Shown here in pieces: positions 1-64,000 of a stretch of 64,000 nt of DNA; the first letter of the stretch is position 1; the number at the start of each line of letters is the position of its first letter. A program made the translations under genes and the position numbers. The stretch comes from Ornithinicoccus hortensis (GTDB lineage: Bacteria > Actinomycetota > Actinomycetes > Actinomycetales > Dermatophilaceae), in NCBI RefSeq assembly GCF_006716185.1, contig NZ_VFOP01000001.1, positions 62,001 to 126,000 on the forward strand. Direction: 5' to 3'. The notes under the pieces were generated by a model. The model was not told the DNA's origin. It made no database searches and saw only the letters and a program-made list of their open reading frames with translations.

Positions 1-903
1 GTATACAGGGCAGCTACATCGTGGCATCACTCACGCATTAAAAAGGCTATCCGCGAATCCCATCTTTTGCCCCGGGCCGTCATCCTTGCTAACCCGCTTG
101 GAGCCTTCCCACGATTAGCTCGAGCCACACGCATGCTGTACCTCACGGATGACTGGGTAAGCGGAGCCAGGCTTCTGGGCCTATCGACAGTCACGATTCA
201 ACGCAGGCTTCGCCAAAATGTAGGGTCCGCCGATATAGTTGGTGCTGTCACGCCCGGTCTGTTAACGAAGCTGAGGACGATTGACCCGAACAAGCCTTCG
301 ATTACGCTGCCGAACGCGTGCGAAATCCCAGTCCTGAGACCACTCCCCCAATGGCCGAGCGATTTGCCCTACGGTCCGTCTGTCGGGCTCGTCGGTCAGC
401 TAAATGAGCGCATTGACGTTCAGCTCCTTGAATCAATCTCCGATGCAGGCATGCCCCTGGTAGTTATCGGCCCAATGACAGCCAAGGACCCCAGTGTAAT
501 CCATGACTTTGAGACACTCTTCGAACGAGACAATGTGCGATGGCTGGGCCTCAAGACGTCTCAAGACCTCCCCGCCTACATTAGTCGTTTTAAGGTGGGC
601 ATCACGCCGTACCGCATCAACGCGTTCAATAATCACAGCTTTCCACTCAAAACTCTGGAATATCTCTCCTATGGGTTACCCGCTGTTGCGACGGATCTTC
701 CAGCGTCACGATTCCTCAGCACCGGTCTGATTGACATAGCACAGACGGGCCCAGAATTCGTTTCCTTCGTACGCAAACACTGGGGGGCGGCTCGAGACAC
801 CACGGCCTGCCAAGCGCGTCGCGATTTCGCCCGGACGCATTCCTGGGGAGCGCGAGCCGACCAACTGATTGCGGCACTGAACGCGCATACGGATTTCAAG
901 TAG
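1..903 (+). CDS. Glycosyltransferase, GT4-like (5' truncated by window edge)
   Basis: The frame is open from base 1 with no stop upstream of the first possible start (a TTG at 67), so the gene begins outside the window. The visible 300 residues look like the C-terminal two thirds of a GT-B glycosyltransferase: a LTDDW segment near the left edge, a GLVGQLN strand opening the second Rossmann domain, and a late segment with KTLEYLSYGLPAVATD, the nucleotide-sugar-binding region of GT4 enzymes. It probably adds a sugar to a cell-surface polysaccharide. It lies tail-to-tail with the minus-strand polysaccharide operon, with transposase debris between them. Base composition is AT-richer than most of the window. 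Sugar donor and acceptor cannot be read from sequence. Confidence 0.75.
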   Translation, partial: VYRAATSWHHSRIKKAIRESHLLPRAVILANPLGAFPRLARATRMLYLTDDWVSGARLLGLSTVTIQRRLRQNVGSADIVGAVTPGLLTKLRTIDPNKPSITLPNACEIPVLRPLPQWPSDLPYGPSVGLVGQLNERIDVQLLESISDAGMPLVVIGPMTAKDPSVIHDFETLFERDNVRWLGLKTSQDLPAYISRFKVGITPYRINAFNNHSFPLKTLEYLSYGLPAVATDLPASRFLSTGLIDIAQTGPEFVSFVRKHWGAARDTTACQARRDFARTHSWGARADQLIAALNAHTDFK

Positions 904-1458
904 CCGTTTCCGGAAGATCGCTTTGGTCCCCGCCCATTCCCGCCCTTCAGGGTTGCGCGGGCACCTTTGGCGCCATCGCCGCAGCCCGCCGGTGTTGCCG
1001 GCTCTAGGAAGTTGAGTGAGGCCCCTGGCGACCCGGTTCCCAAAGACTCGCCTGCTGACGGACGCCGCGACGTCCGAGATCCTCGCCTTCGCTGCGTTCC
1101 CGCGTGGCACTGGCGCAAAATCGAGTCCAAGGCGAGCATTAGTCAAGACCTGTGGATCGGCGTGTCATGCGGCGTGAGCGTCACCTCCTGATTCGTCGGG
1201 TCGTTCGACGAGTTTGCCGTTCTTGAACTCGGCGCCGGCACGGATCAGCGCGACGAGGTGAGAAGCACAAGTCCATTTGGCCCCACTGTGCTGGTTTGAT
1301 TTGGCCCCACCCTCGGGCGCGTCTGGTTAGGGGGTACGGTGCCGGGCCCGTGAAGGGCCCCATTACCTCTCCGCAGACTCCATGGTCAAACTCTAGCCGA
1401 GCAGCAACACTGCGACCGTCACCTCGAACAGAGCGACCAGTAGGGAAAGAGCATGACC
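904..1458. other. Intergenic region with transposase debris
   Basis: This 555-base stretch between two convergent polysaccharide genes holds no intact gene. On the minus strand, 1260 down to 1165 reads as a short tail containing HLVALIRAGAEFKNGK and ending in a TGA, which resembles the C-terminus of a transposase. Just beyond it, at about 1275-1312, the motif TTTGGCCCCAC occurs twice; spaced repeats of this type sit in the termini of IS21-family elements. Bases 904-1160 show no recognisable protein, RNA or repeat. Confidence 0.5.
1165..1330 (-). mobile_element. Insertion-sequence remnant (possible IS21-type end)
   Basis: Two signals coincide: a 31-codon tail with the look of a transposase C-terminus (1260-1165, minus strand), and a doubled GTGGGGCCAAA motif on the minus strand (about 1275-1312), the kind of internal terminal repeat seen in IS21-like elements. 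No intact istA or istB is present. The family assignment rests on memory of such ends rather than on an alignment, so it is tentative. Confidence 0.35.
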
Positions 1459-2727
1459 TCAAAGCCCACCGTCCAGCGGGGCCCTGTCCTCCCCCGCGAG
1501 CGAATTTCCAACAACGGTCCTAGCATTGAAGTCGTCTGCAGCGGCTGTTCCCATCATCTTCTGTAGTCTTCGCACAGCTTTGTACCTCGCGAAACGAACG
1601 GAGTTCAGAGTAATGTCACGTCCCCGCCGCGATCCACCGTGCGCACCTGCTGCGTACTCGTAGAATTCGACCTGCCGCTTGGCCGCGGCCCGGAGTGAGA
1701 ACTTCGATTCCACGATAGAATGAGAGAAGCGTCCTAAGTCCTCTCGCAATTGAGGGTTCTTAATTAGTCGTTCGAGCTGTTCAGTTAGAGTTTCTTCTCC
1801 TTTCTCCACGCCTTCCCCGACTCCGTACCATCCTGTCCACAGGAAAGTTTCGACCGATTCACGACTGAGAGTCCGCCAGAATCCTTGCTCCCCCTGAACG
1901 ATGACTGGCTTTGCGAAGGCCATGGCACGTAGGGCTGATCCTCCCATACCCAAGACTACGTCCGCCGCAGCATAGGCCACGCGCGGATCGCTCAATTCGC
2001 CAATTAGAATTACTGGGGCAGAAATGTCATTTCGGTAGGAGTCTGCGAGGTACGCGATTTCGTCACGCGCAGCACCATCACCGACGATCACCAATCGTAG
2101 AGGGAAGTCCTTGGACAGCCTGCCGCATACTCGAGTGGCCGCCAGGAGGCCTTCCCGTTTCATCTCGGCAGCCAGGCGAGATACGCAAACTATGAGCATC
2201 TCGTCCTCTCGAATACCATGCTCCGCTCGAAATCTTGCAGTGTTGAGCCCAATACCCGGATTGTTGTGCACAAGGTCAACGGGGGGCTCAATAACGGCCA
2301 CCAAGTCCCGTCCCAGTTGGCGCTCAACATGAGCGATCTGTGGAGTGCCAACAACAGTTGGCACGCTATGAGGCAAAAAGGGTGCAACAGCCATCGACAT
2401 TACGGTACCGGTTACGGTGGTGTTGGACCCGAAGCTCGCCAGTAAACACTCGAGTATTGGCGGCCATTCATATCCGTGGAGAATGTCAATCCTTCGCGAT
2501 TTCACGTGGTGTCTAAGCTCTGATACAACTTTCTTCGACGGGCGCCTGCCCGGTTTCGGCGCGGGAATGTACTCGATGCCCAAGTCTCTAATTTGTTGAA
2601 CTAACGTCCCAGAGGGGCCGTAGATACTTACTTCATGACCAAGGTCTGCAACTGCCCGGGAGATCTCTATCGCGTTTATTTGACTCCCACCGATGTTTAG
2701 GTCGTGAGGATATACCAGAACCTTCAT
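1459..2727 (-). CDS. Glycosyltransferase family 4 protein
   Basis: The 422-residue GT-B fold protein starts MKVLVYPHDLNIGGSQ, the classic GT4 N-terminus with a GGSQ loop. The second Rossmann domain begins near residue 185 (LIVCVSRLAAEMKREG) and continues with LRLVIVGDGAARDE. Around residue 270 the segment AADVVLGMGGSALRAMAFAKPVIVQ replaces the usual E-x7-E region; the first acidic residue of that motif is not obvious. It is the last gene of the minus-strand polysaccharide operon. Its ATG overlaps the flippase stop by ATGA, so it is probably translationally coupled. It probably adds one residue of the repeat unit. Specificity unknown. Confidence 0.85.
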   Translation of the reverse strand: MKVLVYPHDLNIGGSQINAIEISRAVADLGHEVSIYGPSGTLVQQIRDLGIEYIPAPKPGRRPSKKVVSELRHHVKSRRIDILHGYEWPPILECLLASFGSNTTVTGTVMSMAVAPFLPHSVPTVVGTPQIAHVERQLGRDLVAVIEPPVDLVHNNPGIGLNTARFRAEHGIREDEMLIVCVSRLAAEMKREGLLAATRVCGRLSKDFPLRLVIVGDGAARDEIAYLADSYRNDISAPVILIGELSDPRVAYAAADVVLGMGGSALRAMAFAKPVIVQGEQGFWRTLSRESVETFLWTGWYGVGEGVEKGEETLTEQLERLIKNPQLREDLGRFSHSIVESKFSLRAAAKRQVEFYEYAAGAHGGSRRGRDITLNSVRFARYKAVRRLQKMMGTAAADDFNARTVVGNSLAGEDRAPLDGGL

Positions 2728-4214
2728 GACGCTACCTGACCATTTCCTCGACGATCGATTTGCGATCTAAGCCTTCGAATAAGTCCCGGTTCGCAGGCTA
2801 GGAGAATCGCTATGCCAACAAGTCCCGCCATGCTAGAGAGGGCGACAGCGAGCCATTCGTTGGTCATTTGATCACCGATGATGTGCGTCACTGGCCAAAC
2901 AAACAGTCCTGCTGCCAAGGGTCCAGAGAGTCGTGAGAGCGCCTGGTATGCTGGTAACCCAGTATCACGAATCTGCCGTAGATACATCGGAAGCACGACG
3001 ATCACCGCCACTGCCACCTGCGCTGCGGCAACACCTGCAATGCCGCGGGCACTCGCCCCAACCACAGCGCTTGGCACCAGAGCCACGAGCCACGTCACTT
3101 GAATGACGAGGATGCCCTTAGTTTTCCTCAGCACGACCAGGTAGTCGTAGGTCAGCTCGAAGACGATGCGACATCCGGCGAGAAGAGCTAACCAGGTCAA
3201 AGCGGAAGCCGCGGGGAGCCACTGCTCCCCATAAACGAATGAGACGAGCGGGACGGCTGTACCTGCGAGGACGAAGCACACGGGGAAGGCCACAGAAGCA
3301 AGGATGCCCAAGACTCGCCTGAAGTTGCTCGACATACCTTGCAGGTCACTCTGCATCCGGGCAAAAGCGGCTGGTGCAACCGCGCGTAGCGGCTGAGAGA
3401 AGACGCTGACTGGCCATGAGGCGAGATTGAAAGCAAGGACGTAGAAGCCGAGCTCGGTCGGGCCCAATAGTGCGCCTGTGACTACCTGGTCCACATACCC
3501 GGCCGCGAAGACGACCGCACTGGCGCCGGCGAGGGGGAGTCCGAAACTGAGTAAGGGACGCAAGAGCGATGAGTCCAAGCCAGGTTTGAGAGCGGATGGG
3601 GCGTAGATCCCGAAGATGACAGCGGAGACAGTGCTCCCGACTAGTCGACCGATGGCTAGGCTCATAGCCCCCATCCCTGTCAAGGCTAATGCGATCGATA
3701 TGCCCGCACCGAGCCAGGCATTTGCCTGATCGGCGACCATTTTCTCTTTCTGCTTGAACTCCCGCTGCAGAACTGCCGCGGGAGCGGCCACAACCCCATT
3801 GATCAAGATCGAGGCAAGCAAGACGCGGACGACTGATGTTGACTCAGGGCTTCCCATGGCTGCCGCATACGTCGGGGCAGCCACGTAGCAGGCCGCAAAG
3901 AGGGCGGCACTGCTCACTATAGAGATTGTCGCCACGGTCGGAACGATCGGTCGCGGATCACCCTTCCAACGCACGATGGCCAAACTCACGCCGAGTTCAT
4001 TGAAGCTGAGAACAGCTAACAGCGCGACCATCGCCACGGCGAAGCTGCCAAACTCTCCGGGGCCTAGTATTCGAGCCAGCGCAATTCCTACCGCCAGTGT
4101 GCCAACCTTTGACACCGCTGTGTTCAGCAAGCTCCAACCGAGAGCACGTCCCGCTCGCTGGTTAAGGTCGGCTTCAGACGGTAAGGGCGGAGATGCGGCC
4201 GGTGGCGTACTCAT
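2724..4214 (-). CDS. Wzx-like polysaccharide flippase
   Basis: The 496-residue integral membrane protein belongs to the oligosaccharide flippase/MATE-like group (Wzx, RfbX). After a short soluble N-terminus, RALGWSLLNTAVSKVG opens the first helix, followed by ARILGPGEFGSFAVAM, a typical loop-helix signature of this family; roughly 12-14 hydrophobic segments follow. Its likely role is to flip lipid-linked oligosaccharide units across the membrane before polymerisation or transfer. Both ends show ATGA overlaps with the neighbouring glycosyltransferase and aminotransferase genes. No Wzy-like polymerase is visible in the window, so polymerisation must be encoded elsewhere or not be used. Confidence 0.85.
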   Translation of the reverse strand: MSTPPAASPPLPSEADLNQRAGRALGWSLLNTAVSKVGTLAVGIALARILGPGEFGSFAVAMVALLAVLSFNELGVSLAIVRWKGDPRPIVPTVATISIVSSAALFAACYVAAPTYAAAMGSPESTSVVRVLLASILINGVVAAPAAVLQREFKQKEKMVADQANAWLGAGISIALALTGMGAMSLAIGRLVGSTVSAVIFGIYAPSALKPGLDSSLLRPLLSFGLPLAGASAVVFAAGYVDQVVTGALLGPTELGFYVLAFNLASWPVSVFSQPLRAVAPAAFARMQSDLQGMSSNFRRVLGILASVAFPVCFVLAGTAVPLVSFVYGEQWLPAASALTWLALLAGCRIVFELTYDYLVVLRKTKGILVIQVTWLVALVPSAVVGASARGIAGVAAAQVAVAVIVVLPMYLRQIRDTGLPAYQALSRLSGPLAAGLFVWPVTHIIGDQMTNEWLAVALSSMAGLVGIAILLACEPGLIRRLRSQIDRRGNGQVAS

Positions 4215-5317
4215 TGAGCTAAGGACCTGCCCAAGACATCGACTACGAAGGTCTGCTGTTCGGGAGCGATGTGTGGATAGAGTGGGAGGGAGAGAATTCT
4301 TTGTGCTGCGGCCTCGGCAACGGGGAAATCGCCGATTCGGTGTCCGAGTGCTGCATAGGCTCGGGTACGGTGCACCGGATACGGATAATGGATAGCAGCA
4401 CCGATGCCTGCGGCATTTAGGTCGGCCAGGACTCTGTCACGATCCGGGACTTGAACGACATACAGGTGCCACACGTCAACGTTATCTGGGTGGCGACTGG
4501 GTATGCGTACTGTTGGCAGTGTACCGAGAAGTTTGTCGTACCTCGCTGCAGCTTCGCGTCTGGCATTGTTCCAGTCGTCTAGTCGCTTGAGTTTCGCGGT
4601 CAAGACCAATGCCTGGATAGCGTCTAGTCTCGAGTTCACACCCACAACATCATGCACATATTTCTGGGGGCTGCCGTGTGCCGCGGTCACCCGGACTCGA
4701 TCGGCCACGTCGCCGTCGTCGGTGAGGACTGCTCCCGCATCGCCTGCTGCGCCAAGGTTCTTGCCAGGGTAGAAGCTTGTCCCAGCAGCGACCCCCCATG
4801 TTCCTGCTGGGCGACCATCCCTGGTGGCGCCTTGAGCCTGTGCCGCATCCTCCACAACTGCCACGCCAGCCTCCGTGGCAAGTTGCGTGATGTCGTCCAT
4901 TGGCGCAGTCTGCCCGAACAGGTGGACTGGCACGATCGCCCTTGTTTGCTCGGTTAGCGCCGCCCGGACCTGGGCGGGGTCAATTAATAGATAGTCCGGG
5001 TCGACGTCCACGAGCACCGGTAGTGCGCCGATCCGACTCACTGCCTCCGCAGTTGCGATGAAGGTGTTTGCCGGGAGGATGACCTCGTCGCCCCGGTCAA
5101 CGCCGGCTGCTCGGAGCGCAAGCTCGAGAGCGTCGGTGCCGTTTGCTACGCCAATGCAATGCTGCACGCCAGCGTATGTCGCGTACGCCTTCTCGAACGA
5201 GGCAACTGCCGGACCGCCGATGAACGCCCCCTTCAGAAGGGACTCACGTAGAGCGGGTGCGATGTCATCAGCGATCTCGGCGCCTTGTGCGGCGAGATCT
5301 ACGAGGGGGACTCTCAT
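4211..5317 (-). CDS. DegT/DnrJ/EryC1/StrS sugar aminotransferase
   Basis: The 368-residue PLP-dependent sugar aminotransferase starts MRVPLVDLAAQ. It has ANGTDALELALRAAG for phosphate and cofactor contacts, VVEDAAQAQGA with the PLP-ring Asp, and SFYPGKNLGAAGDAG, where the Lys forms the internal aldimine. The FYPGKNLG form is characteristic of the FdtB/QdtB/DesV group that makes 3-amino-3,6-dideoxyhexoses on dTDP; this is family knowledge, not proof of substrate. Partners in the operon include a PglD-like acetyltransferase, so an N-acetylated amino sugar is the likely product. It is linked by ATGA overlaps on both sides. Confidence 0.88.
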   Translation of the reverse strand: MRVPLVDLAAQGAEIADDIAPALRESLLKGAFIGGPAVASFEKAYATYAGVQHCIGVANGTDALELALRAAGVDRGDEVILPANTFIATAEAVSRIGALPVLVDVDPDYLLIDPAQVRAALTEQTRAIVPVHLFGQTAPMDDITQLATEAGVAVVEDAAQAQGATRDGRPAGTWGVAAGTSFYPGKNLGAAGDAGAVLTDDGDVADRVRVTAAHGSPQKYVHDVVGVNSRLDAIQALVLTAKLKRLDDWNNARREAAARYDKLLGTLPTVRIPSRHPDNVDVWHLYVVQVPDRDRVLADLNAAGIGAAIHYPYPVHRTRAYAALGHRIGDFPVAEAAAQRILSLPLYPHIAPEQQTFVVDVLGRSLAQ

Positions 5318-5958
5318 GTGGCGGGCCCTTTACGGGGACGATTAAGTTGATGGGCGGGAACGCCTGCCCACGCTTCGTGGGGGGGAAGGTCGGTGAGTAA
5401 GACCGAGCCCATCCCGAGAGTTCCCCCTGCACCGACGCGAACCCCCTGGCGAACGGTTGACGCCATCCCCAGGTAGGCTTCCGGCTCGATGTCAACGGCT
5501 CCGCCGAGCGTGACTCCAGCGCAGAGGGTCGCGAAGTCTCGGATTCGGTTATCGTGGGTGAGAACGACGTTCGGCATAATCACAACGTGGGAGCCGATAT
5601 CCACCGAAGCGGTAGCTACAACACCTCCCAGCAGGATACTTCCGCGGCCTACAACGGTGTCCCCCGCGAGATCGACTGATGACGCGAGCACAGTCGCATA
5701 TCGATCCGGCGGCGCAGCCAGCCGCTCCTGGATCAGTCGTCGGTCGTGGCCTGCGCCAGCGCACAACAGCAACTGCGCCTCCGGAAATCGCTCGATGCTG
5801 TCGAGTCCCCCGAGGACTTCGACGCCGTCGACGTCCTGACCCAGGAGGCGTTCGTCGTCGTCGAGGAGGCCTACCACCCGGTGACTGTTCGTCGCACGAA
5901 TGACAGCGAGCGCCTCGCGAGCCAGACCACTCGCCGCAAGGATCAGAAGATCAGCCAT
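5314..5958 (-). CDS. PglD-like sugar O/N-acetyltransferase (left-handed beta-helix)
   Basis: This 214-residue protein resembles the NeuD/PglD family. An N-terminal Rossmann-like domain (MADLLILAASGLAREALAV) is followed by a hexapeptide-repeat beta-helix from about residue 95 (repeats around VVGRGSILLGGVV and VDIGSHVVIMPNVVLTHD) and a WAGVPA terminal loop. His in LTHDNRI fits the catalytic base position of PglD. The ATG at 5958 is preferred over upstream starts because it aligns with the family N-terminus and overlaps the upstream aminotransferase stop by 8 bases. It probably acetylates the amino sugar made by a neighbouring aminotransferase, using acetyl-CoA. Confidence 0.85.
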   Translation of the reverse strand: MADLLILAASGLAREALAVIRATNSHRVVGLLDDDERLLGQDVDGVEVLGGLDSIERFPEAQLLLCAGAGHDRRLIQERLAAPPDRYATVLASSVDLAGDTVVGRGSILLGGVVATASVDIGSHVVIMPNVVLTHDNRIRDFATLCAGVTLGGAVDIEPEAYLGMASTVRQGVRVGAGGTLGMGSVLLTDLPPHEAWAGVPAHQLNRPRKGPAT

Positions 5959-7096
5959 GCCGACAACCTCCGGTCCGGAGCACACTGACGACTCGGTCCA
6001 ACTCTGCGTCTGTCATCTCGTGGAACAACGGGAGAATGAGAGTGTTGTCGGTGAGTCGTTCGGTGTTGTCGAGAGACGCGGTGCCCCAGTCCCTTTCAGA
6101 AAAAGCCGGTTGTCGGTGCGCAGCCATGATGCCCCGCCGACCGGAGATGTCGGCTTCCGCGAGGAGCCCCAACAGACCGTCCCTGCTGATCGGGTACTCA
6201 GGGAGTACCTCGATCCAATAAGACTGGAAGTTGGCCGTACCCCACACCGGATCCTGCACCGGCCTGAGGCCTGAGATCAGACTTGTCGCAGCCCCGTAGG
6301 TCTTCGCCAGTTCCCGACGCCGGGTGAGAATCTCATCCAACCTCCCAAGCTGCACGAGGCCGACCGCGGCTTGGAGGTCAGTCAGGCGGAAGTTGTATCC
6401 GACCTCGAGATACTCTTCGGCGGGCGCCAGGACCTGCGCGTGCCGAGCTGCCGCAGAAACGCTCATGGCGTGTTCGCGCAGTCGACGTGCACGCTCGGCC
6501 CACTCCCTATGCGGCGTCGTGAGCATCCCGCCCTCACCCGTCGTAAGGATCTTCCGGGGATGGAATGACCATGCTGCAAGGTCTGCCCCCGCCCCTACCG
6601 GCTTGCCTTGGAAGGTCGAACCGATCCCGCAAGCAGCGTCCTCGATCACCACGATCCCCCGAGGCTCGCAGAACTCCCGAATTGACGCGAGGTCAACCGG
6701 AACACCACCCTGGTCAACCGCGATGACGGCCTTCGTCGCGTCAGTCACGGCAGCGTTGACGGTGTCGGGAGTGAGGTTTCCCGTGTCGCAATCGACATCC
6801 GCGAAGACGGGTCGCGCACCCACATAGGTCGGAGCATTAGCTGTGGCGATAAAGGAGAAGGAGGGGACGACAACGTCGTCCCCCGGTCCTACTCCGGCTA
6901 CGAGCAGGGCGAGGTGCAACGCAGTGGTGCAGTTCGATGTCGCGACCGCATGAGCGATCATCTGCTTGTCGGCGAAGGCCCGTTCAAACTCGGCGACGCG
7001 CGGTCCCTGCGCGACCCACCCGGAGCGGATTACCTCGCTAACGGCCGCAACTTCCTCCTCCCCCAACCAGGGCCTCATCACGTTAAGTCGGTTCAT
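5951..7096 (-). CDS. DegT/DnrJ/EryC1/StrS aminotransferase (second copy)
   Basis: This 381-residue PLP-dependent aminotransferase starts MNRLNVMRPWLGEEE at 7096, where ATGA overlaps the epimerase stop; a longer upstream frame is discounted for that reason. Key elements are SNCTTALHLALLVAG, VVIEDAACGIGS (PLP Asp) and SFHPRKILTTGEGG (PLP Lys), the last resembling the ArnB/PglE/perosamine-synthase branch rather than the FYPGKNLG branch next door. Two different aminotransferases in one operon suggest two amino sugars, or one diamino sugar, in the repeat unit. The exact substrate is inference. Confidence 0.87.
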   Translation of the reverse strand: MNRLNVMRPWLGEEEVAAVSEVIRSGWVAQGPRVAEFERAFADKQMIAHAVATSNCTTALHLALLVAGVGPGDDVVVPSFSFIATANAPTYVGARPVFADVDCDTGNLTPDTVNAAVTDATKAVIAVDQGGVPVDLASIREFCEPRGIVVIEDAACGIGSTFQGKPVGAGADLAAWSFHPRKILTTGEGGMLTTPHREWAERARRLREHAMSVSAAARHAQVLAPAEEYLEVGYNFRLTDLQAAVGLVQLGRLDEILTRRRELAKTYGAATSLISGLRPVQDPVWGTANFQSYWIEVLPEYPISRDGLLGLLAEADISGRRGIMAAHRQPAFSERDWGTASLDNTERLTDNTLILPLFHEMTDAELDRVVSVLRTGGCRHG

Positions 7097-8085
7097 GAAC
7101 CACGAACCGGCTCGAGCCCACCGACGATCGACCGTCGAGGTCGCCACCACTCGACGAGCTCTCGGAGTCCGTCCTCCAGACTGATCTCTGCCTCGAAACC
7201 CAAGTCACGTCGGGCGGCTGACGTGTCCGCCAACCTTCGGCTCACACCGTTGACGGACCGCTCTGGTCCGTGCTCGACCCCTAGGTCGGAGTCCATCACT
7301 CGAAGCAGCGCTTCCGCTAGTTCGAGCAGAGACGTCTCAGTGCCACTCGCGATGTTGTAGGTACCCTCGCGCACGGTGCTGCCGGCGGCCAGGATATTAG
7401 CTCGTGCGATGTCGGGAACGCAGACGAAGTCCATGGTTTGACTACCGTCCCCGAAGATCAAGGGGGGCTGACCGTCCGCGATCCGCTCCATCCAGCGGAC
7501 AAGTACCTCAGTATAGAAGCCGTAAATGTCCATCCGTGGGCCGTAGACGTTGAAGTAGCGCAGCGCAACGTAATCGAGACCCGACATCGCGCGGAAACTC
7601 CGTGCCATCCCCTCATTGAAGGTCTTAGCGGCGCCGTAAATGGTGTCGTTATCGTAGGGGTGCTGACTTTCGGGGGTGGGGAACTCCTCCGCGAGTCCGT
7701 AGACCGACGCGCTGGACGCCGCGATCACCTTCTGGACTTTGGCCTCGGCGGCTGCCTCGAACACGTTGAATGTGCCGTCGACCAGCACTTCGAGCGCCAA
7801 CCGTGGCTGCTCGGCGCACATCGTGATGCGGATGGCTGCCTGGTGGAAAACGAGGTCGCTCCCTCGGACCACGTCTTGGACGGTGTCCCGATCACGGATG
7901 TCGCCTTCGATCAACTCGACCTGCTGTGAATCGAGCGCATGCTCAAGGTTCTCCCGCCGTCCCCGGACCAGGTTGTCCAGAACCCGGATGTGCCCAACAC
8001 CAGCCGCCAGTAATTGGTCGACCAGAGTAGAGCCAATCGTTCCTGCGCCGCCGGTGACTACGACCGTAGTTCCTGAAAGATTCAT
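7093..8085 (-). CDS. NAD-dependent sugar epimerase/dehydratase (extended SDR)
   Basis: The 330-residue extended short-chain dehydrogenase starts MNLSGTTVVVTGGAGTIGS. Its TGGAGTIG glycine-rich loop binds NAD, SSASVYG supplies the active-site Ser, and YGAAK supplies the catalytic Tyr and Lys. The segment DFVCVPDIARANILA is typical of the GalE/WbpP branch. A longer upstream reading exists but lies inside the next gene in another frame; the ATG at 8085 gives an ATGA overlap with the oxidoreductase. It probably epimerises a UDP- or dTDP-sugar precursor for the repeat unit. Confidence 0.87.
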   Translation of the reverse strand: MNLSGTTVVVTGGAGTIGSTLVDQLLAAGVGHIRVLDNLVRGRRENLEHALDSQQVELIEGDIRDRDTVQDVVRGSDLVFHQAAIRITMCAEQPRLALEVLVDGTFNVFEAAAEAKVQKVIAASSASVYGLAEEFPTPESQHPYDNDTIYGAAKTFNEGMARSFRAMSGLDYVALRYFNVYGPRMDIYGFYTEVLVRWMERIADGQPPLIFGDGSQTMDFVCVPDIARANILAAGSTVREGTYNIASGTETSLLELAEALLRVMDSDLGVEHGPERSVNGVSRRLADTSAARRDLGFEAEISLEDGLRELVEWWRPRRSIVGGLEPVRGS

Positions 8086-9143
8086 ACAGTTGTCTCCTGG
8101 CTTCTCTGGGGAAGTGCCACTGACGCCCCTCCACGGGCAAGACTGTCCTGCGCAGCGGCGAGAACTGACAGGACTCGGAGCCCTGAAGCGCCATCCGTCA
8201 CACTCGCTCGTCTCTCGCGGATGCTCGCGGCGAACTCCTCCACCATTGCTCCTAGAGCCTCCGCCTCGGGGAGAGCTGGTGCCCACATGTCTCCCAACCT
8301 GTAGGAGACGGTGGCAGCGCGACGGTCGACAGAGTCCACGGATTGCTGAAGGAGGTCGACACCTCGGTCGTAGATGCTCAGCCTTTGCTGGGGGTTCAAA
8401 TCGTCCCACACAATCGTGCGCCGTGTACCTGCCACGACCATCTGCCGGATCTTCGTCGGGCTCAACCAGTTCACATGCACGTTGGCCATTGCGCCACCAG
8501 GAAGCGGCAAGGTCAGGTATCCGACGCAGGCCTTGCCCGCGCCCAGTGGGTCAGCGCCGTGAGCGGCCACCGATACCGGGGCCATTCCTCCCGGGAGGAT
8601 GTAATCGAGAATTGAAAGGTCGTGGGGCGCCAAGTCCCAGAAGACATCGACGTCCGGCTGCACCAAGCCCAAGTTGATGCGCACGGAATCTACGAACAGG
8701 ACTTCGCCCAGTTCCCCCCCCTCGATGAACTCACGCATTCTGCGGACCGCCGGTGTGTAACAGTAAGTGTGATCCGTCATCAGAACGAGCCCTCGCTTCT
8801 TGGCCAGTGCCACCATACGCTCGCCTGCCCGCGGATCGTGCGCAAGCGGTTTTTCGACGACCACGTGCACACCTGCCGTCAGCGCCTGCAGGGCAAGGGC
8901 CTCGTGAGTCGCGGCTGGCGTAGCGATAGCGACCGCGTCGACGATGTCGGAATCGAGCAGGTCGCCGAGGGAGGCAAACAGCTGAACGCCTTGGACGCCT
9001 CTGATGACGTGGCGGGCGCGGTCCGTGTCGCGGTCGACAACCGCCACTAGCGTCCAGAGCGGGCTGGAATTGAAATTTCGGATCAGGTTCGGCCCCCAGT
9101 AGCCGGCGCCAACTACGGCTACCCGCAACGGTTCGGATGTCAC
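8082..9143 (-). CDS. Gfo/Idh/MocA-family oxidoreductase
   Basis: The 353-residue NAD(P)-dependent sugar oxidoreductase has an N-terminal Rossmann domain beginning VAVVGAGYWGPNLIRNF and VVVEKPLAHD around residue 98, with the EKP motif of the family. WDLAPHDLSILDY near residue 170 carries the conserved Asp and His of the substrate domain. In polysaccharide clusters, relatives (WlbA/WbpB type) make 3-keto nucleotide sugars that DegT aminotransferases then use, so it plausibly feeds one of the two aminotransferases here. ATGA overlaps with VanZ upstream and the epimerase downstream. Confidence 0.85.
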   Translation of the reverse strand: MTSEPLRVAVVGAGYWGPNLIRNFNSSPLWTLVAVVDRDTDRARHVIRGVQGVQLFASLGDLLDSDIVDAVAIATPAATHEALALQALTAGVHVVVEKPLAHDPRAGERMVALAKKRGLVLMTDHTYCYTPAVRRMREFIEGGELGEVLFVDSVRINLGLVQPDVDVFWDLAPHDLSILDYILPGGMAPVSVAAHGADPLGAGKACVGYLTLPLPGGAMANVHVNWLSPTKIRQMVVAGTRRTIVWDDLNPQQRLSIYDRGVDLLQQSVDSVDRRAATVSYRLGDMWAPALPEAEALGAMVEEFAASIRERRASVTDGASGLRVLSVLAAAQDSLARGGASVALPQRSQETTV

Positions 9144-9631
9144 TCTGTCGACCTTCCTTGAACTGAATGTCTGCCTGTGAGGATCAGGCTTCTCTTAGCG
9201 GGGCGGGTTGCACGCTGATGTGCACTCCTCGATTGATGGACCCATGCCGACGCTGCAAGTGCCCCGACCAGCGCCCCGGCGGTATTGAACACGACATCTC
9301 TGAGTTGCGTGGTCCGAGCGCTGAGCCCCAACTGCGCGAGCTCGATGGACAGGGACACGAGGAAGCCCGCCAGGGCTGCCCATGGCCAAGATCGCGGTCT
9401 CGCGACCAGAACAATCAAGAACCCCAACGGCACGAAGAGGAGGAGATTGGCCGCAGCTTCGACGTGGGCGTACCTGACAAAACCGAAGCCATGGCCCTCG
9501 CCCCACACGAGCAGTCGGCTGAGGGTCCCGCTCACGGGGGCATCGACGGCACTCACCCAAAGGCCGACGGCACCTAAGAAGATGACGTACGCGACCAAAC
9601 AGCTCCACGGCCACTTCCGGTTGACCACCAT
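9140..9631 (-). CDS. VanZ-like membrane protein
   Basis: The 163-residue protein has about four hydrophobic segments, including CLVAYVIFLGAVGLWVS and EAAANLLLFVPLGFLIVLV, followed by SLSIELAQLGLSARTTQLRD and FNTAGALVGALAA. This pattern matches the VanZ-like family (conserved N-L-FVPLGF and E-Q--R--D). The ATG at 9631 is chosen because GGGAGG sits about 6 bases upstream and because a promoter candidate at 9705-9734 would start transcription downstream of the alternative start at 9703. It is the first gene of the polysaccharide operon. The biochemical role of such proteins is poorly known. Confidence 0.8.
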   Translation of the reverse strand: MVVNRKWPWSCLVAYVIFLGAVGLWVSAVDAPVSGTLSRLLVWGEGHGFGFVRYAHVEAAANLLLFVPLGFLIVLVARPRSWPWAALAGFLVSLSIELAQLGLSARTTQLRDVVFNTAGALVGALAASAWVHQSRSAHQRATRPAKRSLILTGRHSVQGRSTE

Positions 9632-9704
9632 GCAGCCTCCCGGAACGTCGTGCCGTCGCAGGACGGCTGCCTTGGAACGCGCAGAGATGTGCGCGACATG
9701 CAAA

Positions 9705-9734
9705 GGTTATGAGCAAACTCCCAAGCCAGTCAAG
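9705..9734 (-). promoter_or_regulatory. Candidate sigma-70-type promoter of the polysaccharide operon
   Basis: On the minus strand TTGACT (9734-9729) and TAACCT (9710-9705) are separated by 18 bases, close to the vegetative consensus. A start about 7 bases downstream leaves a 5' leader of roughly 66 bases before the VanZ-like ATG. The tight stop/start overlaps of the following genes fit one transcript from here. Confidence 0.5.
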
Positions 9735-9823
9735 CAATCGTAAAGTCTGTCGTCGTCACTCCTCCCGGCCTCAGCCTGGATCCGCCGAGGAGGTTTGGTG
9801 AGGGGCCTTGGCCTCTATGATTC

Positions 9824-10012
9824 AGGGCGGTCCTGCCAGCCACCGACCGAGACGCCGCGACCCGGGCCGACCTGGTCGAGCACCTGCAAGGGCTGATCGA
9901 GGGCAGCGATCAGCTATCGGTGGCCAAGCGGGCCGAGCTGTGCGGGGTGATCTCGACCAAGCCGGGACTGAACCGGTACCTGCGCACCACCGCCGGTGGG
10001 CTACCGACCCGG
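9824..10012 (+). pseudogene. IS1634-like transposase fragment
   Basis: The plus-strand frame reads a 60-residue stretch with ADLVEHLQGLIEGSDQLS, KRAELCGVISTKPGLNRYLR and TTAGGL. This resembles an internal segment of IS1634-family DDE transposases, where a KRAEL..G..T.PGL.R.LR pattern precedes the catalytic region. There is no proper start, and homology stops abruptly near 10012, where a second fragment of opposite orientation begins. It is a decayed remnant, not a functional gene. Confidence 0.6.
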
Positions 10013-10029
10013 GCACGGCCACGTGCTCA

Positions 10030-10190
10030 GCTACCAACTTGGCAACCCGGCCTTCTGGGCCAATGCCATGACCGGCACCAGGCCCGCCGTGCCGATCAGG
10101 TTCGGGTCGTCGAAATCGGCGCAGATGGTGTGGCAGACGCGCACTATCGGGTGCTCCTGGATCTGGTCGCTGGTTGGTTGTGGTAAACCT
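10030..10190 (-). pseudogene. IS1380-like transposase N-terminal fragment, frame-broken
   Basis: Read on the minus strand, the segment carries ADFDDPNLIGTAGLVPVM followed by ALAQKAGLP, then, after a frame change, LVAEHVAVPG. This resembles the start of IS1380-family transposases (DDPNLVS.AGL.P...LA...GL..LV..H..). The frame is broken and the C-terminal part is missing, because the fragment abuts the IS1634-like remnant. It marks a recombination scar at the right edge of the polysaccharide island. Confidence 0.55.
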
Positions 10191-10410
10191 CATCGTCCCA
10201 GGTCAAGGGGCACTCGTGCGTTACGACCCGGCCCGACCACCATCCACCTCGGCGGATTGAGGCTCAGCCTCGGAGCGAGCGACGAGGCCGTACGCCGGGA
10301 CGCGCTCGAACAAGACTTCTGCTTATCGTCAAGTTCGGGTAAAGTATCGCTACACACCCGGTCACCACGACCTGACCGGAAGGCAGGCCTGAGCTGGAAG
10401 GGGAGAGTGG
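10191..10410. other. Intergenic leader upstream of the regulator
   Basis: No gene seen. The distal part is AT-richer (around 10318-10360) and contains GGGTAAAGTATCGC, with a possible -10 hexamer TAAAGT at 10340-10345; no convincing -35 is seen. A purine-rich GGAAGGGGAGAG just before the ATG at 10411 can serve as ribosome binding site. Confidence 0.4.
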
Positions 10411-11100
10411 ATGCGCTTGGCGCACATCATTGTGGTGCCCTGTGGCGCAACTGAGTCCGCCTTGAAACAGACTCTGGATGTCCTCCTAGACCACGATCTA
10501 CCCCATGAGTCGCTCTCCGTCGATGCCCTCATCCCCTACCTGGGCCTATCCACAAAGCCGGCCCTCGCAATCGTGCAGGCCAGCAGGCTGTCCGTGGATG
10601 TAGTCGAGACCTTGCGTCACCTGACGGTGAGCAGCATCCCAGCGATGACTCTGCTGGAGGAGGCGACCGAGGAGCAGGAAATGACCCTGCTCCACACGGG
10701 TGCGTGGGAGGTCTTGAATCTCGCCACTACCAGCGACCGCAGGCTCCGCACCCGGATAGCCACGTTCTACCGCAACATGACGACCCTGACAGCGACACCT
10801 ACCGCCGAGACCTACACGGTCGGCAACCTCCTCGTGGACGCTGACCGCCGATCGGCCGACGTGGTCGGCACATCGATCGACCTGAGCAAGGTCGAGTTCG
10901 ACTTGCTTCTGACGCTGCTGCGCAGCCCGGCAGGCATGTGCACGCGTGAGGAACTTACCTCAGTTCTCACCGACGGGGCGTCTCCTGACGGCCGCAGTCT
11001 GGAGGTCAACATGAGCCGGCTACGCGTCAAAATCGAGTCGGCAGGCGGACCGAGGCTCGGCGAGTCGGTCCGCGGTGTCGGCTACCGCCTCACCGCCTGA
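10411..11100 (+). CDS. Atypical OmpR-type winged-helix regulator with degenerate receiver
   Basis: This 229-residue protein has a C-terminal OmpR/PhoB-type winged helix (about residues 130-228): VDLSKVEFDLLLTLL-like first helix (here IDLSKVEFDLLLTLL), a CTREELTSVL turn, and NMSRLRVKIE leading to GVGYRLTA, the canonical wing ending. The N-terminal 120 residues are receiver-sized, but the start IIVVPCGATES lacks the acidic pair and no Asp occupies the usual phosphorylation strand (LAIVQASRL). No sensor kinase is adjacent. It is probably a phosphorylation-independent DNA-binding regulator; the target is unknown. It lies tail-to-tail with the TauABC-like operon. Confidence 0.75.
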   Translation: MRLAHIIVVPCGATESALKQTLDVLLDHDLPHESLSVDALIPYLGLSTKPALAIVQASRLSVDVVETLRHLTVSSIPAMTLLEEATEEQEMTLLHTGAWEVLNLATTSDRRLRTRIATFYRNMTTLTATPTAETYTVGNLLVDADRRSADVVGTSIDLSKVEFDLLLTLLRSPAGMCTREELTSVLTDGASPDGRSLEVNMSRLRVKIESAGGPRLGESVRGVGYRLTA

Positions 11101-11122
11101 GCCCGCCACGCCAGACCGGGGC

Positions 11123-11902
11123 TCAGGGCGCCTGGCCCTCGTAGATCGTGTCCGAGATCTTGTCCCGCAGCGCCACGAACTCGGGCGTGGATCGTAGTTC
11201 CTTCCCGTCCAGCATCCGGCCGTACTGCGCGGAGATCCGGACCGGTTCGTCGAGCACGACCCGGCCGGGGCGGGGGCTCATCACGAGGACCCGGTCGCCG
11301 AGGAAGACTGCCTCCTCGACGCTGTGGGTGATGAAGAAGATCGTCTTCTTGCGCTCCCGCGCGATCGTGAGCAGGTCCATCTGCAGCCGCTCGCGGGTGA
11401 GAGCGTCGAGCGCGCCGAACGGCTCGTCCATCAGGATGATCTCCGGGTCGTTGGCCAGGACACGCGCGATCTGGGTGCGCTGCTGCATCCCGCCGGAGAG
11501 CTCGTAGGTCTTCTTGTCCTCGAAGCCCCCCAGCCCGACCAGGGCCAGGCACTGCTCGGCGGTCTCCCGGCGGGTCGAGGCGTCGATGCCGCGGAACTTC
11601 AGGCCGAGCTCGACGTTCTTGCGGACGGTCAGCCAGGGGTAGAGGTTGGCCTGCTGGAAGACCACGCCCCGCTCCCAGGACGGCCGGGTGATCGGCTGGC
11701 CGTTGGCCGAGGCGATGCCGCCAGTCGGCTCCAGGAAGCCGGCCAGGATCCGCAGCAGGGTCGTCTTGCCGCACCCCGACGGGCCGACGACGCAGACGAA
11801 CTCCCCCGCCGGCACCTCCAGCGAGGTGTCCGCGAGCGCGTGGATCACCTCCCCGCTGTCGGTGATGTAGCGCTGGGAGACGTTCTCGAGGGTGAAACTC
11901 AC
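11123..11902 (-). CDS. tauB: ABC transporter ATP-binding protein, TauB/SsuB type
   Basis: The 259-residue ATPase has Walker A GPSGCGKT at residues 40-47, a Q-loop in VVFQQANLYPWLTV, signature LSGGMQQR near 135, Walker B IILMDEPFGALD near 155 and an H-loop in FFITHSVEEA. The YPWLTV segment after the Q-loop is typical of the nitrate/sulfonate/taurine importer ATPases. It overlaps the binding-protein gene stop by 4 bases and forms one operon with that and the permease. It energises uptake of a small anion-like nutrient. The symbol is by family resemblance; the substrate may be taurine, another sulfonate or nitrate. Confidence 0.85.
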   Translation of the reverse strand: MSFTLENVSQRYITDSGEVIHALADTSLEVPAGEFVCVVGPSGCGKTTLLRILAGFLEPTGGIASANGQPITRPSWERGVVFQQANLYPWLTVRKNVELGLKFRGIDASTRRETAEQCLALVGLGGFEDKKTYELSGGMQQRTQIARVLANDPEIILMDEPFGALDALTRERLQMDLLTIARERKKTIFFITHSVEEAVFLGDRVLVMSPRPGRVVLDEPVRISAQYGRMLDGKELRSTPEFVALRDKISDTIYEGQAP

Positions 11903-12975
11903 TGGCCGACCTCCACGATCGCGTCGCTGTAGATGGCCGCTTCGTAGGCCTCCTTGGTGTTGACCTCGTCGATCTCCTGCTGGTCGACCAGGAAGTCCGC
12001 GGTGTTGATCAGGTCCTGCGCCAGGGTGCCGCCGAAGTAGTCCTCGCCGGCCTGCTCCGAGGCGTCCAGGTAGGTGTAGCCCTCCATCTGGGCGGCGACC
12101 TCCTCCGGCGTGATGCCGAGCTGCACCGAGATCGACTCAGCCGCAGCATCGGGGTCGTCCTTGATCATCCGCACCGCGGCGTCCTGCGCGGCGGTCCACA
12201 CCTGCATGAACTCCGGGTTGGCCTCGACGAACTCCGTGGTGGCCCCCGCCAGGTCGAACGTCGGCGCGCCCGCCTCGGCCGTGTCGGCCGCCGACAGGAT
12301 GATCTGGCCGTTCTCCTCCAGCAGCGGCAGGGTCGGCGCCCACACCCAGGCGGCGTCGATCTCCCCGCGCTCCCAGGCTGCGAGCATCGCGTCCGGCGAC
12401 AGGTTGGTCAGCTCGATGTCGGAGGTGTTCATCCCCTCCCGCTCTAGCGCCGACAGCAGCGAGTAGTGCGCCGTGGAGGCGAACGGCACGGCCACCCGCT
12501 TGCCCGCCAGGGCGGCCAGGGTCTCCCCCTCCCCCTCCTGGACGACGAGGGACTCGGCGTCACCGATCACGTCGTGGATCCAGACGACCTGCATGTCCAC
12601 GCTCACCGGAGGCGAGACCGCCTTGGTCGCCGGGCTCGAGCCGACCAGGCCGAGATCGACCGAGCCGGACCCGAAGGCCTGGATCACCTCGCCGCCGGAG
12701 TTGAACTTCTCCCAGGTGATGGTGGCATTCGGCATACAGGCCTCCAGCCATCCCAGATCGCGCACGATGAGGTCCCCGTTGGGGATCGGCTGGTAGGCGA
12801 TGGTCAACGTGGTGTCAACCTCCTCGTGCACCTCGACCGGGCACTCGCCGGCCCCCTCGGCCATCACGCTGTCCGGGTGGACGGTCCGCCCGCCCTCGAC
12901 ACACCCCGCGAGGAGTATGCCGACAGCCCCCGCGAGCACTACGGCGCGCACGGCGCGGGGTCGGGTCTGGGTCAT
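11899..12975 (-). CDS. tauA: ABC substrate-binding lipoprotein, TauA/SsuA type
   Basis: This 358-residue lipoprotein starts MTQTRPRAVRAVVLAGAVG, followed by the lipobox LLAGC. The ATG at 12975 is preferred to GTG/ATG options at 13011 and 12999 because AGGAGAG lies just upstream. The mature part has LTIAYQPIPNGDLIVRD, then FNSGGEVIQAFGSGSVDLG and WERGEIDAAWVWAP, all landmarks of the periplasmic-binding proteins for sulfonates and nitrate. It captures the substrate outside the membrane for the adjacent permease and ATPase. The FNSGGEVIQAFGSGSVD region matches the taurine-binding branch best. Confidence 0.83.
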   Translation of the reverse strand: MTQTRPRAVRAVVLAGAVGILLAGCVEGGRTVHPDSVMAEGAGECPVEVHEEVDTTLTIAYQPIPNGDLIVRDLGWLEACMPNATITWEKFNSGGEVIQAFGSGSVDLGLVGSSPATKAVSPPVSVDMQVVWIHDVIGDAESLVVQEGEGETLAALAGKRVAVPFASTAHYSLLSALEREGMNTSDIELTNLSPDAMLAAWERGEIDAAWVWAPTLPLLEENGQIILSAADTAEAGAPTFDLAGATTEFVEANPEFMQVWTAAQDAAVRMIKDDPDAAAESISVQLGITPEEVAAQMEGYTYLDASEQAGEDYFGGTLAQDLINTADFLVDQQEIDEVNTKEAYEAAIYSDAIVEVGQ

Positions 12976-13012
12976 CGGGCTCTCCTGCCGGTCGGTCATC
13001 GGTCGCCCCACC

Positions 13013-13987
13013 TCATGCCTTGCCGTACCACGGCACGGCCAGGCTGCCGAGGTACTTGATCAGCGCATCCAGGGCCACGGCGGCCAGGCCGATGACGATG
13101 ATGCAGGCGATGGTCAGGGCGGTCTGCAGCTGCTGGCCGGACACGTAGGCCAGGCCGCCGATGCCGGGGATGCCGGCGTTCAGCTCGGCGGCGACGACCG
13201 TGGTCCAGGCGAATCCGACGGCGATCCGGACGCCGCCGATGACCTCCGGCAGGGTGGACGGAAGCACCACGGAGGTACCGACCTGCCACCGGCTGGCGCC
13301 CATCGACTGCGCCGCGTGGATGCTGTCCTGCCGCACCCCGCGAACCCCGTTGATGGTGGCGATCACGATCGGTGGGAAGGCGGCGAGGAAGAGCAGCCAG
13401 TACTTCGACAGGTCGCCGATGCCGAACCAGACGATCAGCAGTCCGATGTAGCCCAGCGGCGGCAGCGAGCGCAGGAAGTTCAGGTAGGGCTCGAACGCGG
13501 TGTTGACCCACCCGATGCTGGCCATCAGGAAGCCGACGACGGGCCCCAGCACGACGGCGACGCCCACCCCGACGCCGATCCGCTGCAGCGAGGCGATCAG
13601 GTGCTCCCACATGTAGTAGTTCTGCTCGCCGCACACGGTGCGGGTCGGGCTGACCTCGGTGCATCCGTTGGCCTCCACGAAGGCGGTCCACACCGACCCC
13701 GGCGAGGGCAGGTACAGCGGCCGCACCCACTCCAGCGCGGTCACCAGCCACCAGACCGCCAGGAAGACGACGAGCACGCCCAGGCTCAACCCAAACTTGC
13801 GCAGCCTCCCTATCCGGAGGGAGCGCCGGTGGTCGGAGGCGACCTTGAGCGTCTGCCCAAGGTGCTCGTCCCCGGGCGGGGCTGTCGGTGGCTCTGTGGG
13901 CGTTCCGTGTGTGGTCAAGCCCCCTGCCTGCCTTCCCTCGGATGCAGTGTCCGTCGTCGAGCGTAACCCGCGGGTGGCCGATGTCAT
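13013..13987 (-). CDS. tauC: ABC transporter permease, TauC/SsuC type
   Basis: The 324-residue inner-membrane permease has a long, charged, non-conserved N-terminus of about 70 residues and then around six helices starting at LGVLVVFLAVWWLVTAL. The coupling loop is clear: QSMGASRWQVGTSVVLPS and then EVIGGVRIA, the EAA-type motif of this importer class. The ATG at 13987 is used; a longer frame upstream runs through the divergent cupin gene and is rejected. The first gene of the operon, it is divergent from the cupin gene, with about 78 bases between them for both promoters. Confidence 0.82.
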   Translation of the reverse strand: MTSATRGLRSTTDTASEGRQAGGLTTHGTPTEPPTAPPGDEHLGQTLKVASDHRRSLRIGRLRKFGLSLGVLVVFLAVWWLVTALEWVRPLYLPSPGSVWTAFVEANGCTEVSPTRTVCGEQNYYMWEHLIASLQRIGVGVGVAVVLGPVVGFLMASIGWVNTAFEPYLNFLRSLPPLGYIGLLIVWFGIGDLSKYWLLFLAAFPPIVIATINGVRGVRQDSIHAAQSMGASRWQVGTSVVLPSTLPEVIGGVRIAVGFAWTTVVAAELNAGIPGIGGLAYVSGQQLQTALTIACIIVIGLAAVALDALIKYLGSLAVPWYGKA

Positions 13988-14065
13988 GACACCATAGCCG
14001 TCACGACGAATCTGCCGGGGGAACCCAGCAGCCACACGACCGCCAGCAGACGCCCAGAGGAACCC

Positions 14066-14434
14066 ATGGCCACGCCACCCACCGACCCCCGTGACGGGGT
14101 CTTCGTCACCACCCGCCCGTGGGGTCAGTTCCAGCAGTTCACCAGCGGCGTGCCGGTCACCGTGAAGGTGATGACGATCTCCCCCGGCCACCGGCTCTCC
14201 CTGCAGCGGCACGGTCACCGCGGCGAGATGTGGCAGATCCTGGACGTGCCCATCCAGGTCACCATCGGCGAGCAGACCTGGATGGCCCAGGTCGGCGAGA
14301 TCGTCTGGGTCTCCTCCGGCACGATCCACCGCATCGGCAACCCCGGCGACACCCCCGGCCGCGTCCTCGAGATCGCCTTCGGCGACTTCGACGAGGCCGA
14401 CATCGAGCGCCTCCAAGACGACTACACCCGCTAA
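14066..14434 (+). CDS. Cupin-domain protein, mannose-6-phosphate isomerase-like
   Basis: The 122-residue single-cupin protein resembles the C-terminal domain of type II phosphomannose isomerase/GDP-mannose pyrophosphorylase. TRPWGQFQQF is the family start, followed by metal-binding motif 1 SLQRHGHRGEMWQIL and motif 2 around IHRIGNPG, with conserved VGEIVWVS between. It may be a sugar-phosphate isomerase or a small-molecule-binding cupin; stand-alone members often lack a proven function. Divergent from tauC. A repeat array begins 10 bases after its stop codon. Confidence 0.8.
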   Translation: MATPPTDPRDGVFVTTRPWGQFQQFTSGVPVTVKVMTISPGHRLSLQRHGHRGEMWQILDVPIQVTIGEQTWMAQVGEIVWVSSGTIHRIGNPGDTPGRVLEIAFGDFDEADIERLQDDYTR

Positions 14435-14443
14435 CCAAAATCG

Positions 14444-14562
14444 ACCAGACGCGTCATCTGGCGGCCCCACGCCCCCACCAGACGCATGACCTGGCGGTCC
14501 CAGGCCCCCACCAGACGCGTGAGCTGGCGGCCTGGCCGGTGACCAGACGCCCGACCTGGCGA
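14444..14562 (+). repeat. Four-unit array of a 21-nt repeat, period about 33 bp
   Basis: Units start at 14444, 14477, 14510 and 14542 (spacing 33, 33, 32). Each unit begins ACCAGACG, has a variable core of about six bases, and ends CTGGCGG (CTGGCGA in the last). Intervening 11-12 nt segments are C-rich and variable. The same unit, with the same spacing, recurs at 40227-40412 and inverted at 40492-40644. CCAG and CTGG make each unit weakly palindromic. No cas genes are present and the spacers are far too short for CRISPR. Confidence 0.85.
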
Positions 14563-14580
14563 CTCAAAGTAAAGCGTACC

Positions 14581-14615
14581 TTGTTATTTTCTCTACCTTC
14601 GGTAAAGTCACCGAA
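14581..14615 (+). promoter_or_regulatory. Candidate promoter with inverted repeat
   Basis: TTGTTA (14581-14586) and TAAAGT (14603-14608) are 16 bases apart and fit a sigma-70-type promoter. An inverted repeat TTCGGT (14598-14603) and ACCGAA (14610-14615), separated by six bases, overlaps the -10 region and could be an operator. It lies about 40 bases before the lipoprotein start. Confidence 0.45.
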
Positions 14616-14653
14616 AGCCTCTCGGCCCCCGTGACCCCATCGAAGGATCCACC

Positions 14654-15910
14654 ATGAGACGGACTCCCCTGTCGGTCATCACACTCGCCGCCGCAATGGC
14701 ACTCGCCGCCTGCGGTGGCGGCACCCCGGACGAGGACGTGCCGGCGACCTCGGCCGCCGACCAGCCAGCCACCGACGAGGACCAGGCTCCGGTCGACTCG
14801 GACGCGCCCGATGACAGCGAGGAGTCCCCGGATGAGTCTGCGGGCCACGACTCCGAGCCGGCCGAGGAGGCGCCTGCAGACTCCGCAGCGGCATTCGTCA
14901 TCGAGACGACACCGCCAGAGCCACAGAGCGAGCTGGCGCCAGGCGTGGTCGTGGCCCAGGAGGTGCAGCCAGGTGCGGGGACGTCCTGGTACGTCGTGAT
15001 GTCCGCCGCCCCCGACGGCACCGTCGTCGAGAACTGGCGGTTCACCGTCGACAAGGCCACCGCCGGTAACGACCCGGCATACAACACCCAGCCGGTTCGA
15101 GCCGGCACGTTCAGCTCCGACTTCACCAAGATCGCGGGGACGGCACAGTTCCGGCTGGACCCGATCGGCTTCGATACCCAGGTGGGTTACTTCTCCACCG
15201 ACGGCAGGTTCACCAACCTGTCAGGCCGCGACGAGCCGACATCGGGCGTCTCCCAGTCGCACCCCACGTTCGGCCCGGATGACCGCCTGTGGTTCTGGCA
15301 GCAGGCCCCACAGGCGAGCGCCGATTTGTGGTCCGTGGCCCTCGACGGCAGCGATGCCCGCCAGGAGGACCCCGGCCTCACCCAGCCCGGACAACCGTTC
15401 CTGTTCACCCAGGGCGCCCACCCCGTGCCGGTCTACGACCAGCACGCCGCCAGCGCAGTCTCCGACGACGGCAGCCTGGCGGTCCGTGACGACCACAACG
15501 GCTGGCGGGCCGACGCAGACCTGGCAGCGCTCGCCGACGCATCCCAGTTGGCCCCGACCGATGGGGTCACCGCCAAGCCGGTCTCCTTCCTCCCGGGGAC
15601 TACCGACCAGGTGCTCTGCTCCAGCGGCGGTCTGTTCGTCTGCGACCTCGACGTCGCCAACGGCACCTACTCGGTCGGGGAGGAACTCGTCCCCGACAGC
15701 GACGAACTCCAAGGCCAGGCGATCGGGCCGCGACTGCTCCCCGACGGCCTCGCCGCCTGGACCACCACCAACAGCTGGACCGTCGACGGCGTCGACGTAG
15801 CACGGGTGGTGTGGATGGACCCCAGCGAAGGGTCGCTCGTGGGCAGCGCCGCCATTGCCTACGACAACCCCAACGCGCCCTTCCCATCGGTGGTCGGCCA
15901 GGCCCAGTAA
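14654..15910 (+). CDS. Secreted lipoprotein, probable beta-propeller fold
   Basis: The 418-residue protein has signal MRRTPLSVITLAAAMA and a lipobox LAAC at residues 17-20, then a 60-residue acidic, Ser/Pro-rich linker typical of actinobacterial lipoproteins anchored at the membrane surface. The rest carries loosely repeated segments (TFGPDDRLWFWQQ, SAVSDDGSLAVRDDH, GPRLLPDGLAAWTT) like the blades of WD40/TolB-type propellers. No enzyme motif is seen. It may bind a ligand or wall component; function unknown. It stands alone between a repeat array and a gene-poor stretch. Confidence 0.7.
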   Translation: MRRTPLSVITLAAAMALAACGGGTPDEDVPATSAADQPATDEDQAPVDSDAPDDSEESPDESAGHDSEPAEEAPADSAAAFVIETTPPEPQSELAPGVVVAQEVQPGAGTSWYVVMSAAPDGTVVENWRFTVDKATAGNDPAYNTQPVRAGTFSSDFTKIAGTAQFRLDPIGFDTQVGYFSTDGRFTNLSGRDEPTSGVSQSHPTFGPDDRLWFWQQAPQASADLWSVALDGSDARQEDPGLTQPGQPFLFTQGAHPVPVYDQHAASAVSDDGSLAVRDDHNGWRADADLAALADASQLAPTDGVTAKPVSFLPGTTDQVLCSSGGLFVCDLDVANGTYSVGEELVPDSDELQGQAIGPRLLPDGLAAWTTTNSWTVDGVDVARVVWMDPSEGSLVGSAAIAYDNPNAPFPSVVGQAQ

Positions 15911-16494
15911 CGACCCAGGTGCCAGTCCGAGTGCGGTCGCCTGTCTGTCGAAGCCGAGGGAACCGACCTGGCCCTTCCGCATTCGTGCCTCGAGCATGAG
16001 ATTCGAGCTGATCGGATGACGTTGAATTTCTCAAGGCCGGAACTCCAAGCGCGGCCTCCTTTGCGAACCGACAGATGGGAGTAAGCGGCTCTCGGAAGGG
16101 GACCGAGTGCCGACTCTCCGAGTCCACGTTCTGGGCCGAGCTTGGCGCGGAGTTGCCACATGGTGGTAACTGTCTTCGTGTGGCCTGAACCAGAAGATGG
16201 TGTCGACACCAATGACATCGACGCCCCACACGATCGGACGAGCACCTGCGCGAGTCGAGTTCGGGAAACGAGCCCGTCCACTGCGCCATCAAGTAACGAC
16301 GGCGCTCCCGTTAAGTTCCGTACCAACCTGTCAGAGAGCGCAACGATCGCCCCCAAAAGCCACGACCCGACCGTTCTCTGACACCGCGTTCGTGCGGGAT
16401 GCCTCTATCCTGACGGGAGCCTCCCGACACTGGGTAGGAGTCGGCGGCAGTGGTCCACTTGTTAGCCACAGCAACACCCCGAACGAGGTGCACG
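15911..16494. other. Gene-poor stretch, nothing recognised
   Basis: About 580 bases of lower-GC sequence with no convincing coding region. A 165-codon minus-strand frame (16356-15859) crosses the end of the lipoprotein gene and shows no recognisable domain. The AT-richer composition continues into the next gene, so the whole 15.9-17.8 kb segment may be foreign or old debris. Confidence 0.4.
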
Positions 16495-17583
16495 ATGACG
16501 GATGATCACTCGAGTAGGAGCAGTAGACCTTTGTGGGTCACGCTCATTATCTCAGCGATTCTGATATCGGGTATGGCTATCTATTACGTGAACTCCAATC
16601 GGATCTACGACGCGCCCCAAGGGTCGAACGCTGGAATAGCGGTGCACACCCCGAAGGAGATGCCTAACGCATGGGTCAGGAGCATCCTAGAAATCGACCC
16701 ACAGGAGCCACATAAGTCGACTCTACACCTTGAGATGTACGCCAGCGACGACGAATGGAAAGTTCCCGAGGAGGATTTGTCTGTCGACGTTCTCTTTATC
16801 GGTGATCTTTCGACATCGAAACCAAACTGCGGCGATGCCGCGGCAGTCGTCCAGAGCCTCCAGTACGAAGATCTGACAACAGAGCTACGTGCCAGCGCTC
16901 ATTACGTTGCTGGCCTTCCGAGCAAGGACCCGGTAGACCAACCGATTAGCCCAGATCTGACCAATGAACAGCAGGCCCAGGAGCGCGCAGAAGAGTTCGA
17001 CTATGGCTTGATGACGCTACCCATGGATGAAGAACTCGAGAATGAAGGGGATGACGGAAGAAAGTCGTCCTACGCAGTCGGGGAGTACGACTGCAGACTG
17101 GACGCGAGTCCGCTCGTGCAGCCAGTTGGCACAGAGACTATCGTTACAACGCCTCACCTATGGGCGGGCCGCGCCGAGAAGGTGACGGGCCTTGCTAGCC
17201 ATTTCTGCGTAGTGTCCGTCGTCAAGTCGACACTGATACATGCCCCCAGGACACTCAGTCATGAGCCATTACGTCCGGGGGATTACGCTGGATGCCAGGT
17301 CACATCGGACCAGCTCGCTTCCTATGGGAACCAGCGGTCTATTGAATCCACGGACGAAAAATCATTTAGCGCCGTCGCCCTAGCGAGCGAGACGTCGATC
17401 CTGATGGACTTCTCCGCCGAGAAGCGGCAACAAATGACAACGTTCTTTCTCGGCGTCCTCCTAGGAACCCTTTCCGGACTCATGGCTTCGTCCGCCATTG
17501 CCCTTGCGACGTCGTATCGGCAGAGTCGCAAAGTCCCGCCCACGGATTCTCGGGACCCCGAACATGAAGACGCAACTGCCTAG
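16495..17583 (+). CDS. Two-TM membrane protein of unknown function
   Basis: This 362-residue protein starts MTDDHSSRSSRPLWVTLI; the ATG at 16495 has GAGGTG about 6 bases upstream, so an earlier in-frame start at 16450 is not used. A membrane helix near residues 13-32 (LWVTLIISAILISGMAIYY) and another near 320-345 (MTTFFLGVLLGTLSGLMASS) flank an acidic domain of about 280 residues with a few Cys. A short basic/acidic tail follows. I recognise no family. Codon use is less GC-biased than its neighbours, suggesting transfer. Confidence 0.65.
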   Translation: MTDDHSSRSSRPLWVTLIISAILISGMAIYYVNSNRIYDAPQGSNAGIAVHTPKEMPNAWVRSILEIDPQEPHKSTLHLEMYASDDEWKVPEEDLSVDVLFIGDLSTSKPNCGDAAAVVQSLQYEDLTTELRASAHYVAGLPSKDPVDQPISPDLTNEQQAQERAEEFDYGLMTLPMDEELENEGDDGRKSSYAVGEYDCRLDASPLVQPVGTETIVTTPHLWAGRAEKVTGLASHFCVVSVVKSTLIHAPRTLSHEPLRPGDYAGCQVTSDQLASYGNQRSIESTDEKSFSAVALASETSILMDFSAEKRQQMTTFFLGVLLGTLSGLMASSAIALATSYRQSRKVPPTDSRDPEHEDATA

Positions 17584-17821
17584 CACGAGGCTCCGCCTTA
17601 CTGGTGCACCATTTGGGGCAGTACAACTTGACGGGGTGGATACGGCACTCCTCCCCGCAGCAGGCACAAGTGAATCGTCCAATCCCGCTGTGAGGACGTC
17701 GGCCCTTCCCCTATTCACCACGCAGCAACGCTCACAGGAACCACATAGGTTCACCACAGCGATGCCATAGAGCCGCGCTCCACAGTGGGGTCATACCGAT
17801 CCCACAGGAGGAGCGAAGCCC

Positions 17822-18880
17822 ATGAGTTCCACAGCGCACCACGACCAACCCACCTTCGAGGGCCGGCCTCTCGCCCGGCCCGAGGACGACCTCGAGGACC
17901 AGGGCGCCGGCTTCGACGCCGCCACCCTGGTCACCCGCCGACGGGTGCTCAGCGTCGTCGGCGTCGGGGTCGGGGCGGCCGCCCTGGCCGCCTGCGGCAC
18001 CGACGCGACCACGTCCACCTCCTCGAGCAGCAGCACCAGCTCGGCGGACAACGGCTCGGCCACCTCGGGCGGCGCGTCCGCCGACAGCGGGACCGCGACC
18101 TCGGACGGCTCGACGGCCGCCGGCACGCTGGAGGAGATCCCGGAGGAGACCAACGGCCCCTACCCGGCCGACGGCACCCAGGACGTCAACGTGCTCACCG
18201 AGTCCGGCATCGTCCGCCAGGACATCACCACCAGCCTGGACGGCGGGTCCTCCGTCGACGGGGTGGCCCTGACGATGACCTTCCTCGTCCACGACATGGT
18301 CAACGACCAGCCGTTCGAGGGGGTCGCGGTCTACGCCTGGCAGTGCGACGCCGAGGGCCGGTACTCGATGTACACCCAGGGCGTCGAGGACGAGACCTGG
18401 CTGCGCGGCATCCAGGTCGCCGACAGCGACGGCATGGTCAGCTTCAGCACGATCGTCCCCGGCTGCTACTCCGGCCGCTGGCCGCACATCCACTTCGAGG
18501 TCTACCCGGACGTCGACTCGGCGACCGATGTCGGGAACGTCATCGCGACCTCGCAGGTCGCCTTCCCCGAGGACATCCTCACCGAGATCTACACCCGGTC
18601 GGAGTATGCCGGGTCCGCCGAGAACATGGCCGCCGTCGGTTCGGTGGAGCAGGACATGATCTTCGCCGACAGCCTCGACCAGCAGATGCCCACCATCAGC
18701 GGCGACGTCGACTCCGGCTACATCGCCACGCTCACCGTCAACGTCGACACCACGACCGAGGCCACCGGCGCCGGGGGCGGCCCCGGCGGTGGCGCCGGCG
18801 GACCGGGCGGCGGCGGGCAGCCTCCCTCGGGCGGCGGTCCCGGCGGCGAACCCCCGTCGGGCGAGCCCCCGACCAACTGA
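17822..18880 (+). CDS. Tat-exported lipoprotein with intradiol-dioxygenase-like fold
   Basis: This 352-residue protein has a Tat signal with twin arginines (TRRRVLSVVGVGVGAA) and lipobox LAAC near residues 55-58, a Ser/Thr/Gly linker, then an intradiol ring-cleavage dioxygenase-like domain (about 105-290). Conserved parts are ETNGPYPADG, VYAWQCDAEGRYSMY and GCYSGRWPHIHFEVYP, which supply the Tyr and paired His of the iron site. The tail is a Gly/Pro-rich low-complexity stretch. Secreted members of this group are common in actinobacteria; whether they cleave aromatics is uncertain. RBS AGGAGG precedes the ATG. A tatA gene follows 81 bases downstream. Confidence 0.82.
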   Translation: MSSTAHHDQPTFEGRPLARPEDDLEDQGAGFDAATLVTRRRVLSVVGVGVGAAALAACGTDATTSTSSSSSTSSADNGSATSGGASADSGTATSDGSTAAGTLEEIPEETNGPYPADGTQDVNVLTESGIVRQDITTSLDGGSSVDGVALTMTFLVHDMVNDQPFEGVAVYAWQCDAEGRYSMYTQGVEDETWLRGIQVADSDGMVSFSTIVPGCYSGRWPHIHFEVYPDVDSATDVGNVIATSQVAFPEDILTEIYTRSEYAGSAENMAAVGSVEQDMIFADSLDQQMPTISGDVDSGYIATLTVNVDTTTEATGAGGGPGGGAGGPGGGGQPPSGGGPGGEPPSGEPPTN

Positions 18881-18961
18881 CCCCACCCTCCCAGGCCCCT
18901 CAACCGCATACGCCGTCCTTCGGCATACGCACACACCCCACCCCACACCCAGGAGATCATC

Positions 18962-19189
18962 ATGCTCGCAAACCTCACGGGCTGGCACGCCCTCGTCATC
19001 CTCGCCATCGTCCTGCTCGTCTTCGGCTCGGCCAAGCTGCCGGGTCTCGCCAGGAGCGTCGGTGAGTCGATGCGGATCCTGCGCGACGAGGTCCACACCA
19101 CGGACACCGCCGCCACGGACCGGACCGGCGGCACCGACGACACCACCGCGGACAAGGCCGCGCAGGCCCCGAGCCGGCTGGCGTCGTGA
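18962..19189 (+). CDS. tatA: Twin-arginine translocase subunit TatA/E
   Basis: The 75-residue protein shows the TatA plan: one N-terminal helix (GWHALVILAIVLLVFGSAKLP) with the FG hinge, an amphipathic helix (GLARSVGESMRILRDEV) and a charged flexible tail. It would form part of the Tat protein-export pore. It directly follows a Tat-signal lipoprotein gene, so it may be a dedicated or extra TatA for that substrate; no tatB or tatC is nearby. Its TGA overlaps the GTG of the next frame (GTGA). AGGAG lies 6-7 bases before the ATG. Confidence 0.88.
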   Translation: MLANLTGWHALVILAIVLLVFGSAKLPGLARSVGESMRILRDEVHTTDTAATDRTGGTDDTTADKAAQAPSRLAS

Positions 19190-19512
19190 GCGCCACCGGC
19201 CAGGTCCTGGTCAACACCGCCCGGGCCGGCGTGGTGGACGAGGAGGCCGTGGCGCAGGGGCTGTCCTCCGGCCGGCTCGCCGCCTTCGCCGCCGACACCC
19301 TCGCCACCGAGTCCGCGTCGGACGACTCCTCCCCCCTGCTGCACCCCGACCTCGCCGAGCAGGTCGTGCTCACCCCGCACCTGGGCGCCCAGACCGTCGA
19401 GGCCGTCGACCTGATGGGCTCCATGGCGGTCGACAACGTGCTCGCCGTCCTCGCCGGCGGCGACCCGGTCCACCCGGTCCACCCCCTCCCCGACTCCCAA
19501 GGAGCCCGATGA
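19186..19512 (+). pseudogene. Truncated D-2-hydroxyacid dehydrogenase (C-terminal part)
   Basis: This 108-residue frame begins at a GTG overlapping the tatA stop. It reads VNTARAGVVDEEAVAQGL, then LAAFAADTL and VVLTPHLGAQTVEA: the end of the NAD-binding domain of D-2-hydroxyacid dehydrogenases, including the catalytic His in TPHLGA. The N-terminal catalytic lobe, the GxGxxG loop and the Arg region are absent because tatA occupies that position. It is most likely a remnant of a deletion that fused tatA to the gene tail, though the coupled frame could still be translated. Its stop overlaps the next ATG (ATGA). Confidence 0.7.
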
Positions 19513-20435
19513 CCTCCCGGATGCGATTCGTCGGCGTCACCACCGGCGCCTCCTCGATCATGCGGATCTTCCCCGTCTGGGCCGACATTCTCGGCCTGGA
19601 CGCCGAGCTGGTCGGGCTGGACATCCCCCTCGGGGCCCAGCCCTCGGCATACCGGGAGGCGATGGCCGAGATGCGCGAGGACCCCGCCTGCGTCGGCGCC
19701 CTGGTGACCACGCACAAGATCGCGCTGCACGACGCCGCCCGCGACCTGTTCGACGAGCTCGACCCGTTCGCGGCGAGCTGCGGGGAGATCTCCTCGATCG
19801 CGTTCCGGGACAGGGCGGCGGGCGACGGCACCCCGCGCACCGCCGGCGCCGCGAAGGACCCGATCACCGCGGGCCTGGCCCTGGAGGAGGTCCTGGCCCC
19901 CGACCACTTCGCCGGCGGCGGGCACGTGCTGTGCCTCGGCGCGGGGGGCGCGGGGACCGCGATCGGCTGGTACCTCGCCGGGCGTCCGGACCGCCCCGGC
20001 CCGCTGACCGTGGTCGACGTCTCCGCCGAGCGGCTGGACCACCTGCGCACCGTGGTCGGCGGGCACGCCCCCGGGGTCGACCTGCGCACCCTCACCGTCG
20101 GGGAAGCCGACCTGCCGGCCCTGCTCGCGGACCTGCCCCCGGGGAGCCTACTGGTCAACGCCACCGGGATGGGCAAGGACCGGCCGGGGAGCCCGCTGCC
20201 CGACGAGGTGGTGCTGCCCCGCGGCGCGGTCGTGTGGGAGCTGAACTACCGCGGCAGCCTGGAGTTCCTGGCGCAGGCCCGGGCGCAGGAGGTCGAGCGG
20301 GAGCTCACCGTGGTGGACGGCTGGCGCTACTTCATCCACGGGTGGACCCAGGTGATCGCCGACGTCTTCGACCTGGAGATGACCCCGGAGGTCGTCGCCG
20401 AGCTCTCCGCCGCCGCCCGGGACGCCACGACGTGA
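19509..20435 (+). CDS. Shikimate dehydrogenase-family (AroE-like) oxidoreductase
   Basis: This 308-residue protein has the two-domain AroE plan. The N-terminal substrate domain ends with GALVTTHKIALHDAA, where the Lys matches the AroE catalytic Lys; the usual P of T-PHK is absent. The NADP domain starts VLCLGAGGAGTAIGWYL, and NATGMGKDRPGSPLPD matches the NAT.GM...P motif. It differs from housekeeping AroE (no SINGS N-terminus), and sits among sugar-acid genes, so it probably oxidises a polyol- or acid-type substrate other than shikimate. The ATG at 19509 overlaps the preceding stop. Confidence 0.8.
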   Translation: MTSRMRFVGVTTGASSIMRIFPVWADILGLDAELVGLDIPLGAQPSAYREAMAEMREDPACVGALVTTHKIALHDAARDLFDELDPFAASCGEISSIAFRDRAAGDGTPRTAGAAKDPITAGLALEEVLAPDHFAGGGHVLCLGAGGAGTAIGWYLAGRPDRPGPLTVVDVSAERLDHLRTVVGGHAPGVDLRTLTVGEADLPALLADLPPGSLLVNATGMGKDRPGSPLPDEVVLPRGAVVWELNYRGSLEFLAQARAQEVERELTVVDGWRYFIHGWTQVIADVFDLEMTPEVVAELSAAARDATT

Positions 20436-21352
20436 CCCCAGTGATCCGCACGGTGACCGGCGACCTGCCGCCGGACCAGCTCGGCCCCACCGACTACCAC
20501 GAGCACCTGTTCCAGGTCTCGCCCCTGCTGCCCGGCGACGAGCTGGACGACGAGCGGGCCAGCGGCGCCGAGGCGGCCGCCCTCAAGCGGTCCGGGGCGG
20601 CCGCGATGGTGGAGGCGACCCCGATCGGGCTGGGGCGCGACCCCGCCGCCTGCGCCCGCATCTCCCGGGCCACCGGCCTGCACGTCGTCCACACCACCGG
20701 CGCCCACCGGCACGAGCACTACGCCGCCGACGACCCGCTGCTGGGTCGCTCCACCGACGAGCTCCGCACGCTGTTCCGCACCGACCTGCTGGAGGGGATG
20801 GACGGCACCGGGGTGCGGGCCGGGCTGGTGAAGGCGGGCGTCGGCCTCTGGTCGATCGACCCGTTCGAGCGCCGCGCCCTCGAGGCGGCCGGTGGCCTGG
20901 CTGCCGAGCTCGGCGTGCCGGTCATGGTGCACCTGGAGCACGGCAGTGCCGCCCACGAGGTGCTCGACCTGCTCGCGTCCGCGGGCTGCTCCGCCGACCG
21001 GGTCGCCCTGGCCCACGTGGACCGCAACCCCGACCCGGTGCTGCACGCCGAGCTCGCCGACCGCGGCGCCTACCTCGGCTACGACGGGGCGGCCCGGCGT
21101 CAGCGCTGGCCGGACTCGGTCCTGGTGGACTGCCTCGCCGCGACGGTCGCCGCCGGCGCCGGCGAGCGGGTCCTCCTCGGCGGTGACGTCGCGCGCCGGT
21201 CCCGCTACACGGCATACGGCGGTATGCCGGGGCTCGGCTACCTCTTCGACCGCTTCCTCCCGCGGGTCCGGGCCGTGATCGGGCCGGACGCCACGGACAC
21301 CGTGCTGCGGGCGAACCCCGCGCGCTGGCTCGCCTGGGAGCCGGCGCCGTGA
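20432..21352 (+). CDS. Phosphotriesterase-related metal-dependent hydrolase
   Basis: The 306-residue amidohydrolase-fold protein has metal ligands in DYHEHL (H23, H25), a bridging Lys in GLVKAGVG near 134, His in MVHLEHG near 170 and ALAHVDRN near 199, and Asp in LLGGDVARRS near 253. The family (Php/PTE-like lactonases) opens sugar lactones or related esters, which fits the KDPG aldolase downstream. It starts at GTG 20432, overlapping the previous stop (GTGA). A longer reading of this frame further upstream lies in the AroE-like gene and is not used. Confidence 0.82.
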   Translation: MTPVIRTVTGDLPPDQLGPTDYHEHLFQVSPLLPGDELDDERASGAEAAALKRSGAAAMVEATPIGLGRDPAACARISRATGLHVVHTTGAHRHEHYAADDPLLGRSTDELRTLFRTDLLEGMDGTGVRAGLVKAGVGLWSIDPFERRALEAAGGLAAELGVPVMVHLEHGSAAHEVLDLLASAGCSADRVALAHVDRNPDPVLHAELADRGAYLGYDGAARRQRWPDSVLVDCLAATVAAGAGERVLLGGDVARRSRYTAYGGMPGLGYLFDRFLPRVRAVIGPDATDTVLRANPARWLAWEPAP

Positions 21353-21402
21353 CCCCCACCCTGACCCCGAACCCACCCCGCGCGATGCAAAGGACCCACC
21401 CC

Positions 21403-22026
21403 ATGGACGCCCGCGACCTGATGGCCCTCTCCCCCGTGATCCCCGTGGTGGTGCTGCCGGAGGTCGGGCAGGCGGTCCCGGTGGCCCGGGCCCTGGCCGC
21501 CGGCGGCGTCGGCGTGATCGAGGTGACCCTGCGCACCGAGGCCGGGCTGGAGTCGGTGCGCCGGATCGCCGCCGAGGTCCCCGAGATCGTGGTCGGCGCC
21601 GGCACCGTGACCACCCCGGAGCAGGCGGCCGCGTCCGCTGCGGCGGGGGCCCGCTTCCTGGTCACCCCGGGCAGCACGCCGCGGCTGCTCAACGCCGCGC
21701 TCGACACCGGGCTGGCCGTGCTCCCGGGCGCGGCCACGCTGGGCGAGATGATGGCGCTGCTGGAGCGCGGGCTGGACGCGATGAAGTTCTTCCCCGCGGT
21801 CCCCGCCGGCGGCACGGCATACCTCTCCGCGGCCCACGGCCCGCTGCCCGCCGCACGGTTCTGCCCCACCGGGGGGATCACCCCGGCCAATGCCCCCGAG
21901 TTCCTGGCGCTGCCCAACGTCGGGTGCGTGGGCGGGTCCTGGCTGACGCCGCGGGACGCGCTGGAGGCCGGGGACTGGGACCGGGTGCGCGACCTGGCGG
22001 CCGCGGCGTCCGGGCTGGGCGGCTGA
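21403..22026 (+). CDS. 2-keto-3-deoxy-6-phosphogluconate aldolase family protein
   Basis: This class I aldolase of 207 residues has IEVTLRTEAGLE with the catalytic Glu, VGAGTVTTPEQ, and AMKFFPAVPAGG with the Schiff-base Lys; FCPTGGITPANAPEFL closes the phosphate site. These are the hallmarks of KDPG/KHG aldolase (Eda). The ATG at 21403 is chosen over a GTG at 21349 because AAAGGA lies 9 bases upstream. It would cleave a 2-keto-3-deoxy acid phosphate to pyruvate plus an aldehyde, ending the sugar-acid route suggested by the two genes before it. Confidence 0.87.
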   Translation: MDARDLMALSPVIPVVVLPEVGQAVPVARALAAGGVGVIEVTLRTEAGLESVRRIAAEVPEIVVGAGTVTTPEQAAASAAAGARFLVTPGSTPRLLNAALDTGLAVLPGAATLGEMMALLERGLDAMKFFPAVPAGGTAYLSAAHGPLPAARFCPTGGITPANAPEFLALPNVGCVGGSWLTPRDALEAGDWDRVRDLAAAASGLGG

Positions 22027-22044
22027 GGAGAGGATCATGGTGCC

Positions 22045-22848
22045 GTGGAGCACGAGCTGACCAACGCGCCGGAGCGGACGATCGACAGGACCTCGTCCAC
22101 CCCCTACTACCACCAGCTCAAGGAGATCCTGCGCGAGCAGGTGACCAGCGGCGCCCTGCGGCCGGGCGACCGGCTCGCCGGGGAGCACGAGCTGGGCCGG
22201 CGCTACGGGGTCTCCCGGCCGGTGGTGCGCCAGGCCCTGGCCGGGTTGCACCGGGAGAACGTGCTCGAGCGGGTCAAGGGCCGGGGCACCTTCGTCGCGA
22301 CGCCGCGCACCTCGCAGAGCCTGGTGCAGGACGTCCACGGCCTGCACGACGACGTGCACGCGATGGGCCGCACACTGCGCAGCGAGGTCCGCCAGCTCGT
22401 CGTCGAACCGGCCGACCGCGACATCAGCCAGCGGTTGCGGGTGGATCCGGACGCGCCGGTCGTCCTGCTGGAGCGGCTGCGCTTCGTCGACGACGAGCCG
22501 TGGGTCTTCACGATCAGCCACGTGCCGTTCGCGCTGGCGCCCGAGCTGGTGCGGCAGGACTTCACCGAGGCCTCGCTCTACCACCTGCTGCAGGAGAAGT
22601 ACGGGCTGGTGATCGTGCGCAGCGACCGGGCCGTGGAGGCCCAGCGCGCCGACGCGAGGCTCGCCCGCGACCTGCAGATCCCGGCCGGCGACCCGGTGCT
22701 GAAACTGACCAGCGTCGGGTTCGGCGCGGACGGGGTGCCGATCGAGACGTTCGTCGCCTACCACCGGGCGGACCGTTCCCGGTTCGAGGTGAGCCTGACC
22801 CGCTCCGAGCAGGGGGCGCCCTCCGCGCCGGTCGTGCGCATCGTCTGA
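22045..22848 (+). CDS. GntR-family regulator, HutC subfamily
   Basis: The 267-residue regulator has an N-terminal winged helix (about 20-88: YYHQLKEILREQVTSGAL, RRYGVSRPVVRQALAGL, GRGTFVA) followed by a UTRA ligand domain (about 105-255) with VLLERLRFVDDEPWVFTISHVP. HutC-type UTRA domains bind small organic ligands such as sugar phosphates or acids. It lies 18 bases after the aldolase gene and probably controls the preceding catabolic operon. It starts with GTG at 22045; a short overlapping ATG frame just upstream ends at once. Confidence 0.85.
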   Translation: MEHELTNAPERTIDRTSSTPYYHQLKEILREQVTSGALRPGDRLAGEHELGRRYGVSRPVVRQALAGLHRENVLERVKGRGTFVATPRTSQSLVQDVHGLHDDVHAMGRTLRSEVRQLVVEPADRDISQRLRVDPDAPVVLLERLRFVDDEPWVFTISHVPFALAPELVRQDFTEASLYHLLQEKYGLVIVRSDRAVEAQRADARLARDLQIPAGDPVLKLTSVGFGADGVPIETFVAYHRADRSRFEVSLTRSEQGAPSAPVVRIV

Positions 22849-22910
22849 GTCGTCGGGCGTGAGCCCTCGGGCCGGCGGCCCGGAAACGTCGGACCTCTAG
22901 GATGACCGGC

Positions 22911-23645
22911 ATGTCCCTGACCGACCAGGCGATCCTGAAGATCAAGGAGATGATCATCTCCGGCGAGCTGCGCCCCGGGGACCGTCTCCCACCCGAGCAG
23001 GGGCTCAGCGAGAAGCTCGGCCTGTCCCGCAGCTCGCTGCGCGAGGCCATCAAGGCGCTCACCATGTTCAAGGTGCTCGACGTGCGCCGCGGCGACGGCA
23101 CCTATGTCACCAGCCTCAAGCCGTCGCTGCTCACGGACGCGATGGCGTTCGTCGTGGACCTGCACCAGGACAGCAGCGTCCTGGAGCTGATGGAGGCGCG
23201 CCGGGTGCTCGAGGCGGCCGCGGTGCGCCGGGCCGCCACCCGGATCACCGACGAGCAGGTCGCGGCGCTGTGGGAGGCCATCCCGTCCAGCGAGGGGCTG
23301 GGCGCGGAGGAGCTGGTCGAGGCCGACCTGACCTTCCACCGGTTGCTCGCGCAGGCGTCCGGCAACGACTACCTGGTGGGCATGCTGGACGGGTTGTCGG
23401 CAAGTACCGTCCGCGCCCGGATCTGGCGCGGCCTCACCGAGGACAACGCGGTCACCCGCACGATCGACGAGCACGGCGCCATCGTGCGCGCCCTCGAGCA
23501 GCACGACCCCGTCCTGGCCGAGGCCTGCCTGGTGGTGCACATCGGCGGGGTCGAGCAGTGGTTGCGGCACACCCTGACGACCGAGGAGCTGGCCGACCGG
23601 GCGGCCGCGGCCGCCGAGGAGGACCCCGAGGTCGACGAGGGGTAG
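22911..23645 (+). CDS. GntR-family regulator, FadR/FCD subfamily
   Basis: This 244-residue protein has a GntR winged helix (about 3-70: DQAILKIKEMIISGELRPGD, LSEKLGLSRSSLREAIKAL, GDGTYVTS) and a C-terminal FCD domain (about 90-215). The FCD metal/ligand residues are visible in LMEARRVLEAAAVRRA, DLTFHRLLA and DEHGAIVRALEQHD. FCD regulators usually sense sugar acids or carboxylates. The ATG at 22911 is preferred to 22902 for spacing from AGGA. A dyad at 25336-25347 before the Gfo/Idh and ribokinase genes could be a target; that link is inference. Confidence 0.85.
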   Translation: MSLTDQAILKIKEMIISGELRPGDRLPPEQGLSEKLGLSRSSLREAIKALTMFKVLDVRRGDGTYVTSLKPSLLTDAMAFVVDLHQDSSVLELMEARRVLEAAAVRRAATRITDEQVAALWEAIPSSEGLGAEELVEADLTFHRLLAQASGNDYLVGMLDGLSASTVRARIWRGLTEDNAVTRTIDEHGAIVRALEQHDPVLAEACLVVHIGGVEQWLRHTLTTEELADRAAAAAEEDPEVDEG

Positions 23646-23674
23646 GGCGGGTCCGGCAGGTCCGCGCCAGGGCC

Positions 23675-24310
23675 TCAGCCGGCGGCCGCCGCCTCGAACT
23701 CCTCGACCGCCGTCAGCGTCAGCTCATCCTCCAGCATCGCCCGGGCCACGGCCTCGCCCACCGTGAAGTCCGGCACGCCCACGGCGGCGAGCGCCGCGAC
23801 GTCGTCGGCGGACCGCAGCGAGGCCGCCAGGATTCGGGTGGGCTCAGTGCCGATCGCCTGCTGCATCTGGGTCACGGCCGCCACGCCGGGGCGTCCGGCG
23901 TCGATCATCCGGCCGACATACGGCGCGACCCCCTGGATGCCGACGTCCCGGGCGAGCAGCGCCTGCACCGGGTGGTAGACCGCGGTGAGCAGCACCTGCC
24001 CCCCGTCCCGCACCAGCTCACCGGCCGCCCGGAACCCGGCCGCGGTCGCGGGGACCTTGACCACCAGCGGGCCGAGGTCGCGCAGCCCGGCGGCCGAGTC
24101 CAGCATCGCCTCGGTGGTCGTCCCCACGACCTGGGCGTAGAAGGTCCCGACGCCGAGGCCGGTCAGCCAGCGGTACAGCTCGGGCAGGTCGGACTGGCCG
24201 AGCCCGGCGCGGGACAGGATCGTCGGGTTGGTGGTCACGCCCTGGAACACGCCGGTCGCCCACAGCTCCTCGATGAGCGGGCGGTCGGCGGAGTCGATGT
24301 AGAAGGCCAT
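23675..24310 (-). CDS. Transaldolase-like / fructose-6-phosphate aldolase family
   Basis: This 211-residue TIM-barrel aldolase is in the size range of FSA/TalC rather than full transaldolase. MAFYIDSADRP and GVTTNPTILSRAG match the family start, VVKVPATAAGF holds the Schiff-base Lys, and QVLLTAVYHPVQALLA and APYVGRMIDAG follow. It would make or cleave a ketose (phosphate) using dihydroxyacetone or glyceraldehyde phosphate. AGGAG precedes the ATG. It is downstream of the Gfo/Idh gene on the same strand with a 22-base gap, so the two are probably one operon. Confidence 0.85.
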   Translation of the reverse strand: MAFYIDSADRPLIEELWATGVFQGVTTNPTILSRAGLGQSDLPELYRWLTGLGVGTFYAQVVGTTTEAMLDSAAGLRDLGPLVVKVPATAAGFRAAGELVRDGGQVLLTAVYHPVQALLARDVGIQGVAPYVGRMIDAGRPGVAAVTQMQQAIGTEPTRILAASLRSADDVAALAAVGVPDFTVGEAVARAMLEDELTLTAVEEFEAAAAG

Positions 24311-24332
24311 GGCTGGGTCTCCTGGTCGTGGG

Positions 24333-25313
24333 TCAGCGGTCGGGACGGGCGGCGGCAGCCAGCCGGTCCAGGGTGCGGGTGGTGTATCTCGTCAGTCGCC
24401 AGTGCTCTTCGTCGCGCCTCCCGGCACGGACCAGTCGGGCGAAGGCTGCGGCCTGGGCGGCGTACTGGTCGCCCTCCGGGCGGAGCTCCCGGGTGCCCTC
24501 CTCGGTCTCCAGGACCAGGGCGCCGATGCCGTCGGTGCGGTCGGCCCGGAAAACGTCGGCGAGGGTGAGCGACCCGCGGGTGCCGATGATGGTCGCGGTC
24601 CCGCGGAACAGGCTGTCGAAGCTGGCGTCGAAGGTGGACAGGACGTCGCCGTAGCGCAGCACCCCGGCGAACCGGGTGTCCACCCCGCCCGGCTCGTCAC
24701 GGACGGCCGACGCCGCGACCCCGTCGGGCTCGGCGCCGGTGAGCAGGCCGAACAGGTCGACCGGGTAGCAGCCGACGTCGAGCAGGCTGCCGCCCCCGAG
24801 CGCGGGGTCGAGCCGCAGGTCGCCGGCCCCCGCGACCCGGTCCAGCGTGAAGTGCAGGCGGGCCTCGAGCGCCACCAGGTCGCCCAGGGTCCCGTCGGCC
24901 AGCAGGTCGCGGACCACCCGGAGCTGCGGGTGGTGGCGGTACATGAACGCCTCCTCGACGACCACCCCGGCCTCCGCGGCGGCGGCCTCGACGGCGTCCA
25001 GCTCGGCGGGGCCGAGCACGATGGGCTTCTCGCAGAGCACATGCTTCCCGGCCCGCGCCGCCCGCTGGATCCACTCGGCGTGGTGGCCGTTCGGCAGCGC
25101 GATGTAGACCGACTCGACGTCCGGGTCGGCGAGCAGCGCCTCGTGGGAGTCGTGGGCGCGCGCGATAGCCAGCTCCTCGGCATACGGCCCCGCCTTGCCG
25201 CTGGCGCTGCTGACGGCGACGACCTCGCCCGCGTCCGCCCGGCGGATGGCCGGGATCACCTGCTCCCGGGCGATCCGGGCGGCCCCGATGATCCCCCACG
25301 CGGTCTGGCTCAT
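24333..25313 (-). CDS. Gfo/Idh/MocA-family sugar oxidoreductase
   Basis: The 326-residue NAD(P)-dependent oxidoreductase has a Rossmann loop (WGIIGAARIAREQVIPA), VLCEKPIVLGPAELDA with the EKP motif near 93, EAFMYRHHPQLRV, and GGGSLLDVGCYPVDLF near 170 with the conserved Asp and Tyr. The ATG at 25313 has a strong GGAGAGGA upstream, so the longer reading to 25487 is rejected. It probably oxidises a sugar or inositol-like compound. Divergent from the ribokinase gene across a 160-base region that contains a small dyad. Confidence 0.83.
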   Translation of the reverse strand: MSQTAWGIIGAARIAREQVIPAIRRADAGEVVAVSSASGKAGPYAEELAIARAHDSHEALLADPDVESVYIALPNGHHAEWIQRAARAGKHVLCEKPIVLGPAELDAVEAAAAEAGVVVEEAFMYRHHPQLRVVRDLLADGTLGDLVALEARLHFTLDRVAGAGDLRLDPALGGGSLLDVGCYPVDLFGLLTGAEPDGVAASAVRDEPGGVDTRFAGVLRYGDVLSTFDASFDSLFRGTATIIGTRGSLTLADVFRADRTDGIGALVLETEEGTRELRPEGDQYAAQAAAFARLVRAGRRDEEHWRLTRYTTRTLDRLAAAARPDR

Positions 25314-25335
25314 GGCAGCGTCCTCTCCCGAGACC

Positions 25336-25347
25336 TCAGATGTCTGA
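25336..25347. promoter_or_regulatory. Perfect dyad, candidate GntR/FCD operator
   Basis: TCAGA and TCTGA form a perfect inverted repeat around TG in the divergent intergenic region between the Gfo/Idh and ribokinase genes. Short dyads of this size are typical targets of FCD-type GntR regulators, one of which is encoded at 22911-23645. Position is suggestive; binding is inference. Confidence 0.35.
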
Positions 25348-25473
25348 CCCAGCGTATCGGGCGGCACGGGCGCCGCTAAACGCTCAGAGGCCCCGCGGCA
25401 TCGGCCTAAAGATCGGATAACCTGGCCGCACTTCGGGGCAGGGCTGCCCCGCCGACGTGAGGAGAGGACGGCC

Positions 25474-26298
25474 GTGGGCAGAGTCATCGTGTTCGGTTCG
25501 CTCAGCCAGGACCTTCACCTGCCGATGCAGCGCCACCCGCGCACCGGCGAGACGGTGATGTCGGGTGACATCGAGTACCGGTTCGGGGGGAAGGGCGCCA
25601 ACCAGGCGGTCGCCGCGGCCCGTGCCGGGGTGGGCTCGGTCTTCGTCGGCAAGGTCGGGGACGACCCGCAGGGGCGGGAGTATGTCGAACGGCTGCGGAT
25701 CTTCGGCGTGGACACCTCGCAGATGGAGATCGTGGAGGACGCGCCCACCGGGACGGCCATCATCTACAACGACAAGGACGGCGAGAACATGATCGTCGTC
25801 GCGCCGGGGGCGAACCACCGGATGGGGATGGCCGACCTCGACCGGCTCGACGACCTCACCGGTGAGGACGTCCTGCTGATGCCACTGGAGCTGCCGCTGG
25901 ACGTCGTCGCGGCCGCGGCATGGCGCGGCCACGAGCGCGGCGCCCGGGTGATGCTGAACCTGGCCCCGTTCGCCGAGCTGCCCGCCGACGTGCTGGCGCT
26001 GTGCGACCCGGTGGTGGTGAACGAGCATGAGGCCGACCTCCTCGCGCAGGCGGGGCTGGAGGTGCCCGAGCTGCTGACCACGCTCGGCGCCGAGGGTGCC
26101 CGATGGGGCGACTTGACGGTGCCGGCGACCCCGGTCACCCCGGTGGACACGACCGGTGCCGGCGACGCCTTCTGCGGCACGCTCGCTGCAGCCCTGTGCC
26201 GCGGTGCGGACCGTGCCGCGGCGTTGGCCGAGGCTGCCGAGGCCGCCTCGGCCAACGTGCTGCACCACGGGGCGCAGCCGCCGCTGCCCGCGGAGTAG
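25474..26298 (+). CDS. PfkB-family sugar kinase (ribokinase-like)
   Basis: The 274-residue kinase has the N-terminal signature RFGGKGANQAVAAARAG, VGKVGDDPQGREYVERL, and the catalytic DTTGAGDAFCGTLAAAL near 228 with the base Asp and anion hole. NEHEADLL precedes the ATP site. It is about 30 residues shorter than typical ribokinase but keeps all core motifs. It starts at GTG 25474 with GGAGAGGA upstream. It likely phosphorylates a pentose or ketose, working with the epimerase gene that starts 5 bases after its stop. Confidence 0.85.
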   Translation: MGRVIVFGSLSQDLHLPMQRHPRTGETVMSGDIEYRFGGKGANQAVAAARAGVGSVFVGKVGDDPQGREYVERLRIFGVDTSQMEIVEDAPTGTAIIYNDKDGENMIVVAPGANHRMGMADLDRLDDLTGEDVLLMPLELPLDVVAAAAWRGHERGARVMLNLAPFAELPADVLALCDPVVVNEHEADLLAQAGLEVPELLTTLGAEGARWGDLTVPATPVTPVDTTGAGDAFCGTLAAALCRGADRAAALAEAAEAASANVLHHGAQPPLPAE

Positions 26299-26303
26299 TC
26301 CTG

Positions 26304-27170
26304 ATGAGGATCGGGTGCCACGGACTGGTGTGGACCGGGGATTACGACGCCGCCGGGATCAGGCGTGCGGTCGCACAGACCCGGGAGGCCGGCTTCGACC
26401 TGATCGAGTTCCCGCTGATGGACCCGGCGACCTTCGACGCCACGGCCGCCCGCGCGGCGCTCGACGAGCACGGGCTGGACGCCACCGGGAGCCTGGGGCT
26501 GAGCGCGCCGACCGACATCAGCAGCGAGGACCCGGCCCGGGTGCGCGCCGGTGAGGAGTTGCTCAATCGGGCCGTCGACGTGCTCGCCGAGCTTGGCGCG
26601 GAGCACCTGTGCGGCGTGATCTACAGCGCGATGCAGAAGTACCTGGAGCCGGCGACCGCTCGGGGTATCGCGAACAGCCAGGAGGTGATCGGCCGGGTCG
26701 CGGGCCGAGCGGCCGAGGCCGGCATCTCGGTCAGCGTCGAGGTGACCAACCGATACGAGTCCAACGTGCTCAACACCGCACGCCAGGCGCGGGAGTTCGT
26801 CGCCGGCCTCGAACCTTCGGTCGGGGTGCACCTGGACACGTACCACATGAACATCGAGGAGCCCAGCATGTTCGCCCCGGTCCTGGAGACCGCGGACCAG
26901 CTGCGCTACGTGCACATCGGCGAGAGCCACCGCGGCTACCTCGGCACCGGCAGCGTCGACTTTGCCGGGTTCTTCAAGGCGCTGCACCAGGTCGGCTACG
27001 ACGGCCCGATCGTCTTCGAATCCTTCTCCTCCGCGGTCGTCTCCCCGACCCTGACCAGCGCCCTCGGCATCTGGCGCAACCTGTGGGAGGACGGTGCCGA
27101 GCTCGGCGCCCACGCCAACACCTTCATCCGCGGCCAGCTCGCCGCGAACGCCTCGCTGCGACACCACTGA
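26304..27170 (+). CDS. Sugar isomerase/epimerase, tagatose/psicose 3-epimerase-like
   Basis: The 288-residue xylose-isomerase-like TIM barrel starts MRIGCHGLVWTGDY. Catalytic and metal residues fit the ketose 3-epimerase group: FDLIEFPLMD with the first Glu, SVEVTNRYESN with the metal Glu near 150, VHLDTYHMNIEE with Asp and His near 183, and VFESFSS with the last Glu near 244. It would interconvert ketoses at C3. It follows the ribokinase gene directly, so the pair may take a rare ketose to a ketose phosphate for the FSA-like aldolase. A longer upstream frame overlaps the kinase gene and is discarded. Confidence 0.85.
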   Translation: MRIGCHGLVWTGDYDAAGIRRAVAQTREAGFDLIEFPLMDPATFDATAARAALDEHGLDATGSLGLSAPTDISSEDPARVRAGEELLNRAVDVLAELGAEHLCGVIYSAMQKYLEPATARGIANSQEVIGRVAGRAAEAGISVSVEVTNRYESNVLNTARQAREFVAGLEPSVGVHLDTYHMNIEEPSMFAPVLETADQLRYVHIGESHRGYLGTGSVDFAGFFKALHQVGYDGPIVFESFSSAVVSPTLTSALGIWRNLWEDGAELGAHANTFIRGQLAANASLRHH

Positions 27171-27225
27171 TCGCGGCGCCACCAGGCTGCCCCGGCCCGA
27201 GTTGGCGCAGGAGTCCTGGAGCAGG

Positions 27226-28104
27226 ATGCTCAGCGAGAACCACCTCGCCTGGTCCCTGCGGGAGCTGTTCTGGGACGACACGGGCTTCTCCGCATCTGTC
27301 CAGCGGCGGGCGATCGGCGACCTGGTCCTGGTCGACTGCGCGTGCGACCCGTCCGTGGGTCGGCGCACACCGCGGGAACTCACCGAGACCGACGAGGGCT
27401 ACCTCGTCCTGCTGATGACCCTGTCCGGCACGGAAGTGGTCGAGCAGGACGGCGTCCAGAGCCGGCTGGTGCCCGGGTCGGCGGTCGTCTGGGACTCCGA
27501 GTCGGAGGCGATGTTCGCCGTGGAGTCACCGCTGCGCAAGCGGTCGCTCATCATGCCGAAGTCCGCGCTGGCGGAGGTCGGGGTGCGGGGCCGGTTGCAG
27601 ACGGGCCGGGTGCTCGACCACACCGCGCCGGCGATGCGCCTGCTCGCCGACTACCTGGAGGCGATGTCCCGCGGCATCGACGACCTCCCGGTCGGGGTGA
27701 TCCCTTCGGTGCGCAACGCCACCATTGAGCTAGTCGCGGCGGCGCTGCAGGCGGCACCGGCGGGTCTGCACGACCCCTCCTCCATCCGGGCGCTGGCCCA
27801 AGACCACATCGACCGTCACCTGCGTGACCCGGGCCTGACCCCCACCTCGGTCGCGGCCGCGGTCCAGGTGTCGCTGCGCACCCTGCACCGCGCGTTCGCC
27901 GAGTCGGACCACACGGTGGCCGAGGTGATCCGCATCCGCCGGCTCGCCGCCGCCCGCGATGACCTGTTGGCCCGCTCCACCGTGGGCGCGGTCGCCCGAC
28001 GCTGGCAGTTCAGCGACAACAGCCACTTCACCCGGGCCTTCAAGCGCCAGTTCGGGGTGACGCCCAGTGACCTGCAGCGCGCCGCGCTGACCGGGTCGGA
28101 CTAG
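27226..28104 (+). CDS. AraC-family transcriptional regulator
   Basis: This 292-residue regulator has an N-terminal ligand domain of the AraC-binding-like type (about 1-170) and a C-terminal double helix-turn-helix (about 190-290): VAAAVQVSLRTLHRAFAE, then AVARRWQFSDNSHFTRAFKRQFGVTPSDL, the canonical AraC ending. The ATG at 27226 is chosen because earlier codons overlap the epimerase gene in another frame. It probably regulates the ribokinase-epimerase operon or the divergent one. Its stop lies in the first copy of a 17-bp tandem duplication. Confidence 0.83.
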   Translation: MLSENHLAWSLRELFWDDTGFSASVQRRAIGDLVLVDCACDPSVGRRTPRELTETDEGYLVLLMTLSGTEVVEQDGVQSRLVPGSAVVWDSESEAMFAVESPLRKRSLIMPKSALAEVGVRGRLQTGRVLDHTAPAMRLLADYLEAMSRGIDDLPVGVIPSVRNATIELVAAALQAAPAGLHDPSSIRALAQDHIDRHLRDPGLTPTSVAAAVQVSLRTLHRAFAESDHTVAEVIRIRRLAAARDDLLARSTVGAVARRWQFSDNSHFTRAFKRQFGVTPSDLQRAALTGSD

Positions 28105-28134
28105 CGACCGGGGAGGGCTAGCGGCCGGGGAGGG
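28101..28134. repeat. Tandem duplication of a 17-bp segment at convergent stops
   Basis: CTAGCGACCGGGGAGGG (28101-28117) is followed immediately by CTAGCGGCCGGGGAGGG. The first copy supplies the TAG stop of the AraC gene on the plus strand; the second supplies, on the minus strand, the TAG stop of the zinc-ribbon gene. A following CTCCCGG can pair with the second copy to give a short GC hairpin. Confidence 0.7.
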
Positions 28135-28642
28135 CTCCCGGGATCGTCGGTGCCGACCACGGCCGGGCGCAGACCGGGCAGCCGCGCCCCGCATGTGTCC
28201 GGTCCCTGACCCGCTCCTTCCACTCGTGGTCGCGCCGGCACAGCCACCACACCCGTCGGGCCGAGTCGGCCGAGACATCGGAGGGGCGCAGCCAGCCGTT
28301 GAAGGTGGGGTGCCACTCCATCGCGGTCTCGGGGGCGACCTCGGTCAGCGACCTGGACCGGCGGCGCACCTGGAAGGAACGGGCGATCCGAGCGCACTCG
28401 GGGCAGCCGCCGTCCTCGGCGAGACGCTCACTCACGCTGGCCACCCAGGCGTGGCCACAGACCGCGCACCGCCAGGCGACCCGGTGCTGCGGGGCCACGG
28501 AGGACAGCGCCGGCTCACCGGTGTTGCGCTCCCAGTCCCACTCCTCGGCGAGCACCGCGGCGGCTCCTCGCCCTGGCGTGACAGACGGACTTTTGCGGTG
28601 CGGGAGCACCCCGACGGCATCCCACATTCCCAGCACTGGCAC
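28118..28642 (-). CDS. Double zinc-ribbon (DUF4379-like) protein
   Basis: The 174-residue protein shows two tandem zinc-ribbon modules of the DUF4379 kind. Module 1 has EEWDWERN, then VAWRCAVCGHAWVASV and GGCPECAR; module 2 has AMEWHPTFNG, VWWLCRRDHEWKERVRDRT and GRGCPVCAR. Cys pairs in each could hold zinc. The start may be the GTG at 28642 or an ATG at 28627. Such proteins are small, sometimes found near nucleases; function is unknown. It is convergent with the AraC gene and followed upstream by a repeat-rich, gene-poor region. Confidence 0.72.
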   Translation of the reverse strand: MPVLGMWDAVGVLPHRKSPSVTPGRGAAAVLAEEWDWERNTGEPALSSVAPQHRVAWRCAVCGHAWVASVSERLAEDGGCPECARIARSFQVRRRSRSLTEVAPETAMEWHPTFNGWLRPSDVSADSARRVWWLCRRDHEWKERVRDRTHAGRGCPVCARPWSAPTIPGALPGR

Positions 28643-28779
28643 GGTGGGCTCGCCCCCTCCTGGAGAACCTGGTTGACGCTCTCAAGAGTATCACCATCTC
28701 CTAAAGTCTTGGCAAAGTTTCTTGGTTTGGGCGTCTGCTCATCGACTGTGCCGCAGCGGGATCGCACCGTGAGGAAGCC

Positions 28780-28819
28780 GTGGAGACTTTTGGGGGCTAT
28801 AGGCCCCAGAAGTTTCCAC
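28780..28819. repeat. Palindromic repeat, copy 1
   Basis: This is a 40-nt near-palindrome. The left arm runs GTGGAGACTTTTGGGG and the right arm CCCCAGAAGTTTCCAC, around a GCTATAGG centre. In RNA it would fold to a long hairpin. It is the most diverged of three copies: it shares the GGCCCC and AAGTTTCC core with copies 2 and 3 but is shorter at its ends. Confidence 0.8.
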
Positions 28820-28961
28820 ACCGCGGTGCCGGCCGGCACAGTCGGGGCGGGGGTGCCCAGCGCAGCGACGTGCGCCCCGGCGCGCACCACCGAGGCGACG
28901 GAGTCGGCATACATGTCACCCGGGCGACCAGAAGCCTCCAGCCCGACCGAGCTCGGGGCGA

Positions 28962-29005
28962 GTGGGGAAACTTTCCGGGGTCATGGGCCCCAAAAGTTTC
29001 CCCAC
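28962..29005. repeat. Palindromic repeat, copy 2
   Basis: This is a 44-nt inverted repeat whose outer arms GTGGGGAAACTTT and AAAGTTTCCCCAC pair perfectly over 13 bases. An inner GGGG/CCCC stem surrounds the TCATGG centre. The right half is identical to copy 3. Confidence 0.85.
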
Positions 29006-29318
29006 GAAGGCGCTGGCGAGGGCCGAGGCTCCGGAACCGCGGGCCCGTGTGCAGGGACCTGTCGTCATACGGCGCCGCCCGCCTGTCCCCGTGCGTGAGG
29101 TCCCCAGACCCAACCCTCACCCGAATCACGATCAGCACGCGGTAGTGCACTGTTCCTCATGCGTTGTCACGTGTACGCGGTGCGAGGCTGCCCGGTAACC
29201 GGTTATCGCTGCCCCTCGCGATCCTTTGACAGAGGAGTTGCTGGATTGGCCGCCAGCACGGCTCGCGCTCGCCTCGTGACCGGGCTACCGACTCACCACG
29301 GTCGTCCCTACCTGATCC

Positions 29319-29795
29319 TCAGTCGACCAACTCCGTCGCCCAGTTCGCCTCCTGCAGCCGGGTGTCCAGCTCCCGGTAGTCCCGGGCCAGCCGGTCGGCC
29401 TGCTGGCGCAACTCGGGCACCGGCAGGTCGGTCAGGTCCCGCAATTCGGACCGGAGTTGCCTCGCGCTCCAGCCGAACTCACCGTCACTACCGCTCGCGG
29501 CGTCCGCCAGCGCCACGGTCAGCTTGCGCTTGGCCGCGAGGGAATCGCGCCGCGCGATGGCGTCAGTGATGGTCAGCCCGGGCTCCAGCTCGGTGCTCGC
29601 ATTCGTCCGGTTGATCCGGCGCACCAGCTGCTCGATCTCGTCCACGACGGCCAGGGCTTCGGTATGCAGTGCCGCCGGGTCCTCCGCGGGCGCCGACCCT
29701 TCCTGGTAGCGCGCACAGGCCACCGCGCGGGCCTGCACCTGCGCCAACCGCTTCTGGGCATCCGACCGCAGCGACAGCGCCTCCGCCAGCTTCAT
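29319..29795 (-). CDS. DIP1984-family protein
   Basis: The 158-residue all-helical protein starts MKLAEALSLRSDAQKRLAQV and ends LDTRLQEANWATELVD, with IEQLVRRINRTNASTEL in the middle. These match the DIP1984 (septicolysin-like) family, which is conserved but of unknown function despite its old toxin-related name. Heptad-like Leu spacing suggests coiled coils. The ATG at 29795 matches the family N-terminus; the longer frame to 29885 is discarded. The third palindromic repeat lies upstream, at 29944-29985. Confidence 0.82.
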   Translation of the reverse strand: MKLAEALSLRSDAQKRLAQVQARAVACARYQEGSAPAEDPAALHTEALAVVDEIEQLVRRINRTNASTELEPGLTITDAIARRDSLAAKRKLTVALADAASGSDGEFGWSARQLRSELRDLTDLPVPELRQQADRLARDYRELDTRLQEANWATELVD

Positions 29796-29943
29796 CCGTG
29801 TCCCCGCCTTCCCCGGCCGCGCGGCCGACGGACCAACCCTGTCGGGGATCCGGCGGCCGCGCAACAGGAATCCGACGACCGACACGTGGTGCCGAAACGC
29901 CTCGTCGACCAGGGGGCCCCAGCCCGGCCGGGCCCGGGCGGGC

Positions 29944-29985
29944 GTGGAAAATTTTCGGGGTCATAGGCCCCAAAAGTTTCCCCAC
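29944..29985. repeat. Palindromic repeat, copy 3
   Basis: A 42-nt copy with left arm GTGGAAAATTTTCGGGG and right arm GGCCCCAAAAGTTTCCCCAC around TCATA. The right arm equals copy 2; the left arm has changed but still largely pairs. It lies between the divergent DIP1984 gene and the small membrane protein gene. Confidence 0.85.
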
Positions 29986-30056
29986 GACGCGAGCTGACAC
30001 GGCTCCCGACCCCCCTGTCCCGCTGCGGCACGGGCGCCCCGGCGTTACCGTCTGGC

Positions 30057-30487
30057 ATGGACACGCGGGCGATCCCGGAGGGCCGGGCCCTCGACGCCCT
30101 GCGCCGGGCGCTCCGCTCCCGGCGGGGAAAGGCGCACACCTGGCTCGCCGTCGTCATCACGGTGCTCGCCCTCCTCCAGTTCGGTGCCATGGGCTACGAG
30201 GGCGCGGCGTCACGATCACCCGCTTCGTCGGAACTCTCGTCTCCGTCGGGCTGACCGCGGCCTTCTGGGTCTGGGTGCTCCGCAACCCCATCGACCTGCC
30301 CGCCGAGCTGGACCTGGACGAGTTGCTCCGGGTCGATGGCTTGCAGCCCGCCGAGGTCACCGCCCTGCGCAGCAAGCGGATCACCGTCCGCCTCCCCGAC
30401 GGCGTCGAACTGGTCTGGGCCCTACGTCGCCTCAGCGTGCCCCTCGGAGCGGGCGACCCGGTGTGGCTGACCCCAACGGCCTCCTGA
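30057..30487 (+). pseudogene. Small two-TM protein gene with apparent frameshift
   Basis: The plus strand reads MDTRAIPEGRALDALRRALR and a membrane helix (TWLAVVITVLALLQFGAMGYEG), then from about 30205 the sensible coding moves to another frame with a second helix (FVGTLVSVGLTAAFWVWVL). A soluble tail with LRSKRITVRLPDGVELVWALRRL ends at 30487. Each frame alone is truncated, but together they make a plausible protein of about 143 residues. It is either a frameshift mutation, a sequencing error, or two overlapping genes. Family not recognised. Confidence 0.5.
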
Positions 30488-30653
30488 GGCAGCTATATCG
30501 TCGCGGTCGCTCCCCCGTCACAGGAGTCCGGTGAGCCGGTCGTCCTCTGGCCGGCCGAGGCCGCCTGGACCCGCGGGCCCTGGGACTGAGCGCGTCCGCG
30601 GCGCCGGAAGTCGGTCGACCTCGAGGTCGTCCCGGCTCGGACCGGACCGGCCG

Positions 30654-31694
30654 TCAGTCCCCCCAGCAGTTGCGCACGCCGAACGCGACGTCGCGGGACT
30701 CCACGCCGGGAGCCGGCGACCCGGTGATCAGCACGGCACCGGTGTCCAGGAACCCGCTGGGGGCCGGCCCGCCGCGGGCGTGCTCGGCGAGCGCGGTCAC
30801 CCCCTCGCGGGCCATGTTCTCGGGGTACTGCTGCACCGTGGCGTCGATGTCGCCCGGTCGGACCGCGTCCTTGATCGCCTCGCAGCCGCCGTCGATGGTC
30901 ACCAGCACCACCTGTCCGAGGTCGACGTCGGCATCCTGCAGGGCCGCGACGGCGCCGAGGGCAGCGGGTTCGTTCACGGCATACACGACGTTGATGTCCG
31001 GGTGTTCGGCGAGGAGGTCACCCATCACCTGCTCGCCCAGGTCGCGGTCGCCCTCGGTGTCCCCGGCGCCCACCACCTGCGGGTCGTCGGCCCCGATCCC
31101 GAAGCCGTCCAGGAACCCGGCCTCCCGTTGCAGCCCCGAGGCGCCGCCGGGGGTCAGGTTGAGCAGCGCGATCCGGGGCTCCAGGCCGAACTCCTGCGCC
31201 TTCGCGGCGGCGTACTCCCCCGCCAGCCGCCCGGCCTCCTCGTTGTCGGTGGCGAACAACGCGTCGACCGCATCCTCGGGCTCGGTCGGGGTGTCCACGG
31301 CGATGACGGTGACGCCGGCCGCGCGGGCCTCCTCGATCGCGGGCACCACCGCCTCAGAGTCGGTGGGCGCGATGAGTATGCCGTCGGCTCCCTCCTCGGT
31401 CATCCTCGCCAGGGCCTCGACCTGGCTCTCCACGTCGGCGTCACCCGAGCCGGTCGCGGTCAGCAGCCGCACGTTCTCGTCCCCGGCGACGGTCTCGGCG
31501 ACCTCGCGCATGGTCACCCAGTAGGGGTTCTCCTCCTGCTTGGTGATCAGGCCGACCGTGACGTCGGGGTCCTGTCCCCCGCAGCCGGCGAGCAGCACGG
31601 CTGCACCGACGGCACCGGCGACCAGGGCGCGGTGGACGCGGGACCGGCTCCTCGGCATACGGGTTGTCCCGGAGCCAGCGGCGTGGGCGGTCAT
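30654..31694 (-). CDS. Sugar-binding lipoprotein, RbsB/FrcB-like
   Basis: The 346-residue periplasmic-binding protein of the type I sugar class has a signal with lipobox LLAGC near residue 38. Mature sequence landmarks are VGLITKQEENPYWVTMRE, GADGILIAPTDSEAVVPAI and VIAVDTPT, then VLVTIDGGCEAIKDAVRPGDIDATVQQ, all typical of ribose/fructose-binding proteins. No ABC permease or ATPase is adjacent; instead its start overlaps (ATGA) the stop of a FucP-like symporter gene. It may serve a remote ABC system or act as a sensor. Operators at 33133-33225 probably control both genes. Confidence 0.83.
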   Translation of the reverse strand: MTAHAAGSGTTRMPRSRSRVHRALVAGAVGAAVLLAGCGGQDPDVTVGLITKQEENPYWVTMREVAETVAGDENVRLLTATGSGDADVESQVEALARMTEEGADGILIAPTDSEAVVPAIEEARAAGVTVIAVDTPTEPEDAVDALFATDNEEAGRLAGEYAAAKAQEFGLEPRIALLNLTPGGASGLQREAGFLDGFGIGADDPQVVGAGDTEGDRDLGEQVMGDLLAEHPDINVVYAVNEPAALGAVAALQDADVDLGQVVLVTIDGGCEAIKDAVRPGDIDATVQQYPENMAREGVTALAEHARGGPAPSGFLDTGAVLITGSPAPGVESRDVAFGVRNCWGD

Positions 31695-33043
31695 CCGGAC
31701 ACCTCCTCGGTCTCCGCCGGGACGCCGGGTAACACCGGCCGGGTCCTCAGCTCGAACACGGCGTAACCGGCGACGAAAGCGAGGCAGGCCGCGGGCACCA
31801 CGTAACCGAAGGCGGTGCTGCCCACCGAGTCCATCACCGCGCCCTGCACCAACGGCAGGATCGCCCCACCCAAGATGGCCATCACCAGGCCCGCCGCGCC
31901 GAACTTGGCGTCCTCACCGAGACCCTCCAGGGCGAGCCCGTAGATGGTGGGGAACATCAGCGACAATCCTGCCGAGATCGCCACGACCGCAATCAAGCCC
32001 ACGATGTTGAGGACGAACATCGCCATCAGGCAGCAGATCACGCCGAACGTGGCCATGATGAGCAGCAGCTTCGCCGGGCGGAAGATCCCCAGGAGGTAGA
32101 CCATGGCGAACCGGGCCACCAGGAAGACGATGAGGCTGGCCTGCAGGTACATCCCTGACTGGCCCGAGGACACTCCGACGACGTCGAGGGCGTAGATGAC
32201 GGTGAAGGTCCAGACACAGGTCTGCGCCGCGACGTTGAAGAACTGGGCGATGACGCCGTAGCGATAGCGGCGGTTGCGCCACAGCCGACCGGCGACGCCA
32301 CCGGAGGCGGACCGGTCCAGCCGGGCCTCGGCCTGCTGCTCGGCCGGGAGCTCGGGGATCTTGCGGAACGCCAGGGCCAGCCACAGGATCACCAGGACCG
32401 CCGCGATCCCCAGGTAGGGCCGCAACACCAGTAACAGGTCGGTCTCCTGGCTTGCCCGCAGTTCCTCGGCGGTCATGATCGTCTTGGCCGCCTCGGAGGT
32501 CAGCCCGGGAAGGATCAGGACGGCGCCGAGCAGCACCCCGATGTTGGCGCCGACCGGGTTGAAGGCTTGGGCCAGGTTGAGCCGCCGGGTGGCGGTCGCC
32601 TCATCGCCCATCGCGATGACGAGGGGATTGGCCGAGGTCTCCAGGATGGACAGGCCGGCCGCAAGCACGAACAGGGCGACCAGGAATGCCTCGTAGACCA
32701 GCATCTGGCTAGCAGGGAAGAACAGGATGCCACCGGCGGCAGCCAGGCCGAGGCCGGTGAGCATGCCGGCCTTGTAGCCGAACCGGCTGTTGATGAAGGC
32801 TGCCGGGACTGCCAGCAGGAAGTAGGCGCCGTAGTAGGCCGACTGCACGAGGGACGACTGCAGATTCGACATGTCGAAGATGCTGCGGAACACGCCGACC
32901 AGGATGTCGGTGAGGTTGGCTGCGATACCCCACGCCGCGAAGCACGCGACCACCAAGATGAACGGGACGAGCAGGTGCGGCTCGACCAGCCGGGCCCGGG
33001 TCCCCCCGGACTCCTCGGGCGGCGCGTTCGTGGTCGCGGTCAC
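31691..33043 (-). CDS. FucP-like sugar:proton symporter (MFS)
   Basis: The 450-residue major-facilitator protein has about 12 helices. It resembles FucP: VACFAAWGIAANLTDILVGVFRSIFDMSN in helix 1, where the conserved W and N-L-D residues lie, then YGAYFLLAVPAAFINSRFGYKAG. LETSANPLVIAMG and NLAQAFNPVGANIGVLLGAVL complete the match. Substrates of this family include L-fucose and related hexoses. It is first of a two-gene operon preceded by two palindromic operator-like sites. Confidence 0.87.
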   Translation of the reverse strand: MTATTNAPPEESGGTRARLVEPHLLVPFILVVACFAAWGIAANLTDILVGVFRSIFDMSNLQSSLVQSAYYGAYFLLAVPAAFINSRFGYKAGMLTGLGLAAAGGILFFPASQMLVYEAFLVALFVLAAGLSILETSANPLVIAMGDEATATRRLNLAQAFNPVGANIGVLLGAVLILPGLTSEAAKTIMTAEELRASQETDLLLVLRPYLGIAAVLVILWLALAFRKIPELPAEQQAEARLDRSASGGVAGRLWRNRRYRYGVIAQFFNVAAQTCVWTFTVIYALDVVGVSSGQSGMYLQASLIVFLVARFAMVYLLGIFRPAKLLLIMATFGVICCLMAMFVLNIVGLIAVVAISAGLSLMFPTIYGLALEGLGEDAKFGAAGLVMAILGGAILPLVQGAVMDSVGSTAFGYVVPAACLAFVAGYAVFELRTRPVLPGVPAETEEVSG

Positions 33044-33132
33044 CGCTGGGCCCCCAGACGTCGTCGTCAGTTGCGTGTCAGTGGAGCGACTGTAGCGCTC
33101 GATGGCGCGCTTGTCTGCTGCTGGCGGGGGCT

Positions 33133-33162
33133 GCAGGATTATCGGGTTACCCCGAAACCTGG
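33133..33162. promoter_or_regulatory. Operator-like half-palindrome (site 1) upstream of fucP-like gene
   Basis: GCAGGATTATCGGGT followed by TACCCCGAAACCTGG. The left half is identical to the mirror of the right half of site 2 (33195-33225); its own right half is diverged. About 62 bases separate the two site centres, a spacing suited to cooperative binding or looping. Lies 90-120 bases upstream of the symporter ATG. Confidence 0.55.
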
Positions 33163-33194
33163 CGCTATCGACCGGGAAGCTTCTGCTACGAAGC

Positions 33195-33225
33195 GCAGGA
33201 TTACCGGGTGACCCGATAATCCTGC
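33195..33225. promoter_or_regulatory. Near-perfect 31-bp operator palindrome (site 2)
   Basis: The left arm GCAGGATTACCGGGT and right arm ACCCGATAATCCTGC pair at 14 of 15 positions around a single central G. Such a long dyad upstream of the sugar transporter is very probably a repressor or activator site. No LacI or other sugar regulator is encoded beside it; the nearest regulator is the LysR gene at 33506. Confidence 0.65.
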
Positions 33226-33241
33226 ACGGGGTGCCGACCGC

Positions 33242-33427
33242 TCAGCGGGTGCCGGTGCGCGAGGGCAGCACGGTCAGGGCGACGCCGCGGGAGGCGGGGT
33301 AGGCGGCGAACTCGCGGGCGACCCGGCGGCGCTCGGCACGCTCGGGGTTGCCCTGGCGGACGGCCTCGACGCGACGGGCAAGGGCGCCGAGGACCGGCAG
33401 GGTGGGGGTCAGGGTGCGCGTCGTCAT
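33242..33427 (-). CDS. Small hypothetical protein, divergent from LysR gene
   Basis: A 61-residue basic protein starting MTTRTLTPTLPVLGALARRV and containing ERAERRRVAREFAAYPASRG. It is divergent from the LysR regulator gene with 78 bases between starts, a common arrangement for a LysR target, but I recognise no domain. An alternative frame at 33201-33431 is Arg/Pro-rich and looks like a shadow. Confidence 0.5.
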   Translation of the reverse strand: MTTRTLTPTLPVLGALARRVEAVRQGNPERAERRRVAREFAAYPASRGVALTVLPSRTGTR

Positions 33428-33505
33428 GCATCTAGTGTGGGGCCACCAGGGATCATGCGTCCAATGACTGGAATGCAAGGCACACATGCGTCACAATCAT
33501 GTGTC

Positions 33506-34450
33506 ATGGAGACACGGGATCTACGCTGGTTCCAGCAGGTGGCCGACGGCAGCACCGTCACCGAGTTGAGCGACCTGGAGGGTACGACCCAGCCGGGCAT
33601 CTCTCGCGCCCTGGCTCGGCTGGACCGAGAGGTCGGCACGCCGCTGCTGCACCGGTCCGGCCGCACGCTGCGGATGACCCACGCGGGCGCCGCGTTCAAG
33701 CGGCACGTCGACGCGCTGCTGCACGAGCTCGACGACGGGCTCGCCGCGGTCCACCAGCTGGTCGACCCCGAGACCGGCACGGTCACCCTGGCCTTCCACC
33801 CCTCGCTCGGGACCTGGCTGGTGCCCGACCTGGTCAGCAGCTTCCGGGCCGACCACCCCGACGTCCGGTTCCAGCTGCTCCCCCGCTCGGACGCCACCAT
33901 CGCCACTGTCGGGACCCGCAGCGGGGTCGACATGGAGCTGTCCACCGTGCGCCCGCACACCGGGGACGCCGAGTGGCGGGGCCTGCTGGAGGAACCGCTC
34001 GTGCTCGCGGTCCCGGCCGGTCACCGACTGGCCCGGGCCACGCAGGCCGACGGACCGATCGACCTGGCCGAGGCCGCCGACGAACCCTTCGTGCTGCTCC
34101 ACCCGGGCTCCCTGCTGCGCCAGACCACCCTGGACCTGTGCACACGGGCCGGCTTCACGGCATACCCGGCGTTCGAGTGCGAGGACCTGGCGACCGTGCG
34201 GGCCTTCGTCGCGGCGGGGCTCGGCGTGGCCGTGGTGCCGCGACCGGCTCCGTATGCCGAGCCGCCCGGGGGGCCGGTCCGGCACCTGCCGCTGGGCGAC
34301 CGGTTCGCGGTGCGCGAGGTCGGGTTGGCGTGGTCTCCGGAGCGGCGGATGCTGCCTGCGGCGCGACTGTTCCACGAGCACATGCTCGCGCGGGCGGCGG
34401 CCGGCTCCCTGACCTCGGGCTACTGGGCGGAGACCCGCGAGAGGTCGTAG
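33506..34450 (+). CDS. LysR-family transcriptional regulator
   Basis: The 314-residue regulator starts METRDLRWFQQVADGSTVTE, with the N-terminal helix-turn-helix continuing through GTTQPGISRALARLDREVGTPLLHR to residue 60. The substrate domain (about 90-300) has TVTLAFHPSLGTWLVPDLV and a late VAAGLGVAVVPRP motif. The ATG at 33506 is chosen over upstream codons because it fits the family N-terminus. It probably controls the divergent 61-residue protein gene. The inducer is unknown. Confidence 0.86.
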   Translation: METRDLRWFQQVADGSTVTELSDLEGTTQPGISRALARLDREVGTPLLHRSGRTLRMTHAGAAFKRHVDALLHELDDGLAAVHQLVDPETGTVTLAFHPSLGTWLVPDLVSSFRADHPDVRFQLLPRSDATIATVGTRSGVDMELSTVRPHTGDAEWRGLLEEPLVLAVPAGHRLARATQADGPIDLAEAADEPFVLLHPGSLLRQTTLDLCTRAGFTAYPAFECEDLATVRAFVAAGLGVAVVPRPAPYAEPPGGPVRHLPLGDRFAVREVGLAWSPERRMLPAARLFHEHMLARAAAGSLTSGYWAETRERS

Positions 34451-34659
34451 TCCATCCCGTAGTCCTGCCACGAGGGGGTCAGCTCCACCACCGGGATGCC
34501 CGCCTGCTCGGGCACGAGATCGAAGACCTGGGCTCCGATGCAGAGCACCAGGGCAGCCACCACGACCAGCCAGGACAACGTCAACCCCAGGACGTCACCG
34601 GGCTCCCTCCCGGACCGAACCACCTGCGCCGTTCGGATCGCGCTCTCGTACGCAACCAC
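34420..34659 (-). CDS. Small single-TM protein
   Basis: A 79-residue frame starting at GTG 34659 with GGAAGGGGA ideally spaced upstream. It has a short cytoplasmic part (AYESAIRTAQVVRSGREPGD), one clear helix (VLGLTLSWLVVVAALVLCIGAQVF) and an extracellular tail ending YDLSRVSAQ. Not recognised as a family. It overlaps the end of the LysR gene by 31 bases, tail-to-tail, which is the main reason for doubt. Confidence 0.5.
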   Translation of the reverse strand: MVAYESAIRTAQVVRSGREPGDVLGLTLSWLVVVAALVLCIGAQVFDLVPEQAGIPVVELTPSWQDYGMDYDLSRVSAQ

Positions 34660-34777
34660 AAACGTCCCCTTCCTACGCCTGGAGCCACGAGGTGTCTTCG
34701 CACAAGTTGAAGTTCGAATCGTAGCAGCGTCGCGGACTCCGGTGGCGACCAGTCGAGCCCGGTGGCACGCTGACCGG

Positions 34778-36100
34778 ATGACCGATACGGAGACCCTGAC
34801 CGCCCGCCAGTTCCAGGAGTCCGGGGGCACCGGCGACTGGCGCGTGCTGGGGGCCGGCGCGAGCGCCTGGTTCGGCGCCCCGTCGCACGCCGCCGGCGCC
34901 GCGTTGGTCCGCCGGATCACGGAGGCGGCAGACACCCCGGAGGCGCGCGAGGGGGCGGTCCCGGACATCGACCTGCGCCAGAGCGGCGTGCGCGTCGACC
35001 TCCCGCGGCACGGGTTCGGCGCCCCGGATGTCGCCTTGGCCGAGCAGATCTCGGCGGCGGCCCGCGAGCTGGGGCTGACCTCCGATCCCGCCGCCGTCCA
35101 GGACCTCCAGCTGGCCTTCGACGTGCTGGACCAGGCGGCGGTGCAGCCGTTCTGGGAGGCGGCCCTGGCATACGAACCGGTCGGCGAGGAGGACATCGTC
35201 GACCCGCTGCGCCGGCACCCCCCGATCTGGTTCCAGGACCAGGACGCGCCGCGGCCGCTGCGCAACCGGGTCCACCTGGATGTGGTCACGCCCCAGCCGG
35301 TGGCGGAGCGGGCCGTCCGGGCGGTGCGCGACCTCGGGGCGCGGTCGGTCGCCGACCACGACTACTACGCGACGGTGGCGGATGCCGAGGGCAACGAGGC
35401 GGACCTGCTCCCGCTGCCGGAGGGCGCCGACCGGTGGGAGGGCGCCGAGGTCGAGGACTGGCGGCTGGTCTTCTCCGCGATGGCCAGCTATCCGGTGGGC
35501 TCGGCGGAGCAGGCCGCCGGCCTCGTCGAGGCGGTCGCCGCCCTGGCCGACGAGGCCGGGCTGCCGCTCGGGATCGACCTGCGCCCGGGCGTGGTCACGC
35601 TCGACTCCGGCAAGGACGCGTGGGAGCAGGACGACGGCTACCGGGCGCTCGCCGGTCGGGTGCAGGCGGCGGCCCGCGGGCTGGGTCTGACCGCCGACGT
35701 CGGGGCGCCCCGGTTCGTCCAGGTCGGCATCGACGCGGTCGACATCCCGGCGGTGCGTGCGTTCTGGGCCGCCGTGCTCGGCTACGAACCCGACCCCCGG
35801 GAGGGCGTCACCGACCTGGTCGACCCGCGACGGCTCAACACCGTGGTGTTCTTCCAGCCGATGGAGGAGTCGGAGACCGAGCGGCGGGCGCAGCGCAACC
35901 GGATCCACGTCGACCTGTTCGTGCCCGACGACCAGGCGCAGGCCCGGATCGAGGCCGGCCTGGCGGCGGGTGGTCGCCTGGCCTACGACGGCAACGCGCC
36001 GTTCGGGTGGACTCTGGCCGACCCCGAGGGCAACGAGGTCGACATCGCCGTGGCCGTCGGGCGGGAGGAGGCCTGGCGGGCAGCGCGCGGCGAGGCCTGA
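34778..36100 (+). CDS. Tandem pterin-dehydratase-like / VOC (glyoxalase-like) protein
   Basis: The 440-residue protein is an internal duplication. Each half has a segment resembling pterin carbinolamine dehydratase (half 1: GDWRVLGAGASAWFG and PDIDLRQSGVRVDL; half 2: WRLVFSAMASYPVG and PLGIDLRPGVVTLD), followed by a glyoxalase/VOC domain (LAFDVLDQAAVQPFWEAAL and NRVHLDVVTP in half 1; VQVGIDAVDIPAVRAFWAAV and NRIHVDLFVP in half 2). The His pair of true dehydratases is not seen, so the first module may be structural. Enzyme activity unknown. The ATG at 34778 follows a divergent, AT-richer region. Confidence 0.75.
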   Translation: MTDTETLTARQFQESGGTGDWRVLGAGASAWFGAPSHAAGAALVRRITEAADTPEAREGAVPDIDLRQSGVRVDLPRHGFGAPDVALAEQISAAARELGLTSDPAAVQDLQLAFDVLDQAAVQPFWEAALAYEPVGEEDIVDPLRRHPPIWFQDQDAPRPLRNRVHLDVVTPQPVAERAVRAVRDLGARSVADHDYYATVADAEGNEADLLPLPEGADRWEGAEVEDWRLVFSAMASYPVGSAEQAAGLVEAVAALADEAGLPLGIDLRPGVVTLDSGKDAWEQDDGYRALAGRVQAAARGLGLTADVGAPRFVQVGIDAVDIPAVRAFWAAVLGYEPDPREGVTDLVDPRRLNTVVFFQPMEESETERRAQRNRIHVDLFVPDDQAQARIEAGLAAGGRLAYDGNAPFGWTLADPEGNEVDIAVAVGREEAWRAARGEA

Positions 36101-36101
36101 G

Positions 36102-36164
36102 GCACAACGCGCGCGACTGTACGCGTTGTGCACGCGATCGCGACGAAAACCGTGCACAACGCGT
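36102..36164. repeat. CACAACGCG inverted and direct repeats
   Basis: GCACAACGCG (36102-36111) and CGCGTTGTGC (36122-36131) are perfect inverted copies separated by ten bases; GTGCACAACGCGT (36152-36164) is a third copy in the first orientation. No T-run follows, so it is not a classical terminator. Confidence 0.7.
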
Positions 36165-36180
36165 CCGGTCGGCGCACTCC

Positions 36181-36200
36181 GTATGCCGTACACGGCATAC
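36181..36200. repeat. Inverted pair of the GGCATAC heptamer
   Basis: GTATGCCGT and ACGGCATAC form a perfect dyad with a two-base centre (AC), outside any gene. It is one of at least two places where the over-represented heptamer occurs as an inverted pair; the other is 21211-21228. Confidence 0.75.
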
Positions 36201-36271
36201 GGCGCGGATATCCTCGGCTGCTGATGGGTCAAGGACGGGCCGGCCGGTTCGAGCGCAGGGAGGACATCGCG

Positions 36272-36898
36272 ATGGCACGTGGGCAGGCCACGGAATACGG
36301 GCCCGTCCTCTGGAGGGCCAGGGCCGGGCTGGACAGGTCTGGCATGTGGGGGCTGGTGGCCGTCGTGTTCGGCTGCCTGCTCGCCGTGCCCTACCAGGTC
36401 GTCCGGCAGCCGGACGCGGAGCTCGGCCAGCGGGTGCTCGTCATCGGGCTCACCTACCTGATCGTCGGGGCCGTCATCGTGACGGTCCTGGGCATCCTGA
36501 ACGCGACCTTCCAGGTCACGCCGACGCACGTCGTCAAGCGGCGGGTGCTGAGGCCGGCGATCGTCGTGCCGCGGCAGCAGATCGCCGAGGCGGTCCTGAC
36601 CCCCCACTATGCGGTCTTCGGGAACCACCGACCCCGGGCCATCCTGGTGGACCGTGATACTGCGCCGCTCCTGACCTCGGCGCCGCTGCGCGAGATGGCC
36701 GACCTCGAGGGTTTGGCCCAGGCGGCACCGTCCGTGACGCGGGTGCCGGTGCTCACGGCCCGGGAGGCGACGCAGCGCTGGCCGCGGATGCTGCCCTGGT
36801 CGCACCGCAACCCCGCAGCGGGTGTCGCACTTGGCTTCGGAGTGGTCGTGCTGTGCGCGGCCGTCGCGGCGGTCCTGGTCGCCTGGCTGGTGCCCTGA
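36272..36898 (+). CDS. Membrane protein with PH-like (bPH) domain
   Basis: The 208-residue protein has two helices early (GMWGLVAVVFGCLLAVPYQV and LVIGLTYLIVGAVIVTVLGI), then a soluble segment NATFQVTPTHVVKRRVLRPAIVVPRQQIAEAVL like a bacterial PH domain, and a C-terminal helix (VALGFGVVVLCAAVAAVLVAWLV). The ATG at 36272 has GGGAGG eight bases upstream, so earlier in-frame starts at 36128 or 36224 are not preferred. The role is unknown; such proteins are frequent in actinobacteria. Confidence 0.7.
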   Translation: MARGQATEYGPVLWRARAGLDRSGMWGLVAVVFGCLLAVPYQVVRQPDAELGQRVLVIGLTYLIVGAVIVTVLGILNATFQVTPTHVVKRRVLRPAIVVPRQQIAEAVLTPHYAVFGNHRPRAILVDRDTAPLLTSAPLREMADLEGLAQAAPSVTRVPVLTAREATQRWPRMLPWSHRNPAAGVALGFGVVVLCAAVAAVLVAWLVP

Positions 36899-36932
36899 CG
36901 CACGGGGATCTGCGCAGCCAGCGCATCGGGTC

Positions 36933-37289
36933 CTATTCGTGCACGAGCAAGCGCTGCAGGCCGGGTCCGCTCACGTGCAGGGCAGCGGCCCCAGGTGAGA
37001 TCTCGAAAGCCTCCGACAACTCGAATGCCCCGACCCGGCGCAGCCTCTCGGCGGTGGCCGTCAACTCGCCCACCTGGATGCCGAATGCCGCGTCCTCGGT
37101 CATAAGAACAGGGACCCGCTGCACGAAGATCGGCACGGCGCCTTCGAACTCCACCCACTCCTGGTCGGTGTAGTCCTCGGACGGGCTGACCGGCTCCAGC
37201 CCCAACCCCGTCGAGAAGAGGGCGACTGCCAACGAGGTGTCGGTGGTCTGGAAGAAGACCGAGCCCACTCGCGCGTCTCCGGTACTCAT
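36933..37289 (-). CDS. VOC-superfamily (glyoxalase-like) small protein
   Basis: The 118-residue single VOC module has GSVFFQTTDTSLAVALFSTGLGLEPV, then WVEFEGAVPIFVQRVP and a second half ending AALHVSGPGLQRLLV. Beta-alpha-beta-beta-beta halves are suggested, but metal-ligand residues are not certain. The ATG at 37289 has GGGGAG upstream; the longer reading to 37436 is unlikely. It may be an isomerase or resistance-type binding protein. No neighbour clarifies its role. Confidence 0.65.
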   Translation of the reverse strand: MSTGDARVGSVFFQTTDTSLAVALFSTGLGLEPVSPSEDYTDQEWVEFEGAVPIFVQRVPVLMTEDAAFGIQVGELTATAERLRRVGAFELSEAFEISPGAAALHVSGPGLQRLLVHE

Positions 37290-37494
37290 CCGTGACTCCC
37301 CATCCGCAACGGACCGAGGCTGATCGGCCGGTCCTGTGTCCCGTCTACGTCGTAGCCAAGCAGATCCTTGGGACAGGGACGAATCGGGCAGTGCCACAGG
37401 ACCGACCGGTCTGAAACTCTTGCGCAACGACAGCAAGCTGCGGTATGCCTAGCCGTGAGGCGGACGGCTCGTCCGCCCGGCCGAAGGATGCTGC

Positions 37495-38950
37495 ATGGCT
37501 TCTGAGAGCCAGCGGTCCACCACCCTGACGGTGCCAGCCCTCACCGCCATGGTCGTCGGATCGATGGTCGGTGCCGGCGTCTTCCAGCTGCCGGCACGGT
37601 TCGCCGGCGAGACGGGCGTCTACGGCGCGCTCATCGCCTGGGGCATCGCCGGGTCGGGCATGCTGATGCTGGCCTTCGTCTTCCAGAACCTCGCGGTCCG
37701 CAGGCCGGACATCGACAACGGGGTCTACGCCTACGCGCGCGCCGGGTTCGGTATCTATCCCGGTTTCCTCTCCGCCATCGGTTTCTGGGCGTCGGCCTGC
37801 GCGGGCAACGCCTTCTACTGGGTCCTGATCATGTCGACCCTGTCCCAGCTGTTCCCCGACCTGGAGCCGCTGCTCGGCACGGGCGACACCTGGGTCGCCT
37901 TCCTGGTGTCCGCGGCCGCGGTCTGGGGCTTCTTCCTGCTGATCCGGCGCGGTGTCCAGGAGGCCGCGGCGATCAACGCCGTGGTCACGGTGGCCAAGAT
38001 CGTGCCCCTGGCGCTCTTCGTGGTGCTGGCGGTCTTCTTCTTCGACGCGGGGACGTTCGCCGACAACCTGACCGGTGGCTACGACCTGCCCGGTGGTGAG
38101 TCGCTGTTCCAGCAGGTCCAGGGCACCCTGCTGGTCACCGTCTTCGTCTTCCTCGGGATCGAGGGCGCCAGCGTCTACTCGCGCTACGCCAAGCGCCGCA
38201 AGGACGTCGGCCGGGCCACCGTCCTGGGCTTCCTGTCGGTGCTCGCCCTGTTCGCCTCGATCTCGATCCTGTCCTTCGGACATCCTGCCCAAGGGCGAGA
38301 TCGCCACCCTCCAGCAGCCGTCGGTCGGGGGCGTGCTCGAGGCCGCCGTCGGGCCCTGGGGCGGGGCGTTCATCCGGGTCGGCCTCATCGTCTCGGTGCT
38401 GGGCGCCTACCTGGCCTGGCAGCTGCTGGCCGCCGACGTGGTCTATGCCGCGGCCAAGGACCGCGACCTCCCCGAGCGGATGGCCCGGCTGAACCGGCAC
38501 GAGGTCCCGGAGAACGCGGTGCTGTGGACCTCGATCTTCGTCACCGCCATCCTGTTCGCCGTCCAGTTCGTCAGCGAGGCGCTCGACTTCACCCTGGACC
38601 TGACGGCGGCCCTCGCCCTCGCGCCGTTCGCCCTGGCCAGCGGGTATGCCGTGAAGGTGGCACTCGCGCGGCAGGGCTACCAGGACGCCGCGCCCCGCGA
38701 GCGGACCAAGGAGCTGGTCGTGGCGGTGCTCTCCACCGGCTACACCCTGTTCCTGATCTGGGCGGCGGGCTACACCTTCCTGTTCCTGGCCTGCATCCTG
38801 CTCGCCCCCGCGACGATCCTCTACGTCATGGCCCGGCGGGAGCAGCGGGCCCCGACGTTCACCCGCGCGGGCCTGGTGACCTTCTGCACCATCGTCGTCT
38901 TCGCCGTCGTCGGGCTCGTCCTGCTGGCGACCGGCGCCGTCCAGATCTAG
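37495..38950 (+). pseudogene. arcD: Basic amino acid antiporter (ArcD-like), frame-disrupted
   Basis: APC-superfamily permease of about 485 residues in two frames. Frame one, from the ATG at 37495, gives VPALTAMVVGSMVGAGVFQLP (helix 1 with the family G-S-x-GAG motif) through LALFASISILSFG. From about 38278 coding continues in the +1 frame with DILPKGEIATLQQPSVGGV through to [13 protein letters not shown] at 38950. One extra base or two missing bases near 38275-38285 explain it. The product would exchange arginine for ornithine. It is followed by arginine deiminase, the normal arc neighbour. It could be a true null mutation or a read error. Confidence 0.75.
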
Positions 38951-38972
38951 CCCCCCCGAGGAAGGAAGCTCG

Positions 38973-40211
38973 ATGACCGCCCACCCCTACGGTGTCCACT
39001 CCGAGGTCGGCAAGCTCCGCAAGGTGCTGGTCTGCCGACCCGGGCTGAGCCATGAGCGGCTCACCCCCAGCAACAACGACGAGCTGCTCTTCGACGACGT
39101 GCTCTGGGTGGAGAGCGCGCAGCGCGACCACCAGGACTTCGTGGACAACCTGCGCGACCGCGGGGTCGAGGTCGTCGAGCTGCACGAGCTGCTCGCCGAG
39201 ACGCTCGCCGTGCCGGGCGCCCGGGAGTGGTTGCTGGACCGCAAGCTCACCGTGCACGACGTCGGGTTGGGGCTGGTGGACGACACCCGGGCCTTCCTGG
39301 ACACCCTCGACAACGCGACGCTCACGGCATACCTGATCGGTGGCCTGTCGACCCGGGAGATCCCCGAGGAGTTCCGCTCCGACTACCTGGCGCTCGTCCG
39401 GTCCTCCGAGGGCGTGGCCGAGTACCTGATGCCGCCCCTGCCGAACACCATCTACACCCGCGACACCACGTGCTGGATCTACGGCGGGCTGACGCTGAAC
39501 CCGCTGTACTGGCCGGCGCGGCACGACGAGACGCTGCTGATGAAGGCGATCTACGAGCACCACCCCGACTTCACCGGCAGCACGGTCTGGTGGGGCGACC
39601 CGGAGCAGGACTGGGGGCAGGCGACCTTCGAGGGCGGGGACGTGATGCCGATCGGCAACGGGGCGGTGCTGATCGGGATGAGCGAGCGCACCTCGCGCCA
39701 GGCGATCACCCAGGTCGCCGCGAAACTGTTCGAGGCGGAGGCTGCCACGCGGGTCGTGGTCGCCGGCATGCCCAGGCTGCGCGCCGCGATGCACCTGGAC
39801 ACGGTCTTCACCTTCGCCGACCGTGACGTGGTCACCTACTACCCCGACATCGTCGACGGGATCAAGACCGTCTCGCTGCGTCCCGCGGACAACGGCGGGC
39901 TCGAGGTGACCGAGGAGTCCGCCCCCTTCATCGACGTGGTCGCCGATGCCCTCGGCCTGCCGGCCCTGCGGGCGGTTGAGCCGGGCGGAGGCTGGTATGC
40001 CGGGGAGCGGCAGCAGTGGGACAGCGGCAACAACGCGGTGGCGGTCGAGCCCGGGGTGGTCTTCACCTACGACCGCAACACCTACACCAACTCCCTGCTC
40101 CGGGAGGCCGGCATCGAGGTCATCCCGATCCGGGGTGCCGAGCTCGGCCGGGGCCGCGGCGGCGGGCACTGCATGACCTGCCCGATCTCCCGGGACCCGG
40201 TCGACTACTGA
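38973..40211 (+). CDS. arcA: Arginine deiminase
   Basis: The 412-residue enzyme hydrolyses L-arginine to citrulline and ammonia. It starts [20 protein letters not shown] with the family-typical GxxSExGxLxxV segment. [17 protein letters not shown] carries substrate Asp residues; [11 protein letters not shown] holds the Glu and Asp near 220; MHLDTVFTF holds the catalytic His near 270; [14 protein letters not shown] near the end contains the nucleophilic Cys. It is 22 bases after arcD. No arcB or arcC is seen nearby, so the ATP-yielding steps are elsewhere or missing. Confidence 0.93.
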
Positions 40212-40226
40212 GGGTGCGCCCTCCCG

Positions 40227-40412
40227 ACCGGACGCGTGAGCGGGCGGCGTTTCGACCCCACCAGACGTCCGAGCGGGCGGCGTTTCCACCCCACCAGACG
40301 TCCGAGCGGGCGGCGTTTCGACCTCACCAGACGTCTGGTCTGGCGGTCCGGCCACACCACCAAGCGCGTGACCTGGCGGCCGGGCTACCGCACCAAACGT
40401 GCGACGTGGCGA
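40227..40412 (+). repeat. Six-unit array of 21-nt repeats, exact 33-bp period
   Basis: Units start at 40227, 40260, 40293, 40326, 40359 and 40392, each 33 bases apart. Units begin ACCAGACG (ACCGGACG, ACCAAGCG and ACCAAACG variants) and end GGGCGG, CTGGCGG or GTGGCGA. The 12-nt segments between are variable but often read CGTTTC then ACCCC. Same unit as at 14444-14562. Confidence 0.9.
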
Positions 40413-40491
40413 TTACCCACGCGGTCGAGGCCAGCGTGAGCGCCTCGCGACGGATGACCACCAGAGGAGTCGACTAAACCCGTGCGGGACG

Positions 40492-40644
40492 CCGCCCGCT
40501 CGTGCGTCCGGTCGAGGGTGTAGACCGCCCGACCAGACGTCCGGTGGAGGTAAAAGGCCGACCGCTCGCGCGTCCGGTGCAGGCTAGGAACCGCCCGGCC
40601 AGACGTCCGGTGGGGTGGTAGCACCGCCCGCTCGCCCGTCCGGT
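40492..40644 (-). repeat. Five-unit array in opposite orientation, exact 33-bp period
   Basis: On the plus strand units start CCGCCCG (CCGACCG in one) and end CGTCCGGT, at 40492, 40525, 40558, 40591 and 40624, all 33 apart. Their reverse complement matches the array at 40227-40412. Spacers are 12 nt and variable. The two arrays point toward each other across 79 unique bases. Confidence 0.9.
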
Positions 40645-40650
40645 CGGGAG

Positions 40651-41868
40651 TCAGGACCAGTCGCGGGTGTCGACGATGGGGCCGTCGCCGTCGGTGAGGT
40701 GGGTGACGGCGACGACCTCGGCCCGGAAGCGCAGGCCCTCGCGGACCCGGGGGGCGAGGTCGGCGACGAGCGCCTCGGCGTCGGTGTCCGCAGAAGGGAC
40801 GACCTCGCAGCGCAGCGAGTCGACGTGGTCGGCCCGGCCGACGACGAACCGGTAGTCGGTCACGCCGGAGACCCCCGACATCACGGCGGCGACCTGGGCC
40901 GGGTGCAGGAACATCCCCTTGACCTTGACCGCGGCGCCGGTGCGGCCGAGCACGCCGCGCAGCCGCAGCGAGCCGTCGGGGCCGGTGGTCCAGCCGGACA
41001 GGTCGCCGGTGCCGAACCGGATGAGCGGGTAGTCGGGCCGCAGCACGGTGACCACCACCTCGCCCTCGGTGTCGTCGGTGATCGGCACGCCGGTCCCGAT
41101 CTCGCAGATCTGCACCAGCACGCCGCGGGCCAGCACCATCCCGGCACCGTCGCCGTTCTCGTAGGCCAGCAGCCCGGTCTCCCCCGTGCCGTAGGCCATC
41201 CGCACCGTGCCCACCCGCTCGGTGAGCAGGGCGCGCAGCGAGTCCGGCAGCGGCTCCGCGGTCACCATCGCCCGGTCCAACCGCCACGCCGAGCGCGGGA
41301 GCCCGGCCTCGTCATACCGCTCGGCGAGGGCCTTGAGATAGCTCGGCAGGCCGGTGTATGCCGTGATGCCGAGGTCTGCGATGGCGCGCGCCTGGAGGTC
41401 CTGGTTGCCGATGCCACCGGGCACCACGCGGGCGCCCACCGCGAGCGCGCCCTCCTCCATCATCGCCCCGGCCGGTGACAGGTGGTAGCCGAAGCAGTTG
41501 AGCACGGTGTCGCCGGCCCCCACGCCCATGTCGCCGAGCACCTGACCCCAGCGCCAGCTGTCGGCGCCGGCCAGCTGCGGCTCGTAGAGCGGGCCGGGCG
41601 ACTGAAAGACCCGGACCACGTCGGCGCCCTCGGCGAGCATCCCGCCGAACGGCGGCCGCTCCGCCTGCAGCCCGACCACCTCGTCCTTGGGCAGCACCGG
41701 CACCGCGGCCAGGTCGGCGACCGACCGGATGCCGGCCGGGTCCACCCCGGCGGCCTCCAACCGGGCGGCGAGTCCCGGGACGGCGGCGGCGCGGCCGACC
41801 AGGTCGGCGACGGCGCGGTCCAGTCCGTGGTCCTCCAGGTGCCCCCGGAGGGCAGCATCGATCGACAT
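40651..41868 (-). CDS. Phenylacetate-CoA-ligase-like AMP-dependent ligase
   Basis: This 405-residue protein resembles PaaK-type ligases: LPKDEVVGLQAERPPFGG near the start, then RVFQSPGPLYEPQ where the glycine/serine-rich loop lies. MAYGTGETGLLAYE and DYPLIRFGTGDLSGW follow, and GRTGAAVKVKGMFLHPAQV closes the lid hinge. It probably activates an aromatic or branched carboxylate to its CoA ester. The ATG at 41868 has AGGAG upstream; a much longer frame through the ABC genes is a shadow. It is the last gene of the liv-type cluster, so its substrate is probably the imported one. Confidence 0.8.
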   Translation of the reverse strand: MSIDAALRGHLEDHGLDRAVADLVGRAAAVPGLAARLEAAGVDPAGIRSVADLAAVPVLPKDEVVGLQAERPPFGGMLAEGADVVRVFQSPGPLYEPQLAGADSWRWGQVLGDMGVGAGDTVLNCFGYHLSPAGAMMEEGALAVGARVVPGGIGNQDLQARAIADLGITAYTGLPSYLKALAERYDEAGLPRSAWRLDRAMVTAEPLPDSLRALLTERVGTVRMAYGTGETGLLAYENGDGAGMVLARGVLVQICEIGTGVPITDDTEGEVVVTVLRPDYPLIRFGTGDLSGWTTGPDGSLRLRGVLGRTGAAVKVKGMFLHPAQVAAVMSGVSGVTDYRFVVGRADHVDSLRCEVVPSADTDAEALVADLAPRVREGLRFRAEVVAVTHLTDGDGPIVDTRDWS

Positions 41869-41963
41869 GGCTCGACTCCTCGGCTGAGCAGGTGCATGCG
41901 GGTGCTTCATCGGTATGCGGGGGGTGCCGGCGACGGGCCGGCCGCCGGCACCCCGTGGTCGCC

Positions 41964-42811
<848 letters not shown>

Positions 42812-42815
<4 letters not shown>

Positions 42816-44026
42816 GGCGTGGCGCCGGCCTCGAGCTCGACCATCTCGCCGTCCTGGGCCTGGTAGATACCGGTCGAGGTGGAGCCGCGGTGGCTCTCGG
42901 CGCTGAACTCGATGTTGCCCTCACCGATGACGCCGCCGGTGTCGATGGCACCCATCGTCTCCAGCGACTCACGCAGGTTCGGGCCGGTCAGCTCGTTGCC
43001 CTCGGAGATGGTGTAGGCCATCCCCTCGGCCATCACGTGCATGACGTACCAGCCCTGCACCCACGAGGTGCCGATGGTCTCCGGGTCGGTGCCCTGCTCC
43101 TCGAGGTACTCGTTGATGACGCCGTGGCCCTCCTTCTCCGCGCTCATCGGCGCGAACGGCTGGACCAGGATGTGACCCTCGGCCGCCTCGGCGCCCGCGG
43201 TGTCGATGAACAGCTCGTTGCCGCACCAGTTCAGGCAGACGATCGTCATGTCCAGGTTCTGCGCGGCGATGTCCTTGGCGACCAGCGCGGCCGGCGAGGC
43301 GACGTTCTGGATCACGACGTACTTCGCGCCCTGGGACTGGGCCTGGGACAGCAGCCCGACGTAGTTCTGCGAGCCGGCCGGCATCGCGTAGCTCTGGTAG
43401 CCCAGGTCCAGACCGGACTCCTCGATCCAGGCCTCGCCGTCGGCGACCGGGGCCTCGCCGAACGGGCTGTCGTGGTGGAAGACCGCGACCTCGGCGCCGC
43501 CGCCGGAGTCCTCGGCGATCCAGTTCAGCGCGACCCGCATCTGGTCGGAGTAGGTCGGGGCGACCACGAAGTTGTAGGGCGCCTCCTCCGGGTCGGTCAG
43601 CGGCTCGGCGAACGAGCCGGACATGAACGGCAGCTCGTCGTTGGCGACGGCCTTGGAGAGCGCCTCGGTGTCACCGGTGCCCCAACCCTGGACGGCCACG
43701 ACGTCCTCGTTGACGTACTGCTTGTAGAGCTGCTCGGCCTTGGGGACCTCGTAGGCGTAGTCGTTGGAGTCGGCGTCGATCTCCCGGCCCTCGACGCCAC
43801 CGTTGGCGTTGCGCCACTTGATGTAGGCGAGCATGCCCTCGTTGTAGGGCGTGCCCACGTCACCGGTCGCGCCGGTGAGGTCGGCGATGAGGCCGACCGG
43901 GATCGGCTCGTCGGAGTCGGCGTCGTCGCCACCTCCGCCGCCGCCGCCGTCACTCCCGCAGGCGGACAGCACGAGGGCGGACGCGGCGGCCAGCGCCACC
44001 GCGGCTGAGCGGGTCTTTCCGAACAT
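42812..44026 (-). CDS. livK: Branched-chain amino acid-type ABC substrate-binding lipoprotein
   Basis: The 404-residue lipoprotein has signal MFGKTRSAAVALAAASAL, lipobox LSAC at residue 20-23, and a Gly/Asp linker. IPVGLIADLTGATGDVGTPYNEGMLAYI is the LivK/Leu-Ile-Val-binding start, with VVAVQGWGTGDTEALSKAV in the second strand of the fold. The gene lies between the ATPase and permease genes. Ligand is not predictable: relatives in CoA-ligase clusters bind aromatic acids or other carboxylates rather than amino acids. Confidence 0.87.
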
Positions 44027-44127
44027 TTGGTGTCTCCTTGTGTGGTGGGCTGGGTTGTCGTGGTCTCGGTATGGCGTGGTGTCGGTGTGCGGTCCGGCCG
44101 CCGGTCACCGGTCCGCGGGTGGGTGGG

Positions 44128-45198
44128 CTAGTAGCGGAACGGCCAGAACCTGATGTAGTCCTTCATCCGGTGCCAGATCCGGTCCAGGCCGCGCGGTTCG
44201 AAGATCAGGAAGCAGATGATGATCAGGCCGAACAGGGCGTTCTGGATGGCCGGCAGCTGGTTGGCCAGGAACGGCAGCGAGGACTCGGCGGAGTTGGCCG
44301 CCTCCTGGATGAACTCCGGCAGCAGGGTCATGAAGATCGCGCCGTAGACGGCGCCGGCGATGCTGCCCAGGCCGCCGACGATGATCATCGCCAGGTAGAG
44401 GATCGAGACGTCGAGGGTGAACTTCTCCCAGGAGATGACCTCGCTGTAGTGGGCGGTGAGCGCCCCGGCCAGCCCGACGAAGGCGGAGGACACCGCGAAG
44501 GCGGTGAGCTTGGCACGGGTCAGGTTGACCCCGATCGCCTCGGCGGCGATGTCCTGGTCGCGCACCGCCATGAACGAGCGGCCCAGGCCGGTGCGGAACA
44601 GGTTGCGCCCGGTGATCACGGCGAGCACCGCCAGCACCATCAGGATCCAGTACCACTGGGTCTCGAAGACGTCGCGGCCGCCGATCTTGAAGCCGCCGAT
44701 CTCCAGCCGGTCCACGTTGATGTAACCGGCGCCCTCGGTGAGCCAGCCGCCGTAGTCGCGGCGGATGAGGAACTCGATGATCATCTGGCTGGCCAGCGTG
44801 GCGATCGCCAGGTAGAGCCCCTTGAGCCGCAGCCCGGGCAGGCCGAAGAAGGTGCCGACGACGGCGGTGAGGACCACGGCGAACAGGATCGCCAGCGGCG
44901 TGGGCAGCCCGATCCGGTCGGACAGGATCGCCGAGGAGTAGGCCCCGACGGCCAGGAAGCCGCCCTGCCCCAGTGAGATCTGCCCGGTGTAGCCGACCAG
45001 GATGTTCAGCCCCACGGCGCCGATCACGGCGATGCAGATCGTGTTGACGACCGAGAGCCAGTAGTTGTCCAGGACGAACGGGACGACCAGGAGCAGCACC
45101 AGCATCAGGGCGAGCCGGAAGTACTCCGACTTGGTGGCCCGCAGGCGCAGCTCCGAGGTGTAGCTGCGGTGGTGGATTCCGGTAGCGGTGGCGGCCAT
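44128..45198 (-). CDS. livM: Branched-chain amino acid-type ABC permease (LivM)
   Basis: The 356-residue permease has about 9-10 helices. AVGLNILVGYTGQISLGQGGFLAVGAY is the canonical LivM motif (NLL.GY.GQ.SLG...F.G.GAY), and MAVRDQDIAAEAIGVNLTRAKLTAFAVSSAF is the coupling segment. IIVGGLGSIAGAVYGA completes the match. The 7-base gap to livH upstream and about 100 bases to the binding-protein gene downstream fit one operon. Confidence 0.9.
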   Translation of the reverse strand: MAATATGIHHRSYTSELRLRATKSEYFRLALMLVLLLVVPFVLDNYWLSVVNTICIAVIGAVGLNILVGYTGQISLGQGGFLAVGAYSSAILSDRIGLPTPLAILFAVVLTAVVGTFFGLPGLRLKGLYLAIATLASQMIIEFLIRRDYGGWLTEGAGYINVDRLEIGGFKIGGRDVFETQWYWILMVLAVLAVITGRNLFRTGLGRSFMAVRDQDIAAEAIGVNLTRAKLTAFAVSSAFVGLAGALTAHYSEVISWEKFTLDVSILYLAMIIVGGLGSIAGAVYGAIFMTLLPEFIQEAANSAESSLPFLANQLPAIQNALFGLIIICFLIFEPRGLDRIWHRMKDYIRFWPFRY

Positions 45199-45205
45199 CG
45201 TCAGC

Positions 45206-46078
45206 TCACACCCTCTCGATCCGGGTCTCGCCGAAGATGCCGTACGGACGCACGAGCAGGATCAGGACGAGCACGATGTAGGGGACGACCGTGGCCAGGC
45301 CCGGGTCCCAGTAGCCGGCGGTGAACTGTTGGACCAGGCCGATCACCAGGCCACCGACGATGGTGCCGGGCACCGAGTCGAGGCCACCCAGGATGACCAC
45401 CGGGAAGACCAGCAGCCCGAAGGAGGCGATGTTCTGGTCCACGGCGGAGATGTCCCCGAGCAGGATGCCGGCGATCAGCGCGCTGACCGCGGCCAGCGCC
45501 CACGCCATCGCGAAGATCCGGCGCACCGAGATGCCCATCGTCATCGCCGCCTGCTGGTCGTCGGCCACGGCCCGCATCGCGATGCCGTGCCGGGACCGGC
45601 GGAAGAACAGGGTGAACGCGGTGAGCACGACCGCGGCCACCAGGATGGCGACCAGCCGGTTCAGCGGCACCGTGGCCCCGAGGACCTCCACCGAGCCGCG
45701 GGGCAGGATCGCCGGCTGGCTCTGCGGCCGGGTGCCGTAGAACATCTGCACCAGCGCCTTGAGCAGGGCCGACAACCCGATGGTGACCATGATGATGCTG
45801 ATCGGGTTCTCCCCGATCATGGGCCGCAGGATGAGCCGCTCGACGAGCACACCGATGAGGGTGGCGACGACCACCCCGACGAGGACGGCGAGGATAAGCG
45901 GCAGCCCGAAGATCACGAACGCGGTGAAGAACATGTAGGCGCCGACCAGCAGGAACTCTCCCTGGGCGAAGTTGATCACCCCGGTCGCCTTGTAGATGAG
46001 CACGAAGCCCAGCGCGGCGAGCGCCAGGATCGAGCCGTCGGCCAGCCCGTAGGCGAGCTGGTTGATGAAGTTGCTCAT
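45206..46078 (-). CDS. livH: Branched-chain amino acid-type ABC permease (LivH)
   Basis: The 290-residue permease starts MSNFINQLAYGLADGSILAL, with ALGFVLIYKATGVINFAQGEFLLVGAY, the LivH signature (G..L.YR...V.NFA.GE....GAY). The coupling loop MRAVADDQQAAMTMGISVRRIFAMAWAL and VVILGGLDSVPGTIVGGLVIG are in place. Its start overlaps the CoA-ligase gene stop by ATGA, so ligase and transporter are made together. Confidence 0.9.
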   Translation of the reverse strand: MSNFINQLAYGLADGSILALAALGFVLIYKATGVINFAQGEFLLVGAYMFFTAFVIFGLPLILAVLVGVVVATLIGVLVERLILRPMIGENPISIIMVTIGLSALLKALVQMFYGTRPQSQPAILPRGSVEVLGATVPLNRLVAILVAAVVLTAFTLFFRRSRHGIAMRAVADDQQAAMTMGISVRRIFAMAWALAAVSALIAGILLGDISAVDQNIASFGLLVFPVVILGGLDSVPGTIVGGLVIGLVQQFTAGYWDPGLATVVPYIVLVLILLVRPYGIFGETRIERV

Positions 46079-48075
46079 CGGCGGCCGCTCCAGACGGGTC
46101 GACGTCCCCGGCCCTCCGGGATCGTGTAGGTGGTCAGGTCGAAGATCTGCAGGACCAGCTCGCGCTCGACGCTGCTGCCGTCCTGGTAGGTCACCCGGCT
46201 CCGGATGGCCACCTGGTCATCGCCTCGGTCGAGGGCGGCGATGATGTCGGCGTACCGGTCGGCGATGACGTTGCGCCGCACCTTCCGGGTGCGGGTGATC
46301 TCGTCGTCGTCGGGGTCCAGCTGCTTGTGCAGCAGCACGAAGCGGGCCACCCGGATACTCTCCGGCAGGTCCTCGTTGGCCCGGGTCGACTCCTCGGCGA
46401 TGAGGTCGTAGACCTCGTCCTTGCCGGCCAGGTCGGTGTAGGTGGTGTAGCTGAGCCGCTCGTGCTCGGCCCACGACCCCACCGTCGCGGGGTCCAGGGT
46501 GATCAGCGCGGTCATCCCGCCGGCCGAGGCACCCGTCCCCGTGCCCGAGCCGGGCGCGAAGACCACGGCCTCCTCGACATACGGGGAGAACTTGAGCTTG
46601 TTCTCGATGAACGCGCTGGAGTAGCGGGTGCCGTCGGGGGCGGTGAGCACGTCCTTGGCCCGGTCGATGACCACCAGGTGCCCGTTGTCGTCCAGGTAGC
46701 CCGCGTCACCGGTGTGCAGCCAGCCCTCCGCGTCGACCGTCTCCGCCGTGGCCTCGGGCTGCTTGTAGTAGCCGCGGAAGACCGAGGCGGAGCGGAGCAG
46801 GATCTCGCCGTCGTCGGAGATCCGCAGGTCGGTGCCGGGGATCGGGGTGCCGACTGTGTTGAACGGGACGTCGTCGTCGCGGTGCACCACCGCGATGCCG
46901 CAGATCTCGGTCTGGCCGTAGATCTGCTTGAGGTTGACCCCGATCGCGTGGAAGAAGCGGAAGACGTCGGGGCCGAGCGGGGCACCACCGGTGTAGCAGC
47001 GGCGGATCCGGGCCAGCCCCAGCTGGTCGCGTACCGGGCGGGTGGCGACGGCGTCGGCCAGCGCGTGCTGCAGCTTCAGGCCGGCGCCGGGCTGCTTGCC
47101 GCTGACCCGGATGCGGGCCACCTTGTCCCCGACGTCGTAGCCCCAGCCGAAGACCTTGCGCTTGAGCCAGCCCGCCTCGTCGATCCGGACCTGGACCTCC
47201 GAGAGCATCGACTCCCAGATCCGCGGCGGGGAGAACATCACGTCCGGGCCGATCTCGCGCAGGTCGCTGCGCTGGGTCGCCGAGTCCTCCGGGAAGGACA
47301 GCGTCAGCCCCCGGGAGAGCCCGCAGGCCACGGCCAGCATCTGCTCGCCGATCCAGGCGAACGGCAGGAACGATACGTAGCGGTCCTTGGGGCCGATCGG
47401 GTCGATCTCGGTGAGGTGGTCGGCCATCGCCAGCAGGTTGTGGTGCGAGAGTTCGCCCAGCTTGGGCTTGGAGGTGGTCCCCGAGGTGGTGCAGATGACC
47501 GCGATGTCGTCCGGGGTGCCGGCGGCGACCTGCTCGTCGTACCACCCCTGGTGCGCCTCGCCCCAGACCCGGCCCTGGGCCTCGAGCTCGGTGAACTCCA
47601 GCAGCACCGGGTCGGTGTAGGCCTCCAGCCCGTGCGGGTCGTAGTAGACGACCTTCTCCACGGCCAGCGGTGCGCCGTCCTCCGGCGTCGGCTCGGAGAT
47701 CAGCCGCAGCAGCTTGTCCACCTGCTCCTGGTCCTCGGCCACGACCACCCGGGCCTGCGACAGGGTCAGGATGTGCCGCAGCTCCTCCCCGATCGAGGTG
47801 GGGTAGATCCCGACGACCGCGGCGCCGATGCTCTGCGCGGCCAGCTCGGCGATCAGCCACTCCGGTCGGTTGTCGCCCAGCACCGCGACGATCTCGCCGC
47901 GCTCGACCCCGAGCGCGGCCAGCCCGTGGGCGGTGTCCCGGACCCGCTGGGCGTAGTCGGCCCAGGTGATCGGCGCCCAGATGCCGTACTGCTTCTCCTG
48001 CATCGCGACGTCGTCCGGCCGGGTGGCGGCCATCTCGAGCATGAGCCGCGGGAAGGTGGTCCGCTCCTCAGCCAT
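46075..48075 (-). CDS. Long-chain acyl-CoA synthetase-like AMP-dependent ligase
   Basis: This 666-residue enzyme starts MAEERTTFPRLMLEMAATRPDD. P-loop TTSGTTSKPK ends near residue 205, followed by IYGQTEICGI for adenylate and GWLHTGDAGYLDDNGHLVVIDR with the conserved Asp and Arg. It belongs to the FadD15-like long-chain branch found in actinobacterial liv clusters. The lid Lys region near 590 carries RTRKVRRNVIADRY rather than the usual SGK. It overlaps the livG stop by eight bases. It likely converts the imported acid to a CoA ester. Confidence 0.85.
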   Translation of the reverse strand: MAEERTTFPRLMLEMAATRPDDVAMQEKQYGIWAPITWADYAQRVRDTAHGLAALGVERGEIVAVLGDNRPEWLIAELAAQSIGAAVVGIYPTSIGEELRHILTLSQARVVVAEDQEQVDKLLRLISEPTPEDGAPLAVEKVVYYDPHGLEAYTDPVLLEFTELEAQGRVWGEAHQGWYDEQVAAGTPDDIAVICTTSGTTSKPKLGELSHHNLLAMADHLTEIDPIGPKDRYVSFLPFAWIGEQMLAVACGLSRGLTLSFPEDSATQRSDLREIGPDVMFSPPRIWESMLSEVQVRIDEAGWLKRKVFGWGYDVGDKVARIRVSGKQPGAGLKLQHALADAVATRPVRDQLGLARIRRCYTGGAPLGPDVFRFFHAIGVNLKQIYGQTEICGIAVVHRDDDVPFNTVGTPIPGTDLRISDDGEILLRSASVFRGYYKQPEATAETVDAEGWLHTGDAGYLDDNGHLVVIDRAKDVLTAPDGTRYSSAFIENKLKFSPYVEEAVVFAPGSGTGTGASAGGMTALITLDPATVGSWAEHERLSYTTYTDLAGKDEVYDLIAEESTRANEDLPESIRVARFVLLHKQLDPDDDEITRTRKVRRNVIADRYADIIAALDRGDDQVAIRSRVTYQDGSSVERELVLQIFDLTTYTIPEGRGRRPVWSGRR

Positions 48076-49033
48076 TGCCGCCCTCCGTCCCCTCGGCAGC
48101 GGCCCGGTCGGCGGCATGCTCCTCCTCGATCTGGTCCTCCATCTTGACGACCGCCTCCCGCACCTCGGCGTCCTCCTCCTCGGCACCCAGGTAGGCCTCG
48201 ATCACCCCGGGGTCGGCCTTCACCTCATCGGGGGTGCCGTCGGCGATGAGTGCCCCGAAGTCGAGCACGCTGACCCGGTCGGAGATGTCCATCACCACGT
48301 TCATGTCGTGCTCGATGAGCACCACGGAGACGCTGGCCAGCTCGTGCACGTCGAGGATGTAGCGGGCCATGTCCTCCTTCTCCTCGGCGTTCATGCCGGC
48401 CATCGGCTCGTCGAGGAGCAGCAGCGCCGGCTGCAGGCACAGCGCGCGCCCGAGCTCGACCCGCTTCTGGATGCCGTAGGCGAGCGAGCCCACCGGCTTG
48501 CCCCGGAAGGCCTGCAGCTGCAGCAGGTCGATGACCTCCTCGACCAGGTGCCGGTGGGCGATCTCCTGCCGGCGGGCCGGGCCGAGCCAGAGCATCGACT
48601 TCAGCACGCTGTGCTTCATGTGGATGTGCCGGCCGAGCATCAGGTTCTCCAGCACGGTGAGGCCGTGGAACAGCTCGATGTTCTGGAACGACCGGGCGAC
48701 GCCGAGCCGGGCGATCTTGTATGGCGGCAGGCTGGTCAGCGTGTGCGTGCGGGTCTCGCCGGGGGTCCCGTCCGCCCCGAGCGCGGCGGAGTGCAGCCGG
48801 ATCTGGCCCTCCTGCGGGTGGTAGAGCCCGCTGATGCAGTTGAGCAGCGAGGACTTCCCGGCGCCGTTCGGTCCGATGACCGCGTGGATGTGGCCCTCGG
48901 TGACGGTGAATGAGATGTCGCGCAGCGCCTTGACGCCGCCGAACCGCAGCGAGATCGCGTCGACCTCGAGCAGTGGCTGACCCGCGGGCAGGTGACTGCC
49001 GCGCAGCGAGTGCTGGTACGCCCTGGTGAGCAC
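48068..49033 (-). CDS. livG: Branched-chain amino acid-type ABC ATPase (LivG)
   Basis: The 321-residue ATPase has SLRFGGVKALRDISF and Walker A GPNGAGKS at 54-61. GVARSFQNIELFHGLTVLENLMLGRH has the Q-loop and LivG ending, LAYGIQKRVELGRAL is the LivG-type signature (LSYG.QR..E.AR), and Walker B LLLLDEPMAGMN is followed by IEHDMNVVM. A charged, Glu-rich C-terminal extension of about 45 residues is unusual. First gene of the minus-strand cluster, divergent from the IclR regulator gene. Confidence 0.9.
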   Translation of the reverse strand: MLTRAYQHSLRGSHLPAGQPLLEVDAISLRFGGVKALRDISFTVTEGHIHAVIGPNGAGKSSLLNCISGLYHPQEGQIRLHSAALGADGTPGETRTHTLTSLPPYKIARLGVARSFQNIELFHGLTVLENLMLGRHIHMKHSVLKSMLWLGPARRQEIAHRHLVEEVIDLLQLQAFRGKPVGSLAYGIQKRVELGRALCLQPALLLLDEPMAGMNAEEKEDMARYILDVHELASVSVVLIEHDMNVVMDISDRVSVLDFGALIADGTPDEVKADPGVIEAYLGAEEEDAEVREAVVKMEDQIEEEHAADRAAAEGTEGGNG

Positions 49034-49084
49034 TGGCCACTCCTGGGGGGTTCGTCGATGAAGCCTGGCGGGACGTGACGCTAC

Positions 49085-49103
49085 ATTTCCACTATCTGAA
49101 AAT
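49085..49103. promoter_or_regulatory. IclR-type operator candidate
   Basis: ATTTCC and GAAAAT flank a seven-base centre in the divergent gap between livG and the IclR gene. IclR-family sites commonly take the form TTTC-N-GAAA, so this AT-rich dyad is a natural target for the adjacent regulator. Confidence 0.4.
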
Positions 49104-49203
49104 CAAGCACTGTGTCCGGAAAGTTATCTCGAACATTGCAGGGGTCTATCGGCTGTTGGAAGTCATGGTGCACTATGGGGGCGGCGAGAGGAGGCCGTGG
49201 CCA

Positions 49204-49977
49204 ATGACGACGAACGAGATCGCCGAGCCCGGCCCCAGCGGGGGACGCGGGGGCCTGGGGACGGTACGCAACGCGGTGCGGCTGTTGGAGCTGCTCGGCG
49301 AGGGTCCGGCATACCAACAGCTCACCGACCTGGCCGAGCGCTCCCACATGTCGATCCCGACGGTCCACCGGCTGCTGCGCTCGCTGGTGCTGGCCGACCT
49401 GGTGGTGCAGGACCCGCGCTCCTCGCGGTACGGGCTGGGGCCCGAGCTGACCCGGCTGTCCAACCACTACCTGTCCCGCCTGCCGCTGCTCGGCGCGCTC
49501 GGCCCCTACCTGTCCCAGCTGCGCGACCAGCTCGGCAGCACCGTGCACGTGGAGACCCTCGTGCACGGCGAGGTCGTCTACGTCGACCGGGTGGACGGCA
49601 CGGACCGCGGCCCCTACCGGGACACCCACCGGGTGGGCCCCGCCCTCTCCTGCGCCGGCGGCCGGCTGCTCGCGGCCCGGGCCGGCGACAACGGCTGGCA
49701 GCGCGCCCTGGACCGGGCCGAGCCGGTGGACCGCGAGGCGGCGGAGGCGGACGGCGCGCGCGAGGAGTGGGCCGCCGCCGACCACCTGGCCCTCGAGCCG
49801 GACGACCCGACGCTGCCCGCCGAGGTCGCCGTGGCCCTGGTCGACGGGCAGGGCACCGCGGTCGCGGCCCTGGCGGCCAACGTCGACGACGTCCTCGACA
49901 CCGAGCGGGTCGGCCGGGTCGCCGCGCACCTGGGCCGGGCCGCCCGCGCCGCTGGGAGGACCCTGGGCCATGCCTGA
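49204..49977 (+). CDS. IclR-family transcriptional regulator
   Basis: This 257-residue regulator has an N-terminal winged helix (about 18-85: TVRNAVRLLELLGEGPAYQQ, MSIPTVHRLLRSLVLADL, YGLGPELTRL) and a C-terminal IclR ligand domain (LGSTVHVETLVHGEVVYVDRVDG). The ligand domain is cut short and Asp/Glu-rich at its end compared with typical IclR. It begins at ATG 49204. It is divergent from the liv cluster and overlaps the next gene by eight bases. It probably represses or activates the transporter-ligase genes in response to the imported acid or its CoA ester. Confidence 0.85.
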   Translation: MTTNEIAEPGPSGGRGGLGTVRNAVRLLELLGEGPAYQQLTDLAERSHMSIPTVHRLLRSLVLADLVVQDPRSSRYGLGPELTRLSNHYLSRLPLLGALGPYLSQLRDQLGSTVHVETLVHGEVVYVDRVDGTDRGPYRDTHRVGPALSCAGGRLLAARAGDNGWQRALDRAEPVDREAAEADGAREEWAAADHLALEPDDPTLPAEVAVALVDGQGTAVAALAANVDDVLDTERVGRVAAHLGRAARAAGRTLGHA

Positions 49978-51820
49978 GTCGCTGCACACCGCTCCCCCGG
50001 CCGACTGGGCCGCCGTCGCCGACCTGATCAACTTCGACACGGCATACGACGACCTCTGGCGACCCGGCCCGCGCTCGGGCACCTGGTTCGCCGGCGGCGC
50101 GCTCAACCTCTCCGTCAACTGTCTGGACCGGCACCTGCCCGACCGCGGCGACCAGGTGGCGCTGCACTGGGAGGGTGAGCCCGGGGACCACCGCTCCATG
50201 ACGTATGCCGAGGTGCACGACCAGGTGTGCGCGCTCGCCCGGGCGCTGCGCGGGATGGGCGTCGGGCCCGGCGACCGGGTGGGCCTGCACCTGGGGTGGC
50301 TGCCCGAGACCGTCGTGGCGATGCTGGCCTGCGCCCGGATCGGGGCGATCCACACCGTGCTGCCGGCGCCGCTGCCGGTCGAGCCGCTGGCCGACCGGCT
50401 GGAGCTGCTGGACCTGAAGGTGCTGTTCACCCAGGACGGGGCGTGGCGCCACGGCACCGTGCTGCCGCTGAAGGCCCGGGCCGACGAGGCGCTGCTGGCC
50501 GGCGGCTCGGTCGAGCACACCATTGTGGTGCGGCGGACCGGCATGGACGTGGCGTGGTTCGAGGGCGACCGGTGGTACCACGACCTGGTCGCCGCCGCCC
50601 GGCCCGGCTCGGGGGCCGCCACCACCTCGGGCGGGCGCAGCGGTGACCCGGCCGCGCCGGTGTCACTGCCGGCCGACCACCCGATCGCGACGATCCCGCT
50701 GGCCAACAAGGGCGGCCACCCCGTCTCGATCGTGCACGGCACCGCGACGATGCTGGCCGGGGCGCTGGCGGTGCACCGCCGGCTGCGAACCGGCGGCGTC
50801 TTCTGGTGCGCGGGCGACATCGCGTGGGCGGTGACCCAGATCCACGGGATCTACGGGCCGATGGCGTTCGGCGACACGGCGGTCATGTACGAGGGCACGC
50901 TCGACGTGCCCACCCACACCCGGGCGTGGGACATCATCGCCCGCTACCGGGTCGAGACGATGGTGACCAGCCCCTCGGTCGTGCGCACCGTGCGCGGTTG
51001 GGCGCGCGAGCTGCCGGAGGTCTCCGCGCTGCCCTCGCTGCGGCGGGTCGCCACCGCCGGCGAGCCGGTCGAGGAGGACCTGGCCGCCTGGCTGTCCGAC
51101 GCCTTCGGGTCCGACGACCTGGAGGTCGCCGATGCCTGGGGGCAACTGGAGCTCGGCGGCATCGTGCGGGTGACCGGGCTCTCCGATGCGACGGACGGGG
51201 CCCTGCTGCCGGACTGCGGGCTGGACATCGTCGACCAGGACGGCGCGGCCGTCCCCGACGGCGAGATCGGTGAGGTCGTGCTCCGCCTGCCGTGGGCCGG
51301 GACGATGGTCGGCGTCGAGGGCTCGCAGGCGGCCGTCGCCGAGTCACACTGGACCCGCCACCCGGGCAGCTACGCCACCGGCGACCTGGCGGTCCGCCAC
51401 CCCGACGGGCGGGTCAGCTTCCTCGGCCGCACCGACGACGTGGTCTCCATCTCCGGCCAGCTGGTCTCGCTGCGCGAGGTGCGGGAGGTCCTGGCCGAGC
51501 ACCCCTACGTGCTCCAGGCCGAGGTCACCTGGCGCAAGGACCCCGAGCTCGGGCGCTCCCTGGTCGCGGCCGTCGCCCTGACCGAGGAGGCCGGTCCCGA
51601 CCCCGACCTGGACGCCGTGGCCATCGAGCTGATGGAGGCGGTGCGCGAGGTGATGGGCGGCCTGGCCCGACCCCGTGCGGTGCTGGTGGTCGACCGCTTC
51701 GGCGACGAGCTCGGCCGCACCGAACGCGCCCAGGCCATCGGTGCGCTGGCCACCCCCGACCGCGCCGGCGCCCCCCGGCGGGTCACCTGGGCACAGATCC
51801 TGGCTGCCGCGGGTCAGTAG
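49970..51820 (+). CDS. Acetyl-CoA-synthetase-like protein, probably catalytically impaired
   Basis: This 616-residue protein follows the acetyl-CoA synthetase plan: GVFWCAGDIAWAVTQIHGIYG, AVMYEGTLDVP, DAWGQLELGGI (usually WWQTETGGI) and SYATGDLAVRHPDGRVSFLGR with the hinge Arg. Two critical motifs are lost. The P-loop position (residues 241-257) reads LANKGGHPVSIVHG instead of YTSGSTGKPKG; the lid Lys near the C-terminus is replaced by DELGRTERAQAI. It may be a pseudoenzyme or act on other chemistry. Its start overlaps the IclR stop by eight bases, so the two are made together. Confidence 0.8.
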   Translation: MPESLHTAPPADWAAVADLINFDTAYDDLWRPGPRSGTWFAGGALNLSVNCLDRHLPDRGDQVALHWEGEPGDHRSMTYAEVHDQVCALARALRGMGVGPGDRVGLHLGWLPETVVAMLACARIGAIHTVLPAPLPVEPLADRLELLDLKVLFTQDGAWRHGTVLPLKARADEALLAGGSVEHTIVVRRTGMDVAWFEGDRWYHDLVAAARPGSGAATTSGGRSGDPAAPVSLPADHPIATIPLANKGGHPVSIVHGTATMLAGALAVHRRLRTGGVFWCAGDIAWAVTQIHGIYGPMAFGDTAVMYEGTLDVPTHTRAWDIIARYRVETMVTSPSVVRTVRGWARELPEVSALPSLRRVATAGEPVEEDLAAWLSDAFGSDDLEVADAWGQLELGGIVRVTGLSDATDGALLPDCGLDIVDQDGAAVPDGEIGEVVLRLPWAGTMVGVEGSQAAVAESHWTRHPGSYATGDLAVRHPDGRVSFLGRTDDVVSISGQLVSLREVREVLAEHPYVLQAEVTWRKDPELGRSLVAAVALTEEAGPDPDLDAVAIELMEAVREVMGGLARPRAVLVVDRFGDELGRTERAQAIGALATPDRAGAPRRVTWAQILAAAGQ

Positions 51821-52037
51821 CGGGCACGCCGCCCGTCGACGCACCGAGTCCTGGAGCGCACATCCCGTCCGCGTGCCACTGGTACCCGCTGTGTCCGACT
51901 CGTCCCCGCCGTGACGGCGGGCACGGGTCAGCCACACCGGGCACGAGTTGAGGGTGGAGGCTGTGGAGAGGCCGAAGTTATCCACAGATTCGTCCGATCC
52001 GCCCCGAGGCCGGCGCGGACGCCCCAGGCTGTCAGCC
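51821..52037. other. Intergenic region with paired 34-nt repeats and a DnaA-box-like site
   Basis: 217 bases. Repeat copies at 51877-51910 and, inverted, 51916-51949 form a long hairpin with a CCCGCC/GGCGGG core after the synthetase gene. Downstream, CTGTGGA (51961) and TCCACAG (51981) form a dyad that includes TTATCCACA (51978-51986), a DnaA-box match. It may be the promoter of the next gene; no other origin features are present. Confidence 0.5.
51877..51949. repeat. 34-nt repeat, two inverted copies
   Basis: Copy A (51877-51910) begins CACTGGTACCCG and ends CCCCGCC; copy C (51916-51949) is its inverted counterpart with 26 of 34 positions shared. Together they would form a large hairpin of about 30 paired bases with a five-base loop. 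A third copy in the A orientation lies at 53019-53052, past the next gene. Confidence 0.7.
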
Positions 52038-53015
52038 ATGGATGACGCCGCGCTGTTCGCCCAGCAACTGCTCGCCGGTGCCCATCACGACGTGCTCACC
52101 CTTGCGGACGCCCGTCGTGCCGGCGCCAGCAAGCACGACATCACCTCACTGGTCGCCCGGGGACACTTGGTGCGTCTCGTGGACGGCACCATGACGAGCC
52201 GAGCCCGGTGGGAGTCCTGCACCACCCCGGAGCAGCAGCACGCCCTTCGGGCCACGGCGCTCACCCTGGTGTTGAGCGAGCAGGTCGCCCTCAGCCACAC
52301 GTCGGCTGCGGCCGTGCACGGCCTGCCCCTGCTGCGGCGCCCCGGCGCTCGCGTCCACGTCTGCCGACTCGGGCCGGGGCGAGGCCGCAGCCGGCAGGGC
52401 TACTCCCTGCACAGGGCCTATCCCGGCACCGAGCGGTGGCTCCAACCAGAGAGTGATCCGCTCGTCGTCACCCCGGCCGTCGCCGCCCTCGGGGTGGCGG
52501 CGCTCCAGGGATTCGTGGCCGGTGTGGTCACGCTCGACGCGGCACTGCACGCGGAGGTCGCGACCCCGGAGGAGTGCCACGCGCTCCTGGCCGCTATGGA
52601 GCGGAGACCAGGCATCCGCCTGATGAGCAGAGTGGTGGCGGCGGCGAACGGCGGCTCCGAGTCCCCGCTGGAGAGCCAGGCGCGCCTGGTGGTCGAGGCG
52701 CTGGGCTTCCGGGTGACCCTGCAGGTGGTGCTACGCACCGAGCATGGCGAGTTCGTGGCCCGCGTCGACATGCTCATCGAGGAGCTCGGCGTCGTCATCG
52801 AGGTCGACGGCCGGATCAAGTACCAGAACCCGGACGGCACCGCCTCGGTCGACACCTTCCTCTCCGAGAAACGCCGGGAGTCAGGCATCCGCGACCTCGG
52901 CTACGGGTTGGTCCGGCTCGACCACCCCGACCTGAGCCGGCCAGAGCGCATCAGGGCGCGGATCCTCGCGGCAGCACGGGGGGCCGACCCCTCGCGTCGG
53001 CGTCGGAGGGTCTGA
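52038..53015 (+). CDS. AbiEi-like N-terminal / DUF559-like nuclease-fold protein
   Basis: The 325-residue protein has an N-terminal helix-turn-helix-like part (VLTLADARRAGASKHDITSLV, then GHLVRLVDGTM), typical of the AbiEi antitoxin domain. The C-terminal part is DUF559/Vsr-like: ESPLESQARLVVEALGF, VDMLIEELGVVIEVDGRIKY with the acidic nuclease core, and GLVRLDHPDL. Such proteins are abundant in actinobacteria; they are annotated as type IV antitoxin-like, though the role is unproven. ATG at 52038 preferred. Flanked by 34-nt repeats. Confidence 0.75.
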   Translation: MDDAALFAQQLLAGAHHDVLTLADARRAGASKHDITSLVARGHLVRLVDGTMTSRARWESCTTPEQQHALRATALTLVLSEQVALSHTSAAAVHGLPLLRRPGARVHVCRLGPGRGRSRQGYSLHRAYPGTERWLQPESDPLVVTPAVAALGVAALQGFVAGVVTLDAALHAEVATPEECHALLAAMERRPGIRLMSRVVAAANGGSESPLESQARLVVEALGFRVTLQVVLRTEHGEFVARVDMLIEELGVVIEVDGRIKYQNPDGTASVDTFLSEKRRESGIRDLGYGLVRLDHPDLSRPERIRARILAAARGADPSRRRRRV

Positions 53016-53018
53016 CCT

Positions 53019-53052
53019 CACTGGTAGCCGGTGTGGTCGATTGCTACCCGCC
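53019..53052 (+). repeat. 34-nt repeat, third copy
   Basis: CACTGGTAGCCGGTGTGG and following bases to CCCGCC share 26 of 34 positions with copy A at 51877-51910, in the same orientation. It begins 4 bases after the stop of the AbiEi/DUF559-like gene, so that gene is bracketed by copies. Confidence 0.65.
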
Positions 53053-53131
53053 CCGACAGCGGTGCCGAGTAGGACGGACCGGCCACCAGTCGGGCCGCGT
53101 CCGGTCGTGGCGGACGCGAGACGCCACAGCC

Positions 53132-55372
53132 TCACCGAGCCAGCAGCGCCCGAGCCGCCACATCGACCTCGCCCTCGCTCACCAGCACCAGGTTGGCGGC
53201 GTCGCCGAGCGGGATGAAGCTGTCCTTCGCCGCGACCCGCGCCAGACGCCCGGAGTAGCCGGCATCGACCAGCGCCGCGAACACTCCCTCGGAGACCCCG
53301 CCGGTGGCCCGGGTCTCGTCGACGACCAGGACGCGGCCGGTGGCGGTGGCCGCCGCGACCAGGTCCTCGACCGGCAGCGGCGCGAGCCAGCGCAGGTCCA
53401 GCACGCGCACGCCGACTCCGTCAGCGGCCAGCCGCTTGGCCACGCGCAGGCCCATCGGCACCCCGTTGCCGAAGGTCACGATCGTCAGGTCCGACCCCTC
53501 GCCATGCACCCGGCCCCGCCCGATCGGCACATGCCCCTCCGCCCACCCGGCCGGACCCACCCAGGGGCAGGTCCAGGCACCGTCTCCCCCGGCATACAGG
53601 TCGGTGGAGTGGTAGAGCGCGATCGGCTCCAGGAACACGCTCACCGAGCCGTCCACCCGTGCGGCAGCCACGCAGCTGCGCAGCATCGCCGCGGCGTCGT
53701 CCGGGCGCGCGGGGGAGGCGATGACCAGTCCCGGCACGTCGCGTAGCACCCCGACGGCGTTGTCGTTGTGGAAGTGCCCGCCGAATCCCTTCTGGTAGCC
53801 GTAGCCCGCGACCCGCACGACCATCGGGTTGCGGTACTGCCCCGCGGAGAAGAACGGCAGCGTCGCCGCCTCGCCGCGCAGCTGGTCCTCGGCGTTGTGC
53901 AGGTAGGCGAGGTACTGGACCTCCGGGATCGGCAGCAGCCCGCTCACGCCCGCGCCGAGCGCCAGCCCGAGGATCGTCTGCTCGTCGAGCAGGGTGTCGA
54001 AGACGCGGGCCGTCCCGAACTTCTTCGCCAACCCCTTGGTCACCCCGTAGACGCCGCCCTTGGCGCCGACGTCCTCCCCGAACACCAGGGCGGTGCCGTA
54101 TGCCGTCAGCACGTCCCGCAGGCAGCGGTTGATGGTCTGGGCGAGGGTGAGCGACGGGGTGTCCTGGTCTGCTGCGGCGCCCTGACCAGCAGCGACGCGC
54201 TCGGCCATCCGGGCGACCTCTGCGGCGACGGCGTCCGGGCGGCGGGGGGCCAGCGGCGCCATGACCGCCTCGGCGGTCGCGAGCTCCGGCCGGTCGGTCG
54301 CCTCCAGCAACGTGGCACGCACCCGCTCACCGGTCGCCTCGTAGCGCTCCAGGGCCTGCGCCGGCGACAGCACCCCGGCGCCGACCAGAAGTCGCGCCGT
54401 GCCCAGCAACGGGTCGCGCGCCAGGTCGGCCTGGAGCTGCGCCGGGCGGCGGTAGGCGGACTCCAGGTCGGTGCCGGCGTGGCCCATCAGCCGGACCGTG
54501 CGCAGGTGCAGGAAGGCGGGGCGACGCTGCTCGCGGACGAACGCCGCAGCGTCCCGCGCGACCGTCCAGGTCTGCGCCAGGTCCGAACCGTCCGCGGCGA
54601 AGTAGCGCAGGCCCGGGCGGTCGGCGAAGGCGTGCGCCACCCAGCCCTCGGGCGTCGGCACGCTGATCCCCAGGCCGTTGTCCTCGCAGACGATGAGCAG
54701 CGGCATCGGCAACCCGCGGTAGCCGACCTGCACCGCCGCGTTGATTGCCCCGGTCGCGGTGGAGTGGTTGACCGAGGCGTCGCCCTGGCTGCACACGGCG
54801 ACCGCGTCGGCGGGCCAGGGGCAGTCGACTCCCAGCCGGGCGGCACGGCCGATCGCGAAGGCGACCCCCACGGTGCGCGGCAGGTGCGAGGCGATGGTCG
54901 AGGTCTGCGGGATAACGGCGAGCTCGTGCCGGCCGAAGACCTTGTGCCGCCCGCCGGAGATCGGCTCGTCGGTCGCCGCGACCAGGCCGAGCGCGACGTC
55001 GCGCACCCCGTCGATCGGTCCGCCGCCGACCTCCAGCCCGGCCGCGGCCGCCCGCCGGGCCCGCTCCAGGTAGAACGCCCCGGACCGGTAGTGCAGCAGC
55101 GCCGGGTCGTCCGCCCGCAGCGCCGCGGCCACGGCGGCGTTGCCCTCGTGCCCCGAGGAGCCGATCGTGTAGTAGCCCCGTCCGCGGGCCCGCAGCCACC
55201 GGGCGGCCAGGTCCAGGTGCCGGCTGGCCAGCTGGGAGTCGAACAGCCCCAGCGCGTCCTCCGCCGCGAGCCGGTCCGGGAGCTCCGCCGGGAGGTCGAC
55301 CGGGCCGGTCGCCAGACCCGCGAGCCGCTCCCGGGCGTGGGCGTCGAGGACCTCGTGCGCGGCGGGGCTCAC
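53132..55372 (-). CDS. 2-oxoacid dehydrogenase E1, fused alpha and beta subunits
   Basis: The 746-residue thiamine-diphosphate enzyme has alpha and beta chains in one polypeptide. Alpha (about 1-340): GSSGHEGNAAVAAALR, then the ThDP motif GDASVNHSTATGAINAAV ending CEDNGLGIS. Beta (about 375-746): LVFGEDVGAKGGVYGVTKGL, LPIPEVQYLAYLHNAEDQLR, RVAGYGYQKGFGGHFHND and a late VVDETRATGGVSEGVFAAL. It starts at GTG 55372, where GTGA overlaps the ALDH stop. It would decarboxylate a branched-chain, 2-oxoadipate or related acid; E2 and E3 genes are not in the window. Confidence 0.85.
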   Translation of the reverse strand: MSPAAHEVLDAHARERLAGLATGPVDLPAELPDRLAAEDALGLFDSQLASRHLDLAARWLRARGRGYYTIGSSGHEGNAAVAAALRADDPALLHYRSGAFYLERARRAAAAGLEVGGGPIDGVRDVALGLVAATDEPISGGRHKVFGRHELAVIPQTSTIASHLPRTVGVAFAIGRAARLGVDCPWPADAVAVCSQGDASVNHSTATGAINAAVQVGYRGLPMPLLIVCEDNGLGISVPTPEGWVAHAFADRPGLRYFAADGSDLAQTWTVARDAAAFVREQRRPAFLHLRTVRLMGHAGTDLESAYRRPAQLQADLARDPLLGTARLLVGAGVLSPAQALERYEATGERVRATLLEATDRPELATAEAVMAPLAPRRPDAVAAEVARMAERVAAGQGAAADQDTPSLTLAQTINRCLRDVLTAYGTALVFGEDVGAKGGVYGVTKGLAKKFGTARVFDTLLDEQTILGLALGAGVSGLLPIPEVQYLAYLHNAEDQLRGEAATLPFFSAGQYRNPMVVRVAGYGYQKGFGGHFHNDNAVGVLRDVPGLVIASPARPDDAAAMLRSCVAAARVDGSVSVFLEPIALYHSTDLYAGGDGAWTCPWVGPAGWAEGHVPIGRGRVHGEGSDLTIVTFGNGVPMGLRVAKRLAADGVGVRVLDLRWLAPLPVEDLVAAATATGRVLVVDETRATGGVSEGVFAALVDAGYSGRLARVAAKDSFIPLGDAANLVLVSEGEVDVAARALLAR

Positions 55373-56928
55373 GCGAATTCGACGCCCTGCGCCAGGGGCA
55401 GCTCCCCGGAGTAGTTCACCGTGTTGGTGGCCCGCCGCATGTAGGCCTTCCACGCGTCGGACCCCGACTCGCGCCCGCCACCGGTCTCCTTCTCACCGCC
55501 GAACGCGCCGCCGATCTCGGCGCCGGAGGTCCCGATGTTGACGTTGCTGATGCCGCAGTCGGATCCGTCGGCGGCCAGGAACCGCTCGGCCTCGGCCTGG
55601 TCCGCGGTGAAGATGCTCGAGCTCAGCCCGTGCGGGACCGCGTTGTGCAGCGCGATCGCCTCGTCGAGCTCCTCGTAGGCCAGCACGTAGACGATCGGCG
55701 CGAAGGTCTCCTGCCGCACGATCGCGGTCTGCCCCGGCATCCGGACCACGGCCGGCTCCACGTAGTACGCGTCGGGGGCGAGGTCCTCCAGCACGCGCGT
55801 GCCACCGCATACGATCTGCCCGCCCTGCTCGGTCGCGGCGGTGAGGGCGGCCGTCATGGTCTCGTATGCCGGGGCGCCGATGAGCGGTCCCACGAGGACC
55901 CCGTCGGTGGTCGGGTCGCCGATCGCGAGCGTGCGGTAGGCCGCGGCGACCCGCTCCACCAGCTCGTCGACCACGGAGCTGTGCGCGATGACGCGGCGCA
56001 TCGTGGTGCAGCGCTGGCCGGCGGTCCCGGCCGCGGCGAAGACGATGCCGCGCACCGCCAGGTCCAGGTCCGCCGAGGGCGCCACGATGGCGGCGTTGTT
56101 GCCGCCGAGCTCGAGCAGGTAGCGGCCGAACCGGCCGGCCACCCGGGGCGCCACCTCGCGGCCCATCCGGGTGGAGCCGGTGGCGGACAGCAGCGCCACG
56201 TCCGGGTGGTCGACGAGGGCCTCGCCGACGTCGCGACCACCGAGCAGCAGCTGGCTGACGTGCTGCGGTGCCCCGGTGTCGGCGATCGCCCGGTCCAGCA
56301 GCGCGGCGGCGCCCAGGGAGGACAGCGGCGTGGCCTCGGACGGCTTCCAGATGACTGGGTCCCCGCAGACCAGGGCGACCGCGGTGTTCCACGACCAGAC
56401 CGCGACCGGGAAGTTGAAGGCCGAGATCACCCCGACGACGCCGAGCGGGTGCCAGGTCTCCATCAACCGGTGCCCGGGGCGCTCCGAGGGCATCGTGCGG
56501 CCGTAGAGCTGGCGGGACATCCCGACCGCGAGGTCGCAGATGTCGATCATCTCCTGCACCTCGCCGCGGGCCTCCGAGGTGGTCTTGCCCGCCTCCAGGC
56601 TGACCAGGACCGCCAGGTCGTCCTTGTGCTCGGCGAGCAGCTCACCCAGCCGCTTCACCAGGGCGCCGCGCACGGGAGCCGGCGTGGTCCGCCAGGTCGC
56701 GAAGGCCTCCACGGCCCGCCCCACGGCGTCGTCGACCTCGGCGGCGGTCGCCCAGGTCACCCGGGCGAGCTCGCCGCCGGTGATCGGGGTCCGGGCCGGC
56801 TGGTCACCGGCGAGCGCGGCCTCGTCGGCCCCGCAGGCCAGCAGCGCCGCCCGGGCCCGGGCGGCCAGGTCCGTGTCGTCCGGCAGTCCGGGGCGCGTGG
56901 CGGTGGGCTGGGTCTCGTCCGTGGTCAC
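55369..56928 (-). CDS. ALDH7-family aldehyde dehydrogenase (aminoadipate-semialdehyde type)
   Basis: This 519-residue enzyme has LVSLEAGKTTSEARGEVQEM, SAFNFPVAVWSWNTA for NAD binding, ELGGNNAAIVAP with the general-base Glu and GTAGQRCTTMRR with the nucleophilic Cys. NIGTSGAEIGGAFGGEKETG and GRESGSDAWKAYMRRATN are the ALDH7 (alpha-aminoadipic semialdehyde dehydrogenase) signature. It suggests lysine catabolism to aminoadipate. GTG 56928 is preferred for its GAGGAG. A longer frame upstream is unsupported. Coupled to the E1 gene, which may process 2-oxoadipate. Confidence 0.88.
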   Translation of the reverse strand: MTTDETQPTATRPGLPDDTDLAARARAALLACGADEAALAGDQPARTPITGGELARVTWATAAEVDDAVGRAVEAFATWRTTPAPVRGALVKRLGELLAEHKDDLAVLVSLEAGKTTSEARGEVQEMIDICDLAVGMSRQLYGRTMPSERPGHRLMETWHPLGVVGVISAFNFPVAVWSWNTAVALVCGDPVIWKPSEATPLSSLGAAALLDRAIADTGAPQHVSQLLLGGRDVGEALVDHPDVALLSATGSTRMGREVAPRVAGRFGRYLLELGGNNAAIVAPSADLDLAVRGIVFAAAGTAGQRCTTMRRVIAHSSVVDELVERVAAAYRTLAIGDPTTDGVLVGPLIGAPAYETMTAALTAATEQGGQIVCGGTRVLEDLAPDAYYVEPAVVRMPGQTAIVRQETFAPIVYVLAYEELDEAIALHNAVPHGLSSSIFTADQAEAERFLAADGSDCGISNVNIGTSGAEIGGAFGGEKETGGGRESGSDAWKAYMRRATNTVNYSGELPLAQGVEFA

Positions 56929-57115
56929 GGCGGGCTCCTCGTCGTCGGCGGCTGCACCACCTCCCATGATGCCCGTGCGACCTACCGGGCGATCGGGCGG
57001 GCGCGCGCTGCAGGTGCACCCGCTACGAAACACACCTCGGACGACAGCGCCCCCGGCCGGAGGTCCGGTCGGGGGCGCCAGGCTGCCGCGGTGCGGCAAG
57101 GATGGGGGCGTGCGT

Positions 57116-57694
57116 TCAGTTGACCACGCCGAAGCCCCCGGTCCAGGAGATCTTCTCCTGGGCAGCCAGGGTCAGCTGGAGGAATCCGATGCTCTCCAGC
57201 TCACGGGCCCGGCTGAGCGCACCGGAGTCGAGGGCGCTGACGCCACCGGCGGAGACGACCCCGATCAGGGCGGCCTTGGCATCCGCGTCGTCCCCGGCGA
57301 CCAGGACCGTGGTCGGCACGGCGCCGCCGACCTGACCGCTGGCCAGGGTGCCGGCGAAGTTGGTGTTGAACGCCTTGAGCACGCGCGAGTTCGGCAGCTG
57401 GGCCGCGATCTCGGCGGCGGCGGAGCCGTCGGCGGGGACGACCAGGGAGTCGAAGGTCTCGAAGTTCAGCGGGTTGGTGATGTCGACGACCACGCGACCG
57501 GCCAGCTGCTCGCCGCGCTCGGCGATGATCTGCGCGACCGAGGGGTAGGGCACGGCCAGCACGACGATCTCGCCGGTGACCGGCTTGTCCGCGTCGCCGC
57601 TGCCCAGCAGCTCGGCGGTGTTGCCGCCCTTGGTGACGATCCCGGCGATGGCCTGGCCCATGTTGCCGGTGCCGATGATGGTGACGGTGCTCAT
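57116..57694 (-). CDS. NADPH-dependent F420 reductase-like oxidoreductase
   Basis: The 192-residue Rossmann protein starts MSTVTIIGTGNMGQAIAGI, the GxGxxG nucleotide site, then EIVVLAVPYPSVAQIIAERG, VVVDITNPLNFETFDS and VLKAFNTNFAGTLASGQ. This resembles the COG2085/F420-dependent NADP oxidoreductase family, though the glycine loop fits several reductases. GAGGAG precedes the ATG at 57694. It is divergent from a MarR gene with a dyad between; a redox or aldehyde stress response is plausible but unproven. Confidence 0.8.
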   Translation of the reverse strand: MSTVTIIGTGNMGQAIAGIVTKGGNTAELLGSGDADKPVTGEIVVLAVPYPSVAQIIAERGEQLAGRVVVDITNPLNFETFDSLVVPADGSAAAEIAAQLPNSRVLKAFNTNFAGTLASGQVGGAVPTTVLVAGDDADAKAALIGVVSAGGVSALDSGALSRARELESIGFLQLTLAAQEKISWTGGFGVVN

Positions 57695-57755
57695 CTGATT
57701 CTCCTCGTTGATGTCTTTGGTTGTACCTTCAATCAAAACGATAGCAGACACATCG

Positions 57756-57767
57756 TTGTAGATACAA
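57756..57767. promoter_or_regulatory. MarR-type operator dyad
   Basis: TTGTA and TACAA form a perfect inverted repeat around GA in the 85-base divergent gap. ATCAAAAC (57732) and GTTTTTGAT (57768) form an outer, looser pair. Both genes could be repressed by the MarR protein here. Confidence 0.6.
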
Positions 57768-57779
57768 GTTTTTGATACC

Positions 57780-58262
57780 ATGACGTCCATGGAGACGCGC
57801 TGGCTGGACGAGGACGAACGGGAGACCTGGGTGCGGTTCGTGGCGGTGGTGGAACTGCTCCCGGGCGTGCTGGACGCGCAGCTCCGCCGGGACTCCGGCC
57901 TGACCCACTACGAGTACTTCACCCTCGCGATGCTCTCGGAGGCGCCCGACGGCATACTCCGGATGACCTCGCTCGCCGCCCGCACCAATGCCACCCTGCC
58001 CCGGCTCTCCCACGTGGTCCGCAAACTCGAGGACCGCGGCCTGGTGCACCGGTCCCCGTGCCCGGAGGACAGGCGCGCCACGAACGCGCAACTCACCGAG
58101 GCCGGCTGGGAGGTCGTCAAGGCCGCCGCTCCGGGCCACGTGAGCGCCGTCCGGGAGCACGTCATCGACCCGCTCACCCGGGAGCAACTCACCCAGCTGC
58201 GCGCCGTCAGCGAGGCCATCCTGGAGCGGATCGACCCTGACGGGCCGTTCGCGGCGCCCTAA
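57780..58262 (+). CDS. MarR-family transcriptional regulator
   Basis: This 160-residue winged-helix regulator has YEYFTLAMLSEAPDG, LRMTSLAARTNATLPRLSHVVRKLEDRGLVHR and PEDRRATNAQLTEAGWEVV, the MarR core with the DRR wing. It probably represses the divergent reductase gene and itself through the TTGTAGATACAA dyad. The leader is only about 15 bases, and an ATG at 57780 with another at 57789 may both be usable. Ligand unknown. Confidence 0.87.
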   Translation: MTSMETRWLDEDERETWVRFVAVVELLPGVLDAQLRRDSGLTHYEYFTLAMLSEAPDGILRMTSLAARTNATLPRLSHVVRKLEDRGLVHRSPCPEDRRATNAQLTEAGWEVVKAAAPGHVSAVREHVIDPLTREQLTQLRAVSEAILERIDPDGPFAAP

Positions 58263-58286
58263 CCACCGCCCTCGTCACGGCGCGGG

Positions 58287-59108
58287 TCACTCCTCGCCGC
58301 GCAGCTGGAGGCCCTGGTCGCCGGCCGTCAGGGTGAGCACGTCACCCTCGACCACGACCGTGAGGTCGCCGGCGTCGAGCACCGTGAGCACCGCGTTCTC
58401 CAAGTCCATCTTGGCGCCCTCGCAGGCCATCATCGTGCTCCGGATCGGTCCCAGGGAGAGGGTGTCCCCGGAGAGCTCGTAGTCGCCCCCACCCGTGTTG
58501 CAGCCCGGCGACACCGCAATGTTGCCCTCGCCGTCCAGGGTCAGCGTGGCCGTCGCCCCGGACGGCGCGCTACTGACCGCGTCCCCGGAGATGATCGACT
58601 CGACGGTCCAGGTCGTCCCCTCCACCGGCAGCGGTGGGTGGGCCACAGCGCGGTCCATCAATGTCATCTCGGTGTCCCCCGACGTCAACACGACCTGGTC
58701 GCCGTCGACCGTGACCTCGGGCTGCGACTGCAGGAAGTCGGTGAGCCACTCGTCCTGCTCCTGCAGCTCCTGCTCGCACCCCATCTCGGTCGTCGCGCCG
58801 GCGGTGTAGGCCAGGGTCTGCCCCTCCACCTGGAAGGTGCCGGTCATCGTGTTGCACCCGGCGCGCGCGGTCACCTCGCCGTCGCCGAAGTCCAGGCTCA
58901 CCTCGGTGCCGTCGACCAGCTCGTATGCCGCACCCCCCTCGGTGATCCCGGTCGCGACCAACGACCGGCCGGCGAGGTCCACCGCGCCGGCGTCCCCCGT
59001 CGCCCCCTCGTCGTCCGAGGTCCCCCCTCCGCCCGGGTCGCCCCCGGCAGTGCCACAGCCCGCGAGGAGCAGGATCGACAGGACACCGAGGGCAGCCGTG
59101 CGCTTCAT
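58287..59108 (-). CDS. META-domain (HslJ-like) lipoprotein
   Basis: The 273-residue lipoprotein has signal MKRTAALGVLSILLLAGC with lipobox LAGC. Two META/HslJ domains follow: the first around VSLDFGDGEVTARAGCNTMTGTFQ and EMGCEQELQEQDEWL, the second around ATLTLDGEGNIAVSPGCNTGGG and STMMACEGAKMDLE. The Cys-Asn pairs and CE motifs are family marks. The ATG at 59108 is chosen for the signal peptide. Divergent from the iron uptake operon. Function of META domains is mostly unknown, linked to stress or heat resistance. Confidence 0.83.
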   Translation of the reverse strand: MKRTAALGVLSILLLAGCGTAGGDPGGGGTSDDEGATGDAGAVDLAGRSLVATGITEGGAAYELVDGTEVSLDFGDGEVTARAGCNTMTGTFQVEGQTLAYTAGATTEMGCEQELQEQDEWLTDFLQSQPEVTVDGDQVVLTSGDTEMTLMDRAVAHPPLPVEGTTWTVESIISGDAVSSAPSGATATLTLDGEGNIAVSPGCNTGGGDYELSGDTLSLGPIRSTMMACEGAKMDLENAVLTVLDAGDLTVVVEGDVLTLTAGDQGLQLRGEE

Positions 59109-59202
59109 GACGGTATGACGGCCGCGGGTGCGCGGTTGCTCCCGTCTGCCGGGGAGGAGTGTGAGGACGCTCATAGCCCGCACGTGGTGAGGAAGCCCTA
59201 AC

Positions 59203-59220
59203 TTCGGTTAGCCTCGCCTT

Positions 59221-59221
<1 letters not shown>
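59203..59221. promoter_or_regulatory. DtxR/IdeR-type iron box
   Basis: The 19-mer TTCGGTTAGCCTCGCCTTA matches 14 of 19 positions of the iron-box consensus (TTAGGTTAGGCTAACCTAA) and runs into the first base of the ATPase start codon, a position that would block transcription. It fits iron repression of the siderophore uptake operon. Confidence 0.6.
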
Positions 59222-60144
<923 letters not shown>

Positions 60145-60230
60145 CCCACCTGCCCCACAACCCGACCCACCCCGAACCGCCCCCTGCCGTCGCCCGCCAG
60201 CCGACGACATACAACCGAAGGAACCCGCCC

Positions 60231-61250
60231 ATGCGCCTGTCCCGCACCACCTCCGCCGCGAGCCTCCTGCTCGTCACCGCCCTGACCCTCACCGCCTGCG
60301 GCACCACCGAGGAGGCCGACCCCGACACCGGTGACGGCGGCGCCGAGAACTCCGACGGCGCGGAGCAGAGCGAGGGGGCGGCCGGCAGCCCGGTCACCTT
60401 CACCGACGAGCGCGGCGAGCACACCCTGGACGCGCCGGCGCAGGACGTGGTCGTCCTGGAGTGGGGGCTGACCGAGAACCTGCTCGCGCTCGGCGTGACC
60501 CCGGTCGGCGCGGCCGACGTGGATGGCTACAACACCTGGGACACCTCGATCGAGCTCGACCCCGAGACCCCGGACGTGGGCATGCGCGGCGAGCCGAGCC
60601 TGTCCGACATCACCGCGCTGGAGCCCGACCTCATCCTCACCGTCACCGACCTGCCGGAGAACGTCATCACCCAGCTCGAGGACATCGCCCCGGTGCTGGC
60701 GGTGCGCGGCTCGGACAGCGAGGACCCGCTGGGCTACATGCGCTCCACGGTCGAGCTGCTGGGCACCGTGACCGGCAAGGAGGCCGAGGCGCAGGAGGCG
60801 CTGAACAGCTTCGACGTGAGCCTGGAGGAGGGACGCGGCGCCATCGCCGACGCGGGCCTGGAGGGCTCGGAGTTCGTGATGGCCGACGGCTGGCTCAACA
60901 ACGGCGTGGTGTCGGTGCGGATGTACACCCCCGGCTCCTACTTCGGGGCCCTGGGCGAGGAGCTCGGCATGGTGAACGCCTGGACCGAGGGCGGCGACCC
61001 CGACTACGGGCTCGCCCAGACCGACGTCGAGGGCCTCACCGCGCTGGAGGACGTGCAGTTCATCTACGCGGCGAACGACTCCGAGCCCGACCCGTTCGTC
61101 GACGGCCTGGCGGACAACCCGATCTGGGAGCAGCTGCCGTTCGTCACGGCCGGTGACGTGCATCGGATCCCGGACGGCATCTGGATGTTCGGCGGGCCGC
61201 TGTCCGGCGAGGCCTACATCGACGCCGTCGTGGACTCCCTGACCGACTGA
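60231..61250 (+). CDS. Iron-siderophore ABC substrate-binding lipoprotein (FecB-like)
   Basis: The 339-residue lipoprotein has signal MRLSRTTSAASLLLVTALTL with lipobox LTAC and an acidic linker. Siderophore-binding landmarks: VTFTDERGEHTLDAPAQDVVVLEWGLTENLLALGVTPVGAAD, then EPSLSDITALEPDLILT and GLTALEDVQFIYA. These match the FecB/FhuD class III binding proteins. AAGGA precedes the ATG at 60231. It captures an iron-siderophore complex for the permease that begins two bases after its stop. Confidence 0.88.
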   Translation: MRLSRTTSAASLLLVTALTLTACGTTEEADPDTGDGGAENSDGAEQSEGAAGSPVTFTDERGEHTLDAPAQDVVVLEWGLTENLLALGVTPVGAADVDGYNTWDTSIELDPETPDVGMRGEPSLSDITALEPDLILTVTDLPENVITQLEDIAPVLAVRGSDSEDPLGYMRSTVELLGTVTGKEAEAQEALNSFDVSLEEGRGAIADAGLEGSEFVMADGWLNNGVVSVRMYTPGSYFGALGEELGMVNAWTEGGDPDYGLAQTDVEGLTALEDVQFIYAANDSEPDPFVDGLADNPIWEQLPFVTAGDVHRIPDGIWMFGGPLSGEAYIDAVVDSLTD

Positions 61251-61252
61251 GC

Positions 61253-63436
61253 GTGACCACGACCGGCACGCCCCGCGACACCGACCCCGTCCTCGCGACG
61301 GGTCGGGGCGCTGCCGCGTCCCCGGTCGAGGACCTCGGGTCGGCCGCGGGCCGCGGGCCCGGCCAGGGCGGCGTGCCCGGCCGGGGTCGCCTGTCTGTCA
61401 CCGGGGTCACCGGGGTGTTCCTGGTCGTCATCGTCCTCGGCCTGCTGCTGGCCTCGGTCCACCTGACCCAGGGCACGGCGGCGGTCGGGGCCGGCGACCT
61501 CTGGCGCTGGGCCACCGGCGGGGAGGCCCTGGACCAGACCGCGGCCGTGCTCGTGGCCTCCCGGGTGCCGCGGCTGCTGGCCGGCATCATGGTCGGCGTC
61601 GCGCTCGGCTTCGCCGGGGCGCTGCTGCAGTCGGTGGCCCGCAACCCGCTCGCCTCGCCCGACACGCTCGCGGTCAACGCCGGGGCCTACCTGACGATCG
61701 TGGCGTTCTCCGTCTTCGGCGTGGCCGTGCCGTTTTACCTGCAGGGCACCATCGCCTTCGCCGGCGGGCTGGCCGCGGCCGTGCTGGTGCTGGGCCTGTC
61801 CCGCGGCGGGGCGGACGGGCCGAGCCGGCTGATCCTCGCGGGCTCGGCGATCACCCTGGCGCTGCACTCGCTGGTGACGATGCTCCTGGTGCTCTTCGAA
61901 CAGGAGACGCAGGGCCTGTTCGCCTGGGGCGCCGGCTCGATCGTGCAGTCCGGCAGCCGCACGCTCACCCTCGCCCTGCCCGTCCTGCTGGTCGGCCTGG
62001 CCGCGGCCCTGGCGATCACCCACCGGATGGACCTGCTCGCCCTCGGGGACGACGCCGCGACCGTGCTCGGGGTGTCCGTACGCCGCACCCGGGTGGCCTC
62101 GATCCTGGTCTCCGTGCTCCTCGCGGCGCTCGCCGTCACCATCGCCGGACCGATCGGCTTCGTCGGGCTGGCCGCCCCGTTGATCGCCCGGCTCGTGGCC
62201 CGCCGCGTCCCCGGCCTCGGTCGGCACGCCCTGCTGCTGCCGTTCGCCGCGCTCGTCGGGATCGTCGTCGTCCTCGGCGCCGACGTCTTCCTGCGCGTGG
62301 TCGTGCCCAGCGCCCAGACCACGGCGGTGCCCACCGGCGTGGTCACCAGCGTGATCGGCGCCGCCCTGCTCGTCTGGTTCGCCCGCCGGATGCCGGACAG
62401 CGGCCCCGGCCTGGACAACGCCACCGGCCACCTCGGTCGCCCCCGCTCCACCACCACGTATGCCGCGGCGCTGGCCCTCCTCGTCCTCACCCTGGTCGGG
62501 GCCGGGGTGGGGGCCGTCCTGCTCGGTGACCGGTTGATCCTGCTCGGGGACGTCGCCAACTGGCTGGGCGACGTCTCGGGCCGGGAGGTAACCCTTGAGA
62601 TGGGGCGGCGCGTGCCGCGGGTCCTGGCGGCGCTGCTGGCGGGGGCCGCCCTGGCGCTGGCCGGCACCATCGTGCAGGCGGTCTGCCGGAACCCGCTGGC
62701 CGAGCCCGGCCTGCTCGGGGTGACGTCCGGTGCGGGCTTCGGCGCGGTCGCCGCGATCCTGCTCGTGCCCGGCGTCGGACTCTGGCCGATGTCGGCCGCG
62801 GCGGTCGCCGGCGCCATCGTGGTGACCGCCCTGGTCTTCGCCCTGGCGCATCGGCACGGGCTGAGCTCCACCCGGCTGGTCCTGATCGGGGTCGGGATGC
62901 AGGCCGGGGTGATGGCGCTGATCAGCCTCCTCATCCTGGTCACCCGCCCCTGGGAGGTGAACCTGGCCCTCACCTGGCTGGCCGGGTCGACCTACGGGCG
63001 CAGCATGGAGCAGACCATCCCGGTCGCCGTGGTCCTGCTCGTGGTGATCCCGCTGGCCGTGCTGCTGCGGCGCGAGCTGGACATCGTGGCCCTGGACGAG
63101 GACACCCCCCGGATCCTCGGCATACCGCTCGACCGGGCCCGGCTGCTGCTGCTCGGTGCCGCGGCCCTGCTCACCGCCGGGGCCGTGGTCGCAACCGGGG
63201 TCGTGGCCTTCGTCGGTCTCGTCGCCCCGCACGCCGCCCGGGCCCTAGTCGGGGCACGGCACTCCAGGGTCATCCCGGTGGCCATCCTGCTCGGCGCGAT
63301 CCTCGTCTCCGGGGCCGACACCCTGGGCCGGTGGGCACTGGCCCCCGTCCAGGTCCCGGCCGGCGTGGGGACCGCCCTGCTGGGCACTCCGTACTTCATC
63401 TACCTGCTGTGGCGCAGCCGCGGCCGCGACACCTGA
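61253..63436 (+). CDS. Fused FecCD-type siderophore permease (FhuB-like)
   Basis: The 727-residue protein contains two FecCD permease modules in one chain, like FhuB. Module 1 (about 40-385): [36 protein letters not shown] and [15 protein letters not shown]. Module 2 (about 395-727): [39 protein letters not shown] and [19 protein letters not shown]. Each has the G-x-LQ...RNPLA signature and about ten helices. It starts at GTG 61253. It imports the siderophore delivered by the adjacent binding protein, energised by the FecE-like ATPase. Confidence 0.9.
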
Positions 63437-63452
63437 GCGAAAGGACACACCC

Positions 63453-64000
<548 letters not shown>

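Follow-up and report, generated by a model that had tools for sequence, protein, structure and literature searches.

Mycobacterial interspersed repetitive units (MIRU) are dispersed intergenic tandem repeats, with units of 40-100 bp, that are oriented with the genes, and the Sal boxes of mammalian rDNA are tandem, polar sites for a terminator protein that lie behind the transcribed unit. The repeat arrays of Ornithinicoccus hortensis described here are, like MIRU, dispersed, intergenic, tandem and oriented with genes, but MIRU units are longer and we know of no MIRU spacing classes or facing pairs comparable to those found here. The likeness to Sal boxes, as direct sites lined up immediately downstream of transcribed DNA, is an analogy only.

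REPs are described, in the part of a survey considered here, as lying mainly downstream of genes, forming facing dimers, occurring sometimes within genes and at times supplying stop codons; the same part gives no known transposase for the CGTC type, and it places CGTC repeats in five phyla and GTAG repeats in four plus the PVC group, with Actinobacteria not among the names given there (PMC3733652). REPs/BIMEs are also described as tied to gyrase, IHF, DNA polymerase I and Rho (PMC2817692). In behaviour the array family is closest to these elements as those texts portray them: it is short, present in many copies, extragenic and mostly behind genes (PMC3733652, PMC2817692), and it has facing pairs, occasional units within genes, units that supply the upstream stop codon and species-specific variants. 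It differs in that its core forms no stable palindrome, in that its units stand in direct arrays at a fixed spacing of 22 or 32-33 bp, and in that the Y1 transposase family PF01797 (RAYT), with which GTAG-type REPs are associated, is found in 0 of the 31 genus genomes searched (and in 5 of 14 control genomes). Because the palindrome and the RAYT are both lacking, we do not file the arrays as REPs. As to the REP tags, CGTC is the complement of a GACG inside the unit head and GTAG occurs inside some units of the relative G012, neither being at a stem end. A family of this kind is not described in the limited set of literature surveyed by title or abstract beginning.

The facing arrays behind arcA

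The window is the whole stretch of 64,000 nucleotides of the O. hortensis genome (G000) that was analysed; a window position is the genome position minus 62000, and the G000 sequence is high-GC as measured. Its arrays and their neighbours are given in Table 1. Unit mapping confirmed the six forward and five reverse units, all at 33-bp intervals, that the first-pass annotation had listed, and its division of the unit into 21 conserved and 12 variable nucleotides is correct; the exact period, the opposed polarity and the place between convergent stops are likewise supported. In the reverse array a 66-bp period is stronger than the 33-bp period (TRF), and the intervals of the second array in the window are 33, 33 and 32 bp.

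Table 1. Repeat arrays and adjoining genes in the window (window positions)
Feature	Position	Strand	Remark
Second family array in window, four units	14444-14562	+	9 bp past stop of 122-aa ORF
arcA, arginine deiminase gene, convergent neighbour	38973-40211	+	Pfam PF02274
Lead ahead of first + unit	40215-40226	+	gcgccctcccg-like, C-rich
Array, six units (21-nt core + 12-nt spacer)	40227-40412	+	Start 15 bp past arcA stop
Unit starts, + array	40227, 40260, 40293, 40326, 40359, 40392	+	Every interval 33 bp
Centre separating facing arrays, 79 bp	40413-40491	.	Facing-pair tally
Array, five units	40492-40644	-	Outer edge 6 bp off CoA-ligase-like gene end
Unit starts, - array	40492, 40525, 40558, 40591, 40624	-	Every interval 33 bp
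AMP-binding, CoA-ligase-like gene, convergent neighbour	40651-41868	-	Pfam PF00501 (E 1e-8); gene start is the analyst's call

Units consist of a 21-bp core, asymmetric and with the consensus ACCGGACGCGTGACCGGGCGG, and a C-rich 12-bp spacer after it. At core position 4, G is commoner than A genome-wide and A is found in a quarter of the units, and position 16 is G or T. Comparison of units over the 56 arrays of G000 (see below) gives identities of 0.81 (core) and 0.60 (spacer) inside an array and of 0.77 and 0.45 from one array to another; the core is similar throughout the genome and the spacers retain local history, which agrees with the earlier suggestion of selection or a copying mechanism. 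The 12 nt before the first unit (the lead) are 65% C and 13% G over the 56 arrays; the 50 nt downstream of 88 genes without an array contain 40% C and 35% G. The first spacers are C-rich as well, the sequence past the last unit is not conserved, and the core contains more G than C. In the predicted sense RNA a larger fraction of the spacers than of the core is unpaired (0.49 vs 0.31; 0.36 vs 0.26 in the antisense RNA), and a C-rich, G-poor and little-paired character is found in the lead and the spacers, not in the core. The arrays are not CRISPRs, as had been argued at the outset from the 12-nt spacers; these are not unique sequences of ~30 nt, they are alike between arrays, and the 22-bp class has none.

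A dispersed family with two unit spacings

The window site is one member of a dispersed family. Chaining of sites in the fetched regions of G000 gives 56 arrays with 209 units, two to six in each, and their intervals are 33 bp in 143 of 153 cases, 32 bp in nine and 31 bp in one. A weight matrix trained on the real sites finds 207 sites above 11 bits in these regions; a single 351,834-base sequence simulated from a first-order Markov model, which shares the nearest-neighbour make-up, contains none. A two-unit pattern with up to two mismatches has 140 matches (74 + 66) in the whole genome and 0 for the reversed control, and the fetched regions therefore contain most, not necessarily all, of the family. 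The refuting case named in the first-pass annotation, units present only as isolated random matches without conserved intervals, did not arise; the search of this genome and its relatives found the intervals conserved elsewhere.

Among 396 genomes of the order, the two-unit pattern matches in three, namely G000 and two others with one match each, and a looser pattern is near control level in the other 30 genus genomes, though a few of the places found are 33-bp arrays. A search for two exact heads separated by 16-46 bp, a pattern that misses variant heads and finds 37 places in G000 itself, gives at least 14 matches in 13 of the 31 genus genomes, 0-7 in the other 18, and 0-5 in 155 other genomes of the family; its control gives 0-3, except for 43 (18 + 25) in the sister-genus genome G213. 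We note that the reversed-control matches in G213 possibly represent another dispersed repeat. Among the genomes searched, the arrays are restricted to part of one genus, and by these pattern counts they look genus-specific and patchy.

Arrays of related sequence proved common in relatives, and two spacing classes are found within the genus. The head ACCGAGCGCG is carried by units of G008, G010, G018, G019 and G023, where the spacing is 32 or 33 bp for 109 of 132 intervals; G012 has ACCGGACGCG as its head, and its 29 arrays keep to 22 bp in 107 of 116 intervals. Some of the relatives' loci (L110, L111, L112) were picked by patterns that fix the 33-bp spacing, and those of G012 by one open to any distance of 16-46 bp. 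The relatives' weight matrix slid into coding sequence in later rounds and is excluded from the counts. The G000 core and the G012 unit have a common head and are alignable along the core; the 22-bp class has no C-rich spacer, but its C-rich lead is kept (62% C, 21% G in G012). G002 has 22-bp arrays, two of which face each other, and the rows listed for G420 are mostly 22 bp with one 32-bp array as well; in a 33-bp array of G420 each unit can be read as a 22-bp unit plus an 11-bp piece. Across the family the arrays have 2-13 units, the longest being the 13-unit array of G010 (L222 3994-4422). G006 has intergenic tandem repeats of 52-53 bp that share GTGTGAAGGAT (L118 11696-11802 and L119 11618-11802), apparently a separate repeat family.

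In a gltD tree of 21 genomes (one gene, midpoint root), G000 and the 32-33 bp genomes form one clade (100/100) and G012, G420 and G002 lie in the other (100/100), with array-poor genomes in both; the spacing classes sort with the two clades, and spacing therefore follows ancestry. A clpX tree was dropped as an artefact, since two of its branches had ~5 changes per column, probably from mixed strands. The step between about two and about three helical turns, one main change plus the G420 case, is suggestive of phasing without proving it. The phased-protein site proposed in the first-pass annotation gains from the existence of both 22 and 32-33 bp spacings, but these track two clades and are possibly the outcome of a single change.

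Placement and turnover

For 33 of the 56 G000 arrays the start is no more than 40 bp from a sense stop codon, and random placement in the same intergenic regions gives a mean of 4.0 such arrays and a maximum of 10 in 300 draws; 18 of the 29 G012 arrays lie equally close. For 13 of the 56 a convergent stop lies no more than 40 bp from the array end, and 2 and 3 arrays are as near to a start, the random expectation being about 4-5 for each of these classes. The flanking genes are convergent for 25 arrays, co-directional and in sense for 15, co-directional and against for 10, and divergent for six, as judged from home-made gene calls in which small flanking ORFs are possibly spurious and two arrays lie inside called ORFs. 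The 40 rows for relatives represent 39 arrays, since the overlapping L104 and L116 contain the same G018 array, and they divide into 14 convergent, 14 co-directional sense, six against, three divergent and three unassigned. The upstream ORF ends at a TAG within the first unit in 8 of the 29 G012 arrays, and in G000 an overlap of 1 or 13 nt with the upstream stop is found for five arrays; the constant frame of this stop is partly trivial because only one unit frame holds stops.

The array at genome position 704350 lies in frame and antisense within a fused CydDC gene, at the D/C junction, and is translated as 11-residue repeats, much as the first-pass remark that a period of 33 keeps reading frames open had anticipated. 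The CydDC orthologue of G008 has two arrays, one near the D/C junction and the other in sense in another linker. Arrays within cydDC speak against a strong unconditional terminator. RNA genes beside the arrays were considered and rejected; ARAGORN finds two tRNAs in 37 G000 loci, both in L049 and kilobases from arrays, and Rfam finds four riboswitches in 16 G000 loci. A SAM-IV riboswitch (L044 3809-3923, - strand, genome 403508-403622) lies ~90 bp from the array at 403709, which is among the few arrays between divergent genes.

Eighteen neighbouring pairs of G000 arrays are ordered + then -, with gaps of -4 to 3258 bp, and the nearest neighbours in the order - then + among the arrays found are about 11 kb apart. 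All seven two-array loci of G012 have the + then - order under strict chaining, and the contrary order is seen once, where a weak three-head - array precedes a + array in G012 L293. The pair at genome 161917-162335 resembles the window pair in having 6 + 5 units and a 79-bp centre, and the two align over 434 bp at 69%. Ten of the 18 pairs enclose 184-3258 bp, and seven of these ten contain called genes. Ten enclosed proteins were called and six of them scanned against Pfam; five matched, each differently and none as a transposase (alpha/beta hydrolase, mycothiol-S-transferase, endonuclease/phosphatase family, glycerophosphodiester phosphodiesterase and DUF2087), and the sixth had no match. No target-site duplication was seen by eye at the two pairs inspected.

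At gltD, the matching block of 30 relatives begins at query positions 3141-3217, the array edge being at 3148, and beyond that edge the G000 DNA is mostly unmatched in relatives. No array with the G000 head is present in the 170 nt behind gltD in 20 relatives; G010, G006 and G419 have other short repeats there. At the window locus, the CoA-ligase block begins at the stop of the gene in all four relatives compared, and in three of them the arcA block ends at the arcA stop; the fourth, G008, lacks a close arcA. The two blocks are widely separated in G006 and G010, and in G018 they occupy different contigs. Behind arcA five relatives have another convergent coding region in common, with no array of the G000 head, and the junction at the 3' end of the CoA-ligase gene is different in each of four relatives, with no arrays in 240 nt. 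At clpX the gene order is that of G002, and the G000 array is extra DNA between convergent stops that is absent from the G002 junction; in G012 a 22-bp array lies directly behind clpX. A set of clpX stretches of relatives taken by a fixed offset, several of them cut inside clpX, was left out as a whole. The idea that arrays occur only at rearrangements fits gltD, arcA and the CoA-ligase gene but fails at clpX. We note that G000 has clpX twice, at genome 3008831-3010082 and about 2683715-2684966 (L061 4132-5383 and L284 3516-4767), 97.8% identical over 1253 bp, and that the duplicate ends at the stop codon, at one place 20 bp from an array.

Among the matches listed is one between two arrays that lie 341 kb from each other; their identity is 91.8% along 122 nt, with 32 nt past the last unit included. 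From this pair and the array-free junctions of relatives it follows that arrays are gained and lost, and at least one pair resembles a copy; the suggestion of a mobile minisatellite thus has some support.

Possible roles of the arrays

We tentatively regard the arrays as genus-restricted, REP-like gene-end repeats whose core would be a putative protein site and which are proposed to mark transcription-unit boundaries, a reading that we prefer without holding it firmly. Its working unit would be the asymmetric ~21-bp core, with head ACCGGACGCG or ACCGAGCGCG, in 2-13 same-direction copies, the spacing being 22 bp in one of the clades and 32-33 bp in a second. A putative protein would bind the core sequence-specifically, with the copies on roughly one face of the helix, and the covered array behind a stop codon would act as the boundary, either as a roadblock or as an aid to termination; facing arrays would close a convergent junction from both sides. 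The arrays would spread by copying and lengthen by tandem duplication of one or two units. We infer a DNA-binding protein because the core is asymmetric and repeated at a fixed spacing, and a boundary function because of the position behind stop codons. The greater conservation of core than spacer, the consistent spacing in G000, G012 and the five relatives, the alignable G000 and G012 units and the 22 + 11 bp reading of the G420 unit all fit a protein site; the excess of arrays near sense stops in G000 and G012 and the facing pairs of both genomes argue for a boundary, and the presence of an array copy at two loci is in keeping with this reading.

Several observations weigh against this protein-bound boundary. 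The spacing follows two deep clades and may be that of a duplicated unit inherited without phasing, and 32-33 bp departs somewhat from three turns of 10.5 bp. No candidate binding protein for the core was found in the analysis, and any role must be dispensable because 18 of the 31 genus genomes have so few matches. Orientation is loose, with 10 of the 25 co-directional arrays pointing against the genes and six arrays divergent by our home-made gene calls; a strong roadblock should forbid the arrays within fused cydDC, of which one of the two in G008 is in sense; and the weak pair in G012 L293 has the wrong order. A fuller version, in which a putative protein coats direct arrays spaced near whole turns, the spacing has shifted between clades from about 22 to about 33 bp, a difference of one turn, and polar, facing boundaries co-evolve with a lineage-specific binder, is on present evidence unlikely.

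Ranking close behind the protein site, and nearly as likely, is a selfish or neutral dispersed repeat of the REP or MIRU kind that would have no host function and be tolerated behind stops and in protein linkers, its core being uniform since the copying machinery recognises it or since copying is recent. The patchy presence in the genus, the relatives' junctions at gltD and arcA, the near-identical arrays at distant loci, the array in the D/C linker of CydDC and the similar placement of published REPs, whose CGTC type has no known transposase in the text cited (PMC3733652), all point this way. It explains less readily why one spacing value is held over many diverged arrays, and the usual REP mobiliser and any target-site duplication at the two inspected pairs are missing. 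We consider it improbable that the arrays are instead RNA signals for Rho, in which the C-rich, G-poor lead and spacers, exposed as the ribosome leaves at the stop codon, would load Rho and end transcription. The composition of the lead, in G012 as well as G000, and the little-paired spacers are as expected for such a signal, which would also stay silent within a translated gene, and Rho-dependent termination is described as dominant in mycobacteria in the portion of the source used (PMC12288462). Against it, the 22-bp class lacks the C-rich spacer even though it keeps the lead, and what is conserved is the core, with more G than C. Nor, to our knowledge, do Rho sites carry a conserved 21-nt word.

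Less probable still is a mobile element whose long inverted ends, with repeated transposase sites, are the facing arrays and whose cargo is the DNA between them. Enclosed DNA and called genes in many pairs, the two pairs of identical layout and the loss of synteny close to the array edge (gltD) or at the stop codon (arcA, CoA-ligase gene) are consistent with it, but the scanned cargo proteins differ and include no transposase, unit number varies from 2 to 13 and many arrays are unpaired, the clpX array is extra DNA in an order common with G002, and the CoA-ligase junction is different and array-free in every relative compared. Least probable, and very much so, is an array of intrinsic terminators or mRNA-stabilising hairpins. 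The place behind stop codons would suit it, and a short stem of positions 2-5 with 15-18 can be drawn whose four steps pair in 84, 99, 45 and 80% of units, but the weak step, 4-16, is absent from the 14 best covarying pairs. Mean folding z is only -0.61 in sense and -0.83 in antisense for the 56 G000 arrays, although 7 of the 56 have z < -2, and -1.06 and -0.88 for the relatives' 40 rows. On folding z and pairing a hairpin terminator or REP-type stem was rejected; a scan for a terminator-like site (GC-rich hairpin and U run) found 0 in window 39900-40900, with 0.1 in shuffles, and the bidirectional terminator of the first-pass annotation is, in its hairpin form, unsupported.

Were the core a protein site, bacteria would have in these arrays a counterpart of gene-end boundaries that are site-specific and depend on a protein, and the natural change of spacing by about one turn would make phasing directly testable. 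Even as selfish DNA they would be a REP-like family that has neither a stable palindrome nor a RAYT transposase, which raises the question of what does the copying. Their facing layout and their location after stop codons offer a ready assay, and the genus holds both spacings.
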